The translations under genes and the position numbers were made by a program. A stretch of DNA of 64,000 nucleotides from Radiobacillus kanasensis (GTDB lineage: Bacteria; Bacillota; Bacilli; Bacillales; Amphibacillaceae), in NCBI RefSeq assembly GCF_021049245.1, contig NZ_CP088020.1, positions 3,901,159 through 3,965,158 on the forward strand. The letters are read 5' to 3'. The notes beneath the pieces are model-generated. The model was not told where the DNA came from. It ran no database searches and saw nothing but the letters and a program-made list of their open reading frames with translations. This document shows positions 1 through 64,000 of this stretch, one piece after another (positions within the stretch are counted from its first letter, which is position 1; the number at the start of each line of letters is the position of its first letter).

Positions 1-774
1 AATAGCGTTTAAAACTTTTGATAAAGTGAGATTGATCATAGTACCCGTATTTTGCAGCAATATCAATGAAACTAGACTGAGTACTATAATATAGTTCTCG
101 TAGCAGACTCTGAAATCTGATGATGTCTAAAAGTTCCTTTGGACTGACTCCCAATTCTTTTTGAAACGTTCTCCTTATATTCCTTTCACTGTAGCTAAGT
201 TTTTCTGCCAAGGATCGAATTAAAAGCATTCCCTGATTGTCATACATGTAGCGCATACCTGTTTGTAACAAACAGTCAGTTTGTAATTCATTTAAAAGTA
301 GAAACTCTTTTAGTTTTAATTCAACCCTTTCGATCCTGTCTGAAATTCCAGTTGCTGCTGCTATTTCTTCCATCAAGGAAATTGCAGCATTCCCCCATAT
401 ATCTTCAAGAAACACACGATGTCCAATAAACTCGGAAACGGGATATTTGAAAAATTGCCGTACGGTATCTGAAAAAAGCGAATTCCAAGTAAGGAGTGAT
501 TTTGAGAAAGATTGATAACTTCAAATTTGGTCATCAATCCGACAACAAAGGCTCCTTTGGATAAAGAGGGCGATCTCAGGTCAAATATAATATCCGCGCA
601 ACCATCCAGTATGATACGATGTAATTTATTTGTATTTGACTTATGGAAGTCAAGGGTCCAATAACAAGCAACATAAGATTTCAGACTCTTACTTGGTAAA
701 TATTCTTGATACCGATAATCTGACTGTAATTCTTATTGTAATTTGGGTGGTTGCAAAGGAAGATAAACTTGCAT
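1..774 (-). pseudogene. AraC-family transcriptional regulator, broken and cut by the window edge
   Basis: The reverse strand encodes an AraC-type regulator. The C-terminal double helix-turn-helix is clear (ERNIRRTFQKELGVSPKEL, then FIDIAAKYGYYDQSHFIKSF). The N-terminal part resembles the DUF6597-type domain (DGCADIIFDL; LLGIRFF). A start codon at 774 gives MQVYLPLQPP, but an in-frame TAA follows after about 12 codons. A frameshift in a run of T near position 470-475 separates LLGIRFF from the rest of the domain. The gene runs off the left edge. With one nonsense and one frameshift it cannot make a full protein. Confidence 0.8.
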
Positions 775-957
775 TTTATTTCCCACTTCCTTTAGATTTA
801 TAAATTAAAATATTAGTTTCCCGATATATCAAACTTAAATAGGGTTTCGTTACATCGTTGCGAGTATATTTACCTTTAGTAGCAAGTTGATTTAATCACG
901 TTGGTAGCTGTGGGGAGGTAAGCTTCATAATATCAAAATTTACTTTGTTAATTCTTC

Positions 958-1930
958 TTAAATTTCTTCTTGCAGAAAAAATTTCTTTCCGTCATAATGG
1001 CAGACTTTCATGGTTCCCTTAATATAATTGACATCCTCTTTATCAAACAGCCAAATTTTTACCCTTTAGACCCTTTAAGTTCCTTCTAGTACTTCTATAC
1101 AGAATACCTGAATAACCTTCATTAATCAGATATGTTGCTAAAAGATGGAATGGTCTATATGCATTAAATTCAGTGTCTTCAGACTCATAAACAGGCAGAA
1201 ATACTGCCTCATCAATGCTTTTCATTAGTAGTTTCCCCAAGTATATCTCTGTTTCTTTTTGAATAATTGCTTTAACCTCTTTGCTATCGTTACCCATGTT
1301 TTTTAGTATATCCTTATAAAGGTTGGAGCTCTGGCCTAATTTGGATGTGATTTTAGGATTAGAGAGTATTTCATTAACCTTCTGCTGGGCAAGTTTATTT
1401 AAAACTTGCTCTTGTTCACTTTCTATATCGGAATAATCAATATCCTCATAGCAAAAATTAATTATTTTTGCCTCCCTATTTACTGGTGAGAATTTGCAGA
1501 CTGTTACATCCTCACCTTCTTTTATTCGTAGTTCTTCAGGTCTTCTCTATAGTGTTAATAGCTTCATCATAAAATTGAATGTCTTTCCATACCCCAAATA
1601 CATAAAGGAAAATCCCTCTGGGTTCCACCTGTTCTTACTCTTTGCTTTTATAGGTATCATTCTTTCATAATCATTGAAGTGTCTACCTTTTTGTGCTCTG
1701 TATAAATTATTAAGTTCACCCAATTTTTCAATAAAATTGAGGAGAATTTAGTTAAACAATTCATATGCAAATCATCAAACACATCAATAAATGACTTAAC
1801 ACTGCTTTCGCTGTCATCATTCCAATGTTTAAATATCTGATTTTCGAGATCTTTTCGATATGCTTTATCAAAAAATACTAAAATATCTCCACAAACAAAC
1901 TGACATTTTTTAAAGTGGATAAATATATTT
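958..1930 (-). pseudogene. RES-domain protein, degraded by several frameshifts
   Basis: Fragments in different frames of the reverse strand join into one RES-domain protein. They read LNNLYRAQKGRHFND, then NRWNPEGFSFMYLG, then EDVTVCKFSPV, then FNAYRPFHLLATYLINEGY and GILYRS, and finally LFDKEDVNYIKGTMKVCHYD. RES domains are known as NAD-degrading toxins in some toxin-antitoxin pairs, but larger RES proteins also exist. At least three frame changes are needed (near 1045, 1545-1600 and 1740), so this is a relic. An 84-codon piece at 1043-1297 is only a fragment of it. The upstream limit near 1930 is approximate. No antitoxin was found beside it. Confidence 0.72.
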
Positions 1931-2039
1931 CGAACATATTGTTAATGAAGTGTGTATAGTACTTTGCTAGGCCTTTTGGATGACTTGAAAGGTAATCAGC
2001 TGAAAGTATTTTATAAAAAGTCTTTATTTAAAGCGAAAA

Positions 2040-2204
2040 ATGTTCAAAAGTGGCGAGTTTGCTGTGGCTGTTGAGTTGTTGTTTGTGCATTATTATGATC
2101 CGCGGTATGAGTATTCTGTTGGTTATGCGGGGAACCAACAGATATTCATTAAAGCAGTGAGTGTTGATGAAGTTATTGAGAAGATAAAACGAGGGATTGA
2201 GTAA
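2040..2204 (+). pseudogene. C-terminal remnant resembling tRNA 2-selenouridine synthase (MnmH)
   Basis: A 54-codon open stretch reads MFKSGEFAVAVELLFVHYYD, then PRYEYSVGYAG, and ends KIKRGIE. The YYDPxY signature and the spacing to the end resemble the tail of MnmH/SelU. No rhodanese domain or P-loop precedes it, so only the 3' end of the gene would remain. A stem-loop follows at once, as expected for the end of a former transcription unit. The family call rests on a short motif and could be wrong. Confidence 0.45.
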
Positions 2205-2206
2205 TT

Positions 2207-2231
2207 GGAAGCGCGGGGGTCCTGCGCTTCC
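2207..2231 (+). terminator. GC-rich hairpin after the MnmH-like remnant
   Basis: GGAAGCGC and GCGCTTCC form an 8-bp stem directly after the stop codon of the remnant. There is no clear T-run, so it may be a weak or decayed terminator. Confidence 0.5.
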
Positions 2232-2574
2232 ACTCCTTGTTTGGTATTAGAATTAAATATTAGAGGCTTTTTTTAATAAGGAGCAAGTGTTGGTGCTTTT
2301 TTCCTCACCATTTCCTTCTTTTACTTCACCCCTATTTGTGATACCGTTCACCGTAATGTGGTTAAACGAGGTTATCTATCATCTTCTGCAACAAGTTCCA
2401 CTAAGCGACGATTTAAGTTAGTAAGGATATTTTGCTTAGAATAGTGATACAACTGATTTATCATTTCTTAAGCACTTACAAATTTAGAACCCCATCTAAC
2501 GATTGTGCAGTTAACTGAAATAGCCCTTGACATATTCTATACTCATAATTTATCTCTAAAAATTACAAAGGAGT
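2232..2574. other. Intergenic stretch with no recognisable gene
   Basis: AT-rich sequence between the MnmH-like remnant and the end of the eight-gene operon. A 31-codon minus-strand open stretch near 2380-2475 (MINQLYHYSKQN...) has no family I recognise and is probably a relic. I see no convincing terminator for the operon that ends at 2575. Confidence 0.5.
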
Positions 2575-3507
2575 CTAAAATCTTTCTTTGAACCAAAGAA
2601 ATGCACTATACCCAATAAGATTTTTGGGCAAGTATTCTATAGCAGTATTCGAATCAATATCACCAATTTTATATTGATTATAGAGCTTAAATAATTTCTG
2701 ATAAGGTTCACATACTTGATTATATAAACGATTAATCATTTTATCATGTTCTACATTTATAAAAGTTGAAATATCAAAACTCTCCTTTTCTAAATATAAT
2801 TCATTAATTACTTGAGGGTTGTTTTTCTCAACTATTATTTTAACTTTTTCAAAGTGCTTCGAATATAAATGTAGTGAATCAGTAAAATGCCTTTGATGAC
2901 CAACTTTACAATTAATTTGTTCTGCAATATAGCTTTGTAATAAATAGAAAACTAATACATTATAAGGTACACCTAAATACACATCATTTGATCTATTAAT
3001 AACAGTCATATCTAATTGACTATCTCGTATTTTTAACATTATCGATACGTTACAAGGAATATCTTTTGAATCATAACCTAAATCCCTACTACTCCACATT
3101 GTTAAAACTACTCTTCTTGTAGATTTATCTTTCTTTAAGACTGATATAGCTTTTCGAATTTGGTCTTGACCGTTAAGAGTCCTTAATCGATAGCCATAAG
3201 CCCCGTAAAGTGTTTGTCCATCATCAGAAAATTGATTATAATTCTTAATAAAGTAATTTAAAGGTTCTAACTCATTTGAACCACTGATTAACCAAGAATA
3301 CTCCGTTAAAGCAAAGAAAGGATTAAATCCTCTACCATCTAACAAAGGCATTCTAAAGATATCCTTATTGGTAATCTCAAAGTAGGCAGGTCCTAAATCT
3401 CGGACATCTCCATTCCTAGAATTAGTAATAGATATGGTGCTGTTTAATGATTCTTTTAATAGGTTGTAATAAACTTCACTAAAATTATTACCTAGTACAG
3501 TGAGCAA
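2575..3507 (-). CDS. Thymidylate synthase-like enzyme (pyrimidine hydroxymethylase superfamily), last gene of the operon
   Basis: The 310-residue protein keeps the thymidylate synthase core. It has Glu69 in ALTEYSWLISG, YGAYGYRLR (101-109), the Arg pair 131-132, nucleophile Cys152 in DIPCNVS, RSNDVYLGVPYN (172-183) and HFTDSLHLY (207-215). Asn183 matches the uracil-reading Asn of ThyA. The usual PCH is PCN. The early TNSRNGDVRDLG block is more like phage and antibiotic-cluster hydroxymethylases (the MilA type) than housekeeping ThyA. It may therefore methylate or hydroxymethylate a dUMP/UMP-like substrate. The start is TTG, chosen because GGGGAG lies 6 nt upstream. It follows the phosphopantetheinyl transferase after 25 nt. 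Confidence is high for the superfamily and low for the exact reaction. Confidence 0.85.
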   Translation of the reverse strand: MLTVLGNNFSEVYYNLLKESLNSTISITNSRNGDVRDLGPAYFEITNKDIFRMPLLDGRGFNPFFALTEYSWLISGSNELEPLNYFIKNYNQFSDDGQTLYGAYGYRLRTLNGQDQIRKAISVLKKDKSTRRVVLTMWSSRDLGYDSKDIPCNVSIMLKIRDSQLDMTVINRSNDVYLGVPYNVLVFYLLQSYIAEQINCKVGHQRHFTDSLHLYSKHFEKVKIIVEKNNPQVINELYLEKESFDISTFINVEHDKMINRLYNQVCEPYQKLFKLYNQYKIGDIDSNTAIEYLPKNLIGYSAFLWFKERF

Positions 3508-3532
3508 AGGTATCTCCCCAATATAAAGACTT

Positions 3533-4213
3533 TTATAATTTTACAGCTACACTTAATACAAAATCAGAATACTTATCCCAATAGCCTATCCCTTCGTTAT
3601 TCATAAAGGAAAACTTAAACTGTTTTTCTTCAAATAAAATAGTGTGTATCCTTATATCAAATACTGATTCTACATTGTAACCATAAGAAGATAAACACTT
3701 ATAACAAGCTTCTTTAGAACTCCAAGCAATAGTTAACAATGTATGTATATCTTCATATGAAGTTTCCCTTAGCCACAATTCCTTTTCACGTTCACACAAA
3801 AAAAAGTTGGGGAATTTATGGTGCCTAATTTTAATTTTTTCTATGTCGCAGCCTATAGAATTAAATTTCGAGCTAGAACAAGAAAACCCTATACCTCTAC
3901 AATGTGCGATAGAAAATCTTATATTATTATCATAATTAAATAGATAAGGTGAACCATTTCTCCTATTTTTAATATTTAATAATTTTATATCTTCATTGTC
4001 TAAACCTAGGCACCTTATAATTGAATATTTTGCAGTAATTCTACCAGCCACCCAATTACAACCGTTTCTTAAGAACCTCTTATTACTTTCCCATAAGTCT
4101 AGCTCGTCTTTATGCAAACAATTTAAGTCTTCAGTAGTATATCCCTTAATAAATGCGTGTACTTTTTTATTTAGGAGCTTAGAGCTACTTTTATTTATTA
4201 GAACATCAAGCAT
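3533..4213 (-). CDS. Sfp-type 4'-phosphopantetheinyl transferase
   Basis: This family moves phosphopantetheine from CoA to a carrier-protein serine. With ATG at 4213 (GGTGGAG upstream) the protein has 226 residues. A longer frame from 4255 would overlap the upstream gene by 50 nt and has no ribosome-binding site. Family motifs in order are NWVAGRITAKYSI (53-65), NGSPYLF (86-92), RFSIAHC (99-105), the metal-binding Asp123 and Glu125 in SIGCDIEKI, and WSSKEACYK (164-172) with Glu168 and Lys172. It starts 5 nt before the stop-proximal end of the upstream TS-like gene and is clearly co-transcribed. The obvious partner is the small carrier-like protein encoded earlier in the operon. A broader role on other carrier proteins cannot be excluded. 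Confidence 0.9.
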   Translation of the reverse strand: MLDVLINKSSSKLLNKKVHAFIKGYTTEDLNCLHKDELDLWESNKRFLRNGCNWVAGRITAKYSIIRCLGLDNEDIKLLNIKNRRNGSPYLFNYDNNIRFSIAHCRGIGFSCSSSKFNSIGCDIEKIKIRHHKFPNFFLCEREKELWLRETSYEDIHTLLTIAWSSKEACYKCLSSYGYNVESVFDIRIHTILFEEKQFKFSFMNNEGIGYWDKYSDFVLSVAVKL

Positions 4214-4967
4214 CAAAATTAAGCTCCACCTGTTTCTGATTAGTACATATGTCAATCATTTCGGTAAAATTCGCCTTCGGACTTATAGAGCCTAAGTCAG
4301 CGTGAGTTGCGATACATGTTAGTTTTCCAACCTTATAACCAGCCTCTTTAGCAATAAATTCTAATAATCTACCCAATCCAAGGTAATTACCATAAGCTTT
4401 TTGAACAAAGTATTGGTTTCTGTAGATAGCAGTTAAATCTACAAACTCTTTTCTAACTTTTACACTTATAAAACTCATACAAGGAAAACCCATCTGGTTA
4501 TTAAGGTCTAGAATTGGATCATATATAGACATTTCGTACATAACCCTTATACCTCTACCATTTTCTTTTTCTCTATTTAGTTTGAAGATAGTATTTTCAA
4601 CTTGATTAAAACATTTATCTGTTCCATAACCCCATTGAACTAATCTTCCAAAGTAAGTTCCTTTATTATTTTCTGGAACTTTCCTTAACGTTGGATATAC
4701 TTTAATAAACCTTTCATATAAGTTATCTCTATTTTCGCTTTTAGACCAAATTCCATAGGGGAAAATTGTATTTGAAACAGTTTCAATACTTTGATCCCCC
4801 ATACCCAATAGGACACTATTAAACTGCCTTCTCGTCTCTAAGTCATCTTTTGTAGGATCTTCAATCTCAACTATTAGATTATAATCTTCTCTACCATTCT
4901 GTAGTAAATGATTAATTGATTTTTTCCATGCATCAGTGATATTATCACCCTTAATAACTTTATTCAT
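4206..4967 (-). CDS. Divergent thymidylate synthase-superfamily protein
   Basis: The 253-residue protein belongs to a branch of the thymidylate synthase/pyrimidine hydroxymethylase fold that differs strongly from ThyA. A candidate nucleophile is Cys163 in MGFPCMSFISVKV. LTAIYRNQYFVQKAYGNYLG (178-197) takes the place of the RSxDxxLGxPFN block, with Asn194 in the position of the base-reading Asn. THADLG (221-226) sits where ThyA has its HxY. An early TYFGRLVQWG (104-113) resembles the YGxxxR block. ATG 4967 has AAGGGGG 7 nt upstream, overlapping the stop of the peptidase gene. Together with the second TS-like enzyme it gives the operon two non-identical members of one superfamily. Substrate unknown. 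Confidence 0.75.
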   Translation of the reverse strand: MNKVIKGDNITDAWKKSINHLLQNGREDYNLIVEIEDPTKDDLETRRQFNSVLLGMGDQSIETVSNTIFPYGIWSKSENRDNLYERFIKVYPTLRKVPENNKGTYFGRLVQWGYGTDKCFNQVENTIFKLNREKENGRGIRVMYEMSIYDPILDLNNQMGFPCMSFISVKVRKEFVDLTAIYRNQYFVQKAYGNYLGLGRLLEFIAKEAGYKVGKLTCIATHADLGSISPKANFTEMIDICTNQKQVELNFDA

Positions 4968-4969
4968 AG

Positions 4970-5641
4970 TTATGCCCCCTTAGGAATAGTCCAGGTTCCA
5001 ACACTATATTTTGCAAAATATTCATAGGAAACATATGCGTAACCATTATCTCCCCAATCTGTACTCCAACTATTTCTAATAATAAAACATTTTTTTCCGT
5101 CATTTCGTTCTCCATAACCTACAATAACAATTGCATGATAACCTTCAACAGATTCAATGGAAGGGACATCTATAAAATCATTACCAGGAGATAACCAAAA
5201 TGTTGGTTGTACTACAACACCAGCGATTACAGACCGTTCTTCACTAAGTTGGGTTTCTATGTCACTTATAATCTGGCTAACTGTACTATATGATGTTATT
5301 TTTCTGGTTTCAGCTTCAGTAAATATTCCTTTTGGAATATCTTTTAGTAATAACGGAAATTTCAAAGTTTCTCTGTAGGGTAATAAATCATTTGTTGTAT
5401 GACCATAAAGACAAATTGATTTTAATGCTGTAATTATACTAACTCCTTTATCATCGTAAGTTCCTTGGAGTGACTTTGCACAGCTAAATAGGAACTCTTC
5501 TGACAATCGCTCATCTAAGTTTCTGTGATGCTCGTGACTAGAAGTAACTGCAAATGCAGTACATGTTCCTCTTCGACCTTGATCTCTTACTTCTGGTAAA
5601 CTATACCTTAAATCGACTGTAAATTTGTATTTTTGACTCAT
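4970..5641 (-). CDS. C1 (papain-type) cysteine peptidase without signal or pro-domain
   Basis: The 223-residue protein has the complete papain catalytic set. The oxyanion Gln21 and nucleophile Cys27 lie in VRDQGRRGTCTAFAV, His169 in EGYHAIVIVGYG, and Asn190 in CFIIRNSWSTDWGDNGY. It starts almost directly at the mature-domain position (FTVDLRYSLPEVRDQG), so there is no signal peptide and no inhibitory pro-peptide, and it should be a cytoplasmic, constitutively folded protease. Control must come from elsewhere. The gene just upstream encodes a chagasin-type inhibitor of exactly this peptidase class, which is the natural candidate. Spacing to that gene is 18 nt and to the downstream TS-like gene 2 nt. 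Confidence 0.92.
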   Translation of the reverse strand: MSQKYKFTVDLRYSLPEVRDQGRRGTCTAFAVTSSHEHHRNLDERLSEEFLFSCAKSLQGTYDDKGVSIITALKSICLYGHTTNDLLPYRETLKFPLLLKDIPKGIFTEAETRKITSYSTVSQIISDIETQLSEERSVIAGVVVQPTFWLSPGNDFIDVPSIESVEGYHAIVIVGYGERNDGKKCFIIRNSWSTDWGDNGYAYVSYEYFAKYSVGTWTIPKGA

Positions 5642-5659
5642 AATCTGAAATAAACCCCT

Positions 5660-6628
5660 TTAAGCAACCAAATTATTTATGTGAATGCCATGTCTCTTCT
5701 TCTGAACTGAAATATTTAAATTGAACATATTTATCGAATCAGATAAAGGTCGCCAAGGTCGATTATTATATAAATTCAATTTTATATCCTGAATTTCCTC
5801 AATTTTCAATATAATATTTCTAATACCGGATCCACCAAACAAACTACTATCTTCATGAAACGAATTCCAAAAAGTAGTTACACCCTCGATATCCGGAGAG
5901 ATTATCCACTTATATCCAGTCGTTGGATTCTCCTCCAACAATATTCTTACTTCGTCACCAACATTTGGATAAATTGTACTGTTTTTCTCTTCCTCCGATA
6001 AAATCCAAATATTATTCCAACTTGAAGAAAGTTTATCAATTCCATACTCTTTTTTAATTTCTATTGGTTCTACGTCTAATTCAGCATATTTTTTCGTTGT
6101 TTTAATAATGTTTAAAGTAAATAGTCTATTTAATGTAGCCTGGTAACTAGTCCCCATTCGTAAAGAAAGGTCATAAACAGTTCTAGGATTAATTAATTCA
6201 CTATCCCTTATACCTATGTTTTTATGGATACTCATTACTAGTCTTCTAGGCATTAGTAAACAAGAAGCAAATTCTTCTGCGATTCTCTCTTTATCTTCTC
6301 TTTTATAACTTTCATAAAATAGCTCTTCTGAGGTATCAAAACTTGCTGAATCTCCCCTTATAAAATGACAAAATTCATGTGCTGCTGTATACCTTTGTCG
6401 AGTTAATGGTAGGTTCTCATTTATCAAAATTCCTGCCCGTCTCTCTTCTGTCTCAGGTATATATGCACCAGCTAAATTCTCTAGTCTCTGAAAATTTAAA
6501 ACTACATTATAATTATCAATTATCTTGAATATGTCTACTGGTTCTGTCAGAGATACTTTGCATTTTGCTAAAACTCTCGAAGCCTCTGCGAAGGCTGTTT
6601 TAATTATTTCTGTTCTAGATAAACTCAT
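5660..6628 (-). CDS. ImmA/IrrE-type metallopeptidase fused to a chagasin-like (I42) cysteine protease inhibitor domain
   Basis: The 322-residue protein has two parts. Residues 1 to about 180 are an ImmA/IrrE zinc peptidase with RYTAAHEFCHFIRGD (His84, Glu85, His88) and a downstream EEFASCLLMP helix (118-127). The C-terminal part, about 205-310, carries the three chagasin loops: ENPTTGYKW (233-241), FGGSG (264-268) and NNRPWRP (288-294). Chagasin-family proteins block papain-type peptidases with these loops. ImmA-type peptidases typically cleave a partner XRE repressor. The gene lies between an XRE regulator and a C1 peptidase, so both domains have their expected partners next door. The start ATG has AGGGGTG upstream. 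Finding both activities in one chain is unusual. Confidence 0.9.
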   Translation of the reverse strand: MSLSRTEIIKTAFAEASRVLAKCKVSLTEPVDIFKIIDNYNVVLNFQRLENLAGAYIPETEERRAGILINENLPLTRQRYTAAHEFCHFIRGDSASFDTSEELFYESYKREDKERIAEEFASCLLMPRRLVMSIHKNIGIRDSELINPRTVYDLSLRMGTSYQATLNRLFTLNIIKTTKKYAELDVEPIEIKKEYGIDKLSSSWNNIWILSEEEKNSTIYPNVGDEVRILLEENPTTGYKWIISPDIEGVTTFWNSFHEDSSLFGGSGIRNIILKIEEIQDIKLNLYNNRPWRPLSDSINMFNLNISVQKKRHGIHINNLVA

Positions 6629-6638
6629 TGTTACACCC

Positions 6639-6944
6639 CTATTTCATGTTTGAAAGTATGTATGAAAACCTCATAACATGTTCACGATCATTATCTGATA
6701 AATCAGAAGTTGCTCGGGCCATAACTTCAACATCAGATTTAAAACTATAATCGCTATCTAAAAAATAATAAATGGAGTGCTTATATAACTTTGATAACTT
6801 CTCTAAATCCTCTGTTTTTGGTTTCAACTGACCATTTTCGATTTTTGTCAAGTATTCTAAGGGAAGATTTATGATTTCTGCAACAGATTCTAAAGTTAAC
6901 CCAACGTAATCACGTGCATTAGTTAATCTTTTATTTATATTCAT
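6639..6944 (-). CDS. XRE-family helix-turn-helix regulator
   Basis: The 101-residue protein has a classic XRE DNA-binding domain at residues 3-60 (LTLESVAEIINLPLEYLTKI, then ENGQLKPKTEDLEKLSKLY) and a short C-terminal tail. ATG 6944 is chosen because GGAGGGG lies 5 nt upstream. A longer frame from 6965 lacks a site. The start overlaps the end of the carrier-protein gene by 14 nt, so translation is probably coupled. In ImmA/XRE pairs the XRE protein represses its own operon and is cleaved by the peptidase on induction. That is the expected relation to the next gene, by analogy only. Confidence 0.88.
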   Translation of the reverse strand: MNINKRLTNARDYVGLTLESVAEIINLPLEYLTKIENGQLKPKTEDLEKLSKLYKHSIYYFLDSDYSFKSDVEVMARATSDLSDNDREHVMRFSYILSNMK

Positions 6945-7194
6945 TTTTCCCCTCCAAGATCTCATCTATTAGTGTACAAAAGTCTCTGAAAGAAGATTTA
7001 ACACGTTTATGCACTTCTTTTACTGGTATATTAATGCTCATATCTTCTTCTAACATACCGATTATTTCCAAAAAAAAGATTGACTCTACATCTGTATCAC
7101 CAAAATCATGAATTTCATTAATAATTCTTTCCGCACTATCACCACAAATATCTTCAAGATAGTTTGCGATTTTCTCAACTAATTCTTCTTGCAT
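6931..7194 (-). CDS. Small acyl-carrier-like (phosphopantetheine-binding) protein
   Basis: An 87-residue acidic helical protein with an ACP-like core: FGDTDVESIFFLEIIGMLEE followed by SINIPVKEV. The Ser in VESI lines up with the phosphopantetheine serine of the DSL motif (residue 38 from the start used here). The Asp before it is replaced by Glu. Start ATG 7194 fits AAAGG about 9 nt upstream. ATG 7203 lies directly on that site and is less likely. The phosphopantetheinyl transferase in the same operon supports a real carrier function. No adenylation, ketosynthase or thioesterase gene is present here, so what it carries is unknown. Confidence 0.75.
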   Translation of the reverse strand: MQEELVEKIANYLEDICGDSAERIINEIHDFGDTDVESIFFLEIIGMLEEDMSINIPVKEVHKRVKSSFRDFCTLIDEILEGKNEYK

Positions 7195-7213
7195 TTGTAT
7201 CATCCTTTATTTT

Positions 7214-7840
7214 CTACTTAATTTGAGAGTCAATTATCTGTATGATATCTTTATGTAATGATTGAACATCCTTTGTGCCATCAACAATCTTGACCCTATT
7301 TGGGTCTTTCTCAGCAGTGTATAAAAAGCCGTCACGAACTCTACTTTGAAAATCTACTTTTTCCAAATCGAATTTGTCCATGGTTTTATTATCCCTTAAT
7401 GCAATTCTTTTCTCAGCAATTTCTGGCTCTATATCTATCAAAATAGTTATATCTGGTTTTTTGTTATCAGTCGCAAGATTTGTTAAAGTACTAATCATAT
7501 TGATATCAAGACCTCTTCCAAATCCTTGGTAGGCTATAGAACCATCTATACCTCTGTCACTAATGGTAATTATTCCTTCTTTAATATTAGGCTCTACAAT
7601 CTTCTTAAATGTCTCATGTCTATCAGCTTCAAATAAAAATAACTCAGATAAACTTTCTGGTTTAACATCTAAATTAATTACGAGGATATTTCTTAGTAAA
7701 CCACCTATTACAGTTCCACCTGGTTCTTTTGTTAATACTACATTCATTGACTGTTTTTTAAAGTATTCATACAAAAAATCCGCTTGAGTCGACTTTCCAG
7801 ATCCACCAATTCCCTCAAAAGTAATCCATAGTCCCATCAT
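7214..7840 (-). CDS. tmk: dTMP kinase-like nucleoside monophosphate kinase, first gene of the operon
   Basis: This Tmk-family protein of about 208 residues has the P-loop FEGIGGSGKSTQ near the N-terminus, the DR(Y/G) block ISDRGIDGSIAYQG, and a LID region from EIAEKRIALR to DFQSRVRDGF. Family length is normal. DRG replaces the usual DRY/DRW, so nucleotide preference may differ from standard dTMP kinase. The housekeeping tmk of Bacillaceae lies elsewhere, near dnaX, so this should be an extra copy serving the operon. Of ATG 7846, 7840 and 7837, the one at 7840 has the best spacing to GGAGAG. It could phosphorylate the product of the TS-like enzymes. Confidence 0.85.
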   Translation of the reverse strand: MMGLWITFEGIGGSGKSTQADFLYEYFKKQSMNVVLTKEPGGTVIGGLLRNILVINLDVKPESLSELFLFEADRHETFKKIVEPNIKEGIITISDRGIDGSIAYQGFGRGLDINMISTLTNLATDNKKPDITILIDIEPEIAEKRIALRDNKTMDKFDLEKVDFQSRVRDGFLYTAEKDPNRVKIVDGTKDVQSLHKDIIQIIDSQIK

Positions 7841-7846
7841 TGTCAT

Positions 7847-7925
7847 CTCTCCATTTATAATGATAAATTAATTATACAGTTTTAAAGTATATATAAATAC
7901 CTAAAGACTATAAAAAATGTCTATT
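7847..7925 (-). promoter_or_regulatory. Possible promoter/operator region of the eight-gene operon
   Basis: On the reverse strand a TATAAT (7871-7876) lies about 30 nt before the kinase start, without a good -35. A short inverted repeat AGAC...GTCT (7905-7922) further upstream could be an operator for the XRE protein. Both are weak single-site readings in AT-rich sequence. Confidence 0.3.
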
Positions 7926-8159
7926 TTTTACAAGACTTGAAAGTAGTTCTTTTGGATTATAATATTATTATAAATAAAACTAGGAGAAATTTGAATATTA
8001 CCATCACTTAGATCCAGCCTTGCCATCTTTTTGAGCCACTCAAATAGGTTATTTTAAAAATGGTATTTACACCTAACCTTAAGGAATGTGCCTATCTTGG
8101 CCTCTTGACAAGGAGCCTCCATGGTAATAATTTTACGAAATAAATGGCAGCTGAAAGCT

Positions 8160-8350
8160 TACCTGGCAAGGTAGCCTATCATTACCACCTCTCCTTGTAA
8201 AAACCGTTTTCCGAATCTTTATAGTAGGTCCATAGTAATGGTACTCTCCATGGCAAAGGTGGTTCGAAATGATGCCCTAATTGGATCAATTTCATGGCAC
8301 AGGTGGTTCATTTCAATGGCAATATTCAAAATTGTATATTGCCATGAAAT
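8160..8350. repeat. IS-like relic with repeated GCCAT boxes
   Basis: Two near-identical 17-bp direct repeats, CATGGCA(A/C)AGGTGGTTC, lie at 8249-8265 and 8293-8309. They are followed by an imperfect inverted repeat ATTTCAATGGCAATAT (8310-8325) and ATATTGCCATGAAAT (8336-8350). On the reverse strand AAGGAGAGGTGG precedes an ATG near 8190 that opens only a few codons. This looks like the multiple terminal-repeat end of an IS21-like element that has lost its transposase. The IS family is a guess. Confidence 0.35.
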
Positions 8351-8436
8351 AGGGACACTTAGGACATAAAGAGGCGCACTATATATTCGCATTTATAGTA
8401 TAAAATAGAAGAGATTATTACTAGTGAAAAGTCGTG

Positions 8437-8544
8437 CACTTTATTTGGAGAGACGAGCATGATAGCCTATATGGCTAAGCCAGCCCTTTATATATTGGCT
8501 TCCATTGGCTGTTTATCGTGCTCGTAGAGGCTCCAAGTAAAGTG
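8437..8544 (+). ncRNA. Long stem with two inner hairpins, candidate structured RNA
   Basis: Arms 8437-8463 and 8515-8544 pair over about 24 positions (CACTTTATTTGGAG with CTCCAAGTAAAGTG; CGAGCATGAT with ATCGTGCTCG). The two deviations in the paired arms are both U-G wobbles if read as a plus-strand RNA. Inside lie AGCC/GGCT (8464-8476) and AAGCCA/TGGCTT (8477-8501). A possible -10 (TATAAA) lies about 33 nt upstream. It sits directly before a decayed plus-strand gene, so it may be that gene's leader. It could equally be an inverted repeat at DNA level. Confidence 0.35.
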
Positions 8545-8796
8545 ACAATATGGCAAGTGTTGGAGTATTTGTTCATTTCTAAACAAATAGAAATTGATAC
8601 TGAACAAAAAGAGATACTTGATCGATTACATAAAAAAAGGTAGATTTATCAGATGAAGTTTTTGTTATCGATGTAGATAACTATATTGGGAGCAGTACAA
8701 AAAATGAAATTAATTATGCGATTTCAAATAAGGACTAAAGTTAATTATTTTTCTGATACTAATAATCCCTACTATGAAATTATAAGAAAAAGCTAA
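8545..8796 (+). pseudogene. Small nucleoside deoxyribosyltransferase-like protein, two frameshifts
   Basis: Three frames join into one C-terminal product: EIDTEQKEILDRLHKK, then VDLSDEVFVIDVDNYIG and SSTKNEINYAISNKD, then NYFSDTNNPYYEIIRKS and a stop. The DEVFVIDVDNYIGxSTxxEI block resembles the small phage and Bacillus proteins with a nucleoside 2-deoxyribosyltransferase-like fold. Frameshifts fall near 8640 (in a run of A) and near 8735. The N-terminus is not found. Confidence 0.6.
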
Positions 8797-8812
8797 GCCG
8801 AAGGTAATATTC

Positions 8813-9340
8813 CTATGACAGCTTAGTTTTGTTCAAAAAGGGTTCTGGGATTTTATCAGCTTTCACATAAAGAGGGTGCCTTGGATATCCATCTCGTGTT
8901 AACTCCAATGTATATATAGGAGTACTAATATCTTTTAACAATTCTAAAACTTCTTTATCTCTATCTAATAAACTCCCTTTAGTCCCCCAAGCAAGTACTA
9001 CTTTATCAGATCTTTTCAAAGCTTCTCTAATATATTCATTATTTTTTTCACCTATAGGATCATACGCTGAAATTAATAACTTAGGATCTGTAGACCTATA
9101 GGCGAAAAGATTTACTACTTCAAGTGATCCATAACCCCATCCCATAGCAAATTTTATACATCTGCGAAGTGTAGGGTCATCTTCTTGGTCATCTGCTGTA
9201 CTAGGGTTTAACATAACAAAAGTAATCCTTGGAAGGTTATCATTCCATATTCTCCACAAAGAGTACCTATATTCTTTCTTTTCATCAATTATAGCACCAC
9301 TAAAATTCTTATTTAATTCATCATGGAATGTTAATTGCAT
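8813..9340 (-). CDS. DUF1643 family protein
   Basis: The 175-residue protein shows the DUF1643 signature ITFVMLNPSTADDQEDDPTL followed by RRCIKFAMGWGYGSLEVVNL and LFAYRSTDP. The biochemical role of the family is unknown. It is often found in mobile regions. The start at 9340 has AGGTGATAAAG upstream. A GTG at 9349 would overlap that site. It has no operon partners: a decayed plus-strand gene lies downstream and a relic region upstream. It is the only intact gene between the eight-gene operon and rlmH. Confidence 0.85.
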   Translation of the reverse strand: MQLTFHDELNKNFSGAIIDEKKEYRYSLWRIWNDNLPRITFVMLNPSTADDQEDDPTLRRCIKFAMGWGYGSLEVVNLFAYRSTDPKLLISAYDPIGEKNNEYIREALKRSDKVVLAWGTKGSLLDRDKEVLELLKDISTPIYTLELTRDGYPRHPLYVKADKIPEPFLNKTKLS

Positions 9341-9524
9341 CTTTATCACCTATTATAATTATAAAAAATTAAATATATTTCATAGTCTTATTTTTATTTT
9401 ACTAATGGATAAGTAACTTAACAAGTAAATAAGGGAATTAATTTGAATATTTCGCCCAACAATCATTGGCAATATAGAATTATTATAATAGGTACAGTAA
9501 ATTTGGAATTACGCCCTAAAAATA

Positions 9525-9815
9525 CATGACTATATGAGAAACAATGATTGGTGCTGTTTGCTGATTTCATAACTTCTCTTGGATGAACAATACTCACATT
9601 TAAGCTTCCAATGTGACAATATTTATTGAAACAGGTTGGTTCTTTGTATCAAGTGAAGCCACAACAAAAATTCTCACGGTCTTTGTCTGCTATAAACAAC
9701 CTCATTAATTGATAGCAATCTTCTGGTGACCTTACTGACCTTTCTTTGTAAAGTAAACTAGATTCCTTTACTAATTTAATTGAAACAAGATTGATTCGTT
9801 TAGTTGATGATCTTT
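9525..9815 (-). pseudogene. RadC-family (JAB/MPN domain) protein, degraded
   Basis: Reverse-strand fragments in several frames give KRINLVSIKLVKESSLLY, KERSVRSPEDCYQLMRLFI, ADKDREN, SLDTKNQPVSIN and HIGSLNVSIVHPREVMKSA. This is the RadC/JAB core just before its HxH zinc motif. Frame changes near 9600 and 9660 and a stop after VSHIVMYF destroy it. The expected HNHPSG motif is not present. Plasmid- and island-borne RadC-like proteins are common, which fits the mobile nature of this zone. Confidence 0.7.
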
Positions 9816-9857
9816 TTCAAATCAGACATACTCCATTTAAAATTTTCAGAAAACAAA

Positions 9858-9891
9858 AAAGTCCTAATTTCAATATTGATACTAGGACTTT
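9858..9891. terminator. Bidirectional hairpin between two pseudogenes
   Basis: AAAGTCCTA (9858-9866) and TAGGACTTT (9883-9891) form a perfect 9-bp stem with an A-run on the left side. It is a plausible terminator for minus-strand transcription from the relic restriction gene. Confidence 0.55.
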
Positions 9892-9925
9892 AGCTTACTC
9901 CATTAGATAATTATCCTTGATACAA

Positions 9926-10393
9926 CTACACACCTTTATTTTTATAATGAGAGTTTATTGAATTAATTAAGTCAGATACTTCATACTTTTCCCAGTTCAA
10001 TCAGAAACCAACCTTCTTCCTGGGTATAAACAGTCCCATTTAGAGAGCTTTTGAATTATAGCGTCCAATACCTGGGTCATGATTCCCAAACCCTTTAATT
10101 AAATTATTCCACAAAGGAATGTGCTTTCTAATGAGGTAGGATTCTATTCCCAGAATAAAATGAGCACTGGTTTCATTATCTACAGAGAAATATTTTTATT
10201 TAAAATCCTCTGCATTTAGATATTCAACAGCCCTAATTGACATTTTGTGCTACAACAATCTAGATTTCAATGACACCTTCGCTAAAGTCACACCCCATAG
10301 CCGTCCCTAAAGCAATAGCTTTACCTACGTATATAGGTTCTTCCACTGACTTTTTATAAATAGTTGAGTCACCAACACAGATTCAAACTATGT
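9926..10393 (-). pseudogene. Eco29kI-type (GIY-YIG) restriction endonuclease, truncated and frameshifted
   Basis: Reverse-strand pieces read IYKKSVEEPIYVGKAIALG, then HFILGIESYLIRKHIPLWNN and LIKGFGNHDPGIGRYNSKAL, then LFIPRKKVGF, and end SDLINSINSHYKNKGV. The PIYVGKA and GFGNHDPGxGRYN blocks are characteristic of Eco29kI-like restriction enzymes. Stops and frame changes occur near 10275, 10200 and 10050, and the N-terminus is missing at about 10393. No matching methyltransferase is in the window, which fits a dead enzyme whose partner was lost. Confidence 0.7.
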
Positions 10394-10470
10394 CTTTCTC
10401 TTCTAAATTTAATCATAAAAAAGAAATGTCTTCAAAAGTATATAAATGGAAGGAAAAATCAAAACCTCAG

Positions 10471-10950
10471 TTACTTATGATACGGTTCCCCCCGATTAAT
10501 CCGAAACGCCCGATAAACCTGCTCCACCAACACCAACCGCATCAGTTGGTGCGGAAACGTCATCTTAGAAAACGACAAAGCAAAGTCACTACGATCCGTC
10601 ACTTCCTTGCTCAACCCCAGTGATCCACCAATCACTAATGCAATTTTACTCTTCCCATGTGTTGCAAGGTTGTCCATCTTTCGAGCTAATCCTTCAGAGG
10701 TCAACATTTCCCCCATTATTTCCAGGGAAATAATGTAGGTATCTGTCGAGATTTTGGAGAGGATTCGTTCTCCTTCTTTTCGCTTTACTTCTTCCGCTTC
10801 GGCATCACTCATGTTTTCTGGCGCCTTTTCATCCGGCACTTCAATAATATCGATATTGGCATAAGCTCCTAGTCGCTTTACATACTCTTGGATGCCTTGC
10901 TTTAAATATTTCTCTTTCAGTTTTCCTACGGCTACAATACTTATCTTCAT
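10471..10950 (-). CDS. rlmH: 23S rRNA (pseudouridine1915-N3)-methyltransferase RlmH
   Basis: The 159-residue protein is a SPOUT-class methyltransferase acting on helix 69 of 23S rRNA. Family marks are [20 protein letters not shown] at the N-terminus, the S-adenosylmethionine-binding knot LVIGGSLGL (105-113), TFPHQLMR (131-138) and the C-terminal [19 protein letters not shown] lies before the ATG. The gene stands alone on the minus strand. Its last codons, CCGTATCATAAGTAA, and the bases after them resemble the 3' end of staphylococcal rlmH, where SCC elements insert. The accessory zone begins right there. Confidence 0.97.
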
Positions 10951-11062
10951 CTATCTTCCCTCGCATCACATTCTATTTCCTCTAGTTTACCAAACACTTT
11001 GGAACTTCCCTAATACAAGTGTATAATGCAAGTGAGCTCATACATAGAAGGAGTGAAACGAT

Positions 11063-11422
11063 ATGAAAGAACTAGTGTTTATCGAAACTGGTATGGGAAC
11101 TGATGTGCATGGCCAGAACGTAACAAAGGCTGCGGTTCGTGCGGTGCATAATGCCATCCACTTCAACTCCATGCCTGGAATAAAAAAGATCTTGCCAGAT
11201 CAGGACCTTAACAACATGCACGTGAATGTGAAGCTTGCGATTCCAACTGATAAGGAGTCCTTGGACGAAGAAGCCATTCGCAAGGAAATCCCTTATGGTA
11301 CAGTGACCATTCAAGTACAGGATGGTGGCATGGCAACTTCTAGTGGAATTCTGTTAGAGGACAAAGAGGATAAGAACGATTTAATGTATATAGTGATTGC
11401 TTCGGTTGAAGTTGGTTATTAA
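11063..11422 (+). CDS. Lin0512 family conserved protein
   Basis: The 119-residue protein matches the Lin0512 family of Firmicutes: an N-terminal MKELVFIETGMGTDVHGQNV and a central AAVRAVHNAIHFNSMPGIK. The function of the family is unknown. There is no signal peptide or membrane segment. GAAGGAG lies 8 nt before the ATG. It is divergent from rlmH and followed by its own terminator, so it is a single-gene unit. Confidence 0.9.
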   Translation: MKELVFIETGMGTDVHGQNVTKAAVRAVHNAIHFNSMPGIKKILPDQDLNNMHVNVKLAIPTDKESLDEEAIRKEIPYGTVTIQVQDGGMATSSGILLEDKEDKNDLMYIVIASVEVGY

Positions 11423-11428
11423 GAAGTA

Positions 11429-11462
11429 AAGCGTGTGATCTTGGGTCACATGCTTATTTTTT
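11429..11462 (+). terminator. Rho-independent terminator of the Lin0512 gene
   Basis: AAGCGTGTGA and TCACATGCTT form a stem followed by ATTTTTT, 7 nt after the stop codon. Confidence 0.85.
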
Positions 11463-11519
11463 ATCCAATTCTTTTCCACTCTCTGTTAGAATGGATACTG
11501 GAAAAGAAAGGATGTCGTT

Positions 11520-12236
11520 ATGGATTTTTGGTTTGATTTAGAGTTTTCTATTCCACATATCATTCTGTACTTACTTGAGTTTGCACTTATCGCATTTCTT
11601 TTTATGAGGATCTACAAAAAAAGAGAGTTTCCCACTAAACTTTGGGTTGCTATTCTTGCAACCATTATTGGTTTGATTGCCCTCTCGATTGACATTCCTG
11701 TTCGGGATGAAATCATCCACCTTTCCATTCTACCCTTAGGAGCTTGGGCTCTATATTTTCTATGGAAAAGGAGCAATAAATGGGAAACATATCGTAAATT
11801 TGCCTGGCTTGGCTTCCTAACTAGCTATATTTCTATTATGACGATACTCGGTGCGGAGATTTTTCATGATCTCATATATCCAAAAGATGATGTCTCTATA
11901 TATCTGGCAAACATTGAAGAAGCGAGTGTTATCCGATTAATAGAGGATGTCCCTTTCGTTTCACTTAACGCTAGCAATCTTGAAAAGCAGCTATTCTCTT
12001 TTGAAGAAAAAGATGTTCAAAGTAGTAATTGGTATCACGAAACGGACAATGGAAAGCCAAAGCGTTTTCCCTATCAATTAATTGGTACAAACCCCCGATT
12101 TGGTAGCTACCTAGATTCTGTCATCTATATAGAAAAGGATGGCAAGGGTTTACTCATTCAGACCGAAGATCATCAATATTACTTTCGATCTGAACAGTCA
12201 TTCCTAGAGGAAGGCGGGGATGAGAATGAAGCGTAA
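11520..12236 (+). CDS. Unknown membrane protein with four predicted N-terminal helices
   Basis: I do not recognise this 238-residue protein. The first half has about four hydrophobic segments (roughly 13-30, 42-58, 66-82 and 96-114). The second half (about 130-238) is soluble and polar, probably outside or at the membrane face. AAAGGATG lies just before the ATG. Its end overlaps the next gene by 17 nt, so the two are translated together and likely act together. Confidence 0.7.
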   Translation: MDFWFDLEFSIPHIILYLLEFALIAFLFMRIYKKREFPTKLWVAILATIIGLIALSIDIPVRDEIIHLSILPLGAWALYFLWKRSNKWETYRKFAWLGFLTSYISIMTILGAEIFHDLIYPKDDVSIYLANIEEASVIRLIEDVPFVSLNASNLEKQLFSFEEKDVQSSNWYHETDNGKPKRFPYQLIGTNPRFGSYLDSVIYIEKDGKGLLIQTEDHQYYFRSEQSFLEEGGDENEA

Positions 12237-12945
12237 AAAAATAATCATCTCGATTATTAGTCTACTAATCTTATTGTTTGCTTTAGGTTACTTGTTTAGA
12301 CCACCAAGTGATTTCCCCTCTGAAAAAGAACTACTCAATCAGATACCAGAGGCGAAGACGATTCAAGATATTCTATTTTTGGATGATAAACATGTATATG
12401 TTCCGTTTATAATGAATGATAACAGCTACGGAATGAGTATGTGGGTATGGAAGAATGGCTGGAGATTAGTAGCCGATGGAGATATTGGTGCACCGTATAT
12501 CTGGCAAATATACCCTGATAACCCTGACTCTTATCGACTTCTTTACAATATCCACCCAGAGGACCAGGTAAGCTCCATAAACTTCTACTTACTTCGAAGA
12601 AGATATTATTCCGTCTCTTTTAACGATGTGCATACTTATACACCAGGCATCCAGAAACATTTTACGATGGAACTCTCAAAGAAAAGCTACGGCATGATTA
12701 AAATCCCTACTGACTGGAAGGAAATGATCATCGACTATATGAAAGTATCGAAAGAAGATGAACAACCTATTCTACCAAGTCTGGGAGGGCCATACATAGA
12801 ATTTGCCTGGAATACGACCAACCAACATGGAGAGGAGATTCAACCCCACAAAACCTATGTAGGCGGATTCTCCATAACAGGAAGCTACATCATAAACTCA
12901 CTGCGCTACATGAATCAAGAAGAAATAAACTTATACAACGAATAG
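12220..12945 (+). CDS. Unknown membrane-anchored extracytoplasmic protein
   Basis: This 241-residue protein has a basic start (MRMKRKK), one hydrophobic segment (about 8-26) and then a long polar domain with several Trp/Tyr-rich strands (MSMWVWKNGWRL; GAPYIWQIYPD). It has no lipobox, so the helix may be a membrane anchor. It overlaps the preceding gene by 17 nt in another frame. I do not recognise a family. The pairing with a multi-pass protein suggests a small membrane complex of unknown role. Confidence 0.7.
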   Translation: MRMKRKKIIISIISLLILLFALGYLFRPPSDFPSEKELLNQIPEAKTIQDILFLDDKHVYVPFIMNDNSYGMSMWVWKNGWRLVADGDIGAPYIWQIYPDNPDSYRLLYNIHPEDQVSSINFYLLRRRYYSVSFNDVHTYTPGIQKHFTMELSKKSYGMIKIPTDWKEMIIDYMKVSKEDEQPILPSLGGPYIEFAWNTTNQHGEEIQPHKTYVGGFSITGSYIINSLRYMNQEEINLYNE

Positions 12946-12994
12946 TTCTAGCCAGTCCATCTCCCTCATAACTTGTACTAAGGGGGGATGTGAC

Positions 12995-13357
12995 GTGAAA
13001 AGAACAATCACAAGTTCTAATCTTATTCATTATTTGGTCGCTTACGTGTTTATTGCTTCTGGGGTCTTTAAATTGATTAGTGAGGATCTTGGAGGAGTGT
13101 TTGTTAGTCTAGGTCTACCTTATCCATTAAATACGATGTTTTTCTTAGCCATTGTGGAGATTATTTGTGGGATTTGTATTCTGCTTAATCGTTATGTGAA
13201 GATTGCTGTTATCGCACTAATGGTCATAATCATTGCTGCTCTCATACTAACGAAAATTCCTGTTCTACATGCTGGGTTCTTCCACTTCTTGTTTGAAGCA
13301 AGACTCGATATTGTAATGCTTGGTCTCCTGTTTGTCTTATTCCGACAATATAAATAG
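12995..13357 (+). CDS. DoxX family membrane protein
   Basis: The 120-residue protein has four hydrophobic segments and the DoxX-like pattern: FIASGVFKLI in the first helix, a LGLPYPL turn, FLAIVEIICGICILL in the second helix, and a C-terminal FEARLDIVMLGLLF. DoxX proteins are small integral membrane proteins linked to redox or thiol metabolism in some species. The start is GTG, preceded by AGGGGGG. An ATG just upstream is followed at once by a stop. Confidence 0.75.
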   Translation: MKRTITSSNLIHYLVAYVFIASGVFKLISEDLGGVFVSLGLPYPLNTMFFLAIVEIICGICILLNRYVKIAVIALMVIIIAALILTKIPVLHAGFFHFLFEARLDIVMLGLLFVLFRQYK

Positions 13358-13434
13358 GATTTAATTAAAGGGTTTTCATTGCTCATGTAGAATACGTACA
13401 TGGGCATTTATTTTGGAAAAAGGGAGGCCATCAC

Positions 13435-14427
13435 ATGGTATATGTACCAGATGAAAATCGCTACAACTCTATGTCTTATAATCGTGTAGGACATTCTGGA
13501 CTAAAGCTTCCCGCCATCTCCCTAGGGCTTTGGAATAACTTTGGTGGCGAGGATGTTTTTGAAAACCAACGCAGTATGCTACGTAAAGCTTTTGATTTAG
13601 GGATAACACATTTTGATTTAGCCAATAACTATGGCCCACCACCTGGATCTGCCGAAGAGAATTTTGGCCGTATCCTAGAAAAAGATTTTCGTTCGTATCG
13701 CGACGAGCTTGTCATCTCTACAAAAGCTGGCTTCACGATGTGGCCTGGACCATATGGAGACTGGGGCTCGAAAAAGTATTTAGTATCTAGCTTAGATCAA
13801 AGCTTACAACGAATGGGCTTAGACTATGTGGATATTTTCTATCACCACCGTCCAGATCCAGAGACACCGCTTGAAGAAACAATGGCTGCCCTTGATTTAA
13901 TCGTTCGCCAAGGAAAAGCCCTCTATGTTGGAATTTCGAACTATGGAGTCGAAGATACCACGAAAGCTATTGAGATTTTGAAAAAACAAGGTACGCCTTT
14001 TATCATTCACCAAGCTGCTTACTCGATGTTAAATCGTTGGGTTGAAGATGGCTTAACGGACTTGTTAGCAAGAGAAGGCGCTGGTTGTATTGCATTTGTT
14101 CCACTAGCACAGGGTCTGTTAACCAATAAGTACTTAAATGGAATTCCTAACGATTCCCGCGCCGCCAAGGCTTATATTAACTCACTAAGCGAAAAAGACG
14201 TTTCTCCAGATGTTTTGGATAAAGTACAAAAGCTTAATGAACTAGCGAAAGAGCGTGGACAATCGTTAGCGCAAATGGCGTTAATGTGGGTGCTTCAAGA
14301 ACAATCGGTTGTTTCTGCTTTAATTGGAGCTAGTAAAGTGAGTCAGATTGAAGAGAATGTAAAAGCGTTAGATCACGCTGGATTCAGTGAAGAAGAACTG
14401 GACAAAATCGAAGAGATATTAAAATAA
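13435..14427 (+). CDS. Aldo/keto reductase (YghZ/L-glyceraldehyde 3-phosphate reductase type)
   Basis: The 330-residue cytoplasmic, NADPH-dependent carbonyl reductase has the family tetrad Asp61 and Tyr66 (HFDLANNYGPPPGSAEENFG), Lys97 (ISTKAGF) and His137/138 (IFYHHRPDPETP). ANNYGPPPGSAEENFGRIL and MWPGPYGDWGSKKYLV are typical of the YghZ subgroup, which reduces L-glyceraldehyde 3-phosphate and methylglyoxal. GGGAGG precedes the ATG. It is a single gene with a strong terminator shared with the convergent chemoreceptor gene. Confidence 0.92.
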   Translation: MVYVPDENRYNSMSYNRVGHSGLKLPAISLGLWNNFGGEDVFENQRSMLRKAFDLGITHFDLANNYGPPPGSAEENFGRILEKDFRSYRDELVISTKAGFTMWPGPYGDWGSKKYLVSSLDQSLQRMGLDYVDIFYHHRPDPETPLEETMAALDLIVRQGKALYVGISNYGVEDTTKAIEILKKQGTPFIIHQAAYSMLNRWVEDGLTDLLAREGAGCIAFVPLAQGLLTNKYLNGIPNDSRAAKAYINSLSEKDVSPDVLDKVQKLNELAKERGQSLAQMALMWVLQEQSVVSALIGASKVSQIEENVKALDHAGFSEEELDKIEEILK

Positions 14428-14430
14428 TTA

Positions 14431-14462
14431 AAACTCGAGCAATAGCTATTGCTCGAGTTTTT
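14431..14462. terminator. Bidirectional terminator between the reductase and chemoreceptor genes
   Basis: A perfect palindrome, AAACTCGAGCAATAG and its complement, with A and T runs on both sides. It can end transcription from both convergent genes. Confidence 0.92.
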
Positions 14463-14469
14463 CCATTTT

Positions 14470-16233
14470 CTATTCAATACGAAATTCCCGAACCGAATAA
14501 ATGAGCTTTTCACTCATACCCTTCATCTGTTGGGACGCTTCCGACACCTGCTCCATCGCTGCATGAGCTTCCTGGGATACTCCTGCTACATGCTCGGCGT
14601 GGTTGGCGTTCTCTTCGGTTACTGTTTCTACCTCTTGAATCGTTTCGCTGATTTGATTCGTTTGCTCTCCTACATCCTTCATATGCTGGCTCACTTGCTG
14701 CGATTGAGCCAATACCTCTTTTGTGGAATCTACAATTTGATAAAAGCTCGTATTGGCATGTTCAATCATCTTTCTACCTGTATCCGTTGAATCACTCGTC
14801 GTATTCATAACCTTCATCGTTTCTTTCGTACTCACTTGAATATCTTGGCTAATTCTTTGAATGTCACTTGTAGCTTCGGAGGACCTTGTCGCTAATTCAC
14901 GGACCTCCTCCGCTACAACCGCAAATCCTTTCCCCGCTTCCCCAGCTCTTGCCGCTTCTATCGATGCATTCAGAGCTAATAGCTTCGTTTGATCCGAGAT
15001 TTCTTTAATCATGCCGGTCATGCGGTTAATATCCATTGTTTTTTCCGATAGCCAACCCATTTTCTTTAAAACTTGTTTCATTTGATCATCGATCAGATTC
15101 ATTTGCTCTAGCACTTCCTGCATTTCCTTTTGACCAGAAACTGCATAATGATTCGCGTCATTCGATTGCCTCGTTACCATTTCCATACTTCCCACTACTT
15201 GCTCGACATACGAGGAGATTTGCTGAATACCTGCTGTTACTTGTTCCATCGTCTGCTGTTGGTGTCTGGAAGACGTCGATACTTGATCTGCTGCTGCCGC
15301 TACTTCACTACTACCGAACTTCGTTTGCTCGGATTGGACGGACAGATTCTCGGATGTTTCCAATACGTTGTTGGCATGAAAATGGACTTGTTTGACGACT
15401 TCACGTACGTTTTCTGTCATCTGATTAAAGCTCGTATTTAAGGTGCCAATCTCGTCCTTGGCTTTGTACTGTAATGGTTCAATGGTTAAGTCGCCACTGG
15501 CTATGTTTTTAATTTTCTTTGCAAGTTGGCCTAACGGCTTTGTGATCATTCGAGAGGTTATGTACACGAGAATGGCCGTTAATACTACTGCTACTACACT
15601 AATGATTACAATCCACCATTGTCCAGATTCGGCTGTTCCTACAGATTCATTAGCCGCGCTTACCATGTCTTCATTACTAGCTTCTATTATGTTTAAAATG
15701 GATTTGTTTGCACTTTCAAAGTTTGGTGTTCCGATAAACGCCCTTTCTTTAGCGGCTGCAAAGTCCCCCGCATTGGCAAGCTCAACAATTTCTGTAATAG
15801 CGGTGTTATACTCACTCCACTTTGATGTGTAATTGCTATAGTTTTTTTCTAATTGTTCCTCGTTCGTTCTTTGAATAATCGTTTCCAACTCAGCAGCTGA
15901 TTGAGTGATGCTTTCCTGAGCGGATTGAATATCTGTTTCTAGTTTTTTAAGAGTTACGGACATTGTGGTGTTCGTCATCTCATTAATATCTTTACTGATT
16001 TGGAGCATATCATTGTTGATGGATGTTGCATGAATAAGGGATGGAAGGTTTTCTTGTTTCATTGCTTGAGATTGGATCAAAGTATCATTCATTTTGACAT
16101 ATAAAACGCCCGCCATGACGACGAGGAGGAGCAAGATGATACTAAAACTCATGACTAAACGTTGTCTAATCGTAAGTCGGTTTACTTTAATGAGCGAGGT
16201 TATTTTGTTCCATAATGTAGCCGTCTTTTTCAT
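14470..16233 (-). CDS. Methyl-accepting chemotaxis protein
   Basis: The 587-residue receptor has a first membrane helix (about 26-47), an extracytoplasmic helical sensor of about 155 residues of the four-helix-bundle type, a second helix (about 204-226), a HAMP linker ([20 protein letters not shown]) and a long signalling coiled coil. The conserved hairpin tip is intact ([20 protein letters not shown], then [11 protein letters not shown]). It passes ligand binding to CheA/CheW. The ligand cannot be read from sequence. It is a lone gene, as is common for receptors. The sensor has no Cache or PAS domain that I can see. Confidence 0.93.
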
Positions 16234-16316
16234 GAGAACTCATCCTTTTGACCTATAAGATAGGTTAAGCATAATGAATTCACTCTCAATAAAAAAGAGA
16301 TTCTACGATAACTTTA

Positions 16317-17147
16317 CTAAGAATTAACAAAAGTACGATGCATAAACTCACAATCTATGATTAAACCCGGTAGAAAACGATGAAACAGAGAAACTAATCC
16401 CATGATTCCTGCTATATCCTTAGGACTGTACACACGTGCTAGTTGGTCACGATTGATGACTACAGGATACGGCATATCACGGTGTACAGCACGAACTGCC
16501 TTCTTCGATAATTGACTCTCTAATAAGGTGTAATTGGAACTTTTAACAAAGGGTTTTAAATAACTCCAAATCCGCTTTAAGAAATCCGGATAATGGGCGA
16601 GAGCACGAAAATCACTGGCAACGTCCATAGCCTGGTGTGCCTCGGCAATTTCAAATAATAGCTTTTTCATAGTAGGGTCTGCTTCGACTGGATGCAATAA
16701 GTCGATTCTTGGGAAGGCTGGATCAATTCCTGGCTCTAGAAAACCTAGTACTTCTCCCTTTCCTTTTACCGGACGATTACTTAATGCCTCCGTCCATGCT
16801 GAAGTGATGAGTAATAGTTTGGGATTTACATAACGAAAGATATCTAGAGTTCCTTGTAGCTGGTTCAAAACGTGTGGAGGGTATTGAGTTTGCCATGGAA
16901 GTAATGGAATGATGTTCGAGATGCCAGGATATTGTAGGTGGGAAGCTGTTTTGTCCATATTAAGGGTTAACATATTAGGCCGGACTTGCTCCCAGGCTAT
17001 TTCTAAAAAGGTGGGATAGTGAGCCAATGCCCGAAAGACAAAGTTTACGACTGGAACTTGCAACACTTCTTTTATATCCTCATACAACTCTTTCGTCCTT
17101 CCAGTAGCTTCGGACTCGAGTACTTCTGGAATGATGTGTGTACGCAT
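16317..17147 (-). CDS. DehI-family (halocarboxylic acid dehydrogenase family) protein
   Basis: The 276-residue protein has the internally repeated layout of the DehI family. FVFRALAHYPTFLEIAWEQV (37-56) and DFRALAHYPDFLKRIWSYLK in the second half are clear copies of one motif. Family members include group I 2-haloacid dehalogenases. Whether this one dehalogenates is not shown by the sequence, and many family members have no assigned substrate. GAAGGGAGGG precedes the ATG. It is monocistronic, downstream of a divergent promoter region shared with the dismutase gene. Confidence 0.8.
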   Translation of the reverse strand: MRTHIIPEVLESEATGRTKELYEDIKEVLQVPVVNFVFRALAHYPTFLEIAWEQVRPNMLTLNMDKTASHLQYPGISNIIPLLPWQTQYPPHVLNQLQGTLDIFRYVNPKLLLITSAWTEALSNRPVKGKGEVLGFLEPGIDPAFPRIDLLHPVEADPTMKKLLFEIAEAHQAMDVASDFRALAHYPDFLKRIWSYLKPFVKSSNYTLLESQLSKKAVRAVHRDMPYPVVINRDQLARVYSPKDIAGIMGLVSLFHRFLPGLIIDCEFMHRTFVNS

Positions 17148-17305
17148 GATGAAGCCCTCCCTTCTCTTTTTGATACCTACATGTATATGGTGAAATCGTC
17201 CTATTCATGACTGTATTTTTCTATAAAAAATAGGCGATTAATTGTAGTTCCTATTCCACTCCACTTACATATCTTGATACTAACGACCGAAGGAGGGGAA
17301 TTTTT

Positions 17306-18214
17306 TTGAACAGAATGGATTCAGCATATCGTACATCCCTATTGGATTGGTGTAACGATATTGAGAAAACGTGGACATCGGTTCGAAATCAGCTAGATCA
17401 TGTGGATGATGCAGTGTTAACGGAATGGGAAGAAGACTTTTATGCCTTTAAACAGGAGGTGGAAGAAGATAACCGCTTCCTCCAGGATAAAGAGCTACAA
17501 CGAAATGCCTCGCAAATCTATCAATCCTTAAATAGCTTCATTACAGGGAGTTCTCAACCTACTAAACATGATGATCATATGGGTTCCGCTGTACCAATTG
17601 GTGGACATACCTTGCCACCACTCCCTTATGCTTACGATGCACTAGAACCCGTCATTTCCGAGGAAATTATGAGACTGCATCATGATGTCCATCATCAAGG
17701 CTATGTCGATGGATTGAATAAAGCAGAGAAAAAGATGCAGGAAGCACGGAAAACGGGGAACTTTGATTTGATTAAGCATTGGGAAAGAGAGACCGCCTTT
17801 AACGGATCTGGTCATTATTTACACACAATCTTTTGGGACATTATGAGTCCAAATGGTGGAGGAAAGCCATCAGGTAGCCTTCATGCCGAAATCAAGCGTT
17901 CCTTTGGAAGCTTTGACGCGTTTAAAAAGCATTTTTCAGAGGCAGCCAAAAAGGTAGAAGCAGTCGGCTGGGCAATCCTAGTCTGGGCACCACGTGCTCA
18001 TCGCCTAGAAATCTTAACAGCAGAAAAACACCAAAACCTCACCCAATGGGATACGATTCCTTTGCTTGTTTTAGACGTATGGGAACACGCCTATTACCTG
18101 CAATACAAAACGAAACGCGGAGACTACGTAGATAATTGGTGGAAGGTCGTGAACTGGCCAGCTGTGGAAAAGCGGTTTGAAGAAGCTAGAAAATTGAAGT
18201 GGCAACCGTTTTAA
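17306..18214 (+). CDS. Fe/Mn superoxide dismutase with N-terminal extension
   Basis: Residues about 100-302 are a complete Fe/Mn dismutase. Metal ligands are His125 (RLHHDVHHQGYV), His173 (GSGHYLHTIFW), and Asp257 and His261 (LLVLDVWEHAYYLQY). The first 95 residues are an extra, acidic and largely helical region ending in KHDDHMG. Long dismutases of this kind occur in Bacillaceae beside the short SodA. The start is TTG, chosen because AAGGAGGGG lies 9 nt upstream. An ATG at 17315 is the alternative. No signal peptide is visible, so it is probably cytoplasmic. Confidence 0.9.
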   Translation: MNRMDSAYRTSLLDWCNDIEKTWTSVRNQLDHVDDAVLTEWEEDFYAFKQEVEEDNRFLQDKELQRNASQIYQSLNSFITGSSQPTKHDDHMGSAVPIGGHTLPPLPYAYDALEPVISEEIMRLHHDVHHQGYVDGLNKAEKKMQEARKTGNFDLIKHWERETAFNGSGHYLHTIFWDIMSPNGGGKPSGSLHAEIKRSFGSFDAFKKHFSEAAKKVEAVGWAILVWAPRAHRLEILTAEKHQNLTQWDTIPLLVLDVWEHAYYLQYKTKRGDYVDNWWKVVNWPAVEKRFEEARKLKWQPF

Positions 18215-18257
18215 GTAAAGGGTAATATCAAGGATTACTGTTACTTTTAAAAATAGA

Positions 18258-18595
18258 TAAGACTGCGACAACTATTCTAAAGACGAACGGTAACTGGTAA
18301 CTTATAGGGTAAGTTATCAGAGTGTAAATTTAAAGTCGCGATTCGGCGGAATGCTTCGCTTTCGACGGGCATGGCCCTGCCTCGGAAGAAGACCACTTTC
18401 TTGAAAAGGGAAAGCACTGCGTGCAAGGTAGTGTCGCTGAGATTTTTATTGGCGGGGTCTGGCGTCTTTTTGGCAAGTTTTTCTTTTTATTAGCGACTCA
18501 GCTGGATTTATTGGCGATTCTCTCTTTTTATTGGCGCTGAGATTTTTATTCTCGTCCGTCTTATCATAGTTACTCACTATAACCATTCAAAAAGA
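18258..18595 (+). repeat. Degenerate copy of a dispersed intergenic element
   Basis: GACTGCGACAACTATTCT followed by AAGACGAACGG matches the left arm of the 29.1-kb element (GAGGCTTGAACAAAACTATC followed by AAGACGAACG). A GC-rich core (CGCTTTCGACGGGCATGGCC) follows, as in the 29-kb copy. The right end is not recognisable. It lies between two convergent genes and codes for nothing. Confidence 0.55.
18436..18550. repeat. Short degenerate tandem motif TTTTTATTGGCG
   Basis: The motif recurs four to five times with small changes (18443-18454, 18484-18495, about 18514-18526, 18525-18536). Two copies are preceded by GCTGAGA. It lies inside the degenerate dispersed element and between converging genes. 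Confidence 0.6.
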
Positions 18596-18628
18596 GACTC
18601 AAGTAATATCACTTAAGTCTCTTTCTTT
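18590..18628. terminator. Terminator of the manA operon
   Basis: On the reverse strand GAGACTT...AGTCTC form a stem followed by TTTTT, just after the manA stop codon. The plus strand also has a T-rich tail, so it may work both ways. Confidence 0.75.
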
Positions 18629-18636
18629 TATCTAGT

Positions 18637-19593
18637 TTATGGATGAGAAACCAGACACTCCAACTGCCCCGAAAAATGATACTCCTTCACACCATTCGGT
18701 ACAATAAAATGATCTCCCTTTTGCACCTCATGCACATTTCCATCAACAGTCAACCAACCTTGTCCATCCACAACACTGACTTGTAAAAAGTCGTGCTCCA
18801 TATCCATTTCCGCTTCCCCGTCTAAATCCCAATGATAAACCGTAAAATATTGTTCTTTAACTACTCGTTTCGAGGTCAATCCACCATAGTAGCTGACCTC
18901 TTGGTCCACCTCTACCGGTTGATGTGGAACCGTCGATACCGCAATAGCCGAATCTAGATGAAGCTCCCTTGTATTTCCTTGATCATCCGTTCGGTCATAG
19001 TCATACACACGGTACGTAATATCCGAGCTTTGTTGGGTTTCTAAAATAACGATGCCTTTGCCGATAGCATGTATTGTACCACTTGGAACATAGACAAAGT
19101 CCCCCGCTTGGACAGGTACTTTTCTTAATAGCTTATCCCACTCTCCAGCATCAACCATTTGTTGAAACTCTTCCTTCGTGGAGGCATGATGACCAAAAAT
19201 AATCTCTGCCCCTTCCTCCGCTTGAAGCACATACCAGCATTCTGTTTTTCCGTATGGCTGATTTTCGACCTCTCTAGCATATTCATCATTTGGATGAACC
19301 TGTACGGAGAGATCATCCGCTGCATCCAAAATTTTAATAAGCAGTGGGTACTCGCCAGAATGACCTTTTGCTTTTCCGAAAAGCTCGCCATGATTCTCCC
19401 AAGCCTCTATTAAGCTCTTTCCTTTTAACTCACCATTTACAATTTCACTAGGTCCGTTTGGATGGGCCGAAATCACCCAAGCTTCCCCTGTATGCTTATA
19501 AGGAATGTCATAGCCAAATTCAGTATTCAGCTTTTGACCTCCCCAAATTCTTTCTTGAAAGACAGGCTTTAAAAAAATAGGTTCTTTATACAT
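18637..19593 (-). CDS. manA: Mannose-6-phosphate isomerase, class I
   Basis: The 318-residue cupin isomerase interconverts mannose 6-phosphate and fructose 6-phosphate. Family marks are FQERIWGGQKLNTEFGYDIP, the zinc site in DLSVQVHPNDEYA, KTECWYVL, and VPSGTIHAIGKGIVILETQQ. Length is normal for the short Bacillus type. It lies 11 nt after a glucokinase-like ROK gene and 13 nt behind a ROK repressor before that. The three form one sugar-phosphate operon. Confidence 0.95.
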   Translation of the reverse strand: MYKEPIFLKPVFQERIWGGQKLNTEFGYDIPYKHTGEAWVISAHPNGPSEIVNGELKGKSLIEAWENHGELFGKAKGHSGEYPLLIKILDAADDLSVQVHPNDEYAREVENQPYGKTECWYVLQAEEGAEIIFGHHASTKEEFQQMVDAGEWDKLLRKVPVQAGDFVYVPSGTIHAIGKGIVILETQQSSDITYRVYDYDRTDDQGNTRELHLDSAIAVSTVPHQPVEVDQEVSYYGGLTSKRVVKEQYFTVYHWDLDGEAEMDMEHDFLQVSVVDGQGWLTVDGNVHEVQKGDHFIVPNGVKEYHFSGQLECLVSHP

Positions 19594-19604
19594 GATGTTC
19601 CTCC

Positions 19605-20513
19605 TTATTCATTAAAGCAAAGGGCTGCTGCCCCTATGACTCCAGCGTTTTGGTCTAGCTGTGCTTGTACAATTTCTGTTTTTCGTCCGTCTGGGTTTAA
19701 CGCATATTGACGAACATAATCTTTTACAGCATTAAACAGCGGGGCTCCTACTTTAGATACACCACCGCCGATTACAATTTTTTCAGGGTCCAACGTGTTA
19801 ATCACAGACACACATGCTACCCCAATAATGCGGAAAACATCTTCTATATATGGCTTTATTTTATTATCACCATTATGGTAACGTTCAAATACTTGTTGTG
19901 TCGCGAGCTCCTCGCCTGCTAGCTCAGATCCTCTTCTAGCAATGCCTGTACCGGATGCGATATACTCCAAACAGCCATATTGACCACAAGGACATTGTCC
20001 ATAGGATGGATCAATAACCGTATGTCCGATATCTCCTGCATTCCCTCGAGAACCACCTAAAAGCTTTCCTTCTGCAAAAAAACCTGCTCCAATTCCAGTA
20101 CTAATCGTGATATAAGCAAAATCTTCATTTTCTTTTGCCGCACCTAACCATTTTTCTGCCATCGCAGCTGCGTTTGCATCATTTTCTAAGGTGACAGGTA
20201 GATTAAAATAGCTTTTTACTTGTTCCACAATCGGGACATTTCGCCAGTTTTCCAAATTCGGTGGATACGTAATAATGCCATTCTTACTATCTAAAGGTCC
20301 TGGAGAACCAATCCCGATTCCTTTGACGACTTTCTTTTCAATTCCCGATTTATTCATAAGCTCTTCTGCTGTCTTATTAATCCGCTCAATCATTACCGGA
20401 GGATCAACCGTTTTATCCGTAGGAATTACTTCTTCTATTAACACCTTTCCTGTTTCATCCACAACGGCGATGGCAACCTTTGTTCCACCGATATCTACAC
20501 CTATTGCATACAT
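19605..20513 (-). CDS. glcK: ROK-family sugar kinase (glucokinase type)
   Basis: The 302-residue kinase has the ATP site GVDIGGTKVAIAVVDETG, the sugar site NDANAAAMAEKWLG, and the ROK zinc signature GQCPCGQYGCLEYIASG. GlcK of Bacillus is the closest named relative by this layout. A fructo- or mannokinase role is also possible because manA follows. It lies between the ROK repressor and manA with gaps of only 11-12 nt. Confidence 0.88.
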   Translation of the reverse strand: MYAIGVDIGGTKVAIAVVDETGKVLIEEVIPTDKTVDPPVMIERINKTAEELMNKSGIEKKVVKGIGIGSPGPLDSKNGIITYPPNLENWRNVPIVEQVKSYFNLPVTLENDANAAAMAEKWLGAAKENEDFAYITISTGIGAGFFAEGKLLGGSRGNAGDIGHTVIDPSYGQCPCGQYGCLEYIASGTGIARRGSELAGEELATQQVFERYHNGDNKIKPYIEDVFRIIGVACVSVINTLDPEKIVIGGGVSKVGAPLFNAVKDYVRQYALNPDGRKTEIVQAQLDQNAGVIGAAALCFNE

Positions 20514-20525
20514 AGTTCCACCTCT

Positions 20526-21722
20526 TTATTTTTCTCGATTCATTATTTGTTCTGGATGTTCAAAAACTTGTTGGATAATGACAGCCGTTCCCCCTATTAG
20601 CGGACCGTTTATTCCAAAAACAGACTCTGAAATATCTGGTACGCCATTCTCGCGGGTAAAGCAACGCTCTGTCACGATTTCTCTGATCTTGCTCGCCATT
20701 GGTGGATAACCGTCTACTAACGCACCACCTAAAATGACCTCTGCTGGATTCAAAAGATTAACTGCATTGGTTATGCCAGTAGCTAAATAGGACGATATAT
20801 CATCCATTTCTTCTTGAATCTCTTTATCTCCATTTCTGGAGGCTTGTAATAGATCAGCCATCGATTTGGGATTATATTTTCTTTCCAAAGCTAAGCCAGA
20901 CGCGACCATCTCCAAACAACCGACATTTCCACATCGGCAAACAGGACCATGAATATCAACCGTCGCATGGCCAAGCTCTCCAGCTCCATTCAAAAATCCT
21001 CGATATATCGTGCCATTAAATAGAATACCACCGCCAGTACCTCGGTCCGCAAACACATACAGCATGTTTGGCTTTCGATCCGCAAACCAGTACTCCCCTA
21101 AAGCTGCTGCATCCGCATCCTTTTCTAATCGTGTCATCAGTCCGTACTTTTCTTGTAGAAGATCGCGAATTGCAACCCCATCTAGACCTGTTAAGTTTGG
21201 CGGAGATAAAATCATTCCTTTTTCCGCATTTAAAGGACCCGGACTGGATACACCGATTCCGATTACTTCTGCTTTCCTTTGTTCGGCATACTCCAAAACA
21301 AGATCAATGAGGCCATATATAGTAGGGAGTTCTACCTTGCACGTTCCATTTTCATTTTTTTCATGTTCTGTGGAGACTTTGTGGATAACCTCTCCATAAA
21401 GATTAACGAGGGCAACGGTCGTAGAAGCAACAGCAATATCCACAGAAATTGCGTAATATTTTTTAGCACTTAGCTCGTATAAAATCGGTTTTCTACCACC
21501 ACTAGACCTACCATATCCAGCTTCTACAATCCATTCCGCTTCCATTAACTCCTGAATGATATTAGAAACGGTGGCAAATGTCAGATTCGTTATCGGCACT
21601 ATTTCTGCCTTGGAGATGGGTTTATGACGTTGAATGGCATGAAGAACGGTAGAACGATTTAATTGCTTCATGCTATCCGCATTTGCCCCAATTTTTTGCC
21701 TCATTTTGGCTTGCCTCCCCAC
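20526..21722 (-). CDS. ROK-family transcriptional repressor
   Basis: The 398-residue protein has an N-terminal winged helix (STVLHAIQRHKPISKAEIVP, then TNLTFATVSNIIQELMEAEW), then a ROK sugar-binding domain with the zinc motif VCRCGNVGCLEMVASG. That is the XylR/NagC type. Such proteins repress sugar genes until an inducer binds the ROK domain. It is the first gene of the operon with the kinase and manA and probably regulates it. The upstream region also holds a cluster of DnaA boxes. Confidence 0.92.
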   Translation of the reverse strand: MGRQAKMRQKIGANADSMKQLNRSTVLHAIQRHKPISKAEIVPITNLTFATVSNIIQELMEAEWIVEAGYGRSSGGRKPILYELSAKKYYAISVDIAVASTTVALVNLYGEVIHKVSTEHEKNENGTCKVELPTIYGLIDLVLEYAEQRKAEVIGIGVSSPGPLNAEKGMILSPPNLTGLDGVAIRDLLQEKYGLMTRLEKDADAAALGEYWFADRKPNMLYVFADRGTGGGILFNGTIYRGFLNGAGELGHATVDIHGPVCRCGNVGCLEMVASGLALERKYNPKSMADLLQASRNGDKEIQEEMDDISSYLATGITNAVNLLNPAEVILGGALVDGYPPMASKIREIVTERCFTRENGVPDISESVFGINGPLIGGTAVIIQQVFEHPEQIMNREK

Positions 21723-21800
21723 TTCTTAAAACGGTTTGAATAAGTTCAGTGTATCGTTGTAATCTAATTAATTCAATATCTATTGGGAAATTATTGATTT

Positions 21801-22004
21801 TTTACACAGTTATGCACACCTTTGTACACAAATCGGTGGAAAAACAGCGTTTTATACACATGTAAACAAGTTATGCACAAACTTATCCACATAATCACAA
21901 TTTTTATTCTTTATTTAGTAGAAGAGCATATGTTCGACACCATATATGGTCAGTTATCCTCATATTCATCCACAGACTGTGCATAAAATGCTCAGTTACC
22001 CACA
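21801..22004. other. Cluster of DnaA-box sequences outside oriC
   Basis: One perfect box TTATCCACA (21883-21891) and three TTATGCACA boxes (21810-21818, 21871-21879, and 21978-21986 on the reverse strand) lie within 200 bp. TTATACACA (21852-21860) and two one-mismatch boxes (21966-21974, 21996-22004) add to them. The space holds no gene and lies about 42 kb from dnaA. Such clusters in Bacillus bind DnaA to titrate it or to affect local transcription. Confidence 0.75.
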
Positions 22005-22015
22005 CATTTTTAACT

Positions 22016-22053
22016 TAAAAAAGACTTGTGAAGAATAGTTCTCCACAAGTCCT
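22016..22053 (-). terminator. Terminator at the end of the WalRK operon
   Basis: GGACTTGTG and CACAAGTC on the reverse strand form a stem followed by TTTTTT, 11 nt after the htrC stop. Confidence 0.9.
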
Positions 22054-22063
22054 CTGTATTCCT

Positions 22064-23284
22064 TTAATAATCTTGTGATCCTAACGTAACGGTTGTTTCT
22101 TGCTTCTCTCCATTGCGATAGAACGTTACTTTCATCTGTTGCCCAGGCTCTTTTTCTTGATAAAGATGTTTTCTCAATCCGATGATATCTTCAATCGGTT
22201 CCCCGTCCAGGTGAGTAATAACATCTAATTCCTCAAGTCCGGCTTGATCAGCTGGTGACATAGGTTCTATACTTCTTAAATATATGCCACCTTCTACACC
22301 TTCCGGAAGGCGAAGCTCTTGCTGCCACTCCGCTTGAGCCAGTTCATTTAAGGAATAAGCTTCTACACCTAAATAAGCCCTCGTCACCTTTCCTTCACTT
22401 TCTAGCTGTTGGATAATCGGTAATGCATCGTCAATAGGGATAGCAAAGCCAATCCCCTCTACAGAAGACTGAGCAATTTTCATCGAGTTAATGCCGATTA
22501 GCTTTCCTTGCAGGTTGATTAGTGCACCACCACTATTCCCTGGGTTAATGGCGGCATCTGTTTGGATAACCTCTGCTTGCCAATCCGCACGTCCATCCAT
22601 ATCAAAATCCTGCGGAATCGCCCGCTTCTTTCCACTTATAATGCCTTCCGTAACAGACCCAGCAAACATGAGTCCAAGAGGGTTCCCAATCGCTATAGCT
22701 GGTTCCCCAACCTTTACCGTTTCAGATTCCCCTAATTCAATAACCTTTTCCACCTCGGAGCCATCCATTTCAAGAACGGCTAAATCCGTGAATAGATCGC
22801 TACCGCGAATTTGTGCCTGGATGTGTGTATTATTGGAAAGGACCACTTCGACTTCATCCGCACCTTGAATCACGTGGTGATTGGTCACGACATATGCTTT
22901 GCCATTTTCCTTTTTATAGATCACGCCAGAGCCTGTGCCAGCTTCCGTCGCGTCGCCTTCCATCCAAAAACCTTCCTGTGACTGATAATTCACCACACCG
23001 ACGACGGCAGGTGTCACCTCGCCAACGACTTGGGTAATTTGGGAAGAAACATCTACATTCACTTGCTGTAAGGGACCAGATGGGTTCGATTCTCCATCCC
23101 CCTGCATGATTTCATTACTTCCTGTATCTGTGTTATAAGGTAATAAGTTCGACTCGATTAAGGCTGGTAAAGCAAGCACAACAATTAAGGCTCCTACGAC
23201 CGCTCCGATTAATGTTGAAGCAATCCATGCTCCTCTCATCCCCCGAGGGCGTCTAGGTCTGTAATGATCATCATAATACCCCAT
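22064..23284 (-). CDS. htrC: HtrA-type membrane serine protease
   Basis: The 406-residue S1C protease has an Arg-rich cytoplasmic start, one membrane helix (about 20-42), a trypsin-like domain and a C-terminal PDZ domain (about 305-400). The triad is visible in VVTNHHVIQGA (His), LFTDLAVLEM (Asp) and NPGNSGGALINLQG (Ser). It degrades or refolds damaged proteins at the outer face of the membrane. Position at the end of the walRKHIJ genes is conserved in Bacillus, where it is called YycK/HtrC. The gap to walJ is 133 nt, so it may have its own promoter as well. Confidence 0.93.
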   Translation of the reverse strand: MGYYDDHYRPRRPRGMRGAWIASTLIGAVVGALIVVLALPALIESNLLPYNTDTGSNEIMQGDGESNPSGPLQQVNVDVSSQITQVVGEVTPAVVGVVNYQSQEGFWMEGDATEAGTGSGVIYKKENGKAYVVTNHHVIQGADEVEVVLSNNTHIQAQIRGSDLFTDLAVLEMDGSEVEKVIELGESETVKVGEPAIAIGNPLGLMFAGSVTEGIISGKKRAIPQDFDMDGRADWQAEVIQTDAAINPGNSGGALINLQGKLIGINSMKIAQSSVEGIGFAIPIDDALPIIQQLESEGKVTRAYLGVEAYSLNELAQAEWQQELRLPEGVEGGIYLRSIEPMSPADQAGLEELDVITHLDGEPIEDIIGLRKHLYQEKEPGQQMKVTFYRNGEKQETTVTLGSQDY

Positions 23285-23417
23285 AAGACCAATCCTTTCT
23301 GTCTTGATTCCTTAGACAGTAATCCGTTCATAAGGACAACGGTTCTAGTATTACCTGATGGGTTTATCTTTACACGTTAAGTGTGTTTAATTTTCCATAA
23401 GAAGATAATTGGACATC

Positions 23418-24215
23418 CTAAACGACTTCATAAAGACTTGTAGGCATGGTAGGATCTGTATCACACAAATCAATGCCCTTTCCAATCTGAAAGCCACGTT
23501 CTGTCAAGATATTAGAAACAGACATCCTCGCTAAATCCTTCATATTGTTGTCTTTACTAAGGTGCGCCAAGTAAATCCGCTTCGTTTTATTCCCGATAAT
23601 ATCACTTAAGGCTAGTCCACAATCATCATTGGAAACGTGACCCGAATCCCCCAAGATTCTTCGTTTTACATTCCAAGGATAGCGCCCCATTCTTAACATC
23701 GAAACGTCATGATTCGATTCAAATATAAGCGCATCTGCATCTTCTACCGTTTTCTTAATATGCTCGGATACGTACCCTAAGTCGGTTACTAAGGCTACTT
23801 TTTTACCGTTGTGATGGAAGGTGAAAAACATCGGCTCAGCAGCATCATGAGAAACTCCAAACGATTCTACATCTAAATCGCCAAATGTCTGGACTTGGTT
23901 CGTTTCAAAAATAAATTTTTGATCTAGGCCAATCTTCCCGATATGACCTTCCATCGCCTTCCACGTCTTCTCATTGGCATATATCGGTAGGTTATAGCGA
24001 CGTGCCATAATTCCTAATCCTTTAATATGATCACTATGCTCGTGGGTGACGAGCAGCTTGGTCAACGAGTTCGGATCAATGTCCACTTCCCCAAGCAATC
24101 GCTCCATTTCCTTTCCACTTAAACCGGCATCTACAAGAATTTTCTCTTTTTCTGTTGCCACGTAGAATGCATTCCCTGTACTTCCTGATGCAAGTACACT
24201 AAACGATAACGTCAT
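23418..24215 (-). CDS. walJ: MBL-fold metallohydrolase WalJ (YycJ)
   Basis: The protein starts [15 protein letters not shown] and has the metallo-beta-lactamase metal motif [13 protein letters not shown]. Further ligand blocks are [11 protein letters not shown] and FESNHD, and [12 protein letters not shown] follows. ATG 24215 overlaps the walI stop in ATGA and has GGAG upstream. A TTG start at 24230 is not supported. The family resembles DNA-processing nucleases, and in related bacteria WalJ links cell-wall control with DNA metabolism. The exact reaction is unsettled. Confidence 0.92.
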
Positions 24216-25159
24216 TCTTCTCCACTCCAATTTGTTGTATCTAATACTTGTAGAAGTTTTTGTTTTATTGTATTTAATGCTTCATTTTCTTCTTTGATTG
24301 GCTTATTTGTCATACTTGCCACCACACCGTTAAGTGTTTCTTTTATAAAGAAGTTTTCATCCTTCGTTAAGATTAACCCTTCGATCGCATTAATAAAGTA
24401 ATTGTTCGAATCATTAAAATTGATTTTCCAGGTCGGTGCGAAAACCTGCTCTCCATCGGATAGAGGTGCCAACGTTAAATAGCCCAGTGTCGGTTTTTCC
24501 ATGACCTCCAAAATTTCGGAGCCATCGGTTAACAAGTTGTCCGCATTAAAATATACCTGACTAACCGCTTGGTATGGAGTCATAATCTCTTTTTCTAGCT
24601 CTGCTTGATCCTCTAAATCTATCTCTTCTAGCATCGTTTGCATATAATACATAGCTTCATTTTTTTCATTCAAGAAAACTAGAAGAAGCCCACCCTCATT
24701 ATAGAAAATCGGTTTGTCGCCTTTTAACTGAAACAAGATTAAAGTGTTGGTTGCTTCATTCTTCCCCCACAACGTGTATTGCTCTCCATACGGGACGAAT
24801 CCAGTTACAATCTGCTTTATCTCTTCATCTGTTGCTTCCTTTTTAATGGGTACTGGGGTGTCTAAGGCGGATACTAGCGTGTTATCCTCTAAAATGGTTA
24901 AGGATTGGTTCGTCAATCCCTCTAATTCGGTATCACGGGTTGTGAAATCCACTTGTTTGGTTGTGATGATAGACTCTTTTCTTATTTCTTTATCAAGCTT
25001 ATCTAGTCCCTCCACATTTGCTTCTAGTAATTCTTCATTAGTCGGTGTTTGAAGCGTTCCTAAATCCTCATCCTGATTCAAAAAGTACTGTCTAACAAGG
25101 AAAATATCCAAAATGAGAAAGCAGAGAATGAATAGTGTTTTAATTTGTCCCCACTGCAT
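24212..25159 (-). CDS. walI: WalK regulator WalI (YycI)
   Basis: The 315-residue protein has a short N-terminal cytoplasmic end, one membrane helix (about 7-25: [20 protein letters not shown]) and an extracytoplasmic domain. This is the YycI layout. With WalH it binds and restrains the WalK sensor kinase in Bacillus. It overlaps walH by 20 nt and walJ by 4 nt. Sequence similarity in this family is low, so the call rests on topology, length and order. Confidence 0.9.
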
Positions 25160-26492
25160 TCTCTAAGCCTCCTTTTACCGAATCCTTAAAATTGATTTTT
25201 CTCCAGCCTAAGCTGTCTAGAATAAACCAATCCGGTGTTAACTTAAATACATCTTGTTCCCCCGTTTGTTCCATTTGATACCCTATCGTGATGTCTTGAA
25301 TATTCGAACCAAACTGATTCCTATTATTATTAATGTAAGTTAGTACTTCCATACCAGAGCGTAATTCTGTTGGACCAGGTCCCCCTATCGAATCCTTTAA
25401 TTCTATGAGAGGTCGGTTATATTGATAAACACCTTGTCCATCTGGTGACCCCCTCATGATAACATCAATCGTCGCCAAGTTTTTATGCCTATCAAAGACT
25501 GGGTACTCCATATAGTTAAGTCGATAGGTCACTTTATTTGGATAGGTCTCTAGGGAATCTAATACATATTCATCGACTTCCCCCGTTGTCCAACCATGGT
25601 GTTTATTAACATACAATAAGCTTTGATTAATTAAGTCGGTCTCTTCCATCGGATCTGTTTCTGCATACTTAGGGTCTGTAAAACGCATGTAGTATTCATA
25701 ACGTCTTAATTCCCTAAAGTAATCGGTATATACTTGTTCGGATGGTAAGCCACTTGGATTACTCTCTCGCACAACAGATGGATCATTGAACAATGCATTT
25801 ATTAAATAAGGATTTGGATCTGTTTTTGAGACAGTAAACGTACTTCGTGAGAGCGTAACATTCTCCCTAGGGACGTAGATGTACGGTGATTCATCACTAT
25901 CCAGATGGGCAACATATTCTATTAGTTCTTTATTTTCTCGGAAATCTTTCAGTCTGTCACGAACACCCGTTACATTTTGTATGTTTGCTTTAATCTTATT
26001 ATTGGTCTTTGTATCTACAAATTGAATGACAACATTTCCTTGATTATTATTAGGAAGAATATACATACGGTCGAACTCCCCGGTAAAAGCTCCTAAATTC
26101 TCCGCTTCGTCGACGATAAATAAGTCTTTTATGATTTGAAACGGGAGAGAAACCGGGAATACAACCTCTACTTGGTTTTCTTGGTCTGGAATACTTGAGT
26201 CCTCCATGGTTTCAATTTCAAACAAGGACCATTCGTGCATATATTCATAGAATTGATCTTCTTCCGTTTTACTTTTCAAACCAAAATGTTTACCGTTTAC
26301 TTCCATAATGATTTGACGAGGTTCTATTAGACTTTTCTTCGTTTCTTCTATTCCACCAATCTCTGTCTCAATAAAACGGTCCTCATCCATGACGTCTTTA
26401 CTCGGTTTTTGATTCCAAATCCCAAATGTTAAAATGAGGCTTAGAACAATCAAGCTTGATAAGACAATAGATTTAATCGTTTCTACATTCAT
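25140..26492 (-). CDS. walH: WalK regulator WalH (YycH)
   Basis: The 450-residue protein has one N-terminal membrane helix (about 7-26: KSIVLSSLIVLSLILTFGIW) and a large extracytoplasmic domain of YycH type. With WalI it controls WalK activity in the membrane. Its start overlaps the end of walK by 4 nt. Length is normal for the family. Confidence 0.92.
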   Translation of the reverse strand: MNVETIKSIVLSSLIVLSLILTFGIWNQKPSKDVMDEDRFIETEIGGIEETKKSLIEPRQIIMEVNGKHFGLKSKTEEDQFYEYMHEWSLFEIETMEDSSIPDQENQVEVVFPVSLPFQIIKDLFIVDEAENLGAFTGEFDRMYILPNNNQGNVVIQFVDTKTNNKIKANIQNVTGVRDRLKDFRENKELIEYVAHLDSDESPYIYVPRENVTLSRSTFTVSKTDPNPYLINALFNDPSVVRESNPSGLPSEQVYTDYFRELRRYEYYMRFTDPKYAETDPMEETDLINQSLLYVNKHHGWTTGEVDEYVLDSLETYPNKVTYRLNYMEYPVFDRHKNLATIDVIMRGSPDGQGVYQYNRPLIELKDSIGGPGPTELRSGMEVLTYINNNRNQFGSNIQDITIGYQMEQTGEQDVFKLTPDWFILDSLGWRKINFKDSVKGGLENAVGTN

Positions 26493-28312
26493 GATCTATT
26501 CCCCCGCTTCTTTTGCATCAGCGGAAGGATAAAGGAAATTGTAGTCCCTTTCCCTTCTTTACTTTCTGCCCAAATATGACCATTATGTGCTTCTACCAAT
26601 TCCTTGGCAATTGCTAGACCAAGACCTGTTCCACCCATATTACGAGCACGTGCTTTATCCGCACGATAAAAACGTTCAAATATTTTATCGAGCTTTTCTT
26701 TCGCTATGCCGACACCTTGGTCTGTGATGCTTACGACCACACGTCGTCTTTCCTTTACAATTTTGAAGGTGATCTTCCCACCCTCTGGTGAATATTTAAC
26801 CGCATTGGAAATGATGTTATCAATAACCTGGGTCATTTTATCCTTATCTAGCCACACAAGGACATGATCCCTTGGTAACTGACGCTCAAAAAGGATATCT
26901 TCTGATTTATTCATTTCAAATCGGTCAATAATGTGGTGAAAATACGGAACAAAATCGACCTTTTCCTTGTAAAGAGTATGCCCTTTATTGTCCATTTTGG
27001 AGAGCTGTAAGAGATCATTTACTAAACGAATCATTCGATCTGTTTCGGTTTGCGTTACATTTAAGAATTTTGGCGCAATCTCTTTATCTTCCCATGCCCC
27101 ATCTGTCAAAGCTTCAATATAGCTTCTCATCGTCGTTAACGGAGTACGAAGCTCATGGGATACGTTGGACACAAATTCACGACGTTCTTTTTCTACTTTT
27201 TCCTGTTCCGTTACATCACTAATTACCGTAATGAAACCTGATACGTGTTCATCCTCATCTTGTACAGCGGAAAAGTTTGCCCGAATGAGAAAGAATTGCT
27301 CATCATCACTGAGGTCCACAATTCTTGAACCTGTTATTTCGGTATCTAACACATCCGATATTTCTTCTTCCATATTCAGCACATCGGTCAGAAGCTTACC
27401 TTTCACGTCCTCAAAGCTAGTTCCTAATAAATCTTCTGCTGATTCATTCATCAAGGTAATCAATCCAGATGTGTCTGTGGCAATAACGCCATCGGACATG
27501 TTCGATAAAACAGAGCTTAGCTTACGCCTTTCCCCTTCTGTCGTTAAATGGGCTTGCCTCAGGCGGTCGCTCATATCGTTGAAGGTCGATCCTAGCTGAC
27601 CGATCTCATCATTTCCGTAGACATTAACTTTTTGTGAAAAATCCCCTGTTGCCAAAATACTTGCCTGTGTTCGCATCTCCGATATAGGCTTCGTGATCGT
27701 ACGAGCAACCAGTATTCCTAGAATGGCCGATATGATGACAGCAATAATGGTACCTTGCATGAAGATCTCATTTACCCGTTGTAGCTGATCGTATATACTT
27801 TCTAAACTAGCTACAATATAAATCGCACCCACTACTTCTTCCCCATTGGTAATAGGGACGTTCCGGACCTGAATACGATCAAGCGTCCCTTGTTCTAACA
27901 TTTCTTTTTCGGAAGAAGTCCCAAAAAGAAGGGATTTTGAAATTCTTTCATCTGTAATCCTTTTTCCAAGTAGCTCCGGATCGCTATTCGTTCCGATGAC
28001 CCGGTACTGATTGTCTATGACCTTTAAATCTGTAAACAATTCACTATCATACGTATCAATAATACTCGATACCTCTTGCTGTAGGGTTGGACCTTCTCCA
28101 CCTTCTGCTCGTTCCTTGGAAAAGGCTTGCTCCAGGTACTCTTTTAACCCTTTTACTCGTTCATCCATCGTCTGATCAAAATTTTCTTGTAAACTTTCTT
28201 CTAGGCCCCTCACAAAATACGCACCTATCACCTGTATCGCAAGCAGCAATAACAAGATAAGTACGACTATGAACTTCAGTTGTATCGATTGGAAGAAACC
28301 TACTTTTTTCAT
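26489..28312 (-). CDS. walK: Sensor histidine kinase WalK
   Basis: The 607-residue kinase has two membrane helices (about 12-32 and 185-205) enclosing an extracytoplasmic Cache-like domain, then HAMP (TITKPISEMRTQASILATGD), a PAS domain, and the HisKA box EFVSNVSHELRTPLTTMRSY. ATP-binding boxes are DNIISNAVKYSPEGG, DQGVGIAKEKLDKIFERFY and GGTGLGLAIAKELVEAHNG. It phosphorylates WalR to adjust peptidoglycan hydrolase expression. It lies 6 nt after walR. All catalytic boxes are intact. Confidence 0.97.
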   Translation of the reverse strand: MKKVGFFQSIQLKFIVVLILLLLLAIQVIGAYFVRGLEESLQENFDQTMDERVKGLKEYLEQAFSKERAEGGEGPTLQQEVSSIIDTYDSELFTDLKVIDNQYRVIGTNSDPELLGKRITDERISKSLLFGTSSEKEMLEQGTLDRIQVRNVPITNGEEVVGAIYIVASLESIYDQLQRVNEIFMQGTIIAVIISAILGILVARTITKPISEMRTQASILATGDFSQKVNVYGNDEIGQLGSTFNDMSDRLRQAHLTTEGERRKLSSVLSNMSDGVIATDTSGLITLMNESAEDLLGTSFEDVKGKLLTDVLNMEEEISDVLDTEITGSRIVDLSDDEQFFLIRANFSAVQDEDEHVSGFITVISDVTEQEKVEKERREFVSNVSHELRTPLTTMRSYIEALTDGAWEDKEIAPKFLNVTQTETDRMIRLVNDLLQLSKMDNKGHTLYKEKVDFVPYFHHIIDRFEMNKSEDILFERQLPRDHVLVWLDKDKMTQVIDNIISNAVKYSPEGGKITFKIVKERRRVVVSITDQGVGIAKEKLDKIFERFYRADKARARNMGGTGLGLAIAKELVEAHNGHIWAESKEGKGTTISFILPLMQKKRGNRS

Positions 28313-28318
28313 GAATCA

Positions 28319-29020
28319 TTACTCCTGATCTGGATTTCGCAAATAATATCCTACCCCTCTTCGTGTCACGATCCACATTGGGTTACTAGGATTTTCTTCA
28401 ATTTTTTCTCTTAGTCGGCGTACAGTAACGTCAACGGTACGAACATCGCCGTAATAGTCATAGCCCCATACAGTCTCCAATAAATGTTCACGAGTCATGA
28501 CTTGCCCGATATGTCTCGCTAAATAATGGAGCAGTTCAAATTCACGGTGGGTCAGTTCTACTTGCTGGCCATCTCTCGTTACGGTATAAGCGTCGGGATG
28601 GATCACCAAACTACTGATTTTGATATCCTTCGTTCTAGACGTATCTTCTGGAATTTGTTGTTGTCTACGTAAATTGGCTTTTACTCGTGCAATGACTTCT
28701 CGATTACTGAACGGCTTCGTTACATAATCATCTGCACCAAGCTCTAAGCCTAATACTTTATCAATTTCTGAATCCTTTGCTGTAATCATAATGATTGGCA
28801 TGTTATGAGTTTTTCGCACTTCACGACAAACCTCATTGCCATCTTTATTTGGTAGCATAATATCTAAGAGAAGCAAGTCTGGGTTTTCGGATAAGGTTAA
28901 TTCGATTGCCTCGTCTCCGTCATACGCACAGATTACTTCATAGCCTTCTTTTTCTAAGTTGAATTTCAATATATCTGCAATTGGTTTTTCATCGTCTACA
29001 ACCAAAATCTTTTGAGCCAT
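28319..29020 (-). CDS. walR: Response regulator WalR (OmpR family)
   Basis: With ATG 29020 (GGAG 8-9 nt upstream) the protein has 233 residues and starts [21 protein letters not shown] longer frame from 29110 has no ribosome-binding site. The receiver domain has the phospho-Asp in [13 protein letters not shown] and the switch Lys in ADDYVTKPF. The C-terminal winged helix ends [20 protein letters not shown]. It is the essential regulator of cell-wall metabolism and first gene of the walRKHIJ-htrC operon. Confidence 0.97.
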
Positions 29021-29124
29021 ATACTCACTCCTGTTCCTACTTAAACTCCTCTTTATTTTAACGTACTTTAACGAAAAAGTCTTTCGATAGTCCATATATT
29101 TACAGTACATTGGAATAACAGGAA

Positions 29125-29822
29125 AGAGGCTTGAACAAAACTATCCCACTCTTAAGACGAACGATTACAGAATAAGAAGCTTAGAATGTTAATTTAAATG
29201 ATTGGATTTTCATTCATAATTGATATAAATTGCGATGTAAAAAAGTTAAACAAAAAACCATCGGTTTAATAACTGCTCGATATACACGCGATGTTGATTT
29301 CCGCTACGGGCAGTCGCTTTCCGTGGACACGGCCTCAGCCTCCTCGCTCGCAAAGATCGCTCACTGTGGGGTCTTCACCTCGTGCTGTTCCCACAGGAGT
29401 CGACTAGCCCTCCGCTCCAATCAACATGCCGTAAGTAGCTGACAAAGAAAGTTCCGAACGGATAAAATAATTTTTAAGTAATTAGTAAGTGAAAACTTAT
29501 TAAGATAGCAACCCAACCCATAGTTATCAGACTAATAATTTTTGAATAGGGTTTCCTATTATGTAGAGGATTTAATTATCTGCTTCCGGCTACAAATTTT
29601 ACTAAATTATAAAATAGTAACTTACGAAGGCAGAAAGCGGAGTATTCTGCCGGAGCGCTGGCATATAGCTTCACCCACTGTGTCGCAATTTATATTTTTA
29701 TTAGCAACAAAGTTAACAAGAACACCCTAAAAGAAAAATCCGAACTGATTCGAATTCTAATGATAGATTTCGAACCATAGTTCGGATTTTATTAGGATTA
29801 TAACTCTTTTGTCCCAGCCTCT
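29125..29822 (+). repeat. MITE-like dispersed element with inverted ends
   Basis: The 700-bp non-coding element starts AGAGGCTTGAACAAAA (29125) and ends TTTTGTCCCAGCCTCT (29807-29822), which are inverted copies with few differences. Inside are a GC-rich core (29300-29430; GCTTTCCGTGGACACGGCC) and a right-arm palindrome around AATCCGAAC...GTTCGGATT. The left and right arms recur at 52.06-52.40 kb in the opposite orientation. Short open frames inside have no protein features. The core resembles sequences I know to be repeated in many Bacillaceae genomes. Confidence 0.7.
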
Positions 29823-29834
29823 TATGCAACTGGA

Positions 29835-31334
29835 TTAAAACTGACCAGATGGGTTAACTAGTGCGCCGTTTTTATATAGTTCAAAATGTAAGTGAACACC
29901 AGTGGAGTTTCCGGTAGAACCCATTACTCCAATTTTCGTTCCTTGTGTCACGGTTTGTCCGGAACTGACACTAATTGATGAAAGGTGCGCATATACAGTT
30001 CGGTAACCGTTGTTGTGGTCGATAATAATTTTATTTCCATATCCACCATCGTCCCAACCAGCAGAAACGACTGTTCCGTTATCGGCTGCTAAAATGCTAC
30101 GGTTGCCAACACCTGAGATATCTATTCCTTTATGATAAGAGCCCCATCGTGAGCCTTGCCCACTTGTGATAAATCCACCGACGGCTGGCCATTGAAGATT
30201 GCCTGTTCCTCTAGATGGTACTACCTTCGTTCCTTTTATGATAACTTCCTTGACAGGTTCCTTCGTTACTTGTTCATCTAATACTTTTTGCGAAGCAACG
30301 TTTCCGTTTACTTTCTCTACTAAGTAATGAACACGTTTTGATCCATTCTGTCCTTCTTGTTTAACCTTTGTTTGTCCTTTATAAAGCTCATCAGACTCAA
30401 TGACTTCTTTTTCATAAGCAATCTCTTCGTCCACAAGCTTTTCTTCTTTTACTACAACATCTAGGAATGGTTCGTAATCTGTTACGTTAAGTTTTTGATC
30501 GATTTGTAAAAGGGTTTCTTCGGTTATTTTCGGATTTAATTCTAGTAGTTTTTCTGTATCTAGGTTGTACTTGGCTGCAATTGCACCTAGAACTTCGCCT
30601 TCTTTTACTTTATGAACTTTTTCCGTTAACGTCCCTTTTTGAAGGAGCTTTAAGCCCTGTTCTACCGTTAAAATATCTTTTTCGTTCGATTTTTGTTGAG
30701 AAATCGCAACCTCTTCTGAAAAAACTACGTTTGTAATCATAGATTCTCCTACAGAAAGTTCTTTCTTCGCTGTCGGAGCTGCCTGTTTAGAATCCGGAGC
30801 TACTTCTTTTGCGCTGAGAACCGCAGATTGTTCCAATTGCTTTAATACTTCCGGCTTTACGTACTTTTCTTTCAGCTCGGTTAACGCAAGATTTGCTTCC
30901 TCTTCCGATTTAAAGAATCCGACTACTTTATCCCCGATTTTTAACTCGTAAGCATTTACCTTAATAGAAAGCTCGTCACCTAGTGCGTTTATCACGTCAC
31001 TGTTCTCTGATTGATGATTAAATACTTTTTCAGGAATATAGGAAATATTTTCACCAATGGTATAAGCGTAATCTTTATTTTTCTTTTCTTGTTCATTTAG
31101 ACGTTTTTCTACATATGTTTCAATGACTTCTTTACTATCTACAGTACCAAGGTGATCTCCATTCACGTACACGTGATAGACAGTAGACAAGTCACTGTTC
31201 TCTTCTGCATAAGCGACCTGGAAGGTTAAGCTTAACCCGATGCAAGTCGTAATAGCTGTTTTCTTTATTATGCTATAGGCTGGTTGCTTCCTATTAATGT
31301 GCTTTATCTTTTGGTCATACTTGTCGTTCCACAT
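29835..31334 (-). CDS. Secreted M23 peptidoglycan endopeptidase with LysM and G5 domains
   Basis: ATG 31334 is chosen because AGGAGG lies 9 nt upstream. A longer frame to 31385 lacks one. The roughly 499-residue protein has a late signal segment (TAITTCIGLSLTFQVAYAEE). A LysM repeat (HKVKEGEVLGAIAAKYNLDT), a G5-like domain and a C-terminal lysostaphin-type peptidase follow. Zinc-site motifs are YHKGIDISG and GVHLHFELYKNG. It cuts cross-bridges in the wall, and WalR regulates many such enzymes in Bacillus. Its position next to walR is suggestive. The dispersed element lies between them. Confidence 0.93.
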   Translation of the reverse strand: MWNDKYDQKIKHINRKQPAYSIIKKTAITTCIGLSLTFQVAYAEENSDLSTVYHVYVNGDHLGTVDSKEVIETYVEKRLNEQEKKNKDYAYTIGENISYIPEKVFNHQSENSDVINALGDELSIKVNAYELKIGDKVVGFFKSEEEANLALTELKEKYVKPEVLKQLEQSAVLSAKEVAPDSKQAAPTAKKELSVGESMITNVVFSEEVAISQQKSNEKDILTVEQGLKLLQKGTLTEKVHKVKEGEVLGAIAAKYNLDTEKLLELNPKITEETLLQIDQKLNVTDYEPFLDVVVKEEKLVDEEIAYEKEVIESDELYKGQTKVKQEGQNGSKRVHYLVEKVNGNVASQKVLDEQVTKEPVKEVIIKGTKVVPSRGTGNLQWPAVGGFITSGQGSRWGSYHKGIDISGVGNRSILAADNGTVVSAGWDDGGYGNKIIIDHNNGYRTVYAHLSSISVSSGQTVTQGTKIGVMGSTGNSTGVHLHFELYKNGALVNPSGQF

Positions 31335-31659
31335 GGAAAAAATCCTCCTATAAAACCCTACTAGTTTACTCTTCAAAACTAGCATCCTTTTTTCTACTTA
31401 CCTAATCTACCATAGGAAATAGGCAGAATGAAATAGTTTTCAAGCTATTGTAATAGAACTGTATAATAACTTCCATTTATCGCCTATTCGGCATTGTAAA
31501 AGAGAAAAAAAGGTGAAAAATGTTACTAATTGGTAGGTTTTGGAGGGGGAAACATTTCATTTTTGTTACAAGATTAGAGGTGAATTGGGTGGATTTTCCT
31601 ATAATTTACTAGTATTCCTAGTCCGAATGAACCAAAATACTGTATTAAAAGCTTAAGAA

Positions 31660-31790
31660 ACGTAGACTAAGTTGATTTTCGCTGTATGGACCCGCTTTCC
31701 GCGGGCACGGCTCGGCCATACTACTACTGTGAAACTTTCTTGTTGCTTTGCTCCCCTTCAACCTTTACTAGATTCCGCCGGACAAGTGAT
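31660..31790. repeat. Fragment of the dispersed GC-rich element core
   Basis: ACCCGCTTTCCGCGGGCACG (31688-31707) matches the GC-rich core of the 29-kb element (GCTTTCCGTGGACACGG). Only a fragment remains. The rest of the 31335-31849 gap is AT-rich and holds the leader of the peptidase gene. I see no gene in it. Confidence 0.5.
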
Positions 31791-31849
31791 ATCTATACGT
31801 AATGAGATATGTGTAAGTAGTTCCCTTTTGGTGGAGAAATAATGAAAAG

Positions 31850-32281
31850 TTAGTGAAGTAATTGTCTTAACTTTTCAGCATGCCTACGATTACTATCAAT
31901 AACTTCCTCGACGATTCTTTTACTTTCTAGATCTAAATCTCCCTTAACAACCTCCTCTGAGTAATGAACACCATAATTTTCTAGCCCTTTTAAAGCATCG
32001 TCCATAATATCCCTCGTATTTTCAGATAGCATCAAATTATGCATAAAGCTGTGTATTCTTCCAGATACGCCTTCACTGTCAGCAGGAACGCCCTCTAAAT
32101 TTTGGATTCGTTCTGCAAGTTTTTGAGCACTCTGTTTAGCCTCCTGTTGCATAGATTGAAACTCCCGCTTTAATTCAATACTTTCTAGCTTTTGAATATG
32201 GTGTTCTAGCGCACGTATCCCCAAATATGTACCTCTTAACAAAGTATTTAGTTCCTCAATCACAATTTCTTCATTCTTCAT
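31850..32281 (-). CDS. Four-helix (ferritin-like, DUF2383-type) protein
   Basis: The 143-residue, highly charged and fully helical protein resembles the DUF2383/PA2169 four-helix-bundle group: an early NTLLRGTYLGIRALEHHIQ and a late VIDSNRRHAEKLRQLL. No clear di-iron ExxH pair set can be assigned. ATG 32281 is used because AAAGGA is 10 nt upstream. The GTG at 32290 is too close. It stands alone between purA and the peptidase gene. Function unknown. Confidence 0.65.
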   Translation of the reverse strand: MKNEEIVIEELNTLLRGTYLGIRALEHHIQKLESIELKREFQSMQQEAKQSAQKLAERIQNLEGVPADSEGVSGRIHSFMHNLMLSENTRDIMDDALKGLENYGVHYSEEVVKGDLDLESKRIVEEVIDSNRRHAEKLRQLLH

Positions 32282-32368
32282 ACTACTCACATCCTTTATT
32301 TCTTATTATCATTATTTTAGTTACTATTTATTCATCTCAAGCAGTTTAGTTGAACAAGATAATCTAAA

Positions 32369-32416
32369 TAACCCGCAAAACACATGGATACGTTTGCTCC
32401 TAGCGCTTTGCGGGTT
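32369..32416 (-). terminator. Hairpin downstream of purA
   Basis: AACCCGCAAA and TTTGCGGGTT form a 10-bp stem with a long loop, about 80 nt after the purA stop. The tail is AT-rich but has no pure T-run. Confidence 0.55.
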
Positions 32417-32496
32417 AAATCGAGTGTTAAAGATGATACTTAAACACATTCTATTTGTTATGTGATTTGAAATTTCGTACTTGGCCTTCTTTTTGT

Positions 32497-33822
<1,326 letters not shown>

Positions 33823-33965
33823 TTACTCACAATATGCTAAGTTTACCAATCAGAAAATCGAATGTCAATTGAAATTCACGAACATTATCTAGATGATACA
33901 TAAAATTTGTTCGTCTATTTTGGAGAGTGCCAGGCACCACCCGAAATAGCTCGAAATTTGTCGTA

Positions 33966-34002
33966 AAAAAAAAGAAACACTACATTTTTCATAGTGTTTC
34001 TT
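33966..34002 (-). terminator. Terminator after dnaB
   Basis: AAGAAACACTATG and its complement form a stem followed by a run of T on the reverse strand, 12 nt after the dnaB stop. Confidence 0.92.
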
Positions 34003-34014
34003 ATCTCACTTCTA

Positions 34015-35388
34015 TTATGCGCCTGCCCCGACTGGTGGGATATCACTTTCTTGATATCGATGGTCGAGATCGACGAATTTATTATATTCCTTCACGAAGG
34101 CCAGCTCTACGGTACCGACTGGACCGTTACGTTGCTTTGCTAGAATGATTTCTATAATGTTTTGTTTCTCAGACTCTTTATCGTAGTAATCATCACGGTA
34201 TAGGAATCCAACGATATCGGCGTCTTGCTCAATACTTCCCGATTCACGTAAGTCGGACATCATTGGACGCTTATCCTGTCTTTGTTCTACTCCACGGGAA
34301 AGCTGAGACAAGGCAATCAGCGGTACATTTAGTTCCCTAGCTAATGCTTTTAAGGATCTCGAAATTTCCGATACCTCTTGTTGTCTGTTTTCTTTGGAAT
34401 TGACACTACCTTGAATCAGTTGAAGGTAATCAATCAGGATCATTCCAAGTCCGCCTTCTTGCTTTAACCTTCTACATTTGGAGCGAATTTCACTTACCCG
34501 AATACCCGGAGTATCATCTATATAAATACCGGCATTGGATAGACTTCCCATCGCCATCGTCAACTTGCTCCAGTCCTCTGCCTCAAGACTACCTGTACGA
34601 AGTCGCTGTGCATCAATATTTCCTTCCGCACAAAGCATACGGGAAACAAGTTGCTCTGCACCCATCTCCAAACTAAAGATAGCGACATTCTCTTGCGCAT
34701 GGATGGCGACGTTTTGAGCAATATTCAACGCAAAAGCGGTCTTCCCGACAGATGGACGTGCCGCAATGATAATCAAATCATTTCGTTGGAAACCTGAGGT
34801 TATTTTATCCAGGTCTCGATAGCCTGTCGGAACACCCGTTACGGATGCGTTATGATGATGAAGCTTTTCAATATCATCATAAACGTCGATTAGAACATCT
34901 TTAATATTTTTAAAAGCTCCTGAATTTTTTCGCTGAGAGACTTCTAGTATGTTTTTCTCCGCTTCATTCACTACATCGTCGACTTCGTCTTCTTTATCAA
35001 AGCTGTCTGTCACGATATCCGTTGCGGTTCGTATCAATCTGCGCAGTAACGCCTTTTCGTCTACAATTCTACTATAGTATTCGATGTTCGCTGCAGTTGG
35101 CACCGAGTTTGCTAGATCACTAAGATAAGAGACTCCACCTACTTCGTCCAACAGCTTAGCGTTCGCTAAAGCCGTTGTAACGGTAACGATATCAATCGGT
35201 TCGCCTTTATCCGATAAACTAACCATTACGCTAAAAATTCGTTGGTGACTAGCTCGATAAAAATCATCTGGAGTTAGAATTTCAGACGCTCTTGAAAGGG
35301 CCTCTGGTTCAAGAAATATCGCACCGAGCACCGCTTGTTCTGCTTCTATATTATGGGGTGGTCTACGATCATTCCACTCTTCACTCAT
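34015..35388 (-). CDS. dnaB: Replicative DNA helicase (DnaB family, DnaC in B. subtilis)
   Basis: The 457-residue hexameric helicase unwinds DNA at the fork. The N-terminal domain starts with RRPPHNIEAEQAVLGAIFLE. The RecA-like domain has Walker A IIAARPSVGKTAFALNIA and Walker B MILIDYLQLI, with LSQLSRGVEQR and DLRESGSIEQDADIV further on. Length and motifs are normal. It follows rplI after 55 nt in the yybS-gdpP-rplI-dnaB unit, which is the usual Bacillus order. Confidence 0.98.
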   Translation of the reverse strand: MSEEWNDRRPPHNIEAEQAVLGAIFLEPEALSRASEILTPDDFYRASHQRIFSVMVSLSDKGEPIDIVTVTTALANAKLLDEVGGVSYLSDLANSVPTAANIEYYSRIVDEKALLRRLIRTATDIVTDSFDKEDEVDDVVNEAEKNILEVSQRKNSGAFKNIKDVLIDVYDDIEKLHHHNASVTGVPTGYRDLDKITSGFQRNDLIIIAARPSVGKTAFALNIAQNVAIHAQENVAIFSLEMGAEQLVSRMLCAEGNIDAQRLRTGSLEAEDWSKLTMAMGSLSNAGIYIDDTPGIRVSEIRSKCRRLKQEGGLGMILIDYLQLIQGSVNSKENRQQEVSEISRSLKALARELNVPLIALSQLSRGVEQRQDKRPMMSDLRESGSIEQDADIVGFLYRDDYYDKESEKQNIIEIILAKQRNGPVGTVELAFVKEYNKFVDLDHRYQESDIPPVGAGA

Positions 35389-35443
35389 TGTGCGTTTCCT
35401 CCTTCAACTCTAATGAATCTTCGTAGGTGAAGCCCATTCTTTC

Positions 35444-35890
35444 TTATTCTTCCGTCACGTGTACTTTAATCGTACCCGTTACTTCTGGATGTAATTTAAC
35501 TGGTACATTCGTATAGCCTAATGCTCGGATTGGATTATCTAATTCGATTTTACGTTTATCCAATTTAATCTTATGCGACTTTTTCAATTCATCCGCGATT
35601 TGTTTGCTCGTAATCGAACCGAATAAACGGCCGCCTTCTCCGGATTTTGCTTTCAATTCAACCGATAAATTCTCAATCGTTGCTTTTAATTTCTTCGCAT
35701 CTTCTACTTCTTCTTGAGCAAGTTGTTTTTCTTTATTTTTTTGTGCTTGTAGTGCTTTCATATTTCCGCCTGTTGCTTCTAGAGCAAGGTTGTTTTTCAA
35801 CAAATAATTTCTTGCATACCCGTCGGATACGTTTTTGACGTCTCCTTTTTTCCCTTTACCTTTTACATCCTCTAGAAAAATTACTTTCAT
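35444..35890 (-). CDS. rplI: 50S ribosomal protein L9
   Basis: The 148-residue protein has the L9 N-terminal domain ([20 protein letters not shown], then [16 protein letters not shown]), the long connecting helix and the C-terminal domain with [14 protein letters not shown]. It binds 23S rRNA near the L1 stalk. Its ATG overlaps the gdpP stop by 4 nt, so translation is coupled. Confidence 0.98.
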
Positions 35891-37860
35891 TCTGAGTCTC
35901 CCCCTTCGAAATACTCGTCAATAATGGCCGTCAATTGTTCACGTGCCTCTTCTAATGATCCTTCATCTATTTGAGTAGCAGCATTTGTGAGATGCCCGCC
36001 ACCGTTCATTTTTTCCATAATAATTTGTACATTCACATCCCCTAAGGAACGTGCACTAATTCCAATTCGTCCATCGGAACGTTCCGATATCACAAACGAA
36101 GCCACAATACCGCTCATCGTAAGCAAAGTATCCGCTGCTTGTGCAATAATAACCGGACCGAGGGTTTTGCCAGGCTCTCCTACCGAAATGGCAATCCCAT
36201 CTCGATAAATTTTTGTGTTTTCAATTAAGTGACTTCTTTCTATAAATAGATCTAAATCTTCTTTCATAAACTTCTGCACAAGTACCGTATCCGCTCCTTT
36301 TGAGCGAAGATAGGATGCGGCATCAAATGTCCGCGATCCGGTACGAAGTGTAAAGCTTTTCGTATCTACAATAATTCCAGATAAAAGTGCCGTTGATTCT
36401 AGCATATTAAGTTTCAAGCTCTTCGGCTGATACTCTAATAACTCTGTCACCAATTCTGCTGTAGAAGAAGCATATGGCTCCATGTACACAAGCGTTGGAT
36501 TTTCAATGAATTCTTCTGCTCTACGATGGTGGTCAATGACAACAACATGCTCCGATTTGTTTAAAAGCTTCGGTTCTACTACTAAGGATGGTTTATGTGT
36601 ATCGACCACTACTAATAACGTATTTTTCGAGACAGCATCCATTGCATGGTCTGGTGAGGTAAAGTGTGACCACAAGTCCTCATCTAATTGAATCTCTTCA
36701 ATGAGACGTTGAACCCCTGTATCAATATCGTCATGATCCAGTACGATGTATCCATCGACATCATTGGCTTGAGCAATCTTTAAAATACCGATGGCCGCTC
36801 CTATTGAGTCCATATCCGGTGACTTATGCCCCATAATAAGGACCTTATCACTTTCACTAACTAACTGCTTTAATGCATGAGAAATCACTCGTGCACGCAC
36901 TCGCGTTCTCTTTTCCATCGGATTCGTTTTTCCACCGTAGAATCGAACCTTGCCCGACTCTTCTTTAATGGCCACTTGGTCCCCACCACGTCCAAGTGCT
37001 AAATCTAAGCTAGACTGTGCCAATTCTCCAAGCGTTGGCAAGGATACCTCTCCAGAGCCTACGCCAATACTTAAAGTAAGAGGAACATTTCGATCTGAAA
37101 TTAGTTCACGAACTTCATCCAGAATTTCAAATTTGGATTTCTCCAATTCTCCTAATATCTGTTTGTTCATCACAGCGAGAAATCGCTCTTGTGACGTACG
37201 TTTTAAATAAATGCCATATTGATTGGACCACTCATTGAGAATGGATGTTACGCGAGAGTTAATTTGACTCTTGGCCGTATCATCCATCGCTTGTGTAATC
37301 TCTTCATAGTTATCTAGAAAAATAATGCCTAGAATCGTTTGTTCATTTAGGTACAGATTTTGAATTTCCTTTTGCTTCGTGCGATCAAAAAAGTAAAGCA
37401 GACGCTCTTCTTTTTTGATCAAAATTTGAAAATTGTACTCATCAATTGGTAGCCACATATCGTTTTTATCTTCTTTAATAGCCATAACGATATCATCAGA
37501 AAGTTCACGTAAAGATTTACCTACTAACGTCTCGTCTTCCGTAAACTGATTCATGTAAGGATTTACCCATTCCATTAAAAAATCCTCACTGAAAAGCACG
37601 ATCCCGATTGGCATTTCCAGTAAAGCTTCTTCTCCCACCTTCTTAACCCGATGAGACAATGTGCTAATATACTCTTCCGTTTCCACAACAATATTACGTT
37701 CCATTCTTACGCTGTAGTAGATGGACGCAATGAGCAATCCCGTCATAATGAGGCCTAATATCCATTGAAAATACCAGATAAAGCCTAGGAAAATGACGGA
37801 TAAAATATATATAATTTGTAAATGGCCACTCACTGATGGCTTTTTAATAAAGTCAGGCAT
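35887..37860 (-). CDS. gdpP: Cyclic-di-AMP phosphodiesterase GdpP
   Basis: The 657-residue protein has two N-terminal membrane helices (about 10-55), a PAS-like domain, a degenerate GGDEF domain without GGDEF residues, and a C-terminal DHH/DHHA1 phosphodiesterase. Catalytic motifs are [35 protein letters not shown] and [13 protein letters not shown]. It breaks down the essential second messenger c-di-AMP, which controls potassium and wall homeostasis. It lies between yybS and rplI as in B. subtilis (yybT). Confidence 0.97.
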
Positions 37861-37983
37861 ACACTTCAGCTCCTACAAAACTATACTCCGAGCTATCTGG
37901 AACCTTTTAGACAGGGAAGTACGTTATTTTAAATCTTTTGCAACGGACTTCAAAGCCCTTATCCCGCTGACGTCCCATGTGAC

Positions 37984-38931
37984 CTATTTTTTCTTTTCAT
38001 CCGATAATAGGTCTCTTAATCCGAAACCTAAGTCAATTATACCTAAGATTCTCACAAGATACAGTCCTATAAAGGGAAAAAGAACCGCAATCACTATAGT
38101 AATAACTGGAATTGCCTTTGACAACCTTTTCTTATGCGTATAAAAGAAGACAAAAGATAAGCCTTGCAAAGTCACCAAAAAACCAGCCAAATTACTGATG
38201 TTAATAGCAGCTTGATACATCATTCCAGAATCCTCTGTCACGAACCACATAAGCACAATTCCGATAAAGTAAAACCAAACAACCGAAACTGGTAATCGAA
38301 ATTGACGGAACGGAGGAAACAATAATTTTCTTTTTTCCACTAGATACGTCACTTTATAGCCTATCCATTGCGTAATAAACGCTAAAAGGATTCCAATAAC
38401 CGCGATTACGACTGGAAGTAAGTCTAACACATGAAGCATCTGATCTAGAACTAAATCCATGTTCGCTTCTGAAGAATCTAAACCAAAGGAACTTAGCATT
38501 TCTTCACTAGTCTCAATGGATTCATGTATCGATTGTCGGATCTCCTCCACGATATTGATAGAAAATACCGATTGGATGAAGAGGAAGCTTAACATGATAC
38601 CAACGATGGCACCTAGCGAACCTCTTGCCCATGTTTCATAAGCTCCGCGTTTCTGATGAATGGATTCCCCAATCATCGTTCCCCCAATTGCAGCGACTAA
38701 ACTAAAAGGAACGGTCACTACTGATAATAAAATGGTCGTGAAGGAGACTGTAATAAGACCAAATACAAGGCCAGATTTCCAGCCATACTTAGACGTAAAT
38801 AAAAGAAACGGGATCGGTAAAACAAATACAGTGATTAGCTCAATTGCTGGAACCATCATGGTACCTAAGAGTAATACACTATATATGGCAAAATGAATCA
38901 ATCCCGTTATGAATTGTGTTCGATTATTCAT
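37984..38931 (-). CDS. yybS: DUF2232 multi-pass membrane protein YybS
   Basis: With ATG 38931 (GAGGTG upstream) the protein has 315 residues and starts MNNRTQFITGLIHFAIYSVL. A longer frame to 39003 runs through a terminator hairpin and is not real. It has about eight hydrophobic segments, as expected for the YybS/DUF2232 group, which resembles small-molecule uptake components. Function unknown. It always precedes gdpP in Bacillus. The gap to gdpP is 123 nt. Confidence 0.88.
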   Translation of the reverse strand: MNNRTQFITGLIHFAIYSVLLLGTMMVPAIELITVFVLPIPFLLFTSKYGWKSGLVFGLITVSFTTILLSVVTVPFSLVAAIGGTMIGESIHQKRGAYETWARGSLGAIVGIMLSFLFIQSVFSINIVEEIRQSIHESIETSEEMLSSFGLDSSEANMDLVLDQMLHVLDLLPVVIAVIGILLAFITQWIGYKVTYLVEKRKLLFPPFRQFRLPVSVVWFYFIGIVLMWFVTEDSGMMYQAAINISNLAGFLVTLQGLSFVFFYTHKKRLSKAIPVITIVIAVLFPFIGLYLVRILGIIDLGFGLRDLLSDEKKK

Positions 38932-38965
38932 ATTGGACACCTCAAATACTTCTATCTTTTTAGGA

Positions 38966-38996
38966 AGAAAAAGCACAGCAAATCCGCTGTGCTTTA
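38966..38996 (-). terminator. Intrinsic terminator in the leader of yybS
   Basis: AAAGCACAGC and GCTGTGC form a stem followed by TTTTT on the reverse strand, only about 35 nt before the yybS start. It lies downstream of the promoter at 39083-39112. It can therefore stop transcription before yybS, as in attenuation. Confidence 0.8.
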
Positions 38997-39082
38997 TTCG
39001 CACTGTTAGCTTGTTACATATCAGTCCGTAGCTTTTTTAGTAAAGAATATGGGACCATATTCTTATCAAGCATGATAACGCC
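38997..39082 (-). promoter_or_regulatory. Structured leader RNA of yybS, candidate attenuator
   Basis: Between promoter and terminator the transcript can form AAGAATATGG/CCATATTCTT, a perfect 10-bp hairpin, and a smaller TTATC/GATAA hairpin before it. A downstream GCTACGGACTG segment could join alternative pairings. It matches no riboswitch I recognise. Confidence 0.45.
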
Positions 39083-39112
39083 ATTATAATCTATTTGCGA
39101 TTTAATGTACAA
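39083..39112 (-). promoter_or_regulatory. Sigma-A promoter of the yybS operon
   Basis: Reverse strand TTGTAC (39107-39112), 18-nt spacer, TATAAT (39083-39088). The -10 is perfect and the -35 differs at two positions. Confidence 0.7.
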
Positions 39113-39184
39113 ATTATGTAGATACAGATGGTCCAGTTCTGTTCCTATTGTATAATAGATAATAAAACAGGGAGGGGATCTATC

Positions 39185-39973
39185 ATGATTAAGGCCGTAT
39201 TTTTAGATTTAGATGATACACTGCTATGGGATAAAAGAAGTGTACAAGTAGCATTCCAAAAAACATGCCAAGTAGCGGAAGATCGCGTAGGAGTTAATCC
39301 TGAAAAATTAGAAGTTGCTGTACGAGAAGAAGCAACAAAGCTTTACCAATCCTATTCTTTTTATTCTTTTACGAAAAAAATTGGAATTAACCCTTTTGAG
39401 GGGCTTTGGGGTAAGTTTCAAGATGGAAAAGATGAGTTTGTTACAATGAGTGAAATCATCCCTCAATATCAAATAGATGCTTGGACGAAAGGATTATTTG
39501 CTCTTGGCTTTGATGATCCTAATTTAGGTGAAGAGCTTGCCGAGATTTTCCCTAACATGAGACATTCTAGTCCTTTTCTTTATGAGGATAGTTTACAAGT
39601 GCTAGAAGAACTTCAAAAAGATTATCGCCTACTCTTATTAACGAATGGTTCTCCACAACTTCAAAATACAAAACTCACGATTACGCCTGAGCTTGTTCCC
39701 TATTTTGAACATATCGTCATTTCCGGGGACTTTGGAATTGGTAAACCAGATCCTAGTATTTTTACCCATGCATTAGAACTTGTTTCCCTTTCTCCAGATG
39801 AGGTAATAATGGTGGGTGATAATTTGTTGACCGATATCCTCGGGGCATCTCAAGCTGGTATTCCGTCTGTTTGGATTAATCGAGAAGAAAAAGATGTACA
39901 TACCGTAACTCCTACCCATGAGATTCAAAGCCTATCGGAATTACCGGAACTTCTTAGGAAAATTAATGGATAA
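39185..39973 (+). CDS. HAD-family hydrolase
   Basis: With ATG 39185 (GGAGGGG upstream) the protein has 262 residues. HAD motifs are complete: MIKAVFLDLDDTLLW (motif I, DxDxT), LLTNGSP (II), the Lys in FGIGKPDPSIF (III), and MVGDNLLTDILGA (IV). A helical cap lies between I and II. It is a cytoplasmic phosphatase or dehalogenase-like enzyme of unknown substrate. It is divergent from yybS and monocistronic. Confidence 0.9.
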   Translation: MIKAVFLDLDDTLLWDKRSVQVAFQKTCQVAEDRVGVNPEKLEVAVREEATKLYQSYSFYSFTKKIGINPFEGLWGKFQDGKDEFVTMSEIIPQYQIDAWTKGLFALGFDDPNLGEELAEIFPNMRHSSPFLYEDSLQVLEELQKDYRLLLLTNGSPQLQNTKLTITPELVPYFEHIVISGDFGIGKPDPSIFTHALELVSLSPDEVIMVGDNLLTDILGASQAGIPSVWINREEKDVHTVTPTHEIQSLSELPELLRKING

Positions 39974-40128
39974 AAAAGCATTACCCTAGTGATAATAAGG
40001 GGTTCTCTTTTCGGGTGCAAAACACTCCCTTTAGCACAGTTATAGTAATATTAATAATATCTGTAAAGCCTTATTTATCAACACCTATGGTATCTTAAAA
40101 TTTCAATCGCATAGCGAAACACAAAAAT

Positions 40129-40153
40129 GCTATCCTTAACAATTAAGGATAGC
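40129..40153 (-). terminator. Hairpin after the broken toxin gene
   Basis: GCTATCCTTAA and TTAAGGATAGC form a perfect 11-bp stem with a 3-nt loop directly after the original toxin stop. A short run of T follows on the reverse strand. Confidence 0.7.
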
Positions 40154-40424
40154 TTAATAATGCTGACTAGAGTGCTTAAAATATTCAATAAAACACGATT
40201 GTCATCAGAAAAGGAATAGTAAATAACAAATTTATCTACGAGAACTTTATGAGTTCCTTTCCATTCAGGTTTATCTGCTCTTGTACTTGTGCCTGTGTTA
40301 TAATTTTCCCTTCAATACGCTCTAACAAGTTTAATTTGTATTCAACGGTTTCACTATAAGAAAAATGTTTACTTTTAATATTTTCAAATAATTCCTTTGT
40401 GTTCTCTAACCAAATAAACCTCAT
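40154..40424 (-). pseudogene. RelE/ParE-type toxin broken by two frameshifts
   Basis: The intact start reads MRFIWLENTKELFENIKSKH and FSYSETVEYKLNLLERIE. After about 53 codons the frame is lost and stops early. The following sequence in the next frame gives KGTHKVLVDKFVIYYSFSDD, and a third frame gives FIEYFKHSSQHY and a stop at 40154. Joined, these make a RelE/ParE-like toxin of normal length whose C-terminal half carries the conserved YYSFS and FKHSxQxY strands. The 62-residue product now made lacks the active part. Its ATG is next to the antitoxin stop. Confidence 0.72.
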
Positions 40425-40425
40425 C

Positions 40426-40671
40426 TTATGCTTGACCGCTCCGTATCATTTCTCGCATTTCTTCCGAGGTATAATAATTACCTTCTTCTATGTCCTTTTT
40501 AGCCTGTAATAATTTCCGTTTTAACTCTGGGTCTCTTTCAACATCTTCAGCTACAGTTGTTACATAGTCATGTTTATTATCAATCGCCACAATTTTATAC
40601 TTTCGCCCGTTTAATTCAAAGGACTGATCTTCTGCCAAAACCTTTGCAGCCTGTGCATCTATTTTTTTCAT
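40426..40671 (-). CDS. Antitoxin-like protein, partner of the broken toxin
   Basis: The 81-residue protein (MKKIDAQAAKVLAEDQSFEL...) has a small N-terminal domain and a helical, acidic tail ELKRKLLQAKKDIEEGNYYT followed by SEEMREMIRSG. The tail resembles those of RelB/YefM-like antitoxins that wrap their toxin. ATG 40671 is preferred over GTG 40683, which has no ribosome-binding site. The toxin gene begins 2 nt after the stop. The antitoxin is intact while the toxin is not. Confidence 0.65.
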   Translation of the reverse strand: MKKIDAQAAKVLAEDQSFELNGRKYKIVAIDNKHDYVTTVAEDVERDPELKRKLLQAKKDIEEGNYYTSEEMREMIRSGQA

Positions 40672-40782
40672 ACAATCGCCCACTTACTATCGTTTTACCA
40701 CTTTTTGAATGGTTTCATAAATTAAATAATAATGACTTCTATTACTAGATGTAAAAAAACACTAATTCAAAATAAGCACCAG

Positions 40783-41016
40783 TTAGTTCAAGAAGAAGCC
40801 TTGAAGTGATACAAATAATACAAATAAAAATGCAACAATGCTTATCCAACCCATAACTTTTCGTTCTTTCCGAAATTCTTCTAATCCCATTACTAACATC
40901 ATTAAACTTAAGAAAAACATCATATATGATTGGAACTCAAAATTCTTAGTAATCAAGCCATATCCTGCAATAAAAGCAGCGATCACTGCAAAAATTACTC
41001 TTAAAATCATTAACAA
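40783..41016 (-). CDS. DUF3953 (YczI-type) small membrane protein
   Basis: The 77-residue protein has three hydrophobic segments: IFAVIAAFIAGYGLI, YMMFFLSLMMLVMGLEEF and WISIVAFLFVLFVSL. GLEEFRKERK between the last two is typical of the YczI/DUF3953 group. Function unknown. It is a lone gene in the small accessory patch. Confidence 0.8.
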   Translation of the reverse strand: MLMILRVIFAVIAAFIAGYGLITKNFEFQSYMMFFLSLMMLVMGLEEFRKERKVMGWISIVAFLFVLFVSLQGFFLN

Positions 41017-41082
41017 TTATAAACACCCCTTTATAGCCTTTTTGAGCTAATCTGCTTGATAGTGAAACTAGGTTGTATTCGC

Positions 41083-41116
41083 CTTATTAAAGTAAAGCAC
41101 CCATTACTTTAATAAG
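41083..41116. terminator. Perfect AT-rich inverted repeat
   Basis: CTTATTAAAGTAA (41083-41095) and TTACTTTAATAAG (41104-41116) pair fully. It lies just after the SMI1/KNR4 gene and probably ends its transcript, though no T-run follows. Confidence 0.6.
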
Positions 41117-41127
41117 CAAAGGAGTAT

Positions 41128-41562
41128 CTAAATAGAAATTTCACCTGTTATCCAATCTTTAATAAAAACTTCTAATGAAGGAGCAACCCACATTCTGCTA
41201 TCATCTTCATGGTTCCAAACATAAATATCATCCGTTTGAATACTGCCATTTAATATTCTATAACCGAATAAATCGCCATTTCCAGCATCTGAAAAAAATA
41301 ATAAATGTTCAAATGGCATGTAGATGTCTTTGTAATCATCAAAATTTCTTAAAAATATATTGTCCTTTACGATTTGGGAAGTTGACCATATTATAGGACA
41401 GTCAAAACTATCAAATACTCCATTTGTTTCACTAAATAACTCAAATAACTTTTTAGGTAATTCCACATTTAATTCCTTTTTAATATGATTTATTTCAATA
41501 TTAGTCGCTGGTGGTTTAAAAGAATACTCTCTTGATACTGAACTTATATAATCTTTCCACAT
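41128..41562 (-). CDS. SMI1/KNR4 family protein
   Basis: With ATG 41562 the protein has 144 residues and begins MWKDYISSVSREYSFKPPAT. The SMI1/KNR4 pattern is visible: helix with INHIKKELNVELPKKLFELF, then SETNGVFD, then MPFEHLLFFSDAGNGDLFGY, then IYVWNHEDDSRMWVAPSLEV. Bacterial members are often immunity proteins against polymorphic toxins. No toxin gene is next to it, so it may be an orphan immunity gene. A longer frame to 41706 would overlap the DUF523 gene and lacks a good site. Confidence 0.85.
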   Translation of the reverse strand: MWKDYISSVSREYSFKPPATNIEINHIKKELNVELPKKLFELFSETNGVFDSFDCPIIWSTSQIVKDNIFLRNFDDYKDIYMPFEHLLFFSDAGNGDLFGYRILNGSIQTDDIYVWNHEDDSRMWVAPSLEVFIKDWITGEISI

Positions 41563-41686
41563 CAATGTAACACCATCCTTAAAAGCAAGAAAATAATTCA
41601 CCATTACTAACAGACAATCCTTCTTCCACATAACTGCCCCGCTAGCATTTGCGAGTAAATAGAATCTAACTGAGGGAGTTGAATAG

Positions 41687-42145
41687 CTAAAAGTAATTTT
41701 CAACAAATTGTTCTTCTGAAATTACTTGTAAACCATTCCTTTTAAGTAAGGCTGAAGTAACTCCGTTTCCAACAATTTTTTTACCATTAAAATCACCGTT
41801 ATAAATCATTGAACTGCCACAGGATGGGCTATTCTCTTTGAGAACAACTATTGTTGCGTTAATTTTTTTAGCTTTTTCTAAAGTAGCATAAGCTCCTTTT
41901 ATATAAAGTTCGGTTACGTCATTACCAGATTTCTCAACCACTTTAGCCTTCCCATCCAGTACATCTTCTCCGTCTCCTCCTACTATTTCAGCAGGTTCCC
42001 TTGGAGTTGAAAACCCACCAAGCAGTTCGGGACAGATAGTAACAGCTTTATTCTCTCCAACTAATTTACTTATCCTATTATCCAAGCTATGTGTACCGTT
42101 ATACCTTACTTCTAATCCAGCTAAACAAGAACTAACCAAAATCAT
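41687..42145 (-). CDS. DUF523 family protein
   Basis: The 152-residue protein matches DUF523 (YbbK-like): MILVSSCLAGLEVRYNGTHS, VTICPELLGGFSTPREPAEI, and VVLKENSPSCGSSMIYNGDF with the conserved Cys in CPE and SCGS. These Cys residues suggest metal or cofactor binding. Biological role unknown. It is followed by the SMI1/KNR4 gene. Confidence 0.9.
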   Translation of the reverse strand: MILVSSCLAGLEVRYNGTHSLDNRISKLVGENKAVTICPELLGGFSTPREPAEIVGGDGEDVLDGKAKVVEKSGNDVTELYIKGAYATLEKAKKINATIVVLKENSPSCGSSMIYNGDFNGKKIVGNGVTSALLKRNGLQVISEEQFVENYF

Positions 42146-42193
42146 TAACTACTCCCCCTAAATATATCCACTAAATCCATTCAATACTTTTTC

Positions 42194-42450
42194 TTAAATT
42201 TCTTTATCAGATTTCCATATAGGCATTGCACCTAAATCACTTTCAAACTGTTTTTCAATTAAATCAAAGGTATCATAAAAATAGGTTTCTATTATCATCA
42301 ACCCACATTAACCACTCAGTAATTATTTCTTTCTCTTGTTTTCGGATAGAGGAATTACCTTTTTGAATTACTTACTCTAAATCAGATAGTATAAGCGAGG
42401 AAAATAACTCAATAGTAAACTCACTAAAATCTCTATATTCATGTGAAATA
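42194..42450 (-). pseudogene. Unidentified small gene, broken
   Basis: Reverse-strand pieces HEYRDFSEFTIELFSSLILS, then IRKQEKEIITEWLMWVDDNR, then TFDLIEKQFESDLGAMPIWK and SDKEI plus a stop join across at least one frameshift (near 42295) and an in-frame stop (near 42370). The mix looks like one acidic helical protein of about 90 residues. I do not recognise the family. It is in the same orientation as its neighbours. Confidence 0.45.
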
Positions 42451-42576
42451 CACCTTTCACCCTTGTTTTTTGTCTAATAGTAATATTGCACAATGCTTAT
42501 TAAATAGATGAAACGACAGCTCTATTTGAACAATCGCACCTTAGTTGAAGAAGATTATTTGCATTCGAACTACCTA

Positions 42577-43107
42577 TTAACCTAAAACATAAAAAGTTGT
42601 GACATCACTGTTATTTTCAATATTTTCAGCTAGGATTTCTAATCCATAAAGTTGAGCAGACTGTTTAGAAGCAATCGCTGCCGTATTTAATAATTTATTC
42701 TCTGCAATGTACTTAGCACTAGCAGCCGTATTAAAAAACTCTTGAAATGTGACATTCAACTGTCTTAGATAAATTTCACACTCTTGAAGTGCCTTTGGTT
42801 GAGAATAAACTGTTTTTATACTATTTAATTCTTGACCTTTTAAAGCCATAAGACAATGGTGTGTATTAAGGTCAATTTTTTGCTTAACAGCCCAATTACC
42901 AGAAGAAAGCAAGTCATTCACCTCTGATACATAACCCGAATTTGATGTTTTAACGGGTAATACTGCATAATCTGACCGTTTATTTTTAACTGAATCCAGA
43001 GCACTATAAAAACTATTACAGTACAAGAAGGATATATTTTCACCTAACATTTCTAGTGCCGCCGTTTCTGCATAGCTACCTGTTATCCCACAAATGGAAA
43101 CAATCAT
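42577..43107 (-). CDS. Prephenate dehydratase-like protein without ACT domain
   Basis: ATG 43107 has AAAGGAG 6 nt upstream, giving 176 residues from MIVSICGITGSYAETAALEM. The prephenate dehydratase fold is visible in YAVLPVKTSNSGYVSEVNDL, HHCLMALKG, TVYSQPKALQECEIYLRQLN, TAASAKYIAE and AAIASKQSAQLYGLEILAEN. The usual TRF near the end is DVTTFYVLG. A normal PheA has a C-terminal ACT domain and about 280 residues, and this one ends before it. The active-site Thr-Arg pair is changed, so enzyme activity is doubtful. Confidence 0.8.
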   Translation of the reverse strand: MIVSICGITGSYAETAALEMLGENISFLYCNSFYSALDSVKNKRSDYAVLPVKTSNSGYVSEVNDLLSSGNWAVKQKIDLNTHHCLMALKGQELNSIKTVYSQPKALQECEIYLRQLNVTFQEFFNTAASAKYIAENKLLNTAAIASKQSAQLYGLEILAENIENNSDVTTFYVLG

Positions 43108-43307
43108 TTTTTGCTCCTTTCTAGTTATTTTCTTTATTAATTGTAAATCAAAATTGGAATTTTTCACTAAATAAAAACATAGTTATAGCTCTCTTTATGT
43201 ATGGTACTCTTGTTCAACAATCCTGCCCGTTGAATAACGAACTACTAAATTATCTATCATACTATACAACCTTTTGTTAAATATTCCAATAAATCCCTTG
43301 TTCATCA
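43108..43307. other. Intergenic stretch without a gene
   Basis: AT-rich sequence between the dehydratase-like gene and the serA terminator. It contains the ribosome-binding site and presumably the promoter of the dehydratase-like gene. I see nothing else. Confidence 0.5.
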
Positions 43308-43353
43308 AAAAATAGCAGGAGCAAATTCAATTACGATTCGCCCTGCTATTTTT
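43308..43353 (-). terminator. Terminator of the serA operon
   Basis: AAAAATAGCAGG and CCTGCTATTTTTATT form a 10-bp stem with T-runs, about 95 nt after the serA stop. It can also work on the other strand. Confidence 0.82.
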
Positions 43354-43446
43354 ATTGCTATTTCTTTTATGATTTGCATTACTCTTTTCTTGTTTACACC
43401 TCTAAAGAGAACCCGTTACGAGTTAGAAGGGGTAATGCCTTTTCTT

Positions 43447-45033
43447 TTATAGGTCTATTGGAGTTACCCCGTAAATATCGGAAAGCTGACTAAGCTGATC
43501 AAGCGCTCTTCTTTCAAGATGTTTATCAATCGTTAACATCATGATGGCATCTCCCCCAGCATTCGAACGTCCTACTTGCATGGTTGCAATGTTCACTTCT
43601 TCTGTTGCTAACAGTGTTCCTACTCGTCCAATCGCACCTGGTTGGTCCTTATGTCTGATGAAGACCATATGTCCCTCTGGTAATACGTCGACACTGTAGC
43701 TATCTACAAGCACGATGCGAGCTCCGAGACCATTCAGTAACGTTCCAGCCACTTTCCTCGTTCCTACATTCGTTTTTACCTCAATCGTTAATAGATTCGT
43801 AAAACCTTTAGTAGAGGAAGTCTTATGCTCATGAACATCAATATCTTTACGTTCCGCTAGAAAAGCCGCATTAACATCATTCACATGGTCGCCTAAGTGG
43901 CGCTTTAGCAATCCCTTTAACGCATTTCGAGTTAAAGGACCTACTTCAACGTCCGTTAGTTCACCAGAGTAATAAATGTTCACTTCTTCTACAACGCCTT
44001 GTGTTAGGTTGGACACGAACACGCCTAGCTTTTCGGCTAAATAAAAGTACGGTTCAATTTTATTCATGACTTCCTTCGCAACAGAAGGTAAGTTAACTGG
44101 ATTTTTGGCTAATCCTCCTGATAGAAAGTTCACCACATCATGGCTAACATCAATGGCTACACTTTCCTGAGCTTCAACTGTACTTGCTCCAAGGTGAGGC
44201 GTAGCAATAACCTCTGGTAATTCTAGAAGCTTATGTTCAGTAACAGGTTCCTGCTCAAATACATCTAAGCCAGCACCTGCCACTTTTTTGTTCACAATTG
44301 CATCGTATAATGCCTCTTCATCGATAATACCACCACGAGCACAGTTTACGATTTGCACCCCATCCTTCATCTTTTCAAATGCGGCTGCATTAATAAGGTG
44401 CTTCGTCTCTTTCAACAGCGGAGTATGGATGGTAATAAAATCTGCTTGCCCTAGTACTTCATCTAGCGTCCCATACCCAATTCCCATTTTATTTGCTTTT
44501 TCTTCTGTTAGGAAAGGATCATAGGCCACAACGTTCATGCGTTGACCTTTGGCACGAGTAGCTACCTCTGCCCCGATTCGACCGAGCCCAACAATACCTA
44601 ACGTTTTGTTTTTCAACTCAACTCCTACGTACTTTTTACGATCCCACTTTTTATTTTTTAAAGCATGGTAGGCTTGCGGAATGTTACGCGCTAACGACAT
44701 AATCATAGCCATCGCATGCTCTGCGGCAGAGTTCGTATTCCCGTCCGGTGCATTAACGACGATAACCCCGTGTTCTGTAGCAGCATCGAGATCAATGTTA
44801 TCGACACCAACCCCAGCTCTCCCTACTATTTTCAAGTTTTTCGCTTTATTCAGAATGTCTCTTGTTACTTGCGACTGACTACGTACTAATAACGCATCAT
44901 ATGCCCCGATTTTTTCTGCTAATTCTTCCGGTGTTAACCCAGTATCTACGGTAACCTCCACGTTATCGGCTTGTCGTAATGGATAAATGCCATCTTCACT
45001 TAATGGATCACTGATTAATACCTTAAAGACCAT
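43447..45033 (-). CDS. serA: D-3-phosphoglycerate dehydrogenase
   Basis: The 528-residue enzyme starts serine synthesis by oxidising 3-phosphoglycerate with NAD. It has the NAD-binding motif [37 protein letters not shown] with the catalytic Arg, and [14 protein letters not shown] with the catalytic His. It is of the long type, with an intervening domain and a C-terminal ACT domain ([20 protein letters not shown]) that can bind serine. It starts 3 nt after the aminotransferase gene and is under the same T-box. Confidence 0.97.
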
Positions 45034-45036
45034 ATT

Positions 45037-46191
45037 TTATTGAACCCCCTGTAAATAAACCTGTTGTGCCGCAGCGACACCTTTTCCTAACTCAATAGAC
45101 TTGCCAGCCCGTTGTAGCGATAACTCTAAAATACCGATGATTTGCAACACATCTGCTGGAGAACAATAGCCCATATGACCAATACGGAAAATTTCTCCCT
45201 TCATGTGTTGCTGCCCACCAGCAACAGTTAAAGCAAACTCATTATTTAATATTTTTCTTAATCCTTCTGCTTCAAAATCCTCAGGTCGAATGGCGGTCAC
45301 GGTTGGTGAAGCATCCTCATCCCTTGTTAATAAAGGAATACCAAGTGCTCTTATCGCTTCACGGGTCATGTTCTTCATCAGATTGTGGCGTTGGAATACA
45401 TGTTGTAATCCTTCTTCCTCAAACAGATGGAGTACCTGTTCTAGACCGAAAAATAGAGATAATGCTGGTGTAAATGGAGTGGAATCGTTTAACAAGTTAT
45501 CACGATATTTCTTTAAATCTAAATAGAATCTTGATTGTTCATTAGCTTCAATCTTTTCCCATGCTCTTTCACTAGCCGCGATAAACGCTAAGCCTGCAGG
45601 AAGCATCATGGCTTTTTGGGAACCTGTAACTAATACGTCAATTCCCCATTCATCCATTTTCGTTTCGACTCCCCCAACGCAAGAAACGCCATCGACCGCA
45701 ATTAAGGCATCGGAAACGGATCGAACAGCTTCTCCTAGTTTATCAATGGGATTTAGTACACCTGTTGATGTTTCACAGAACGTGGCAAATACGACTTTTA
45801 TCTCCGGATGCTTTTGAAGGTACTCTTTAACCTCATTTGGGTCAAATGCTTTTCCCCACTCCACATCCATCCGGTGATAGTTAATGTCATATGCTCCACA
45901 AATCTTTGTAAAACGATCCCCAAAAGCACCTGTAACGACTACTAAAACTTCTTCTCCTGGTTTAACCGTGTTCACGACGGCCATCTCTAGCCCTGAAGTA
46001 CCACTTGCACTTACGATCATGACATCTTGCTCTGTCCCAAAGATAGGTTTTAGCTTTGGTCTTATAGAATGAATAAGTTCCTTTGCCTCTTGGCCTCGAT
46101 GACCAATCATCGTTTGACTCATTGCTCGCTGCACACTAGGGGGAATTGGGCTTGGACCCGGAATCCGTAAAAACTGCTGATCTGCTAACAT
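45037..46191 (-). CDS. PLP-dependent aminotransferase (alanine-glyoxylate/serine-pyruvate type)
   Basis: ATG 46191 has GAGGAG 7 nt upstream, giving about 384 residues from MLADQQFLRIPGPSPIPPSV. It is a class V aminotransferase with the PLP lysine in TGSQKAMMLPAGLAF, LIAVDGVSCVGGVET before it, and IFRIGHMGYCSPADV at the end. In Bacillales such genes precede serA. The shared T-box and 3-nt spacing suggest that it supplies the transamination step of serine synthesis, in place of or beside SerC. That assignment is inference. A PucG-like glyoxylate role is the alternative. Confidence 0.88.
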   Translation of the reverse strand: MLADQQFLRIPGPSPIPPSVQRAMSQTMIGHRGQEAKELIHSIRPKLKPIFGTEQDVMIVSASGTSGLEMAVVNTVKPGEEVLVVVTGAFGDRFTKICGAYDINYHRMDVEWGKAFDPNEVKEYLQKHPEIKVVFATFCETSTGVLNPIDKLGEAVRSVSDALIAVDGVSCVGGVETKMDEWGIDVLVTGSQKAMMLPAGLAFIAASERAWEKIEANEQSRFYLDLKKYRDNLLNDSTPFTPALSLFFGLEQVLHLFEEEGLQHVFQRHNLMKNMTREAIRALGIPLLTRDEDASPTVTAIRPEDFEAEGLRKILNNEFALTVAGGQQHMKGEIFRIGHMGYCSPADVLQIIGILELSLQRAGKSIELGKGVAAAQQVYLQGVQ

Positions 46192-46257
46192 GAACAAACT
46201 CCTCTCGAAATATCAACTTTGTATATGCTTCAATATTACTTCCTACATGAAATGCAA

Positions 46258-46533
46258 ATAAAAAAAACTCCCCACCCCTTACTTCATTGTAAGGGGCGAA
46301 AAGTTTAGCTAACTTACGCGGTACCACCCTTTTTCACTGATTCATAATCAATCAGTCTTCATTGTCCCTGATAACGGCTCTTCACCGGACAAGCCTAGTC
46401 CACCTGTTTCAGCTTGTCTATTCAGAAGTGCTATTCTTCGGTCCTGCCACTGATTTTCACCATCCATCAGCTCTCTACAGACACGATTCAAAGAACTTAT
46501 CTTCCTCAACATATTTATGCTTTGTTTTGAATT
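46258..46533 (-). promoter_or_regulatory. T-box leader controlling the aminotransferase-serA operon
   Basis: The reverse strand carries AGGGTGGTACCGCG, the conserved T-box sequence that pairs with the tRNA acceptor end. It is followed by a terminator hairpin (CCCCTTAC/GTAAGGGG) and a T8 run (46260-46299). Upstream lie the stem I pieces with AGAGAGCTGATGG and TGGTGAAAATCAG. Such leaders read uncharged tRNA. The genes behind it predict tRNA-Ser, and an AGC in GAATAGCAC is a possible specifier, but I could not fold the loop with certainty. Confidence 0.9.
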
Positions 46534-46540
46534 TTCATTT

Positions 46541-46568
46541 ATCATATCAGAATTATCTTTATTGTCAA
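46541..46568 (-). promoter_or_regulatory. Sigma-A promoter of the T-box operon
   Basis: Reverse strand TTGACA (46563-46568), 16-nt spacer, TATGAT (46541-46546). The start point falls just before the T-box leader. Confidence 0.75.
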
Positions 46569-46682
46569 TATATTTAACAAACTTATTTATATGTAAGCGT
46601 TTTTATCTTATAATATATTTGTTTTGTTTGTTTTACGGCAGATTCTATGCTACTTCAAGTGAATAATTATACGATTAAAGAC

Positions 46683-46730
46683 AAAAAAACCTTTCTACCT
46701 CTGCACGGATGCAGTAGATAGAAAGGTTTC
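46683..46730 (-). terminator. Terminator after rpsR
   Basis: GAAACCTTTCTATC and GTAGAAAGGTTT form a long stem followed by TTTTT on the reverse strand, directly after the rpsR stop. Confidence 0.93.
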
Positions 46731-46735
46731 AAAAC

Positions 46736-46984
<249 letters not shown>

Positions 46985-46989
46985 TTATT

Positions 46990-47457
46990 TTAGAATGGTA
47001 AATCGTCATCCGATATATCGATTGGCTCCCCGTTATCACGAAACGGATCGTCATCTTGTTTTGCATAATCGTTGTTGTTAGATTGGTTCTGATTTGGTTG
47101 GAAACCAGCCGAACCTTGTCCTCCTCCGGAAGAGGCACCTTTTGTTTCTAAGAACTGCACAGAATCCGCTACAACTTCGGTCATGAAGACACGTTTTCCG
47201 TCTTGTCCGTCAAAACTTCTTGTTTGAATACGACCATCTACTCCAACTAAGCTTCCTTTACTCATAAAGTTCGCTAGGTTTTCAGCAGGTCTTCTCCAAA
47301 CAACACAGTTAATGAAATCCGCTTCTCTATTCCCTTGTTGGTTAGAGAAGGGTCTATTGACTGCTAAGGTGAAATTGGCTACAGCTACTCCATTTGGTGT
47401 ATAGCGTAAGTCCGGATCCTTCGTCAATCTGCCGACGAGTACGACACGATTCAACAT
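46990..47457 (-). CDS. ssb: Single-stranded DNA-binding protein
   Basis: ATG 47457 has AAGGAG 8 nt upstream, giving 155 residues from [20 protein letters not shown]. The OB-fold is complete ([20 protein letters not shown]). A Gly/Gln/Asn-rich linker and the acidic interaction tip DISDDDLPF follow. It covers single strands during replication and recruits repair proteins by its tip. It sits between rpsF and rpsR as in B. subtilis ssbA. Confidence 0.97.
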
Positions 47458-47469
47458 CAGAACCACTCC

Positions 47470-47760
47470 TTATTTTTCGTCTTCGCGAATTGCAATGTGA
47501 CGAATAATGTCATCAGAGAACTTCGCTTGACGGTCGAATTCATTAATGGCGTTTTCATCGCCTTTAAAGTTAATCAATACATAGATACCATCGCGATAGT
47601 CATTGATTTCATAAGCAAGACGTTTCTTACCTACTTCTTCAACTTTTTCGATTTCCGCACCATTGTCAGAAAGGATTTTGTTAAAACGCTCTACTAAAGC
47701 AGTTTTCGCTTCCTCTTCGATGTCTGGGCGGACGATGTACATGATTTCATAATTTCTCAT
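47470..47760 (-). CDS. rpsF: 30S ribosomal protein S6
   Basis: The 96-residue protein has the S6 pattern [40 protein letters not shown] and [12 protein letters not shown]. First gene of rpsF-ssb-rpsR. GGAGGT lies 6-8 nt before the ATG. In other bacteria S6-S18 bind their own leader, but no leader structure was identified here. Confidence 0.98.
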
Positions 47761-47934
47761 CCGTTTTGCACCTCCTTTTGGTCTTAGCGGCCCCTTAACT
47801 TAAAAGGAGCAAGGAGTAAATAATCAAGTTAATTACTCACAATGAAGTATTATAGCAAATAAATGAAGCTTTAGCAAGTTAGTTAGTCTTTCCTATTCAC
47901 TAGTCAACAAAGGGATGAAGAATTCCAGACTTAC

Positions 47935-49035
47935 TTACACATTAAATCGGAAATGCATAACATCTCCATCTTTCACCAAATATTCTTTTCCTTCCAATCG
48001 AACCTTCCCTTTTTCTTTTGCCGCATTCATGGAACCTGTCTCGATAAGATCGTCGTACGAAACGGTTTCAGCACGAATAAAGCCTTTTTCAAAATCGGTA
48101 TGGATGATTCCTGCTGCTTGTGGAGCCTTGATTCCTTTTTTAAAGGTCCATGCTCTCACTTCTTGTTCACCAGCTGTGAAATAGGTAGCTAAACCAAGCA
48201 TGTGATAAGCAGCTCTGATTAATTGATCTAATCCAGACTCTTTAATTCCGAGCTCTTCTAAAAACATTTCTTTTTCTTCTCCATCAAGCTCGGCAATCTC
48301 AGATTCTACCTTTGCACTAATCACAATTACCTCGGAGTTCTCTGTTGCTGCAAACTCTCTCACTAATTTTACGTTTGGATTATCATCGGCTTCTAATAAC
48401 TCATCTTCTCCGACATTTGCCACGTAAAGTACAGATTTACTTGTTAATAGATGAAGACCTTTTGCTATCTTCATTTGATCGTCTGTGAGTTCTACTGCTC
48501 TTGCCGGAATTTCATTTTCAAGAGCTTCCTTTATTTTAGAAAGAACTTCAAACTCTGCTGTTGCTTCTTTGTCTTTTTGTTTCGCTAACTTTTCAACCCG
48601 TTGAATTCTTTTCGATACAGATTCCAAGTCCGCCAAAATTAGTTCTAAATTAATCGTTTCAATATCAGAAATCGGATCTACTCTCCCTGATACGTGAGTA
48701 ATGTTTTCATCCTGAAAACAACGAACAACATGACAAATCGCATCTACTTGTCTGATATGAGATAGGAATTGGTTTCCTAGTCCTTCGCCTTTACTTGCAC
48801 CTTTTACAATCCCTGCAATATCAGTGAATTCAAAGGCAGTTGGGATTGTTTTTTTCGGTTTGACTAGCTCCGTTAATTTTCCTAGACGGTAATCAGGAAC
48901 TTCTACAATGCCTACATTGGGATCAATTGTACAAAATGGGTAGTTCGCTGATTCTGCTCCTGCTTGCGTAATTGCGTTAAATAAAGTTGACTTCCCAACG
49001 TTTGGTAAACCAACAATTCCTGCTGTTAAAGCCAT
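47935..49035 (-). CDS. ychF: Redox-regulated ATPase YchF
   Basis: With ATG 49035 (AAGGAG upstream) the protein has 366 residues. It is an Obg-like P-loop ATPase with GIVGLPNVGKSTLFNAIT, FTDIAGIVKGASKGEGLGNQ and FLSHIRQVDAI. A coiled-coil insert follows, then a C-terminal TGS domain (FEKGFIRAETVSYDDLIETG). It binds ribosomes and acts in stress responses. It lies between DUF951 and rpsF as in Bacillus (yyaF). Confidence 0.97.
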   Translation of the reverse strand: MALTAGIVGLPNVGKSTLFNAITQAGAESANYPFCTIDPNVGIVEVPDYRLGKLTELVKPKKTIPTAFEFTDIAGIVKGASKGEGLGNQFLSHIRQVDAICHVVRCFQDENITHVSGRVDPISDIETINLELILADLESVSKRIQRVEKLAKQKDKEATAEFEVLSKIKEALENEIPARAVELTDDQMKIAKGLHLLTSKSVLYVANVGEDELLEADDNPNVKLVREFAATENSEVIVISAKVESEIAELDGEEKEMFLEELGIKESGLDQLIRAAYHMLGLATYFTAGEQEVRAWTFKKGIKAPQAAGIIHTDFEKGFIRAETVSYDDLIETGSMNAAKEKGKVRLEGKEYLVKDGDVMHFRFNV

Positions 49036-49193
49036 GATTACTTCCACTCCTTAAGGATTACCGGTCATATGATCGTTTCCGCACTATTATTATAGTATAA
49101 ATACAACATATCACAAATCCACAAAATGAAGAAACAAGGAAAAATAATCCCTTGTTTTGTAAGATTCATGAATGAACCGTTTCTTTTTTGATT

Positions 49194-49209
49194 TGTTTCA
49201 CGTGGAACA
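49194..49209. other. parS-like site (one mismatch)
   Basis: TGTTTCACGTGGAACA differs at one base from the perfect ParB site. It lies in the gap before the DUF951 gene, overlapping or near its 3' end. Confidence 0.8.
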
Positions 49210-49211
49210 TT

Positions 49212-49412
49212 TTAGTTTTGCTCTTCACGTTCCAACACTTTTTTTAGTTTACTAGTGAACTTTTTACGAGGAATTAATACACTATGGCCACAGCCTTCAC
49301 ACTTAATTCGGATATCCATCCCCATCCGGATAATCTTCCATCGATTTTCACCACAAGGATGTGGCTTTTTCATTTGTACCACGTCATTAAGCTGGAAATC
49401 TTTCTCGACCAT
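49212..49412 (-). CDS. DUF951 family protein
   Basis: ATG 49412 has AAGGTGAG upstream, giving 66 residues. The protein is FQLNDVVQMKKPHPCGENRW, then KIIRMGMDIRIKCEGCGHSV and LIPRKKFTSKLKKVL. CGEN and CEGCGH could form a zinc site. Function unknown. The gene always lies between a MscS-type channel and ychF in Bacillus (yyzM). It overlaps none of its neighbours when read from 49412. Confidence 0.9.
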   Translation of the reverse strand: MVEKDFQLNDVVQMKKPHPCGENRWKIIRMGMDIRIKCEGCGHSVLIPRKKFTSKLKKVLEREEQN

Positions 49413-49416
49413 ATGG

Positions 49417-50331
49417 CTACTCACCTTCCTTTACTTCCTGTTCTCTCGCGTACATGACCATTCTTGGATAAGGTATATCAATGTTCTCTTCATCAAATCT
49501 TTGTTTGATTTCTTTTCTAATAATACGCGACATTTCCCAATGCGTCATTGGTTGTACTTCTACTGTTATCCGAAGTACGATGTGAGAAGCATCCAGCAAT
49601 TGTACTCCTAATGATTCTGGAGGACTTACAATTTGCGGATACCTTGCTGGAAGTTTCCTTAAAACCTCCTGGATCAGGTTATCGACTCTTTCTATATCTG
49701 TTTCATATGGTACTTTCACATCCACAACAGCAATACTATTATGTATCGAGTAGTTCGTGATTTGTGTAATGTTCCCATTCGGTAGTATATGAAGCTCCCC
49801 TGTCCAACTTTTGATCTTTGTTGTACGAAGGCCGATTTCATCTACCTCTCCTTCAATCCCAGATACTTGAACATAGTCCCCAACTGAAAACTGGTCTTCG
49901 AAAATAATAAAGAACCCTGTTACTAAATCTTTTACTAAATTTTGCGTTCCAAAACCTATCGCTAATCCAGCAAACCCAGCACCTGCTAAAAGCGCTCCAA
50001 CTGGGATAGATAATGCCTCTAGTATCATTATAAACGAAGTGAAATAAACAACATAATTAAGAGAATTATGAATGAGTTTTTTCAATGTGTTTTCTCTTCG
50101 TTCAGAAATTTTGAACGGTCCTCTTTCCCTTTTTCGAAAAAGCCGGTCAATAATATTCTTCCCTATTTTAATTACTACAGTAGCCATTAAAAAAATGATC
50201 AAAATCCGGATAAGGACCTGTCCTATATCTAACCACAACTGTGGTCCGATGATTTTCTCCACAAGTCCATTCCATTCCTTTTGAAAATTCCCTTCTGGTC
50301 CTGCTACCACTTCGTACATATATTCTATCAT
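49417..50331 (-). CDS. Small-conductance mechanosensitive channel (MscS family)
   Basis: The 304-residue protein has three membrane helices (about 35-58, 90-110 and 113-140). The pore helix and beta domain carry GAGFAGLAIGFGTQNLVKDL, then VTGFFIIFEDQFSVGDYVQV and GIEGEVDEIGLRTTKI. It releases solutes on osmotic down-shock. It overlaps the YkvI-type gene by 4 nt and leads into DUF951. This position is conserved in Bacillus. Confidence 0.94.
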   Translation of the reverse strand: MIEYMYEVVAGPEGNFQKEWNGLVEKIIGPQLWLDIGQVLIRILIIFLMATVVIKIGKNIIDRLFRKRERGPFKISERRENTLKKLIHNSLNYVVYFTSFIMILEALSIPVGALLAGAGFAGLAIGFGTQNLVKDLVTGFFIIFEDQFSVGDYVQVSGIEGEVDEIGLRTTKIKSWTGELHILPNGNITQITNYSIHNSIAVVDVKVPYETDIERVDNLIQEVLRKLPARYPQIVSPPESLGVQLLDASHIVLRITVEVQPMTHWEMSRIIRKEIKQRFDEENIDIPYPRMVMYAREQEVKEGE

Positions 50332-51353
50332 TTTTCTAGCCCTTTGTATCGATTCACAATAGGATATAAAATAATAGATGATAAAACATATAAATTCAGT
50401 ACTCCATATAGAGGATATAGGTACTCAATTAATGTAGAGAATCCTATATTTGTTAATGGCAGCATTAGTACTACCGTAATTAATGCTAATACCCAAAGTG
50501 GTCCTGCTACTAGATTCCGAAGACGTGTCACAAGACCGAGAGTACCCGATACAGCAGTTGTAAAAATCGCTAGCCAGAGCATTGCAGACATAAAAAGAAA
50601 CATAATATAAGGATAATCCTTTAAGATCGCAAAAAGTGGAATCTCATATAAAAGAACCGCATCTGAAATCTGAACTAAACTATTGTTATAAATGTAGGAA
50701 ATAACCCCGAGAATCGCCCCACTACCGAGGCTTGCAATCCATATCTCTCCCTTCCCTTTAACTTGATCACCAATCGCCCCCAACACCGCAATTAGTGGCA
50801 AAATATTAAGTGCGGTAAATGGAAATGCGGCTGTCCAGTTTCGTTGGTGCGCTAAATCAGGAAAAAAGGACAGTTGATTTTGTAAGGAAAAAATCACGAG
50901 TACACTCAAAAGACCTACAATAAGCAATGGAAGAATAAAACTATTCATGGATAGTACGCCATTTAAATCCTTCACAAAAACGAGTACGAGGGGGATAGCT
51001 ATCACTACAATTCCAAACCAGTTCGGTAAATCAAAAGCATGTAATGTTGCCCCACTTCCCGCAAGCATAATAACTGTAGTCGAAAATAAGTAAAGTAAAA
51101 TCATGCCATCATATACAACACTCAGTTTCTTCCCAACGATTTTCTCTAAGACAGGTATGTAGTGAGAAGATTTATGTTCATAACTAATCCTTAATATAAC
51201 ATAGCAGCTTAATGTAAAGAGAATAGTGAACAGCAAGATAGCCAGTCCACTTTCTTCCCCAAAAAATTGCCAAAGTTCTCTACCGGAAGCATACCCTGCT
51301 CCAATCATTGTTCCAATTATTAAAAACATCCATTTAAATCCAGAATTCCACAT
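50328..51353 (-). CDS. YkvI-type multi-pass membrane protein
   Basis: The 341-residue protein has about ten membrane helices and starts FLIIGTMIGAGYASGRELWQ, typical of the YkvI (COG3949) branch of the amino acid/polyamine transporter superfamily. The unwound first helix (GAGYASG) is the substrate site in such proteins. Substrate unknown. Its end overlaps the MscS gene start by 4 nt, so they form one unit. It is divergent from yyaC. Confidence 0.85.
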   Translation of the reverse strand: MWNSGFKWMFLIIGTMIGAGYASGRELWQFFGEESGLAILLFTILFTLSCYVILRISYEHKSSHYIPVLEKIVGKKLSVVYDGMILLYLFSTTVIMLAGSGATLHAFDLPNWFGIVVIAIPLVLVFVKDLNGVLSMNSFILPLLIVGLLSVLVIFSLQNQLSFFPDLAHQRNWTAAFPFTALNILPLIAVLGAIGDQVKGKGEIWIASLGSGAILGVISYIYNNSLVQISDAVLLYEIPLFAILKDYPYIMFLFMSAMLWLAIFTTAVSGTLGLVTRLRNLVAGPLWVLALITVVLMLPLTNIGFSTLIEYLYPLYGVLNLYVLSSIILYPIVNRYKGLEK

Positions 51354-51443
51354 AACGTTCCTCCAGTTAAATTAATTTCTTCGATGTATAGAAGCTCTCA
51401 AAAATTCGTATACTATAACGAATATGTCACTGGAGGATAAGCT

Positions 51444-52052
51444 ATGAATCTAATGAAGAGATTTTCGAAAAATAAAAGGGTCGTGTTCTCTAATGACGAT
51501 TCCTCGTTCTCCCTTACCATGGCTAAAACCATTCATCAATGGCGTGAAAATAAGACAACAGAGGTTGTACTCATTTGCATCGGTACAGATCGTTCAACAG
51601 GAGACTCTTTAGGGCCTCTAACAGGCACGTTACTGCTTGAGCAAGGTGTTAAGCATCTAACAGTCTATGGCACCTTAGAAAACCCTGTACATGCCGTTAA
51701 TTTAAAGGAAACGCTAAATCATATCAAAGAAAAGCACCCATCCTCTTTTCTTATTGCTGTCGACGCTTGTCTAGGAAAAAAACAGTCTATTGGACAAATC
51801 ATTACAGGTGTTGGTTCCATGAAACCAGGAGCTGCCTTAAAGAAGGATCTCCCTGAGGTTGGAGATGTGTACATATCTGGCGTTGTAAATATTGGGGGGT
51901 ATATGGACTTTCTTGTCTTACAGAACACTAGACTTCACCAAGTACGAGAGATGTCCCAAAAAATTGCAAAAGGCCTTACCTATTTAGACCATCTACTCGC
52001 ATTAGAAATCCAATTACAAAAGAAACAAGTATCTACTAAAGAAACTCCTTAA
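51444..52052 (+). CDS. yyaC: Spore protease-like protein YyaC
   Basis: The 202-residue protein belongs to the GPR/HyaD-like peptidase fold family of sporulating Bacillales. Marks are VVLICIGTDRSTGDSLGPLT, VYGTLENPVHAVNL, FLIAVDACLGKKQSIGQIIT and VGDVYISGVVNIGGYMDFLV. It is expressed during sporulation in Bacillus but its substrate is not settled. Its presence supports an endospore former. GGAGG lies before the ATG. It is the only plus-strand gene in this block. Confidence 0.93.
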   Translation: MNLMKRFSKNKRVVFSNDDSSFSLTMAKTIHQWRENKTTEVVLICIGTDRSTGDSLGPLTGTLLLEQGVKHLTVYGTLENPVHAVNLKETLNHIKEKHPSSFLIAVDACLGKKQSIGQIITGVGSMKPGAALKKDLPEVGDVYISGVVNIGGYMDFLVLQNTRLHQVREMSQKIAKGLTYLDHLLALEIQLQKKQVSTKETP

Positions 52053-52061
52053 TGCACTTAT

Positions 52062-52398
52062 AGAGATGCTTGAGATAAAGTGTTTTAATCATAATAAGAT
52101 CCGAACGATGGTTCGATACTCTTTAATTAGAATTCGAATCCGTTCGGATTTTTTAGGGTAATTTTGTTACTTTTGTTGCTAATAATATAGATAGTCACTA
52201 ATAGTCACTCTTTTAGATTGTTTATCAAGTCGACTGCAAATCCTGCCCTCCAGCAGCATAGTTTAAACTCAACCTATAGTGATTAATGTTTTCGTCGCAA
52301 TTTATATCAATATAAATCAAAATATCTAACCATTGATATTAATATGATAATCACTCATTCGTTTTTAGAATAGAAAGTTATAGTTTTGCCCTGCCTTT
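52062..52398 (-). repeat. Second copy of the MITE-like dispersed element, inverted and shorter
   Basis: Read on the reverse strand it starts AAAAGGCAGGGCAAAACTAT and ends near CTTTATCTCAAGCATCTCT, degenerate forms of the ends of the 29-kb copy. ATTGATATAAATTGCGA and the palindromic AATCCGAAC / GTTCGGATT arm with TTTGTTGCTAAT are shared with that copy. The GC-rich core is mostly missing. It fills the gap between yyaC and the DUF554 gene and may end both transcripts. Confidence 0.7.
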
Positions 52399-53103
52399 TT
52401 AAAACCAAGCTTGATAGATTGCTATAAATAGAGCGACAGTAACGAGAGAAGGTAATAGATTCGCAACTTTTATATCTGTAACTTTTAATAGATTTAAACC
52501 TATCGCAACAATTAACAAACCACCTGTAGCTGTCATTTCAATGATGAACATGTCCATATACGCTTCTGGTAGCATACTTTGAATGTTTTTTGCCAGTAAA
52601 GCAATGGTGCCTTGATAAAGGATAACCGGAACAACGGATAATACTACACCAAACCCAAGAGTGGTCGTTAGTACTAAGGCAACAAATCCATCTAGAATGC
52701 CTTTTGTGATTAATACCTCATGGTCTCCTCTTATACCACTGTCTAACGCACCAATTACAGCCATCGCCCCTACTACAAATATGAGGGACGCAGTAATGAA
52801 TCCCTGTGCTACACTTACTTCACTTTTCGGTTTGAACTTGGATTCCACCCATTGGCCAAAACGATTTAGATTATGATCTAAGTTTAGGATTTCTCCCAAT
52901 ATAGCACCTGTGAGTAGACTTAACAGAACGATAACAATATTCTCCGTTTTAATTGCCATTTGAAGTCCAATTAATAGAACAGCTAATCCAATCCCATTCA
53001 TTATCGTTTGTTTCATTCTTTCAGGTATCTTTGTAAAAAATAATCCAACTACAGTACCTAGTATGATACATGCTCCATTTATTAATGTCCCTAACAATGC
53101 CAT
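52399..53103 (-). CDS. DUF554 family membrane protein
   Basis: ATG 53103 has GGAG 9 nt upstream, giving 234 residues from MALLGTLINGACIILGTVVG. It has about seven membrane helices and the DUF554 (YdfK/YqgA) pattern: GALLGEILNLDHNLNRFGQW-like GEILNLDHNL, LGFGVVLSVVPVILYQGTIA and FIIEMTATGGLLIVAIGLNL. A longer frame to 53145 would start inside the parS site and is not real. Function unknown. It follows parB. Confidence 0.9.
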   Translation of the reverse strand: MALLGTLINGACIILGTVVGLFFTKIPERMKQTIMNGIGLAVLLIGLQMAIKTENIVIVLLSLLTGAILGEILNLDHNLNRFGQWVESKFKPKSEVSVAQGFITASLIFVVGAMAVIGALDSGIRGDHEVLITKGILDGFVALVLTTTLGFGVVLSVVPVILYQGTIALLAKNIQSMLPEAYMDMFIIEMTATGGLLIVAIGLNLLKVTDIKVANLLPSLVTVALFIAIYQAWF

Positions 53104-53128
53104 GTCTACAACTCCAATAATTAATAAT

Positions 53129-53144
53129 TGTTTCACGTGAAACA
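53129..53144. other. parS site
   Basis: A perfect 16-bp palindrome TGTTTCACGTGAAACA, the Bacillus ParB loading site, between parB and the DUF554 gene. Confidence 0.95.
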
Positions 53145-53206
53145 TTTAAAAAATAACAAAGAAAAAGCCTGACTTTATTGATTGTACAATAAAGTCAGAC
53201 AGAATC

Positions 53207-54055
53207 CTACGAATGAAATAAATCTAATATTCGTTCTAAATCATCATCAGAGAAAAACTCTATTTCGATCTTCCCTTTTCGTTTTCCTTTATGGATCGTA
53301 ACACTTGTTCCAAGGTGATCCCTAAGTATGTTTTCTCTTTCAACAAGAAAGATATCCTTTTTAATTTTATCCTTCTTTTTCTTTTCTTGTGGAGCATTTT
53401 CATTAATTGCTGTAATTAACTGCTCGACTTGTCGTACATTTAAGCCTTCTTTTCTTATCTTATCTACGACTTTTTCTACTTTAGATTTATCTTTTAATCC
53501 TAATAATGCTCTTCCGTGTCCCATGGATAGCTCTCCACTATTAATTAGAGCACTTACTTGATCTGGCAAGGTTAACAGGCGAACCAAGTTAGCGATGTGT
53601 GGGCGACTTTTCCCAAGTCGTTTCGCAAGTTCTTCCTGGGTAACGTTTAATTCTTTCATCAGATTGGAATAGGCGTAGGCTTCTTCAATTGGTGTTAAAT
53701 CCTCCCTTTGAAGATTTTCCAATAAAGCAAGCTCCATCATATTCTCATCCGTCAATTCTTTCACAATTACCGGGATTTTCTCTAATCCTGCTTCTTTTGC
53801 AGCACGGAATCTTCTTTCCCCAACGACAATTTCATATCCTTTTATGCTTTTTCGTACGATCAATGGCTGAAGTATTCCATGCTGTACAATGGATTCCTTT
53901 AATTCCTCAATCGCGTCTGCATGAAAGGTTTTTCTCGGTTGATATGGATTTGGTCGACATTCCTTAACAGGTACTTCTTGAACCAGCGCTTCATCAACGG
54001 ATTCTAGCTCAGGAAAAAATGCATTAATACCTTTCCCCAACCCTCTCGCTACCAT
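53207..54055 (-). CDS. parB: Chromosome partitioning protein ParB (Spo0J)
   Basis: The 282-residue CTPase-clamp protein has PYQPRKTFHADAIEELKESI, the CTP-binding GERRFRAAKEAGLEKIPV and ENLQREDLTPIEEAYAYSNL. The DNA-reading helix follows (RLGKSRPHIANLVRLLTLP), then a C-terminal dimer domain. It loads at parS, spreads, and recruits SMC. Its start overlaps the end of parA by 32 nt. The two nearby perfect parS sites are its targets. Confidence 0.96.
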   Translation of the reverse strand: MVARGLGKGINAFFPELESVDEALVQEVPVKECRPNPYQPRKTFHADAIEELKESIVQHGILQPLIVRKSIKGYEIVVGERRFRAAKEAGLEKIPVIVKELTDENMMELALLENLQREDLTPIEEAYAYSNLMKELNVTQEELAKRLGKSRPHIANLVRLLTLPDQVSALINSGELSMGHGRALLGLKDKSKVEKVVDKIRKEGLNVRQVEQLITAINENAPQEKKKKDKIKKDIFLVERENILRDHLGTSVTIHKGKRKGKIEIEFFSDDDLERILDLFHS

Positions 54056-54809
54056 TGGCGATCACTTCCTTTGCTAATTCTAAATATACTTCGGCACCGC
54101 GGGATTTTGGATCATACAAAATGATAGGTTGTCCGTGACTTGGTGCTTCACCCAGCCTTATATTTCTTGGAATGATAGATTGATAAACTTTGTCTTGAAA
54201 ATATTTTTTAACTTCTTCTATTACTTGGATACCTAGATTCGTTCTAGCATCTAACATCGTTAATAAAACACCTTCAATCATAAGCTGTTTATTTAGATGT
54301 TTTTGAACTAAACGAATGGTATTAAGAAGCTGACTCAGCCCTTCTAGCGCATAATACTCACATTGAACTGGGATTAGGACCGTATCTGCTGCCGTTAAGG
54401 AGTTAATTGTCAGTAATCCCAATGATGGAGGACAATCGATGATAACAAATTCATAATTATCTCTTATGCTATCGATTGCTTTTTTCAAGCGAACCTCTCT
54501 AGAAATAGTAGGTACTAACTCTATTTCCGCCCCAGCTAATTGAATGGTTGCAGGGATAATATCCAAATTTTCAACGGATGTAGGAACACACACTTTTTCA
54601 GCTTCTAAATCCTCTACTAAAACATTATAGATACACTGATCCATATCTGCTTTATTAATCCCTACTCCACTCGTTGCATTGCCCTGTGGATCTATATCTA
54701 CGAGGAGTACTTTATGATTTAAATATGCTAAACAGGAACTAAGGTTCACTGCTGATGTCGTTTTTCCTACGCCACCCTTTTGATTTGCAATGGCGATTAC
54801 TTTTCCCAT
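54024..54809 (-). CDS. parA: Chromosome partitioning ATPase ParA (Soj)
   Basis: The 261-residue deviant Walker ATPase has IANQKGGVGKTTSAVNLSS (signature Lys), LLVDIDPQGNATSGVG and VIIDCPPSLGLLTINSL. With ParB it positions origins, and in Bacillus it also modulates DnaA. Gene order noc-parA-parB is as in B. subtilis. The 175-nt gap to noc holds the noc terminator, so parAB has its own promoter. Confidence 0.97.
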   Translation of the reverse strand: MGKVIAIANQKGGVGKTTSAVNLSSCLAYLNHKVLLVDIDPQGNATSGVGINKADMDQCIYNVLVEDLEAEKVCVPTSVENLDIIPATIQLAGAEIELVPTISREVRLKKAIDSIRDNYEFVIIDCPPSLGLLTINSLTAADTVLIPVQCEYYALEGLSQLLNTIRLVQKHLNKQLMIEGVLLTMLDARTNLGIQVIEEVKKYFQDKVYQSIIPRNIRLGEAPSHGQPIILYDPKSRGAEVYLELAKEVIANGSERVGERY

Positions 54810-54941
54810 GGTGTCACCTACCTAAATAACTTTACTTTTTATTTTATCACTTTTTTATGGATTTGGTCGATTTTTCTTCAAAATAATAAAAACTATACTT
54901 TTCTACTAGCTATATTTGATTATTTATTCAGAAGAAGTGCA

Positions 54942-54975
54942 AAAAAGGACCCATCTTAGTTGTAAAGATGGGACA
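54942..54975 (-). terminator. Terminator after noc
   Basis: GTCCCATCTTT and AAGATGGGTCC form a stem followed by TTTTTT on the reverse strand, 9 nt after the noc stop. Confidence 0.9.
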
Positions 54976-54983
54976 ACTGCATA

Positions 54984-55844
54984 TTATGTTTTTTTCTTTG
55001 GTATTTTTATTGTGATTTGATAGTAATCATCATAGTCTTCTTCATCTGTTTCCAAGTCAATACCTGTATCCGAGACCATGTTCAATGACTGTCTGATTGT
55101 ATTCATTGCAATTCTCATATCTTTGTTAAAGCCTTTTAGCTTTGGCTTTTTCTTTTTCGGTTTATCTTCAAACAGCTTCGCGATTCGCTCCTCTGTTTGT
55201 TTTACATTTAGTTCTTTTTCAAGAATGTCTTGTAAGATTTTCACTTGTGTTTCAGGATCTTTTAAAACGATAAGTGCTCTAGCGTGTCGTTCTGTTATTT
55301 TCTTTTCTAGTAAAGCGTTTTGTACTTCTTCTGGTAATTTTAGAAGTCGCATTTTATTTGCGATAGTAGATTGGCTTTTCCCTAATCTTTGTGCTAAAGC
55401 TTCCTGTGTCAAACCATGTAATTCTAATAGCCTTCCATATGCCATCGCTTCTTCTATAACCGTTAATTCTTCTCTTTGCAGGTTTTCAATAAGCGCAACA
55501 GAAGCTGTTTCAGTATCGGTCATATTACGAATGATAGCTGGGACTGTTTCCCATTCCAAGTATTGAACGGCTCTCCATCTTCGTTCCCCTGCAATCAATT
55601 CATACCCTTCGTTTTCTTGACTAATTTTCCTTACAACGATTGGTTGAATGATTCCGTGAGTTCGAATCGTTTGAGCTAATTCTGAAATTTTCTCCTCACT
55701 AAAAACAGATCTTGGTTGGAACCGGTTGGGTTCAATTTCACGAACAGGAATATGAATTACCTCATCCGGATGATAATCATTTTTGTCTTCTACTTCTGAT
55801 TTATCACCAGTGCCGAATAAACGACCAAAAGGGTGTTTCATCAT
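54984..55844 (-). CDS. noc: Nucleoid occlusion protein Noc
   Basis: ATG 55844 follows AAGGTGG, giving 286 residues from [13 protein letters not shown]. That amphipathic N-terminus is the membrane-binding helix of Noc. ParB-like boxes are [60 protein letters not shown] and [19 protein letters not shown]. It blocks division over the nucleoid. The N-terminal helix and gene position separate it from ParB. A longer frame to 55865 lacks a site. Confidence 0.95.
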
Positions 55845-55889
55845 TAGACACCACCTTATTAACAATCCTAATCTAAGTACTTTTAAAAT

Positions 55890-55905
55890 TGTTTCACGTG
55901 AAACA
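55890..55905. other. parS site
   Basis: A perfect TGTTTCACGTGAAACA about 45 nt upstream of the noc start, in the noc promoter region. Confidence 0.95.
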
Positions 55906-56096
55906 TTATGTTTGGAAACAAGTTAAATTTACGTTTCTTCCTAAAAAGAAAGTCTATCAAAAAAAAGAAGTGTAAAAATAGATTAGAAGAATCAAATAAT
56001 TTCACTTCCTTATTTTATCATATATATAGGTATAAAAGTAATTGATTCGTTTACAAAAAGTATTATTCTAGGTAAAATTTCGTAGCTATATACATC

Positions 56097-56657
56097 CTAT
56101 AGTAGAAACTTATCTTTAATTTGTAAAGCAACTTCTTTAGCTGATAGATTCGTATTATTGATTCTTACGTAATTAGTATATTGAATTTCACCAGAAAGAG
56201 AATGAAGTCGGTGCTTCTCCATTGTTTCTTTCAAATTTCGTTCAGATTGTTCCACGTTCTGTTTCGTTGGCTTTTCCTTTAGTCTAAGGTCCGTTTTATT
56301 CCGGGCTAGTCTTTCCTTTATATCGGCTTGTAACTCAACCATATAGACCTCAGCACCATTTGACTCAAAAATTTCACATACTTCATTTACGAAATCCCAA
56401 TCGGCCTTTTGATCAAAGGCCCATACATAAGTAAAGATAAGTCCGTCTAAATCACTTTTTGCCACTTCTTTAAAAATTTCAACCCGAAATAAATGAACTA
56501 ACTTCCAAAAGGAGGCGGAGTCAAAGTCAAAGAAACGATGGATTAAATCAATCGTCATATGGTTATGAAATAGTTTTAATTCTGTTACTTTTTCTAATTC
56601 TTGGCCGACGGTCATTTTACCAACTGCCTGCGGGCCGAAAAGTAATATAAATTTCAT
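56097..56657 (-). CDS. AAA/shikimate kinase-like P-loop protein
   Basis: The 186-residue protein starts with a P-loop, LLFGPQAVGKMTVGQELE. KMT replaces the usual KST, while the Lys is kept. A helical body and a possible LID (KERLARNKTDLRLKEKPTKQ) follow. The layout suggests a small-molecule kinase of the cytidylate/shikimate type. Substrate unknown. GGAGG precedes the ATG. It lies between noc and rsmG in an otherwise conserved block, so it may be a local insertion. Confidence 0.75.
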   Translation of the reverse strand: MKFILLFGPQAVGKMTVGQELEKVTELKLFHNHMTIDLIHRFFDFDSASFWKLVHLFRVEIFKEVAKSDLDGLIFTYVWAFDQKADWDFVNEVCEIFESNGAEVYMVELQADIKERLARNKTDLRLKEKPTKQNVEQSERNLKETMEKHRLHSLSGEIQYTNYVRINNTNLSAKEVALQIKDKFLL

Positions 56658-56740
56658 GGGAATCCTCCTTAATTTCCATTTATTTGGTAATCAGTAAACC
56701 AATAATGCTCTCTATATACGTTCTTCCTTATTGCGTAAAC

Positions 56741-56778
56741 AAAAACCTCCTTTTTCATTCATCTTGAAAAAGGAGGCC
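56741..56778 (-). terminator. Terminator of the mnmE-mnmG-rsmG genes
   Basis: GGCCTCCTTTTTC and GAAAAAGGAGG form a stem followed by TTTTTG on the reverse strand, just after the rsmG stop. Confidence 0.9.
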
Positions 56779-56784
56779 ATCCAT

Positions 56785-57498
56785 TTATAAAGGCTGCTTA
56801 TTTGGTACACCTGGTTTTCGTGGGAACTTTTTTGGTGTTTTCTTTGTTTTTTGGATAATCGCGATATTTCTTTCTCCGTTTTCTTCTGGAAGCTGGAAGG
56901 TCTCTACCCTTTCAAGCTTACCACCTAACAATTCAAAAGCGCTTTGTGATTCAGCAATCTCTTGCTGAATATTTGGTCCTTTCATAGCAATAAAAGAACC
57001 TTCTTTTTTAGAAAGTGGCAGACATAATTCCGATAGAACGGATAATCGTGCAACCGCTCTTGCCATGACAACATCAAACGACTCTCTAAACTTATCATTT
57101 TTGCCAAAAAGCTCTGCACGATCATGGTAAAAAGCTACTTGGTCCAACTCTAACTGGTCAGCAAGATGGTTTAAAAACGTAATCCGCTTCTGAAGGGAGT
57201 CCACAATCGTAACTTTTAATTCTGGAAACAGTATTTTTAATGGTAAACTTGGAAATCCAGCTCCGGCTCCGACATCACATACATGAAGAGGACGATTAAA
57301 ATCAAAATAAAACCCAGCAGAAATGGAATCAAAGAAGTGCTTCGCATAAACTTCTTCTTCATCCGTTATCGCCGTTAAGTTCATTTTTTCGTTCCATTCC
57401 ACTAGTGTTTCATAGTATAAGTGAAATTGTTGTTGTTGTTTCGGACTTACTTCTAAGCCTTGTTGCTTTAATTCATCTAGAAAGGTTTCTATTTTCAT
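56785..57498 (-). CDS. rsmG: 16S rRNA (guanine527-N7)-methyltransferase RsmG
   Basis: The 237-residue protein has the SAM site [40 protein letters not shown] and the [17 protein letters not shown] block of Gid[21 protein letters not shown] near the start is typical. Loss of the enzyme gives low-level streptomycin resistance in other bacteria. It follows mnmG after 15 nt. Confidence 0.97.
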
Positions 57499-57513
57499 AA
57501 GCTATTCCTTTCT

Positions 57514-59403
57514 TTACTCATTAGATACTTTTGCAATACTGCCTTGTTCAATATATACAAGTAAGATCGATACGTCTGCTGGGTTTACCCCCGAAATTCT
57601 GGATGCTTGCCCTACAGATAAAGGTCGAACTTTTTTCAGCTTCTCTCTTGCCTCAGTCGCAATACCGCCAATAGCATCATAATCGATATCTTCCGGAATT
57701 TTTTTATCTTCCATCTTCTTCATACGTTCAACTTGCTGATTTGATTTTTCAATATAACCTTGATACTTTACTTGAATTTCCACTTGCTCTTTTATTTCCA
57801 TTGGAAGATCGATTTCGGAAGCCGTTATACGCTCAATCATTTCATATTTGATTTCTGGTCTTCTTAACAATTCATAAGCTTTTGTAGGCTCTTTTAACAG
57901 TGCAGCTCCAGCTTCCTCCATGATAGCCAATACCTTTTCCTCTGGCTTAATTGTTTCTTTTTGTAGGCGCTTTTTCTCTTCTTCTATTAACCGTTTCTTT
58001 TCTTGGAATCTTTCGTACCGACCTTCACTAATCATGCCTATTGCATAGCCAAGTTCTGTTAATCGTAAGTCGGCATTGTCATGACGAAGTAGTAAGCGAT
58101 ATTCAGCTCTTGATGTAAGCAAACGATATGGTTCATTTGTTCCTTTTGTGACTAAGTCATCAATTAAAACGCCAATGTAGCCTTGAGAACGGTCTAGAAT
58201 AACAGAATCTTTCCCAAGTGCTTTCGATGCAGCGTTGATACCTGCCATAATTCCTTGTCCAGCCGCTTCTTCATAGCCAGATGTTCCGTTAATTTGACCA
58301 GCAGTAAAGAGACCTGGGATTTTTTTCGTCTCTAGAGTCGGCCATAGTTGTGTTGGTACCATAGCATCATATTCAATCGCATACCCCGCTCTCATAATCT
58401 CGGCATTTTCTAATCCCTCAATGGAACGAAGCATTTCTCGTTGAACAAACTCAGGCAAGGATGTCGATAAGCCTTGGACATACACTTCTTCTGTATTCCG
58501 TCCTTCAGGTTCTAAGAAAATTTGATGACGTGGTTTATCATTAAAGCGAACTACTTTATCTTCAATAGAAGGACAATATCTAGGCCCAGTTCCTTTGATC
58601 ATGCCAGAGTACATGGCGGATAAGCTTAAATTCTCATCAATAATTTTATGTGTGAATTCATTCGTGTACGTCAACCAGCATGGAATTTGATCTGTAATAA
58701 ATTCGGTTGTTTCATAAGAAAAGGCTCTAGGTTGTTCATCACCTGGTTGTATTTCCGTTTTGGAATAGTCAATTGTGTGACTATTTACACGAGGTGGTGT
58801 ACCTGTTTTGAATCGAACGAGTTCAAAACCAAGTTCTTCTAAGTGTTCGGAGAGCTTGACGGATGCACGTTGATTATTCGGTCCACTCTCATAGGAAAGA
58901 TCTCCAATAATAACGCGACCGCGCATAAAGGTTCCCGTTGTAATAACGACAGATTTTGCGCGATACACTGCTTTTGTTTCGGTAATAACCCCTTTACATT
59001 CTCCATCTTCTATTAATAATTCATTTACCATTCCTTGACGCATCGTTAAATGAGGCTCATTTTCTAAAAGTTGCTTCATTTCCTGAATGTATAAAGGTTT
59101 GTCTGCTTGAGCACGTAATGCTCGAACAGCAGGTCCTTTCCCTGTATTTAACATACGCATTTGAATATGCGTTTTATCAATCACTCGCCCCATTAATCCA
59201 CCTAATGCATCTATCTCCCGAACCACTACCCCTTTAGCTGGGCCACCTACAGAGGGGTTACATGGCATGAAGGCTACCATATCTAGGTTTAAAGACAGCA
59301 TTAACGTTTTTGCCCCACGTTTTGCTGAAGCATAAGCTGCTTCCACTCCAGCGTGACCAGCTCCGATGACAATGACGTCATACGTACCTGCTTCATATGT
59401 CAT
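57514..59403 (-). CDS. mnmG: tRNA uridine 5-carboxymethylaminomethyl modification enzyme MnmG (GidA)
   Basis: The 629-residue FAD enzyme has the dinucleotide site [39 protein letters not shown] with a conserved Cys, [20 protein letters not shown] and [20 protein letters not shown]. With MnmE it modifies the wobble uridine of certain tRNAs. Full length. It lies between mnmE and rsmG as usual near oriC. Confidence 0.98.
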
Positions 59404-59433
59404 GTTTCATTCTCCTTTTTCCAAAATCTCTAC

Positions 59434-60810
59434 TTATTTACCAAGACAGAACTGAGAGAATAATTGGTCGATCAGACTTTCATGCACCGTATCCCCAATA
59501 ATTTCCCCAAGCAGCTCCCACGTTCTCGTTACATCGATCTGAACAAGATCAATTGGCATATCATTTTCCATGCCCATCATGGCATCTTCTAAGGCTTGAA
59601 GCGATTGTTTGAGAAGCTGAATATGTCTCACATTCGATACATACGTTAAGTCTCCCGCATCCAAGTCGCCTTCAAAAAAAGTTTGTGCGATGGCTGCTTC
59701 TAATTCATCAATTCCTTTTTCCTCAATTAAAGATGTCGATATAATGGGATTTCCTTCTGCTAATGCTTCCACTTTTTCTAAATCGATCTTTCGTGGTAAA
59801 TCTGTTTTATTTAAAATAATAATTTTATCTAATCCTTCTGCTGCTTTAAACAGTTGAGTATCTTCTTCTGTAAGTTTATCACTATAGTTCAAAACAAAAA
59901 GAATTAAATCTGATTCCTTTAGTACTTTCCTAGATCGTTCAACACCAATTCGTTCCACAATATCCTCTGTTTCTCGAATACCAGCTGTATCCACAAGTCG
60001 TAACGGAACTCCCCGAACATTCACATATTCTTCAATCGTATCTCTAGTAGTCCCTGGAATATCTGTTACAATGGCTTTATTTTCGTGTACAAGGGCATTC
60101 ATCAGAGAAGATTTTCCTACATTCGGTCTCCCTATAATAGCCGTGGCTAATCCTTCTCTCAATATTTTGCCCTGTTTCGCCATTTGTAATAATCGCTCAA
60201 TCTCTTCATACACTTCTTTTGTCTTTACTTTCATCATTTCATGAGACATTTCTTCCACATCATCATATTCCGGGTAATCAATATTTACTTCTACGTGCGC
60301 TACTGTCTCTAACAGCTTTTGCCTTAGGCTTTGAATTAAACCGGATAAACGTCCGTCCATTTGCTTTAAAGCTACATTCATCGCTCGGTCGGTCTTCGCT
60401 CGAATTAAGTCCATAACTGCTTCGGCTTGAGATAAATCGATTCTCCCATTTAGGAAGGCTCTTTTGGTAAATTCTCCTGGCTCCGCAAGTCTTGCCCCGT
60501 TTGCTACCACAATTTCTAATACCCTATTTACAGATACTAGACCACCATGACAATTTATTTCTACTACATCTTCACGGGTAAAAGTTTTCGGACCTTTCAT
60601 AACCGTTACCATAACTTCTTCAGCTATTTCATTCGTACTCGGATCTATTAACTTCCCATAATGAATCGTATGTGAATCGACATCTGTCAACCTTCTCCCG
60701 TCAAACAGCCGGGTTGCAATTGTAATGGCTTCTGGCCCACTCAGCCTAACAATCGCAATTGCTCCTTCACCAATCGGAGTAGATATCGCCGTTATTGTAT
60801 CTGTTTCCAT
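59434..60810 (-). CDS. mnmE: tRNA modification GTPase MnmE (TrmE)
   Basis: ATG 60810 is used ([20 protein letters not shown]). A GTG at 60825 lies inside the ribosome-binding region. The 458-residue protein has the folate-binding N-domain ([20 protein letters not shown]), helical arms, the inserted G domain ([48 protein letters not shown]) and the C-terminal FCLGK with the catalytic Cys. It works with MnmG in wobble-uridine modification. Confidence 0.98.
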
Positions 60811-60917
60811 TCCCTTCACCCCCACAAACCTAATCTTTATCTATCTTAATTTTACTCGTTATAAACAATTTTTTGTCACTAACTTCATAGAATACCACAA
60901 GTCACCCTATTTTGAAA

Positions 60918-61037
60918 GATATCCACAACAGCCATCCAACCTGCATTTTTGATTATTATCCACATGTGAATATTTTTTGTGTTTTTATGTTATCCACACT
61001 TCGTTTTTTCAATCTTAATAAGAAGGCATTATCCACA
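60918..61037. other. DnaA-box cluster upstream of mnmE
   Basis: Three perfect boxes TTATCCACA lie at 60956-60964, 60990-60998 and 61029-61037, all in the same direction. ATATCCACA near 60919-60927 is a one-mismatch box. The gap between mnmE and jag has no gene. It lies about 3 kb from dnaA. Confidence 0.8.
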
Positions 61038-61072
61038 ATCCACACCAGGCAAATTTTATAATTTCCTAGACA

Positions 61073-61097
61073 AAAAAAACTCCCCTAAGGGAGTTTT
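61073..61097 (-). terminator. Terminator after jag
   Basis: AAAACTCCCTTAGGGGAGTTTTTTTT on the reverse strand, split as AAAACTCCC and GGGAGTTTT with a long T-run, 16 nt after the jag stop. Confidence 0.92.
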
Positions 61098-61112
61098 CAA
61101 ATATCATGTCTA

Positions 61113-61727
61113 TTAAGAATGAATAACTACGTGACGGTTCGGTTCCTTTCCTTCTGATGAAGTCGAAATGTCCGTCCGGTCCTGTAGAGCTGTATGAATC
61201 ACCTTTCTTTCAAAGGATGGCATCGGCTCTAATGCTACAGGACGTCTTGTTGAAATAGCTTTTTCCGCCATTCGGTTTGCTAATGTTTCCAATGTTTGCT
61301 TTCTTCGATCTCGATAGCCTTCCGCGTCAACAACTACCGTATAATAATCCTTGGCATTTCGATTCACGATTAATTGTAACAAGTACTGAATGCCGTTAAG
61401 GGTTTGTCCCCTTTTACCGATCAATAAAGCAATTTTTTCACCGGATAGGTCAAAAGTTATGGTATTTTGTTCCGTCGTTGTTTTTATCTCTACCTCAACA
61501 CCCATATGTTGGGCAATCTCTTCTAGATACGTTTCGGAAATTTTTAAATGACTAGGAGCTAAAGTGACTTTGACGATTGCTCGTTTAGAACCAAACAATC
61601 CTAAAATCCCTTTCTTTCCTTCGTCAATGATTTCAATATTCGCTTGGTCCCTCGTTGTGTTTAACTGCTGTAATGCTGATTGGACCGCATCTTCAACTGT
61701 TTGACCAGTAGCAGTTATCTGTCTCAC
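61113..61727 (-). CDS. jag: RNA-binding protein Jag/KhpB
   Basis: The 204-residue protein has an N-terminal Jag domain ([32 protein letters not shown]), a KH-like domain ([20 protein letters not shown]) and a C-terminal R3H domain ([24 protein letters not shown]). It binds RNA and affects wall synthesis and division. It overlaps yidC by 4 nt as usual (spoIIIJ-jag). Confidence 0.96.
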
Positions 61728-62497
61728 TTCTCGCTTCCTCCCACATCTTTCATCATTGGTTTTCTAATAAATATGGTCTGAGCAACCATAAAGATGTTAC
61801 CTACTACCCAGTAAAGTGCTAGGGCAGATGGGAAAAAGATTGCAGTTACACCAATCATAATTGGCATCATGTACAACATCATTGTCATCTGTGGCATCAT
61901 GTTATTACTTTGGTTAGACATGCCTGCCATCATAAGCTTTTGTTGGAGGAATGTAGCAGCCGCAGCAACAATCGGTAATATGAAATAAGGATCAGGTTGT
62001 CCCAATTGGAACCATAAGAAATCATGTTTTTCAATTTCGGCCGTTCTCATTATTGCGTGATAAAACGCAATCAGTATCGGCATTTGAACCAAAATCGGTA
62101 AACAACCAGCCATTGGGTTTACACCATTTTTTTGGAATAAATTCATCGTTTCTTGCTGTAGTTTTTGTTGTGTTTTAGCATCTTTAGAACTGTACTTTTG
62201 TTGAAGTTCTTTTAGCTGGGGTTGAATTTCTTGCATACCCTTTGAGCTTTTTAATTGTTTAATGTTTAATGGCAACAATACTAATCGAATAAGTACGGTA
62301 ACGATTACAATCGATAACCCGTAATTCTCACTGAATAATTCAGCAAAATAGGTGATTAACCATGATAAGGGATAAACAAAATATTCATCCCAAATCCCTG
62401 TGCTTTCACTAGTAATGTCTTCGTTAATCTGTCCGCAACCTGCTAGTAGTACTAACAATCCAATTAAGGTCGCTGTCAGGATGACCTTTTTGCGCAA
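61724..62497 (-). CDS. yidC: Membrane protein insertase YidC1 (SpoIIIJ)
   Basis: The 257-residue protein has a lipoprotein signal with lipobox LLAGC (Cys near residue 21) and five membrane helices. Family boxes are [20 protein letters not shown] with the groove Arg, [20 protein letters not shown] and [20 protein letters not shown]. It inserts membrane proteins, and this paralogue (SpoIIIJ) is needed for sigma-G activation during sporulation in B. subtilis. Gene order rnpA-yidC-jag is conserved. Confidence 0.96.
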
Positions 62498-62566
62498 TGT
62501 TCTTCCTCCTTACTTCCTAAAAAGCTAACTGTTGTATGTATTCTATCATTAAATAGAGGTATGGTT

Positions 62567-62926
62567 CTATTTTTTATCTCTACTTTTTTTATATAATATT
62601 TTTGATTTTGATAAAACATGCATCAAACTACTTTTTACTTGATGAAAATCCATCTCTAAAACCGGTTTTCTAGCAATAATGACTAAGTCATATTTAGGAT
62701 GGACTTGATCCTCAAGTTCTAGAAAGGCCTGTCTTAAGTACCTTTTAATTTGATTTCTTTCTACGGCATTTCCTACTTTTTTGCTTACCGACAAACCAAT
62801 CCGAAAATGCTCTTGATCTTCTTTTGGTAAATAGTAAAGAACCAGCTGGCGATTCGCAAAGGACTTACCTTTCTTAAAGACCAGCTGAAATTCTTCATTC
62901 TTTTTCATTCGATATGCCTTTTTCAT
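62567..62926 (-). CDS. rnpA: Ribonuclease P protein component
   Basis: ATG 62926 has GGAGGG 9 nt upstream, giving 119 residues from [20 protein letters not shown]. Family marks are [13 protein letters not shown] and the RNR-like helix [20 protein letters not shown]. It helps the RNase P RNA cut pre-tRNA leaders. A longer frame to 62959 is not supported. The distance to rpmH is 366 nt, more than usual. Confidence 0.97.
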
Positions 62927-62994
62927 GGGAAGATTCCCTCCAAATCCATGAGAATACAACCCTTGTCACCCAACTGGATTAAAGGTATTTCATC

Positions 62995-63250
62995 ATTTTA
63001 CTATCTTCTATATAGAAGGGACCCGCTTCCGGATCCCCATCAATTGTTTTGCAGCAAATTCATCGTATGCTGATTTAGACTAAGGGTTCCTCAAAAGTTT
63101 CTACCTAGCCCAACAATTTATACTTTGCTTACGTTAAAGAAAACTTGGCAAAGCCAAGCCTTCAGGCGCAGGTTGCGCCAAAGCCCGCCCTTATCTATTT
63201 TCCTAATCCTGTCTTCTACGTCGAATGAACTTCTTCGCTGACAGGATATA
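62995..63250. repeat. Repeat-like insert between rpmH and rnpA
   Basis: The gap contains nested inverted repeats: CTTGGC/GCCAAG (63150-63161), GGCGCA/TGCGCC (63167-63179) and CCTGTC/GACAGG across 63206-63245. The GC-rich palindromes and AAGCCCGCCCTTAT resemble repeats scattered in many Bacillaceae genomes. No open frame with protein character is present. The normal rpmH-rnpA spacing is about 100-150 nt, so this looks inserted. Confidence 0.55.
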
Positions 63251-63262
63251 CGTTCTAATAAG

Positions 63263-63292
63263 GTAAAAAGACCACTGACATTGTTCAGTGGC

Positions 63293-63295
<3 letters not shown>
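63263..63295 (-). terminator. Terminator overlapping the rpmH end
   Basis: GCCACTGAAC and GTCAGTGGTC on the reverse strand form a stem followed by TTTTT, overlapping the last base of the rpmH stop. It would uncouple rpmH from rnpA. Confidence 0.85.
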
Positions 63296-63427
<132 letters not shown>

Positions 63428-63542
63428 TTATATACACCTCCCTGAGGAATTAAAAATCAATATAAAAGACAGTCCAATATATTATAAGTAAAACCCTATC
63501 CTCATGTCAACTGGGTTTCAAGGATCGCTCATTTCTTTTCAT

Positions 63543-63893
63543 TCATCCACAGATATCCACAGCCCATGTTTATAGTTCTTTTATCCACATTCGACTTTGC
63601 CCAACACTTATCGACAAATTAATAACAAAATATAGTATTGTGGATAGTTTCTGTCTACAACCTGTAGTTAATGTGGATAACTGTCGAAAAACCGTTGCAA
63701 CATCAGCATTTATTTGATATTATATTTGTGTTTTAACAGTGAAAAAACCTCATCCATTTATATAATTATCCACAAACTGTGGATAACGTGTGGACATATA
63801 CACACAACCCTGTTTATGATGTTATCAACAAACCTGTGGAAAATAGTTATAAATGGATTCAACCCTATTATTTATTATATAATCTTATCCACA
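63543..63893. other. oriC, DnaA-box region upstream of dnaA
   Basis: Five perfect TTATCCACA boxes lie at 63581-63589, 63672-63680 (reverse), 63766-63774, 63778-63786 (reverse) and 63885-63893. Several one-mismatch boxes (TCATCCACA 63543-63551, ATATCCACA near 63553-63561) add to them. The rpmH-dnaA gap is the standard Bacillus oriC position. No gene is present in 63428-64000. A short frame at 63714-63977 crosses the boxes and is not real. Confidence 0.95.
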
Positions 63894-63964
63894 TTGTTTT
63901 TTCGTAGGTACCTTTCGATCTTTCTACTATTATTTCTTTCGAAAGATGGCGAGAGGTTTTTTAT

Positions 63965-64000
63965 TTCCTATACTTAACTAGCGAAAGGGGTGTCTCTCGA
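63965..64000 (+). promoter_or_regulatory. dnaA: Probable -10 and ribosome-binding site of dnaA
   Basis: TATACT near 63971-63976 could be a -10, and GAAAGGGG (63985-63992) a ribosome-binding site ending 8 nt before the window edge. dnaA should therefore start at or just after base 64001. The gene itself is outside the window. Confidence 0.6.

Follow-up and report, generated by a model that had tools for sequence, protein, structure and literature searches.

Defence by dNTP depletion acts via dCTP deaminase and dGTPase. The nucleotide pool, its target, is also the one that we propose for the gene cassette described here, and dCTP-deaminase-like genes were found near some cassettes (L001, L004, L040, L121 and L125); the window that we analysed, 64,000 nucleotides of Radiobacillus kanasensis (NZ_CP088020.1, positions 3,901,159 to 3,965,158), nevertheless has no deaminase, and the core of the cassette is thymidylate synthase (TS)-like and includes a carrier protein. 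In CBASS and other immune operons, as outlined in PMC13373217, CapP is activated by ssDNA and cleaves CapH, whereby the immune operons are induced. The cassette shares with the CapH/CapP pair an XRE-type regulator adjoining an ImmA/M78 peptidase, but its ImmA is fused to an I42 inhibitor domain and is accompanied by a neighbouring C1 peptidase, and a carrier-protein gene precedes the pair. As summarised for DefensePredictor, a 2026 screen, the validated defence systems include thymidylate synthase and 5hmdU kinase domains, and MazG and MazG-C are predicted to be anti-phage (PMC13092281). The thymidylate synthase, dNMP kinase and 5-hmdU DNA kinase domains of its systems are types that also occur in our cassette, whereas ImmA and an acyl carrier are absent from the main text of that paper (PMC13092281). 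In our literature searches, no description of the cassette was found. In this study, we propose, with a probability of roughly one half, that the operon represents a conflict or stress cassette that is inducible and moves horizontally, and in which a CapH/CapP-like switch would induce pyrimidine-nucleotide chemistry against invaders.

Organisation of the operon

The ORF list of the window contains eight intact minus-strand frames between 2575 and 7846 (Table 1), whose proteins were assigned to domains using Pfam/NCBIfam profiles. An earlier note on this DNA had described eight genes in this order with gaps of 2-25 nt or overlaps, which was confirmed by spacings of 25 nt, an overlap, 2, 18 and 10 nt, an overlap and 10 nt. 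For the phosphopantetheinyl transferase (PPTase), a likely ATG start was seen by eye at 4213. The note's view that the operon is under selection, which is purifying, is supported because dN/dS values in comparison with Neobacillus soli were between 0.06 and 0.19 in nine genes. Its statement that everything around is decayed was contradicted: the DUF1643 gene is intact and is probably a member of the system, and therefore the surroundings are not all decayed. A scan for sigma-70 promoters showed no excess over chance (31 found compared with 37.3 in the shuffled sequences).

Table 1. Features of the operon and its surroundings in the window.
Feature	Position	Strand	Evidence and remarks
SCC-type att-like sequence	2332..2349	-	2 mismatches to the SCC att consensus; past operon 3' end
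TS1	2575..3507	-	PF00303 (TS) 9.5e-33; phrog_5131 6.8e-65
Sfp-type PPTase	3533..4255	-	PF01648, ACPS superfamily, 3.1e-12
TS2, divergent TS fold	4206..4967	-	Pfam TS 1.7e-4 (21.3 bits, cut-off 24.3, thus not reached); TIGR03283 3.5e-18 (below cut-off)
C1 papain-like peptidase	4970..5641	-	PF00112 Peptidase_C1 2.9e-22
ImmA/M78 metallopeptidase fused to I42 (chagasin) domain	5660..6628	-	PF06114 Peptidase_M78 4.9e-15; PF09394 Inhibitor_I42 1e-9
XRE regulator	6639..6965	-	HTH_3 3.9e-8
Carrier protein, ACP-like	6931..7203	-	Weak: PP-binding 0.0034, NCBIfam acyl carrier protein 2.8e-6, both below cut-off
dTMP kinase paralogue	7214..7846	-	PF02223 2.7e-48
DUF1643 gene, intact	8813..9349	-	PF07799 1.5e-51; upstream of TMP kinase, 966 nt away
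rlmH	10471..10950	-	Named from its sequence; att-like site in 3' end bounds the other side of the island

Recurrence across genomes

Nineteen of 398 genomes of the host's class gave a match at E <= 0.001, at about 1e-104 in only two of them (its own and G294), and the remaining matches were taken for ordinary ThyA. The system was not matched in the E. coli genomes, for which one 3201-base query was used. By similarity to TS2, which is the marker of the cassette, we gathered 94 loci. The search tool retained 80 of the 130 confirmed genome loci; of the 20 plasmid matches listed (24 records in all), 10 were selected by hand for variety, with the gene names visible in the table used. A further set of 13 plasmid loci (L117-L129) was likewise picked by hand. 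The HMM seeds came from 11 loci and the genes were six-frame ORFs. XRE and ImmA were present on the same strand in all 94 loci, the carrier protein in 83 and the C1 peptidase in 47; the core lay on one strand in 94/94, with distance correlations of 0.76-0.93. The hosts belonged to several bacterial phyla and included one haloarchaeon.

The earlier note had proposed a search for the C1 peptidase, the I42-ImmA fusion and the divergent TS-like protein within 10 kb of each other, and would have taken all eight families recurring together in unrelated hosts and defence islands as a sign of a real system. The core (carrier, XRE, ImmA, C1 and TS2) does recur in such hosts, but the full set was found only in the Bacillota loci L015, L016 and L017, the last with extra genes; seven families are present in the haloarchaeal locus (L005), where TS1 is missing. 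Single-pass models detected the TMP kinase in 12 of the 94 loci, and they were used instead of an iterated HMM pass, which gave 59 loci and had drifted. The Rhizobium locus L121 was ruled out as a core without TS2, as its TS2 matches were split over two frames, and likewise those of L129. Several bacterial phyla and an archaeon share this compact gene set with its invariant active sites, for which our literature searches gave no description.

TS-fold enzymes, kinase and carrier protein

The canonical folate-TS residues (Cys, Arg, Asp, Asn and His/Tyr) were invariant in an alignment of five TS1 sequences with the genome's ThyA, and TS1 is, as judged from its sequence, a phage-type thymidylate synthase or dUMP hydroxymethylase-like enzyme. 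For TS2, the claim of the earlier note that all of the catalytic residues it could check are present was borne out in part. Its C163, R183 and N194 align with C200, R220 and N231 of ThyA (the catalytic Cys, substrate Arg and base-recognition Asn) and the Cys was kept in 94/94 loci, but the Asp that binds the pterin in ThyA and the His/Tyr pair are not conserved, the aligned residues of TS2 being Y186 and A223/L225. The solved folds nearest to the TS2 model were AfhB and MilA, a CMP hydroxymethylase, both ahead of folate TS. AfhB, a dCMP hydroxylase from phage HY126 that depends on flavin (PDB 9iqu and 9iqc; names according to the PDB titles), shares its fold with the TS2 model. For base recognition TS2 carries Asn194, whereas the residue spacing, judged by eye, places an Asp there in AfhB; this suggests uracil, as opposed to dCMP, for the substrate base of TS2.

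The phosphopantetheine Ser41 of the carrier was kept in 83/83 carrier-positive loci. Elsewhere in the genome, PF01648 had only one match, which lies within a 124-codon frame, and the TMP kinase family had two (C2:7196 and, weaker, C1:24219).

Neighbouring nucleotide and base genes

Based on its gene content, the cassette joins the carrier, XRE, ImmA and TS2 core to pyrimidine-nucleotide genes, namely TS1, TMP kinase, MazG-C (near the cassette in 85/94 loci) and sometimes dCTP deaminase. It also adjoins genes of base excision or modification, which are UDG-like, HMUDK_hel and perhaps DUF1643. HMUDK_hel (PF18723, '5-hmdU DNA kinase, helical domain') was found in 52 of the 94 loci and a UDG-like gene in 37; 89 loci had either one and none had both. 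Against the PDB sequences, HMUDK_hel matched aquaporins only (E 0.14 or worse) and the UDG-like family matched the TM0511 UDG (E 0.14); both leads were dropped. Neither gene occurs in the window, which has DUF1643 instead. DUF1643 was present in four of the five loci without UDG and HMUDK compared with 1/89 of the others (Fisher 8e-6), and it is probably a ninth member that occupies the place of these genes. DUF1643 as a proven glycosylase was dropped.

These partners also bear on DNA hypermodification, in which the TS enzymes and kinase would produce a modified thymine precursor that HMUDK_hel-type enzymes finish in the DNA, with the carrier delivering a group, and the mark would protect the plasmid or host with no attack on invaders. 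The frequency of HMUDK_hel, the resemblance of the TS2 model to AfhB and MilA and one plasmid annotation ('putative DNA base hypermodification protein') point in this direction. Nonetheless, 37/94 loci have a UDG-like gene without HMUDK_hel, both are missing from the window, and inducible XRE/ImmA control with a protease pair would fit a constitutive mark poorly. We consider this explanation unlikely.

Regulators and peptidases

XRE and the M78 peptidase were adjacent, with the HExxH motif of ImmA kept, in 94/94 loci; R84 of XRE was found in 94/94 and D93 in 93/94. The best PADLOC profile for the window ImmA was capP (1.4e-22), and for the XRE protein RmrA (7e-10) and HTH_VI (3.5e-9) both scored above capH (2.9e-8). 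XRE is presumed to be the repressor that ImmA cleaves. CBASS membership was dropped, as the window has no CBASS core and a scan of nine window proteins gave no CD-NTase.

Mobile elements and responses to damage are further targets of control by ImmA/XRE pairs. This, the weak match of both proteins to the NCBIfam spr1629 repressor/antitoxin and the plasmid location are in agreement with a toxin-antitoxin-like module for DNA damage or plasmid maintenance, which would disturb the thymidylate pool and halt growth without phages as its target. Such a module is quite unlikely: several enzyme families with invariant active sites, plus paired base or nucleotide genes, exceed the needs of a simple toxin-antitoxin pair.

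The residues C27, H169, N190 and Q21 of the C1 peptidase were kept in all 47 of the loci that have it. An I42 profile built from four Bacillota ImmA tails matched, in its first pass, the tails of 47/47 C1-positive loci and 2/47 C1-negative loci, and therefore its tracking of the C1 gene points to an inhibitor-protease pair. The later passes also took in 35/47 C1-negative tails, mostly actinobacterial, which we read as diverged I42-like domains. In C1-positive and C1-negative tails, respectively, the loosest I42 motif expression matched 42/47 and 4/47, a tighter one 17/47 and 2/47, and the literal chagasin motif 2/47 and 0/47. The two exceptions, L050 and L059, have an I42 tail without a C1 match; a downstream ORF in L059 had no Pfam match. 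C1 peptidase genes were also found close to stand-alone I42 genes in one Priestia and one Deinococcus plasmid. The putative pair of C1 protease and I42 inhibitor is clean and testable.

Proposed function

For the conflict cassette that we favour, the XRE protein would repress the operon until it is cleaved by a CapP-like ImmA, which would respond to a signal such as ssDNA arising in phage replication or through damage. Once induced, the kinase and the TS-fold enzymes could alter the dUMP/dTTP pool, e.g., by dTTP starvation or by forming a dUMP with a 5-substituent and the corresponding triphosphate, and the paired glycosylase-like enzyme may attack DNA that contains the altered base. The operon's own PPTase would charge the carrier with phosphopantetheine for TS2 chemistry or regulation, and the C1 peptidase, kept in check by the I42 domain, might be a second switch or an effector. 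The earlier note had offered two hypotheses, and both keep some support. For a modified nucleotide or nucleotide-derived molecule on a carrier, it comes from the nucleotide and base-related partner genes, the carrier loading being hypothetical; for a stress or phage-defence unit, it comes from the likeness of the regulator pair to a known immunity switch, phage defence itself being inferred.

A bolder version is a new immune strategy in which phage replication would free the repressor held by ImmA and TS2 would produce a 5-substituted dUMP, for which flavin and the carrier may replace folate. This product would be passed by the kinase to replicating DNA, a paired base-excision enzyme would destroy that DNA, and the I42 domain of ImmA would free the papain-like peptidase as a second blow; in this complete form the strategy is decidedly doubtful. 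A small nucleoside product or signal built on the carrier, comparable to the clusters for nucleoside antibiotics in which MilA-like enzymes act, is highly improbable, since clustering of the unassigned neighbouring ORFs (crude gene calls) gave no further recurrent gene recognised as biosynthetic and the same compact set occurs in many hosts alongside base-related genes. Under a protease switch, the cassette would bring together carrier-protein chemistry, nucleotide enzymes of the TS fold and base-related genes; if it is defensive, it would extend nucleotide-based immunity, possibly with an enzyme that makes an unknown pyrimidine.

Mobility and the rlmH island

Among the TS2-bearing plasmid records, 15/24 were typed as conjugative, and PADLOC-matching genes were found at four of the six plasmid loci sampled, a count that has no control set. 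We dropped the idea that an SCC cassette explains everything, because no recombinase is nearby: a ccr large serine recombinase was not found in the element, and the genome's two Resolvase-family matches (1.81 and 0.97 Mb) are both distant from 3.9 Mb. Att repeats are present at the rlmH 3' end and beyond according to the SCC consensus. With this consensus, seven att-like sites, including that of rlmH itself, were counted compared with 0.59 expected, and 0/300 mononucleotide shuffles reached seven.

The operon and its setting

In the earlier note, eight tightly packed minus-strand genes were described, and this was borne out: all of them are intact, and neighbouring genes overlap slightly or are 2-25 nt apart. 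They encode a phage-type thymidylate synthase-like protein (TS1), an Sfp-type PPTase, a divergent TS-fold protein (TS2), a papain-like C1 peptidase, an ImmA protein with a chagasin-type inhibitor domain (I42), an XRE regulator, a carrier protein (ACP) and a TMP kinase. Because a full-length TS and further TMP kinase-family and PPTase-superfamily matches lie elsewhere in this genome (Table), the operon copies were taken as paralogues. The GC content of the operon is 31.1% compared to 38.8% in positions 10471-64000 of the window. For nine genes, the dN/dS was 0.06-0.19 against Neobacillus soli (L015) and 0.11-0.22 against Halobacillus salinus (L016), where dS was computable for seven of the nine.

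The operon and a DUF1643 gene, a probable ninth member, are bounded by an att-like site and the 3' end of rlmH. Using a consensus that we take to be that of SCC-type sites, seven such sites (rlmH's own included) were found in the window and the 40 kb upstream, against 0.59 expected from shuffles that preserve base composition only, and all seven lie on the operon side of rlmH. No serine recombinase was found near the island. A short ORF beside it, which by eye resembles the C-terminal end of a rhodanese-type (SelU-like) gene, is apparently a decayed duplicate.

Table. Coordinates of the features in the window and in other loci
Feature	Source	Position
Eight-gene operon	window	2575-7846
DUF1643 gene	window	8813-9349
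rlmH (3' end at 10471)	window	10471-10950
SCC-type att-like sites	window	2332-2349, 10471-10488
Other SCC-type att-like sites	L095, L096	up to 36 kb upstream of window
Short SelU-like ORF	window	2040-2204
SelU-like gene	L096	6226-7263
Full-length TS	same genome	C1:1939932
TMP kinase family	same genome	C2:7196; C1:24219 (weaker)
PPTase superfamily, only further match, 124-codon frame	same genome	C1:422946
PPTase gene between two TS2 copies	Paenibacillus koleovorans L017	3154-5387
TS2 matches over two frames	L121; L129	4681-5515; 7635-8394
C1 and stand-alone I42 genes	Priestia plasmid L122; Deinococcus plasmid L128	4902-6096; 5725-7639
HMUDK_hel and TIR-domain genes	L120; L124	517-7086; 4835-7925
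Metallophosphoesterase, unknown gene, MazG, TS	Escherichia coli IncHI1B plasmid L117	4990-7921
TS, kinase-like ATPase, PqqD-family, CYTH genes	Streptococcus salivarius plasmid L119	5812-11293

Distribution and gene order

Relatives were collected with TS2 as the sole bait, which gave 24 plasmid records (15 conjugative), three viral-contig loci, no match in phage records and 130 relatives in genome contigs, 80 of which were retained. The 80 genome loci, three viral-contig loci, ten plasmid loci and the window formed a set of 94, in which genes were counted with single-pass profiles seeded from 11 loci. The hosts, assigned by eye from titles and annotations, are mainly Actinomycetota and Pseudomonadota, and further include Bacillota, Cyanobacteriota, Acidobacteria, Armatimonadota, a Phycisphaerae MAG, a Deltaproteobacteria-labelled MAG and one haloarchaeon. 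TS2 was found in only one of 100 genomes searched near the window, its own; among 398 genomes of the class, strong E-values were obtained only there and in one other genome (G294), whose locus also has ImmA, C1, PPTase and TS1. The cassette is thus rare near the window, and its spread is patchy, as is that of mobile genes.

The cassette is conserved and its genes co-occur: XRE and ImmA are present in 94/94 loci, MazG-C in 85, ACP in 83, HMUDK_hel in 52, C1 in 47, UDG-like in 37, TMP kinase in 12, AcpS in 10, Sfp and TS1 in five each and DCD in three. Among the 11 loci that had no ACP call, four (L013, L036, L040, L046) by eye have a carrier-like small ORF in the ACP slot (Pfam 0.046 for L013, no match for L040), L056 scored just beyond the threshold (2.3e-5), and six actinobacterial loci (L020, L050, L059, L082, L093, L094) have an AcpS gene directly before XRE. 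The core genes are co-stranded in all 94 loci. The order carrier, XRE, ImmA, (C1), TS2 was found in 79 and TS2 leads in six; the remainder have no ACP call or overlapping ORF starts in swapped order. The pairwise distance matrices correlate at 0.76-0.93. In L017, the PPTase gene is flanked by two TS2 copies, and in two Rhizobium ruizarguesonis plasmids the TS2 matches are divided over two frames.

The base-enzyme slot

None of the 94 loci has both an HMUDK_hel and a UDG-like gene. Five loci have neither, and DUF1643 is present in four of these (window, L013, L015, L016) and in one of the remaining 89 (L048; Fisher 8e-6), although three of the four positives are Bacillota and not independent. 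The DUF1643 family is large (7863 proteins). The UDG-like genes, labelled from plasmid annotations, are on the opposite strand in 37/37 loci at a median of 23 nt from TS2; the Pfam match is weak (1.1e-4, below the cut-off, for the one member scanned). HMUDK_hel genes were also found without the cassette (L118, L120, L123, L124), and in two of these loci (L120, L124) they are adjoined by TIR-domain genes; the Sinorhizobium locus also has a thymidylate synthase and the Parabacteroides locus a radical SAM gene.

The peptidase, its putative inhibitor and a possible mechanism

A profile built from the I42 tails of four Bacillota ImmA proteins (window, L015-L017) matched 47/47 loci with C1 compared to 2/47 without it. 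On further iteration it also took in 35 of the 47 tails from loci without C1, which suggests that I42 may be an ancient domain that has diverged in loci lacking C1. Seven plasmid loci drawn from 39 C1 records were inspected: three contain the cassette (L121, L125, L129), two have only C1 genes with separate I42 genes nearby (L122, L128) and two have neither (L126, L127). In the Deinococcus plasmid (L128), the C1 genes are also adjacent to caspase-family genes.

Conservation, co-occurrence, intact sites and the fold are observed in the sequences. Beyond these, we infer that XRE would repress the cassette and ImmA would lift the repression, by analogy with CapH/CapP (PMC13373217). TS1, TS2 and the kinase would carry out nucleotide chemistry, the paired base enzyme would attack DNA, and the I42 domain of ImmA would control the adjoining C1 peptidase by inhibiting it. 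The role of the carrier protein is the weakest point of this scheme.

No description of the gene combination was found in the open-access literature searched, although Burroughs 2015 and Iyer 2013 may show some of the neighbourhoods. The DefensePredictor work describes validated systems in which thymidylate synthase and 5hmdU kinase domains are present, and predicts systems with MazG, MazG-C and UDG (PMC13092281). Ten neighbour proteins chosen by annotation in six plasmid loci were scanned with PADLOC models at 1e-10 with no control set, and five matched, in four of the loci; matches of the helicase, kinase or ATPase type can be generic. Additionally, plasmid L117 carries a run of genes that includes a TS sharing ~55% identity with TS1 across 68% of its length, and a further TS cluster was seen in Streptococcus salivarius.
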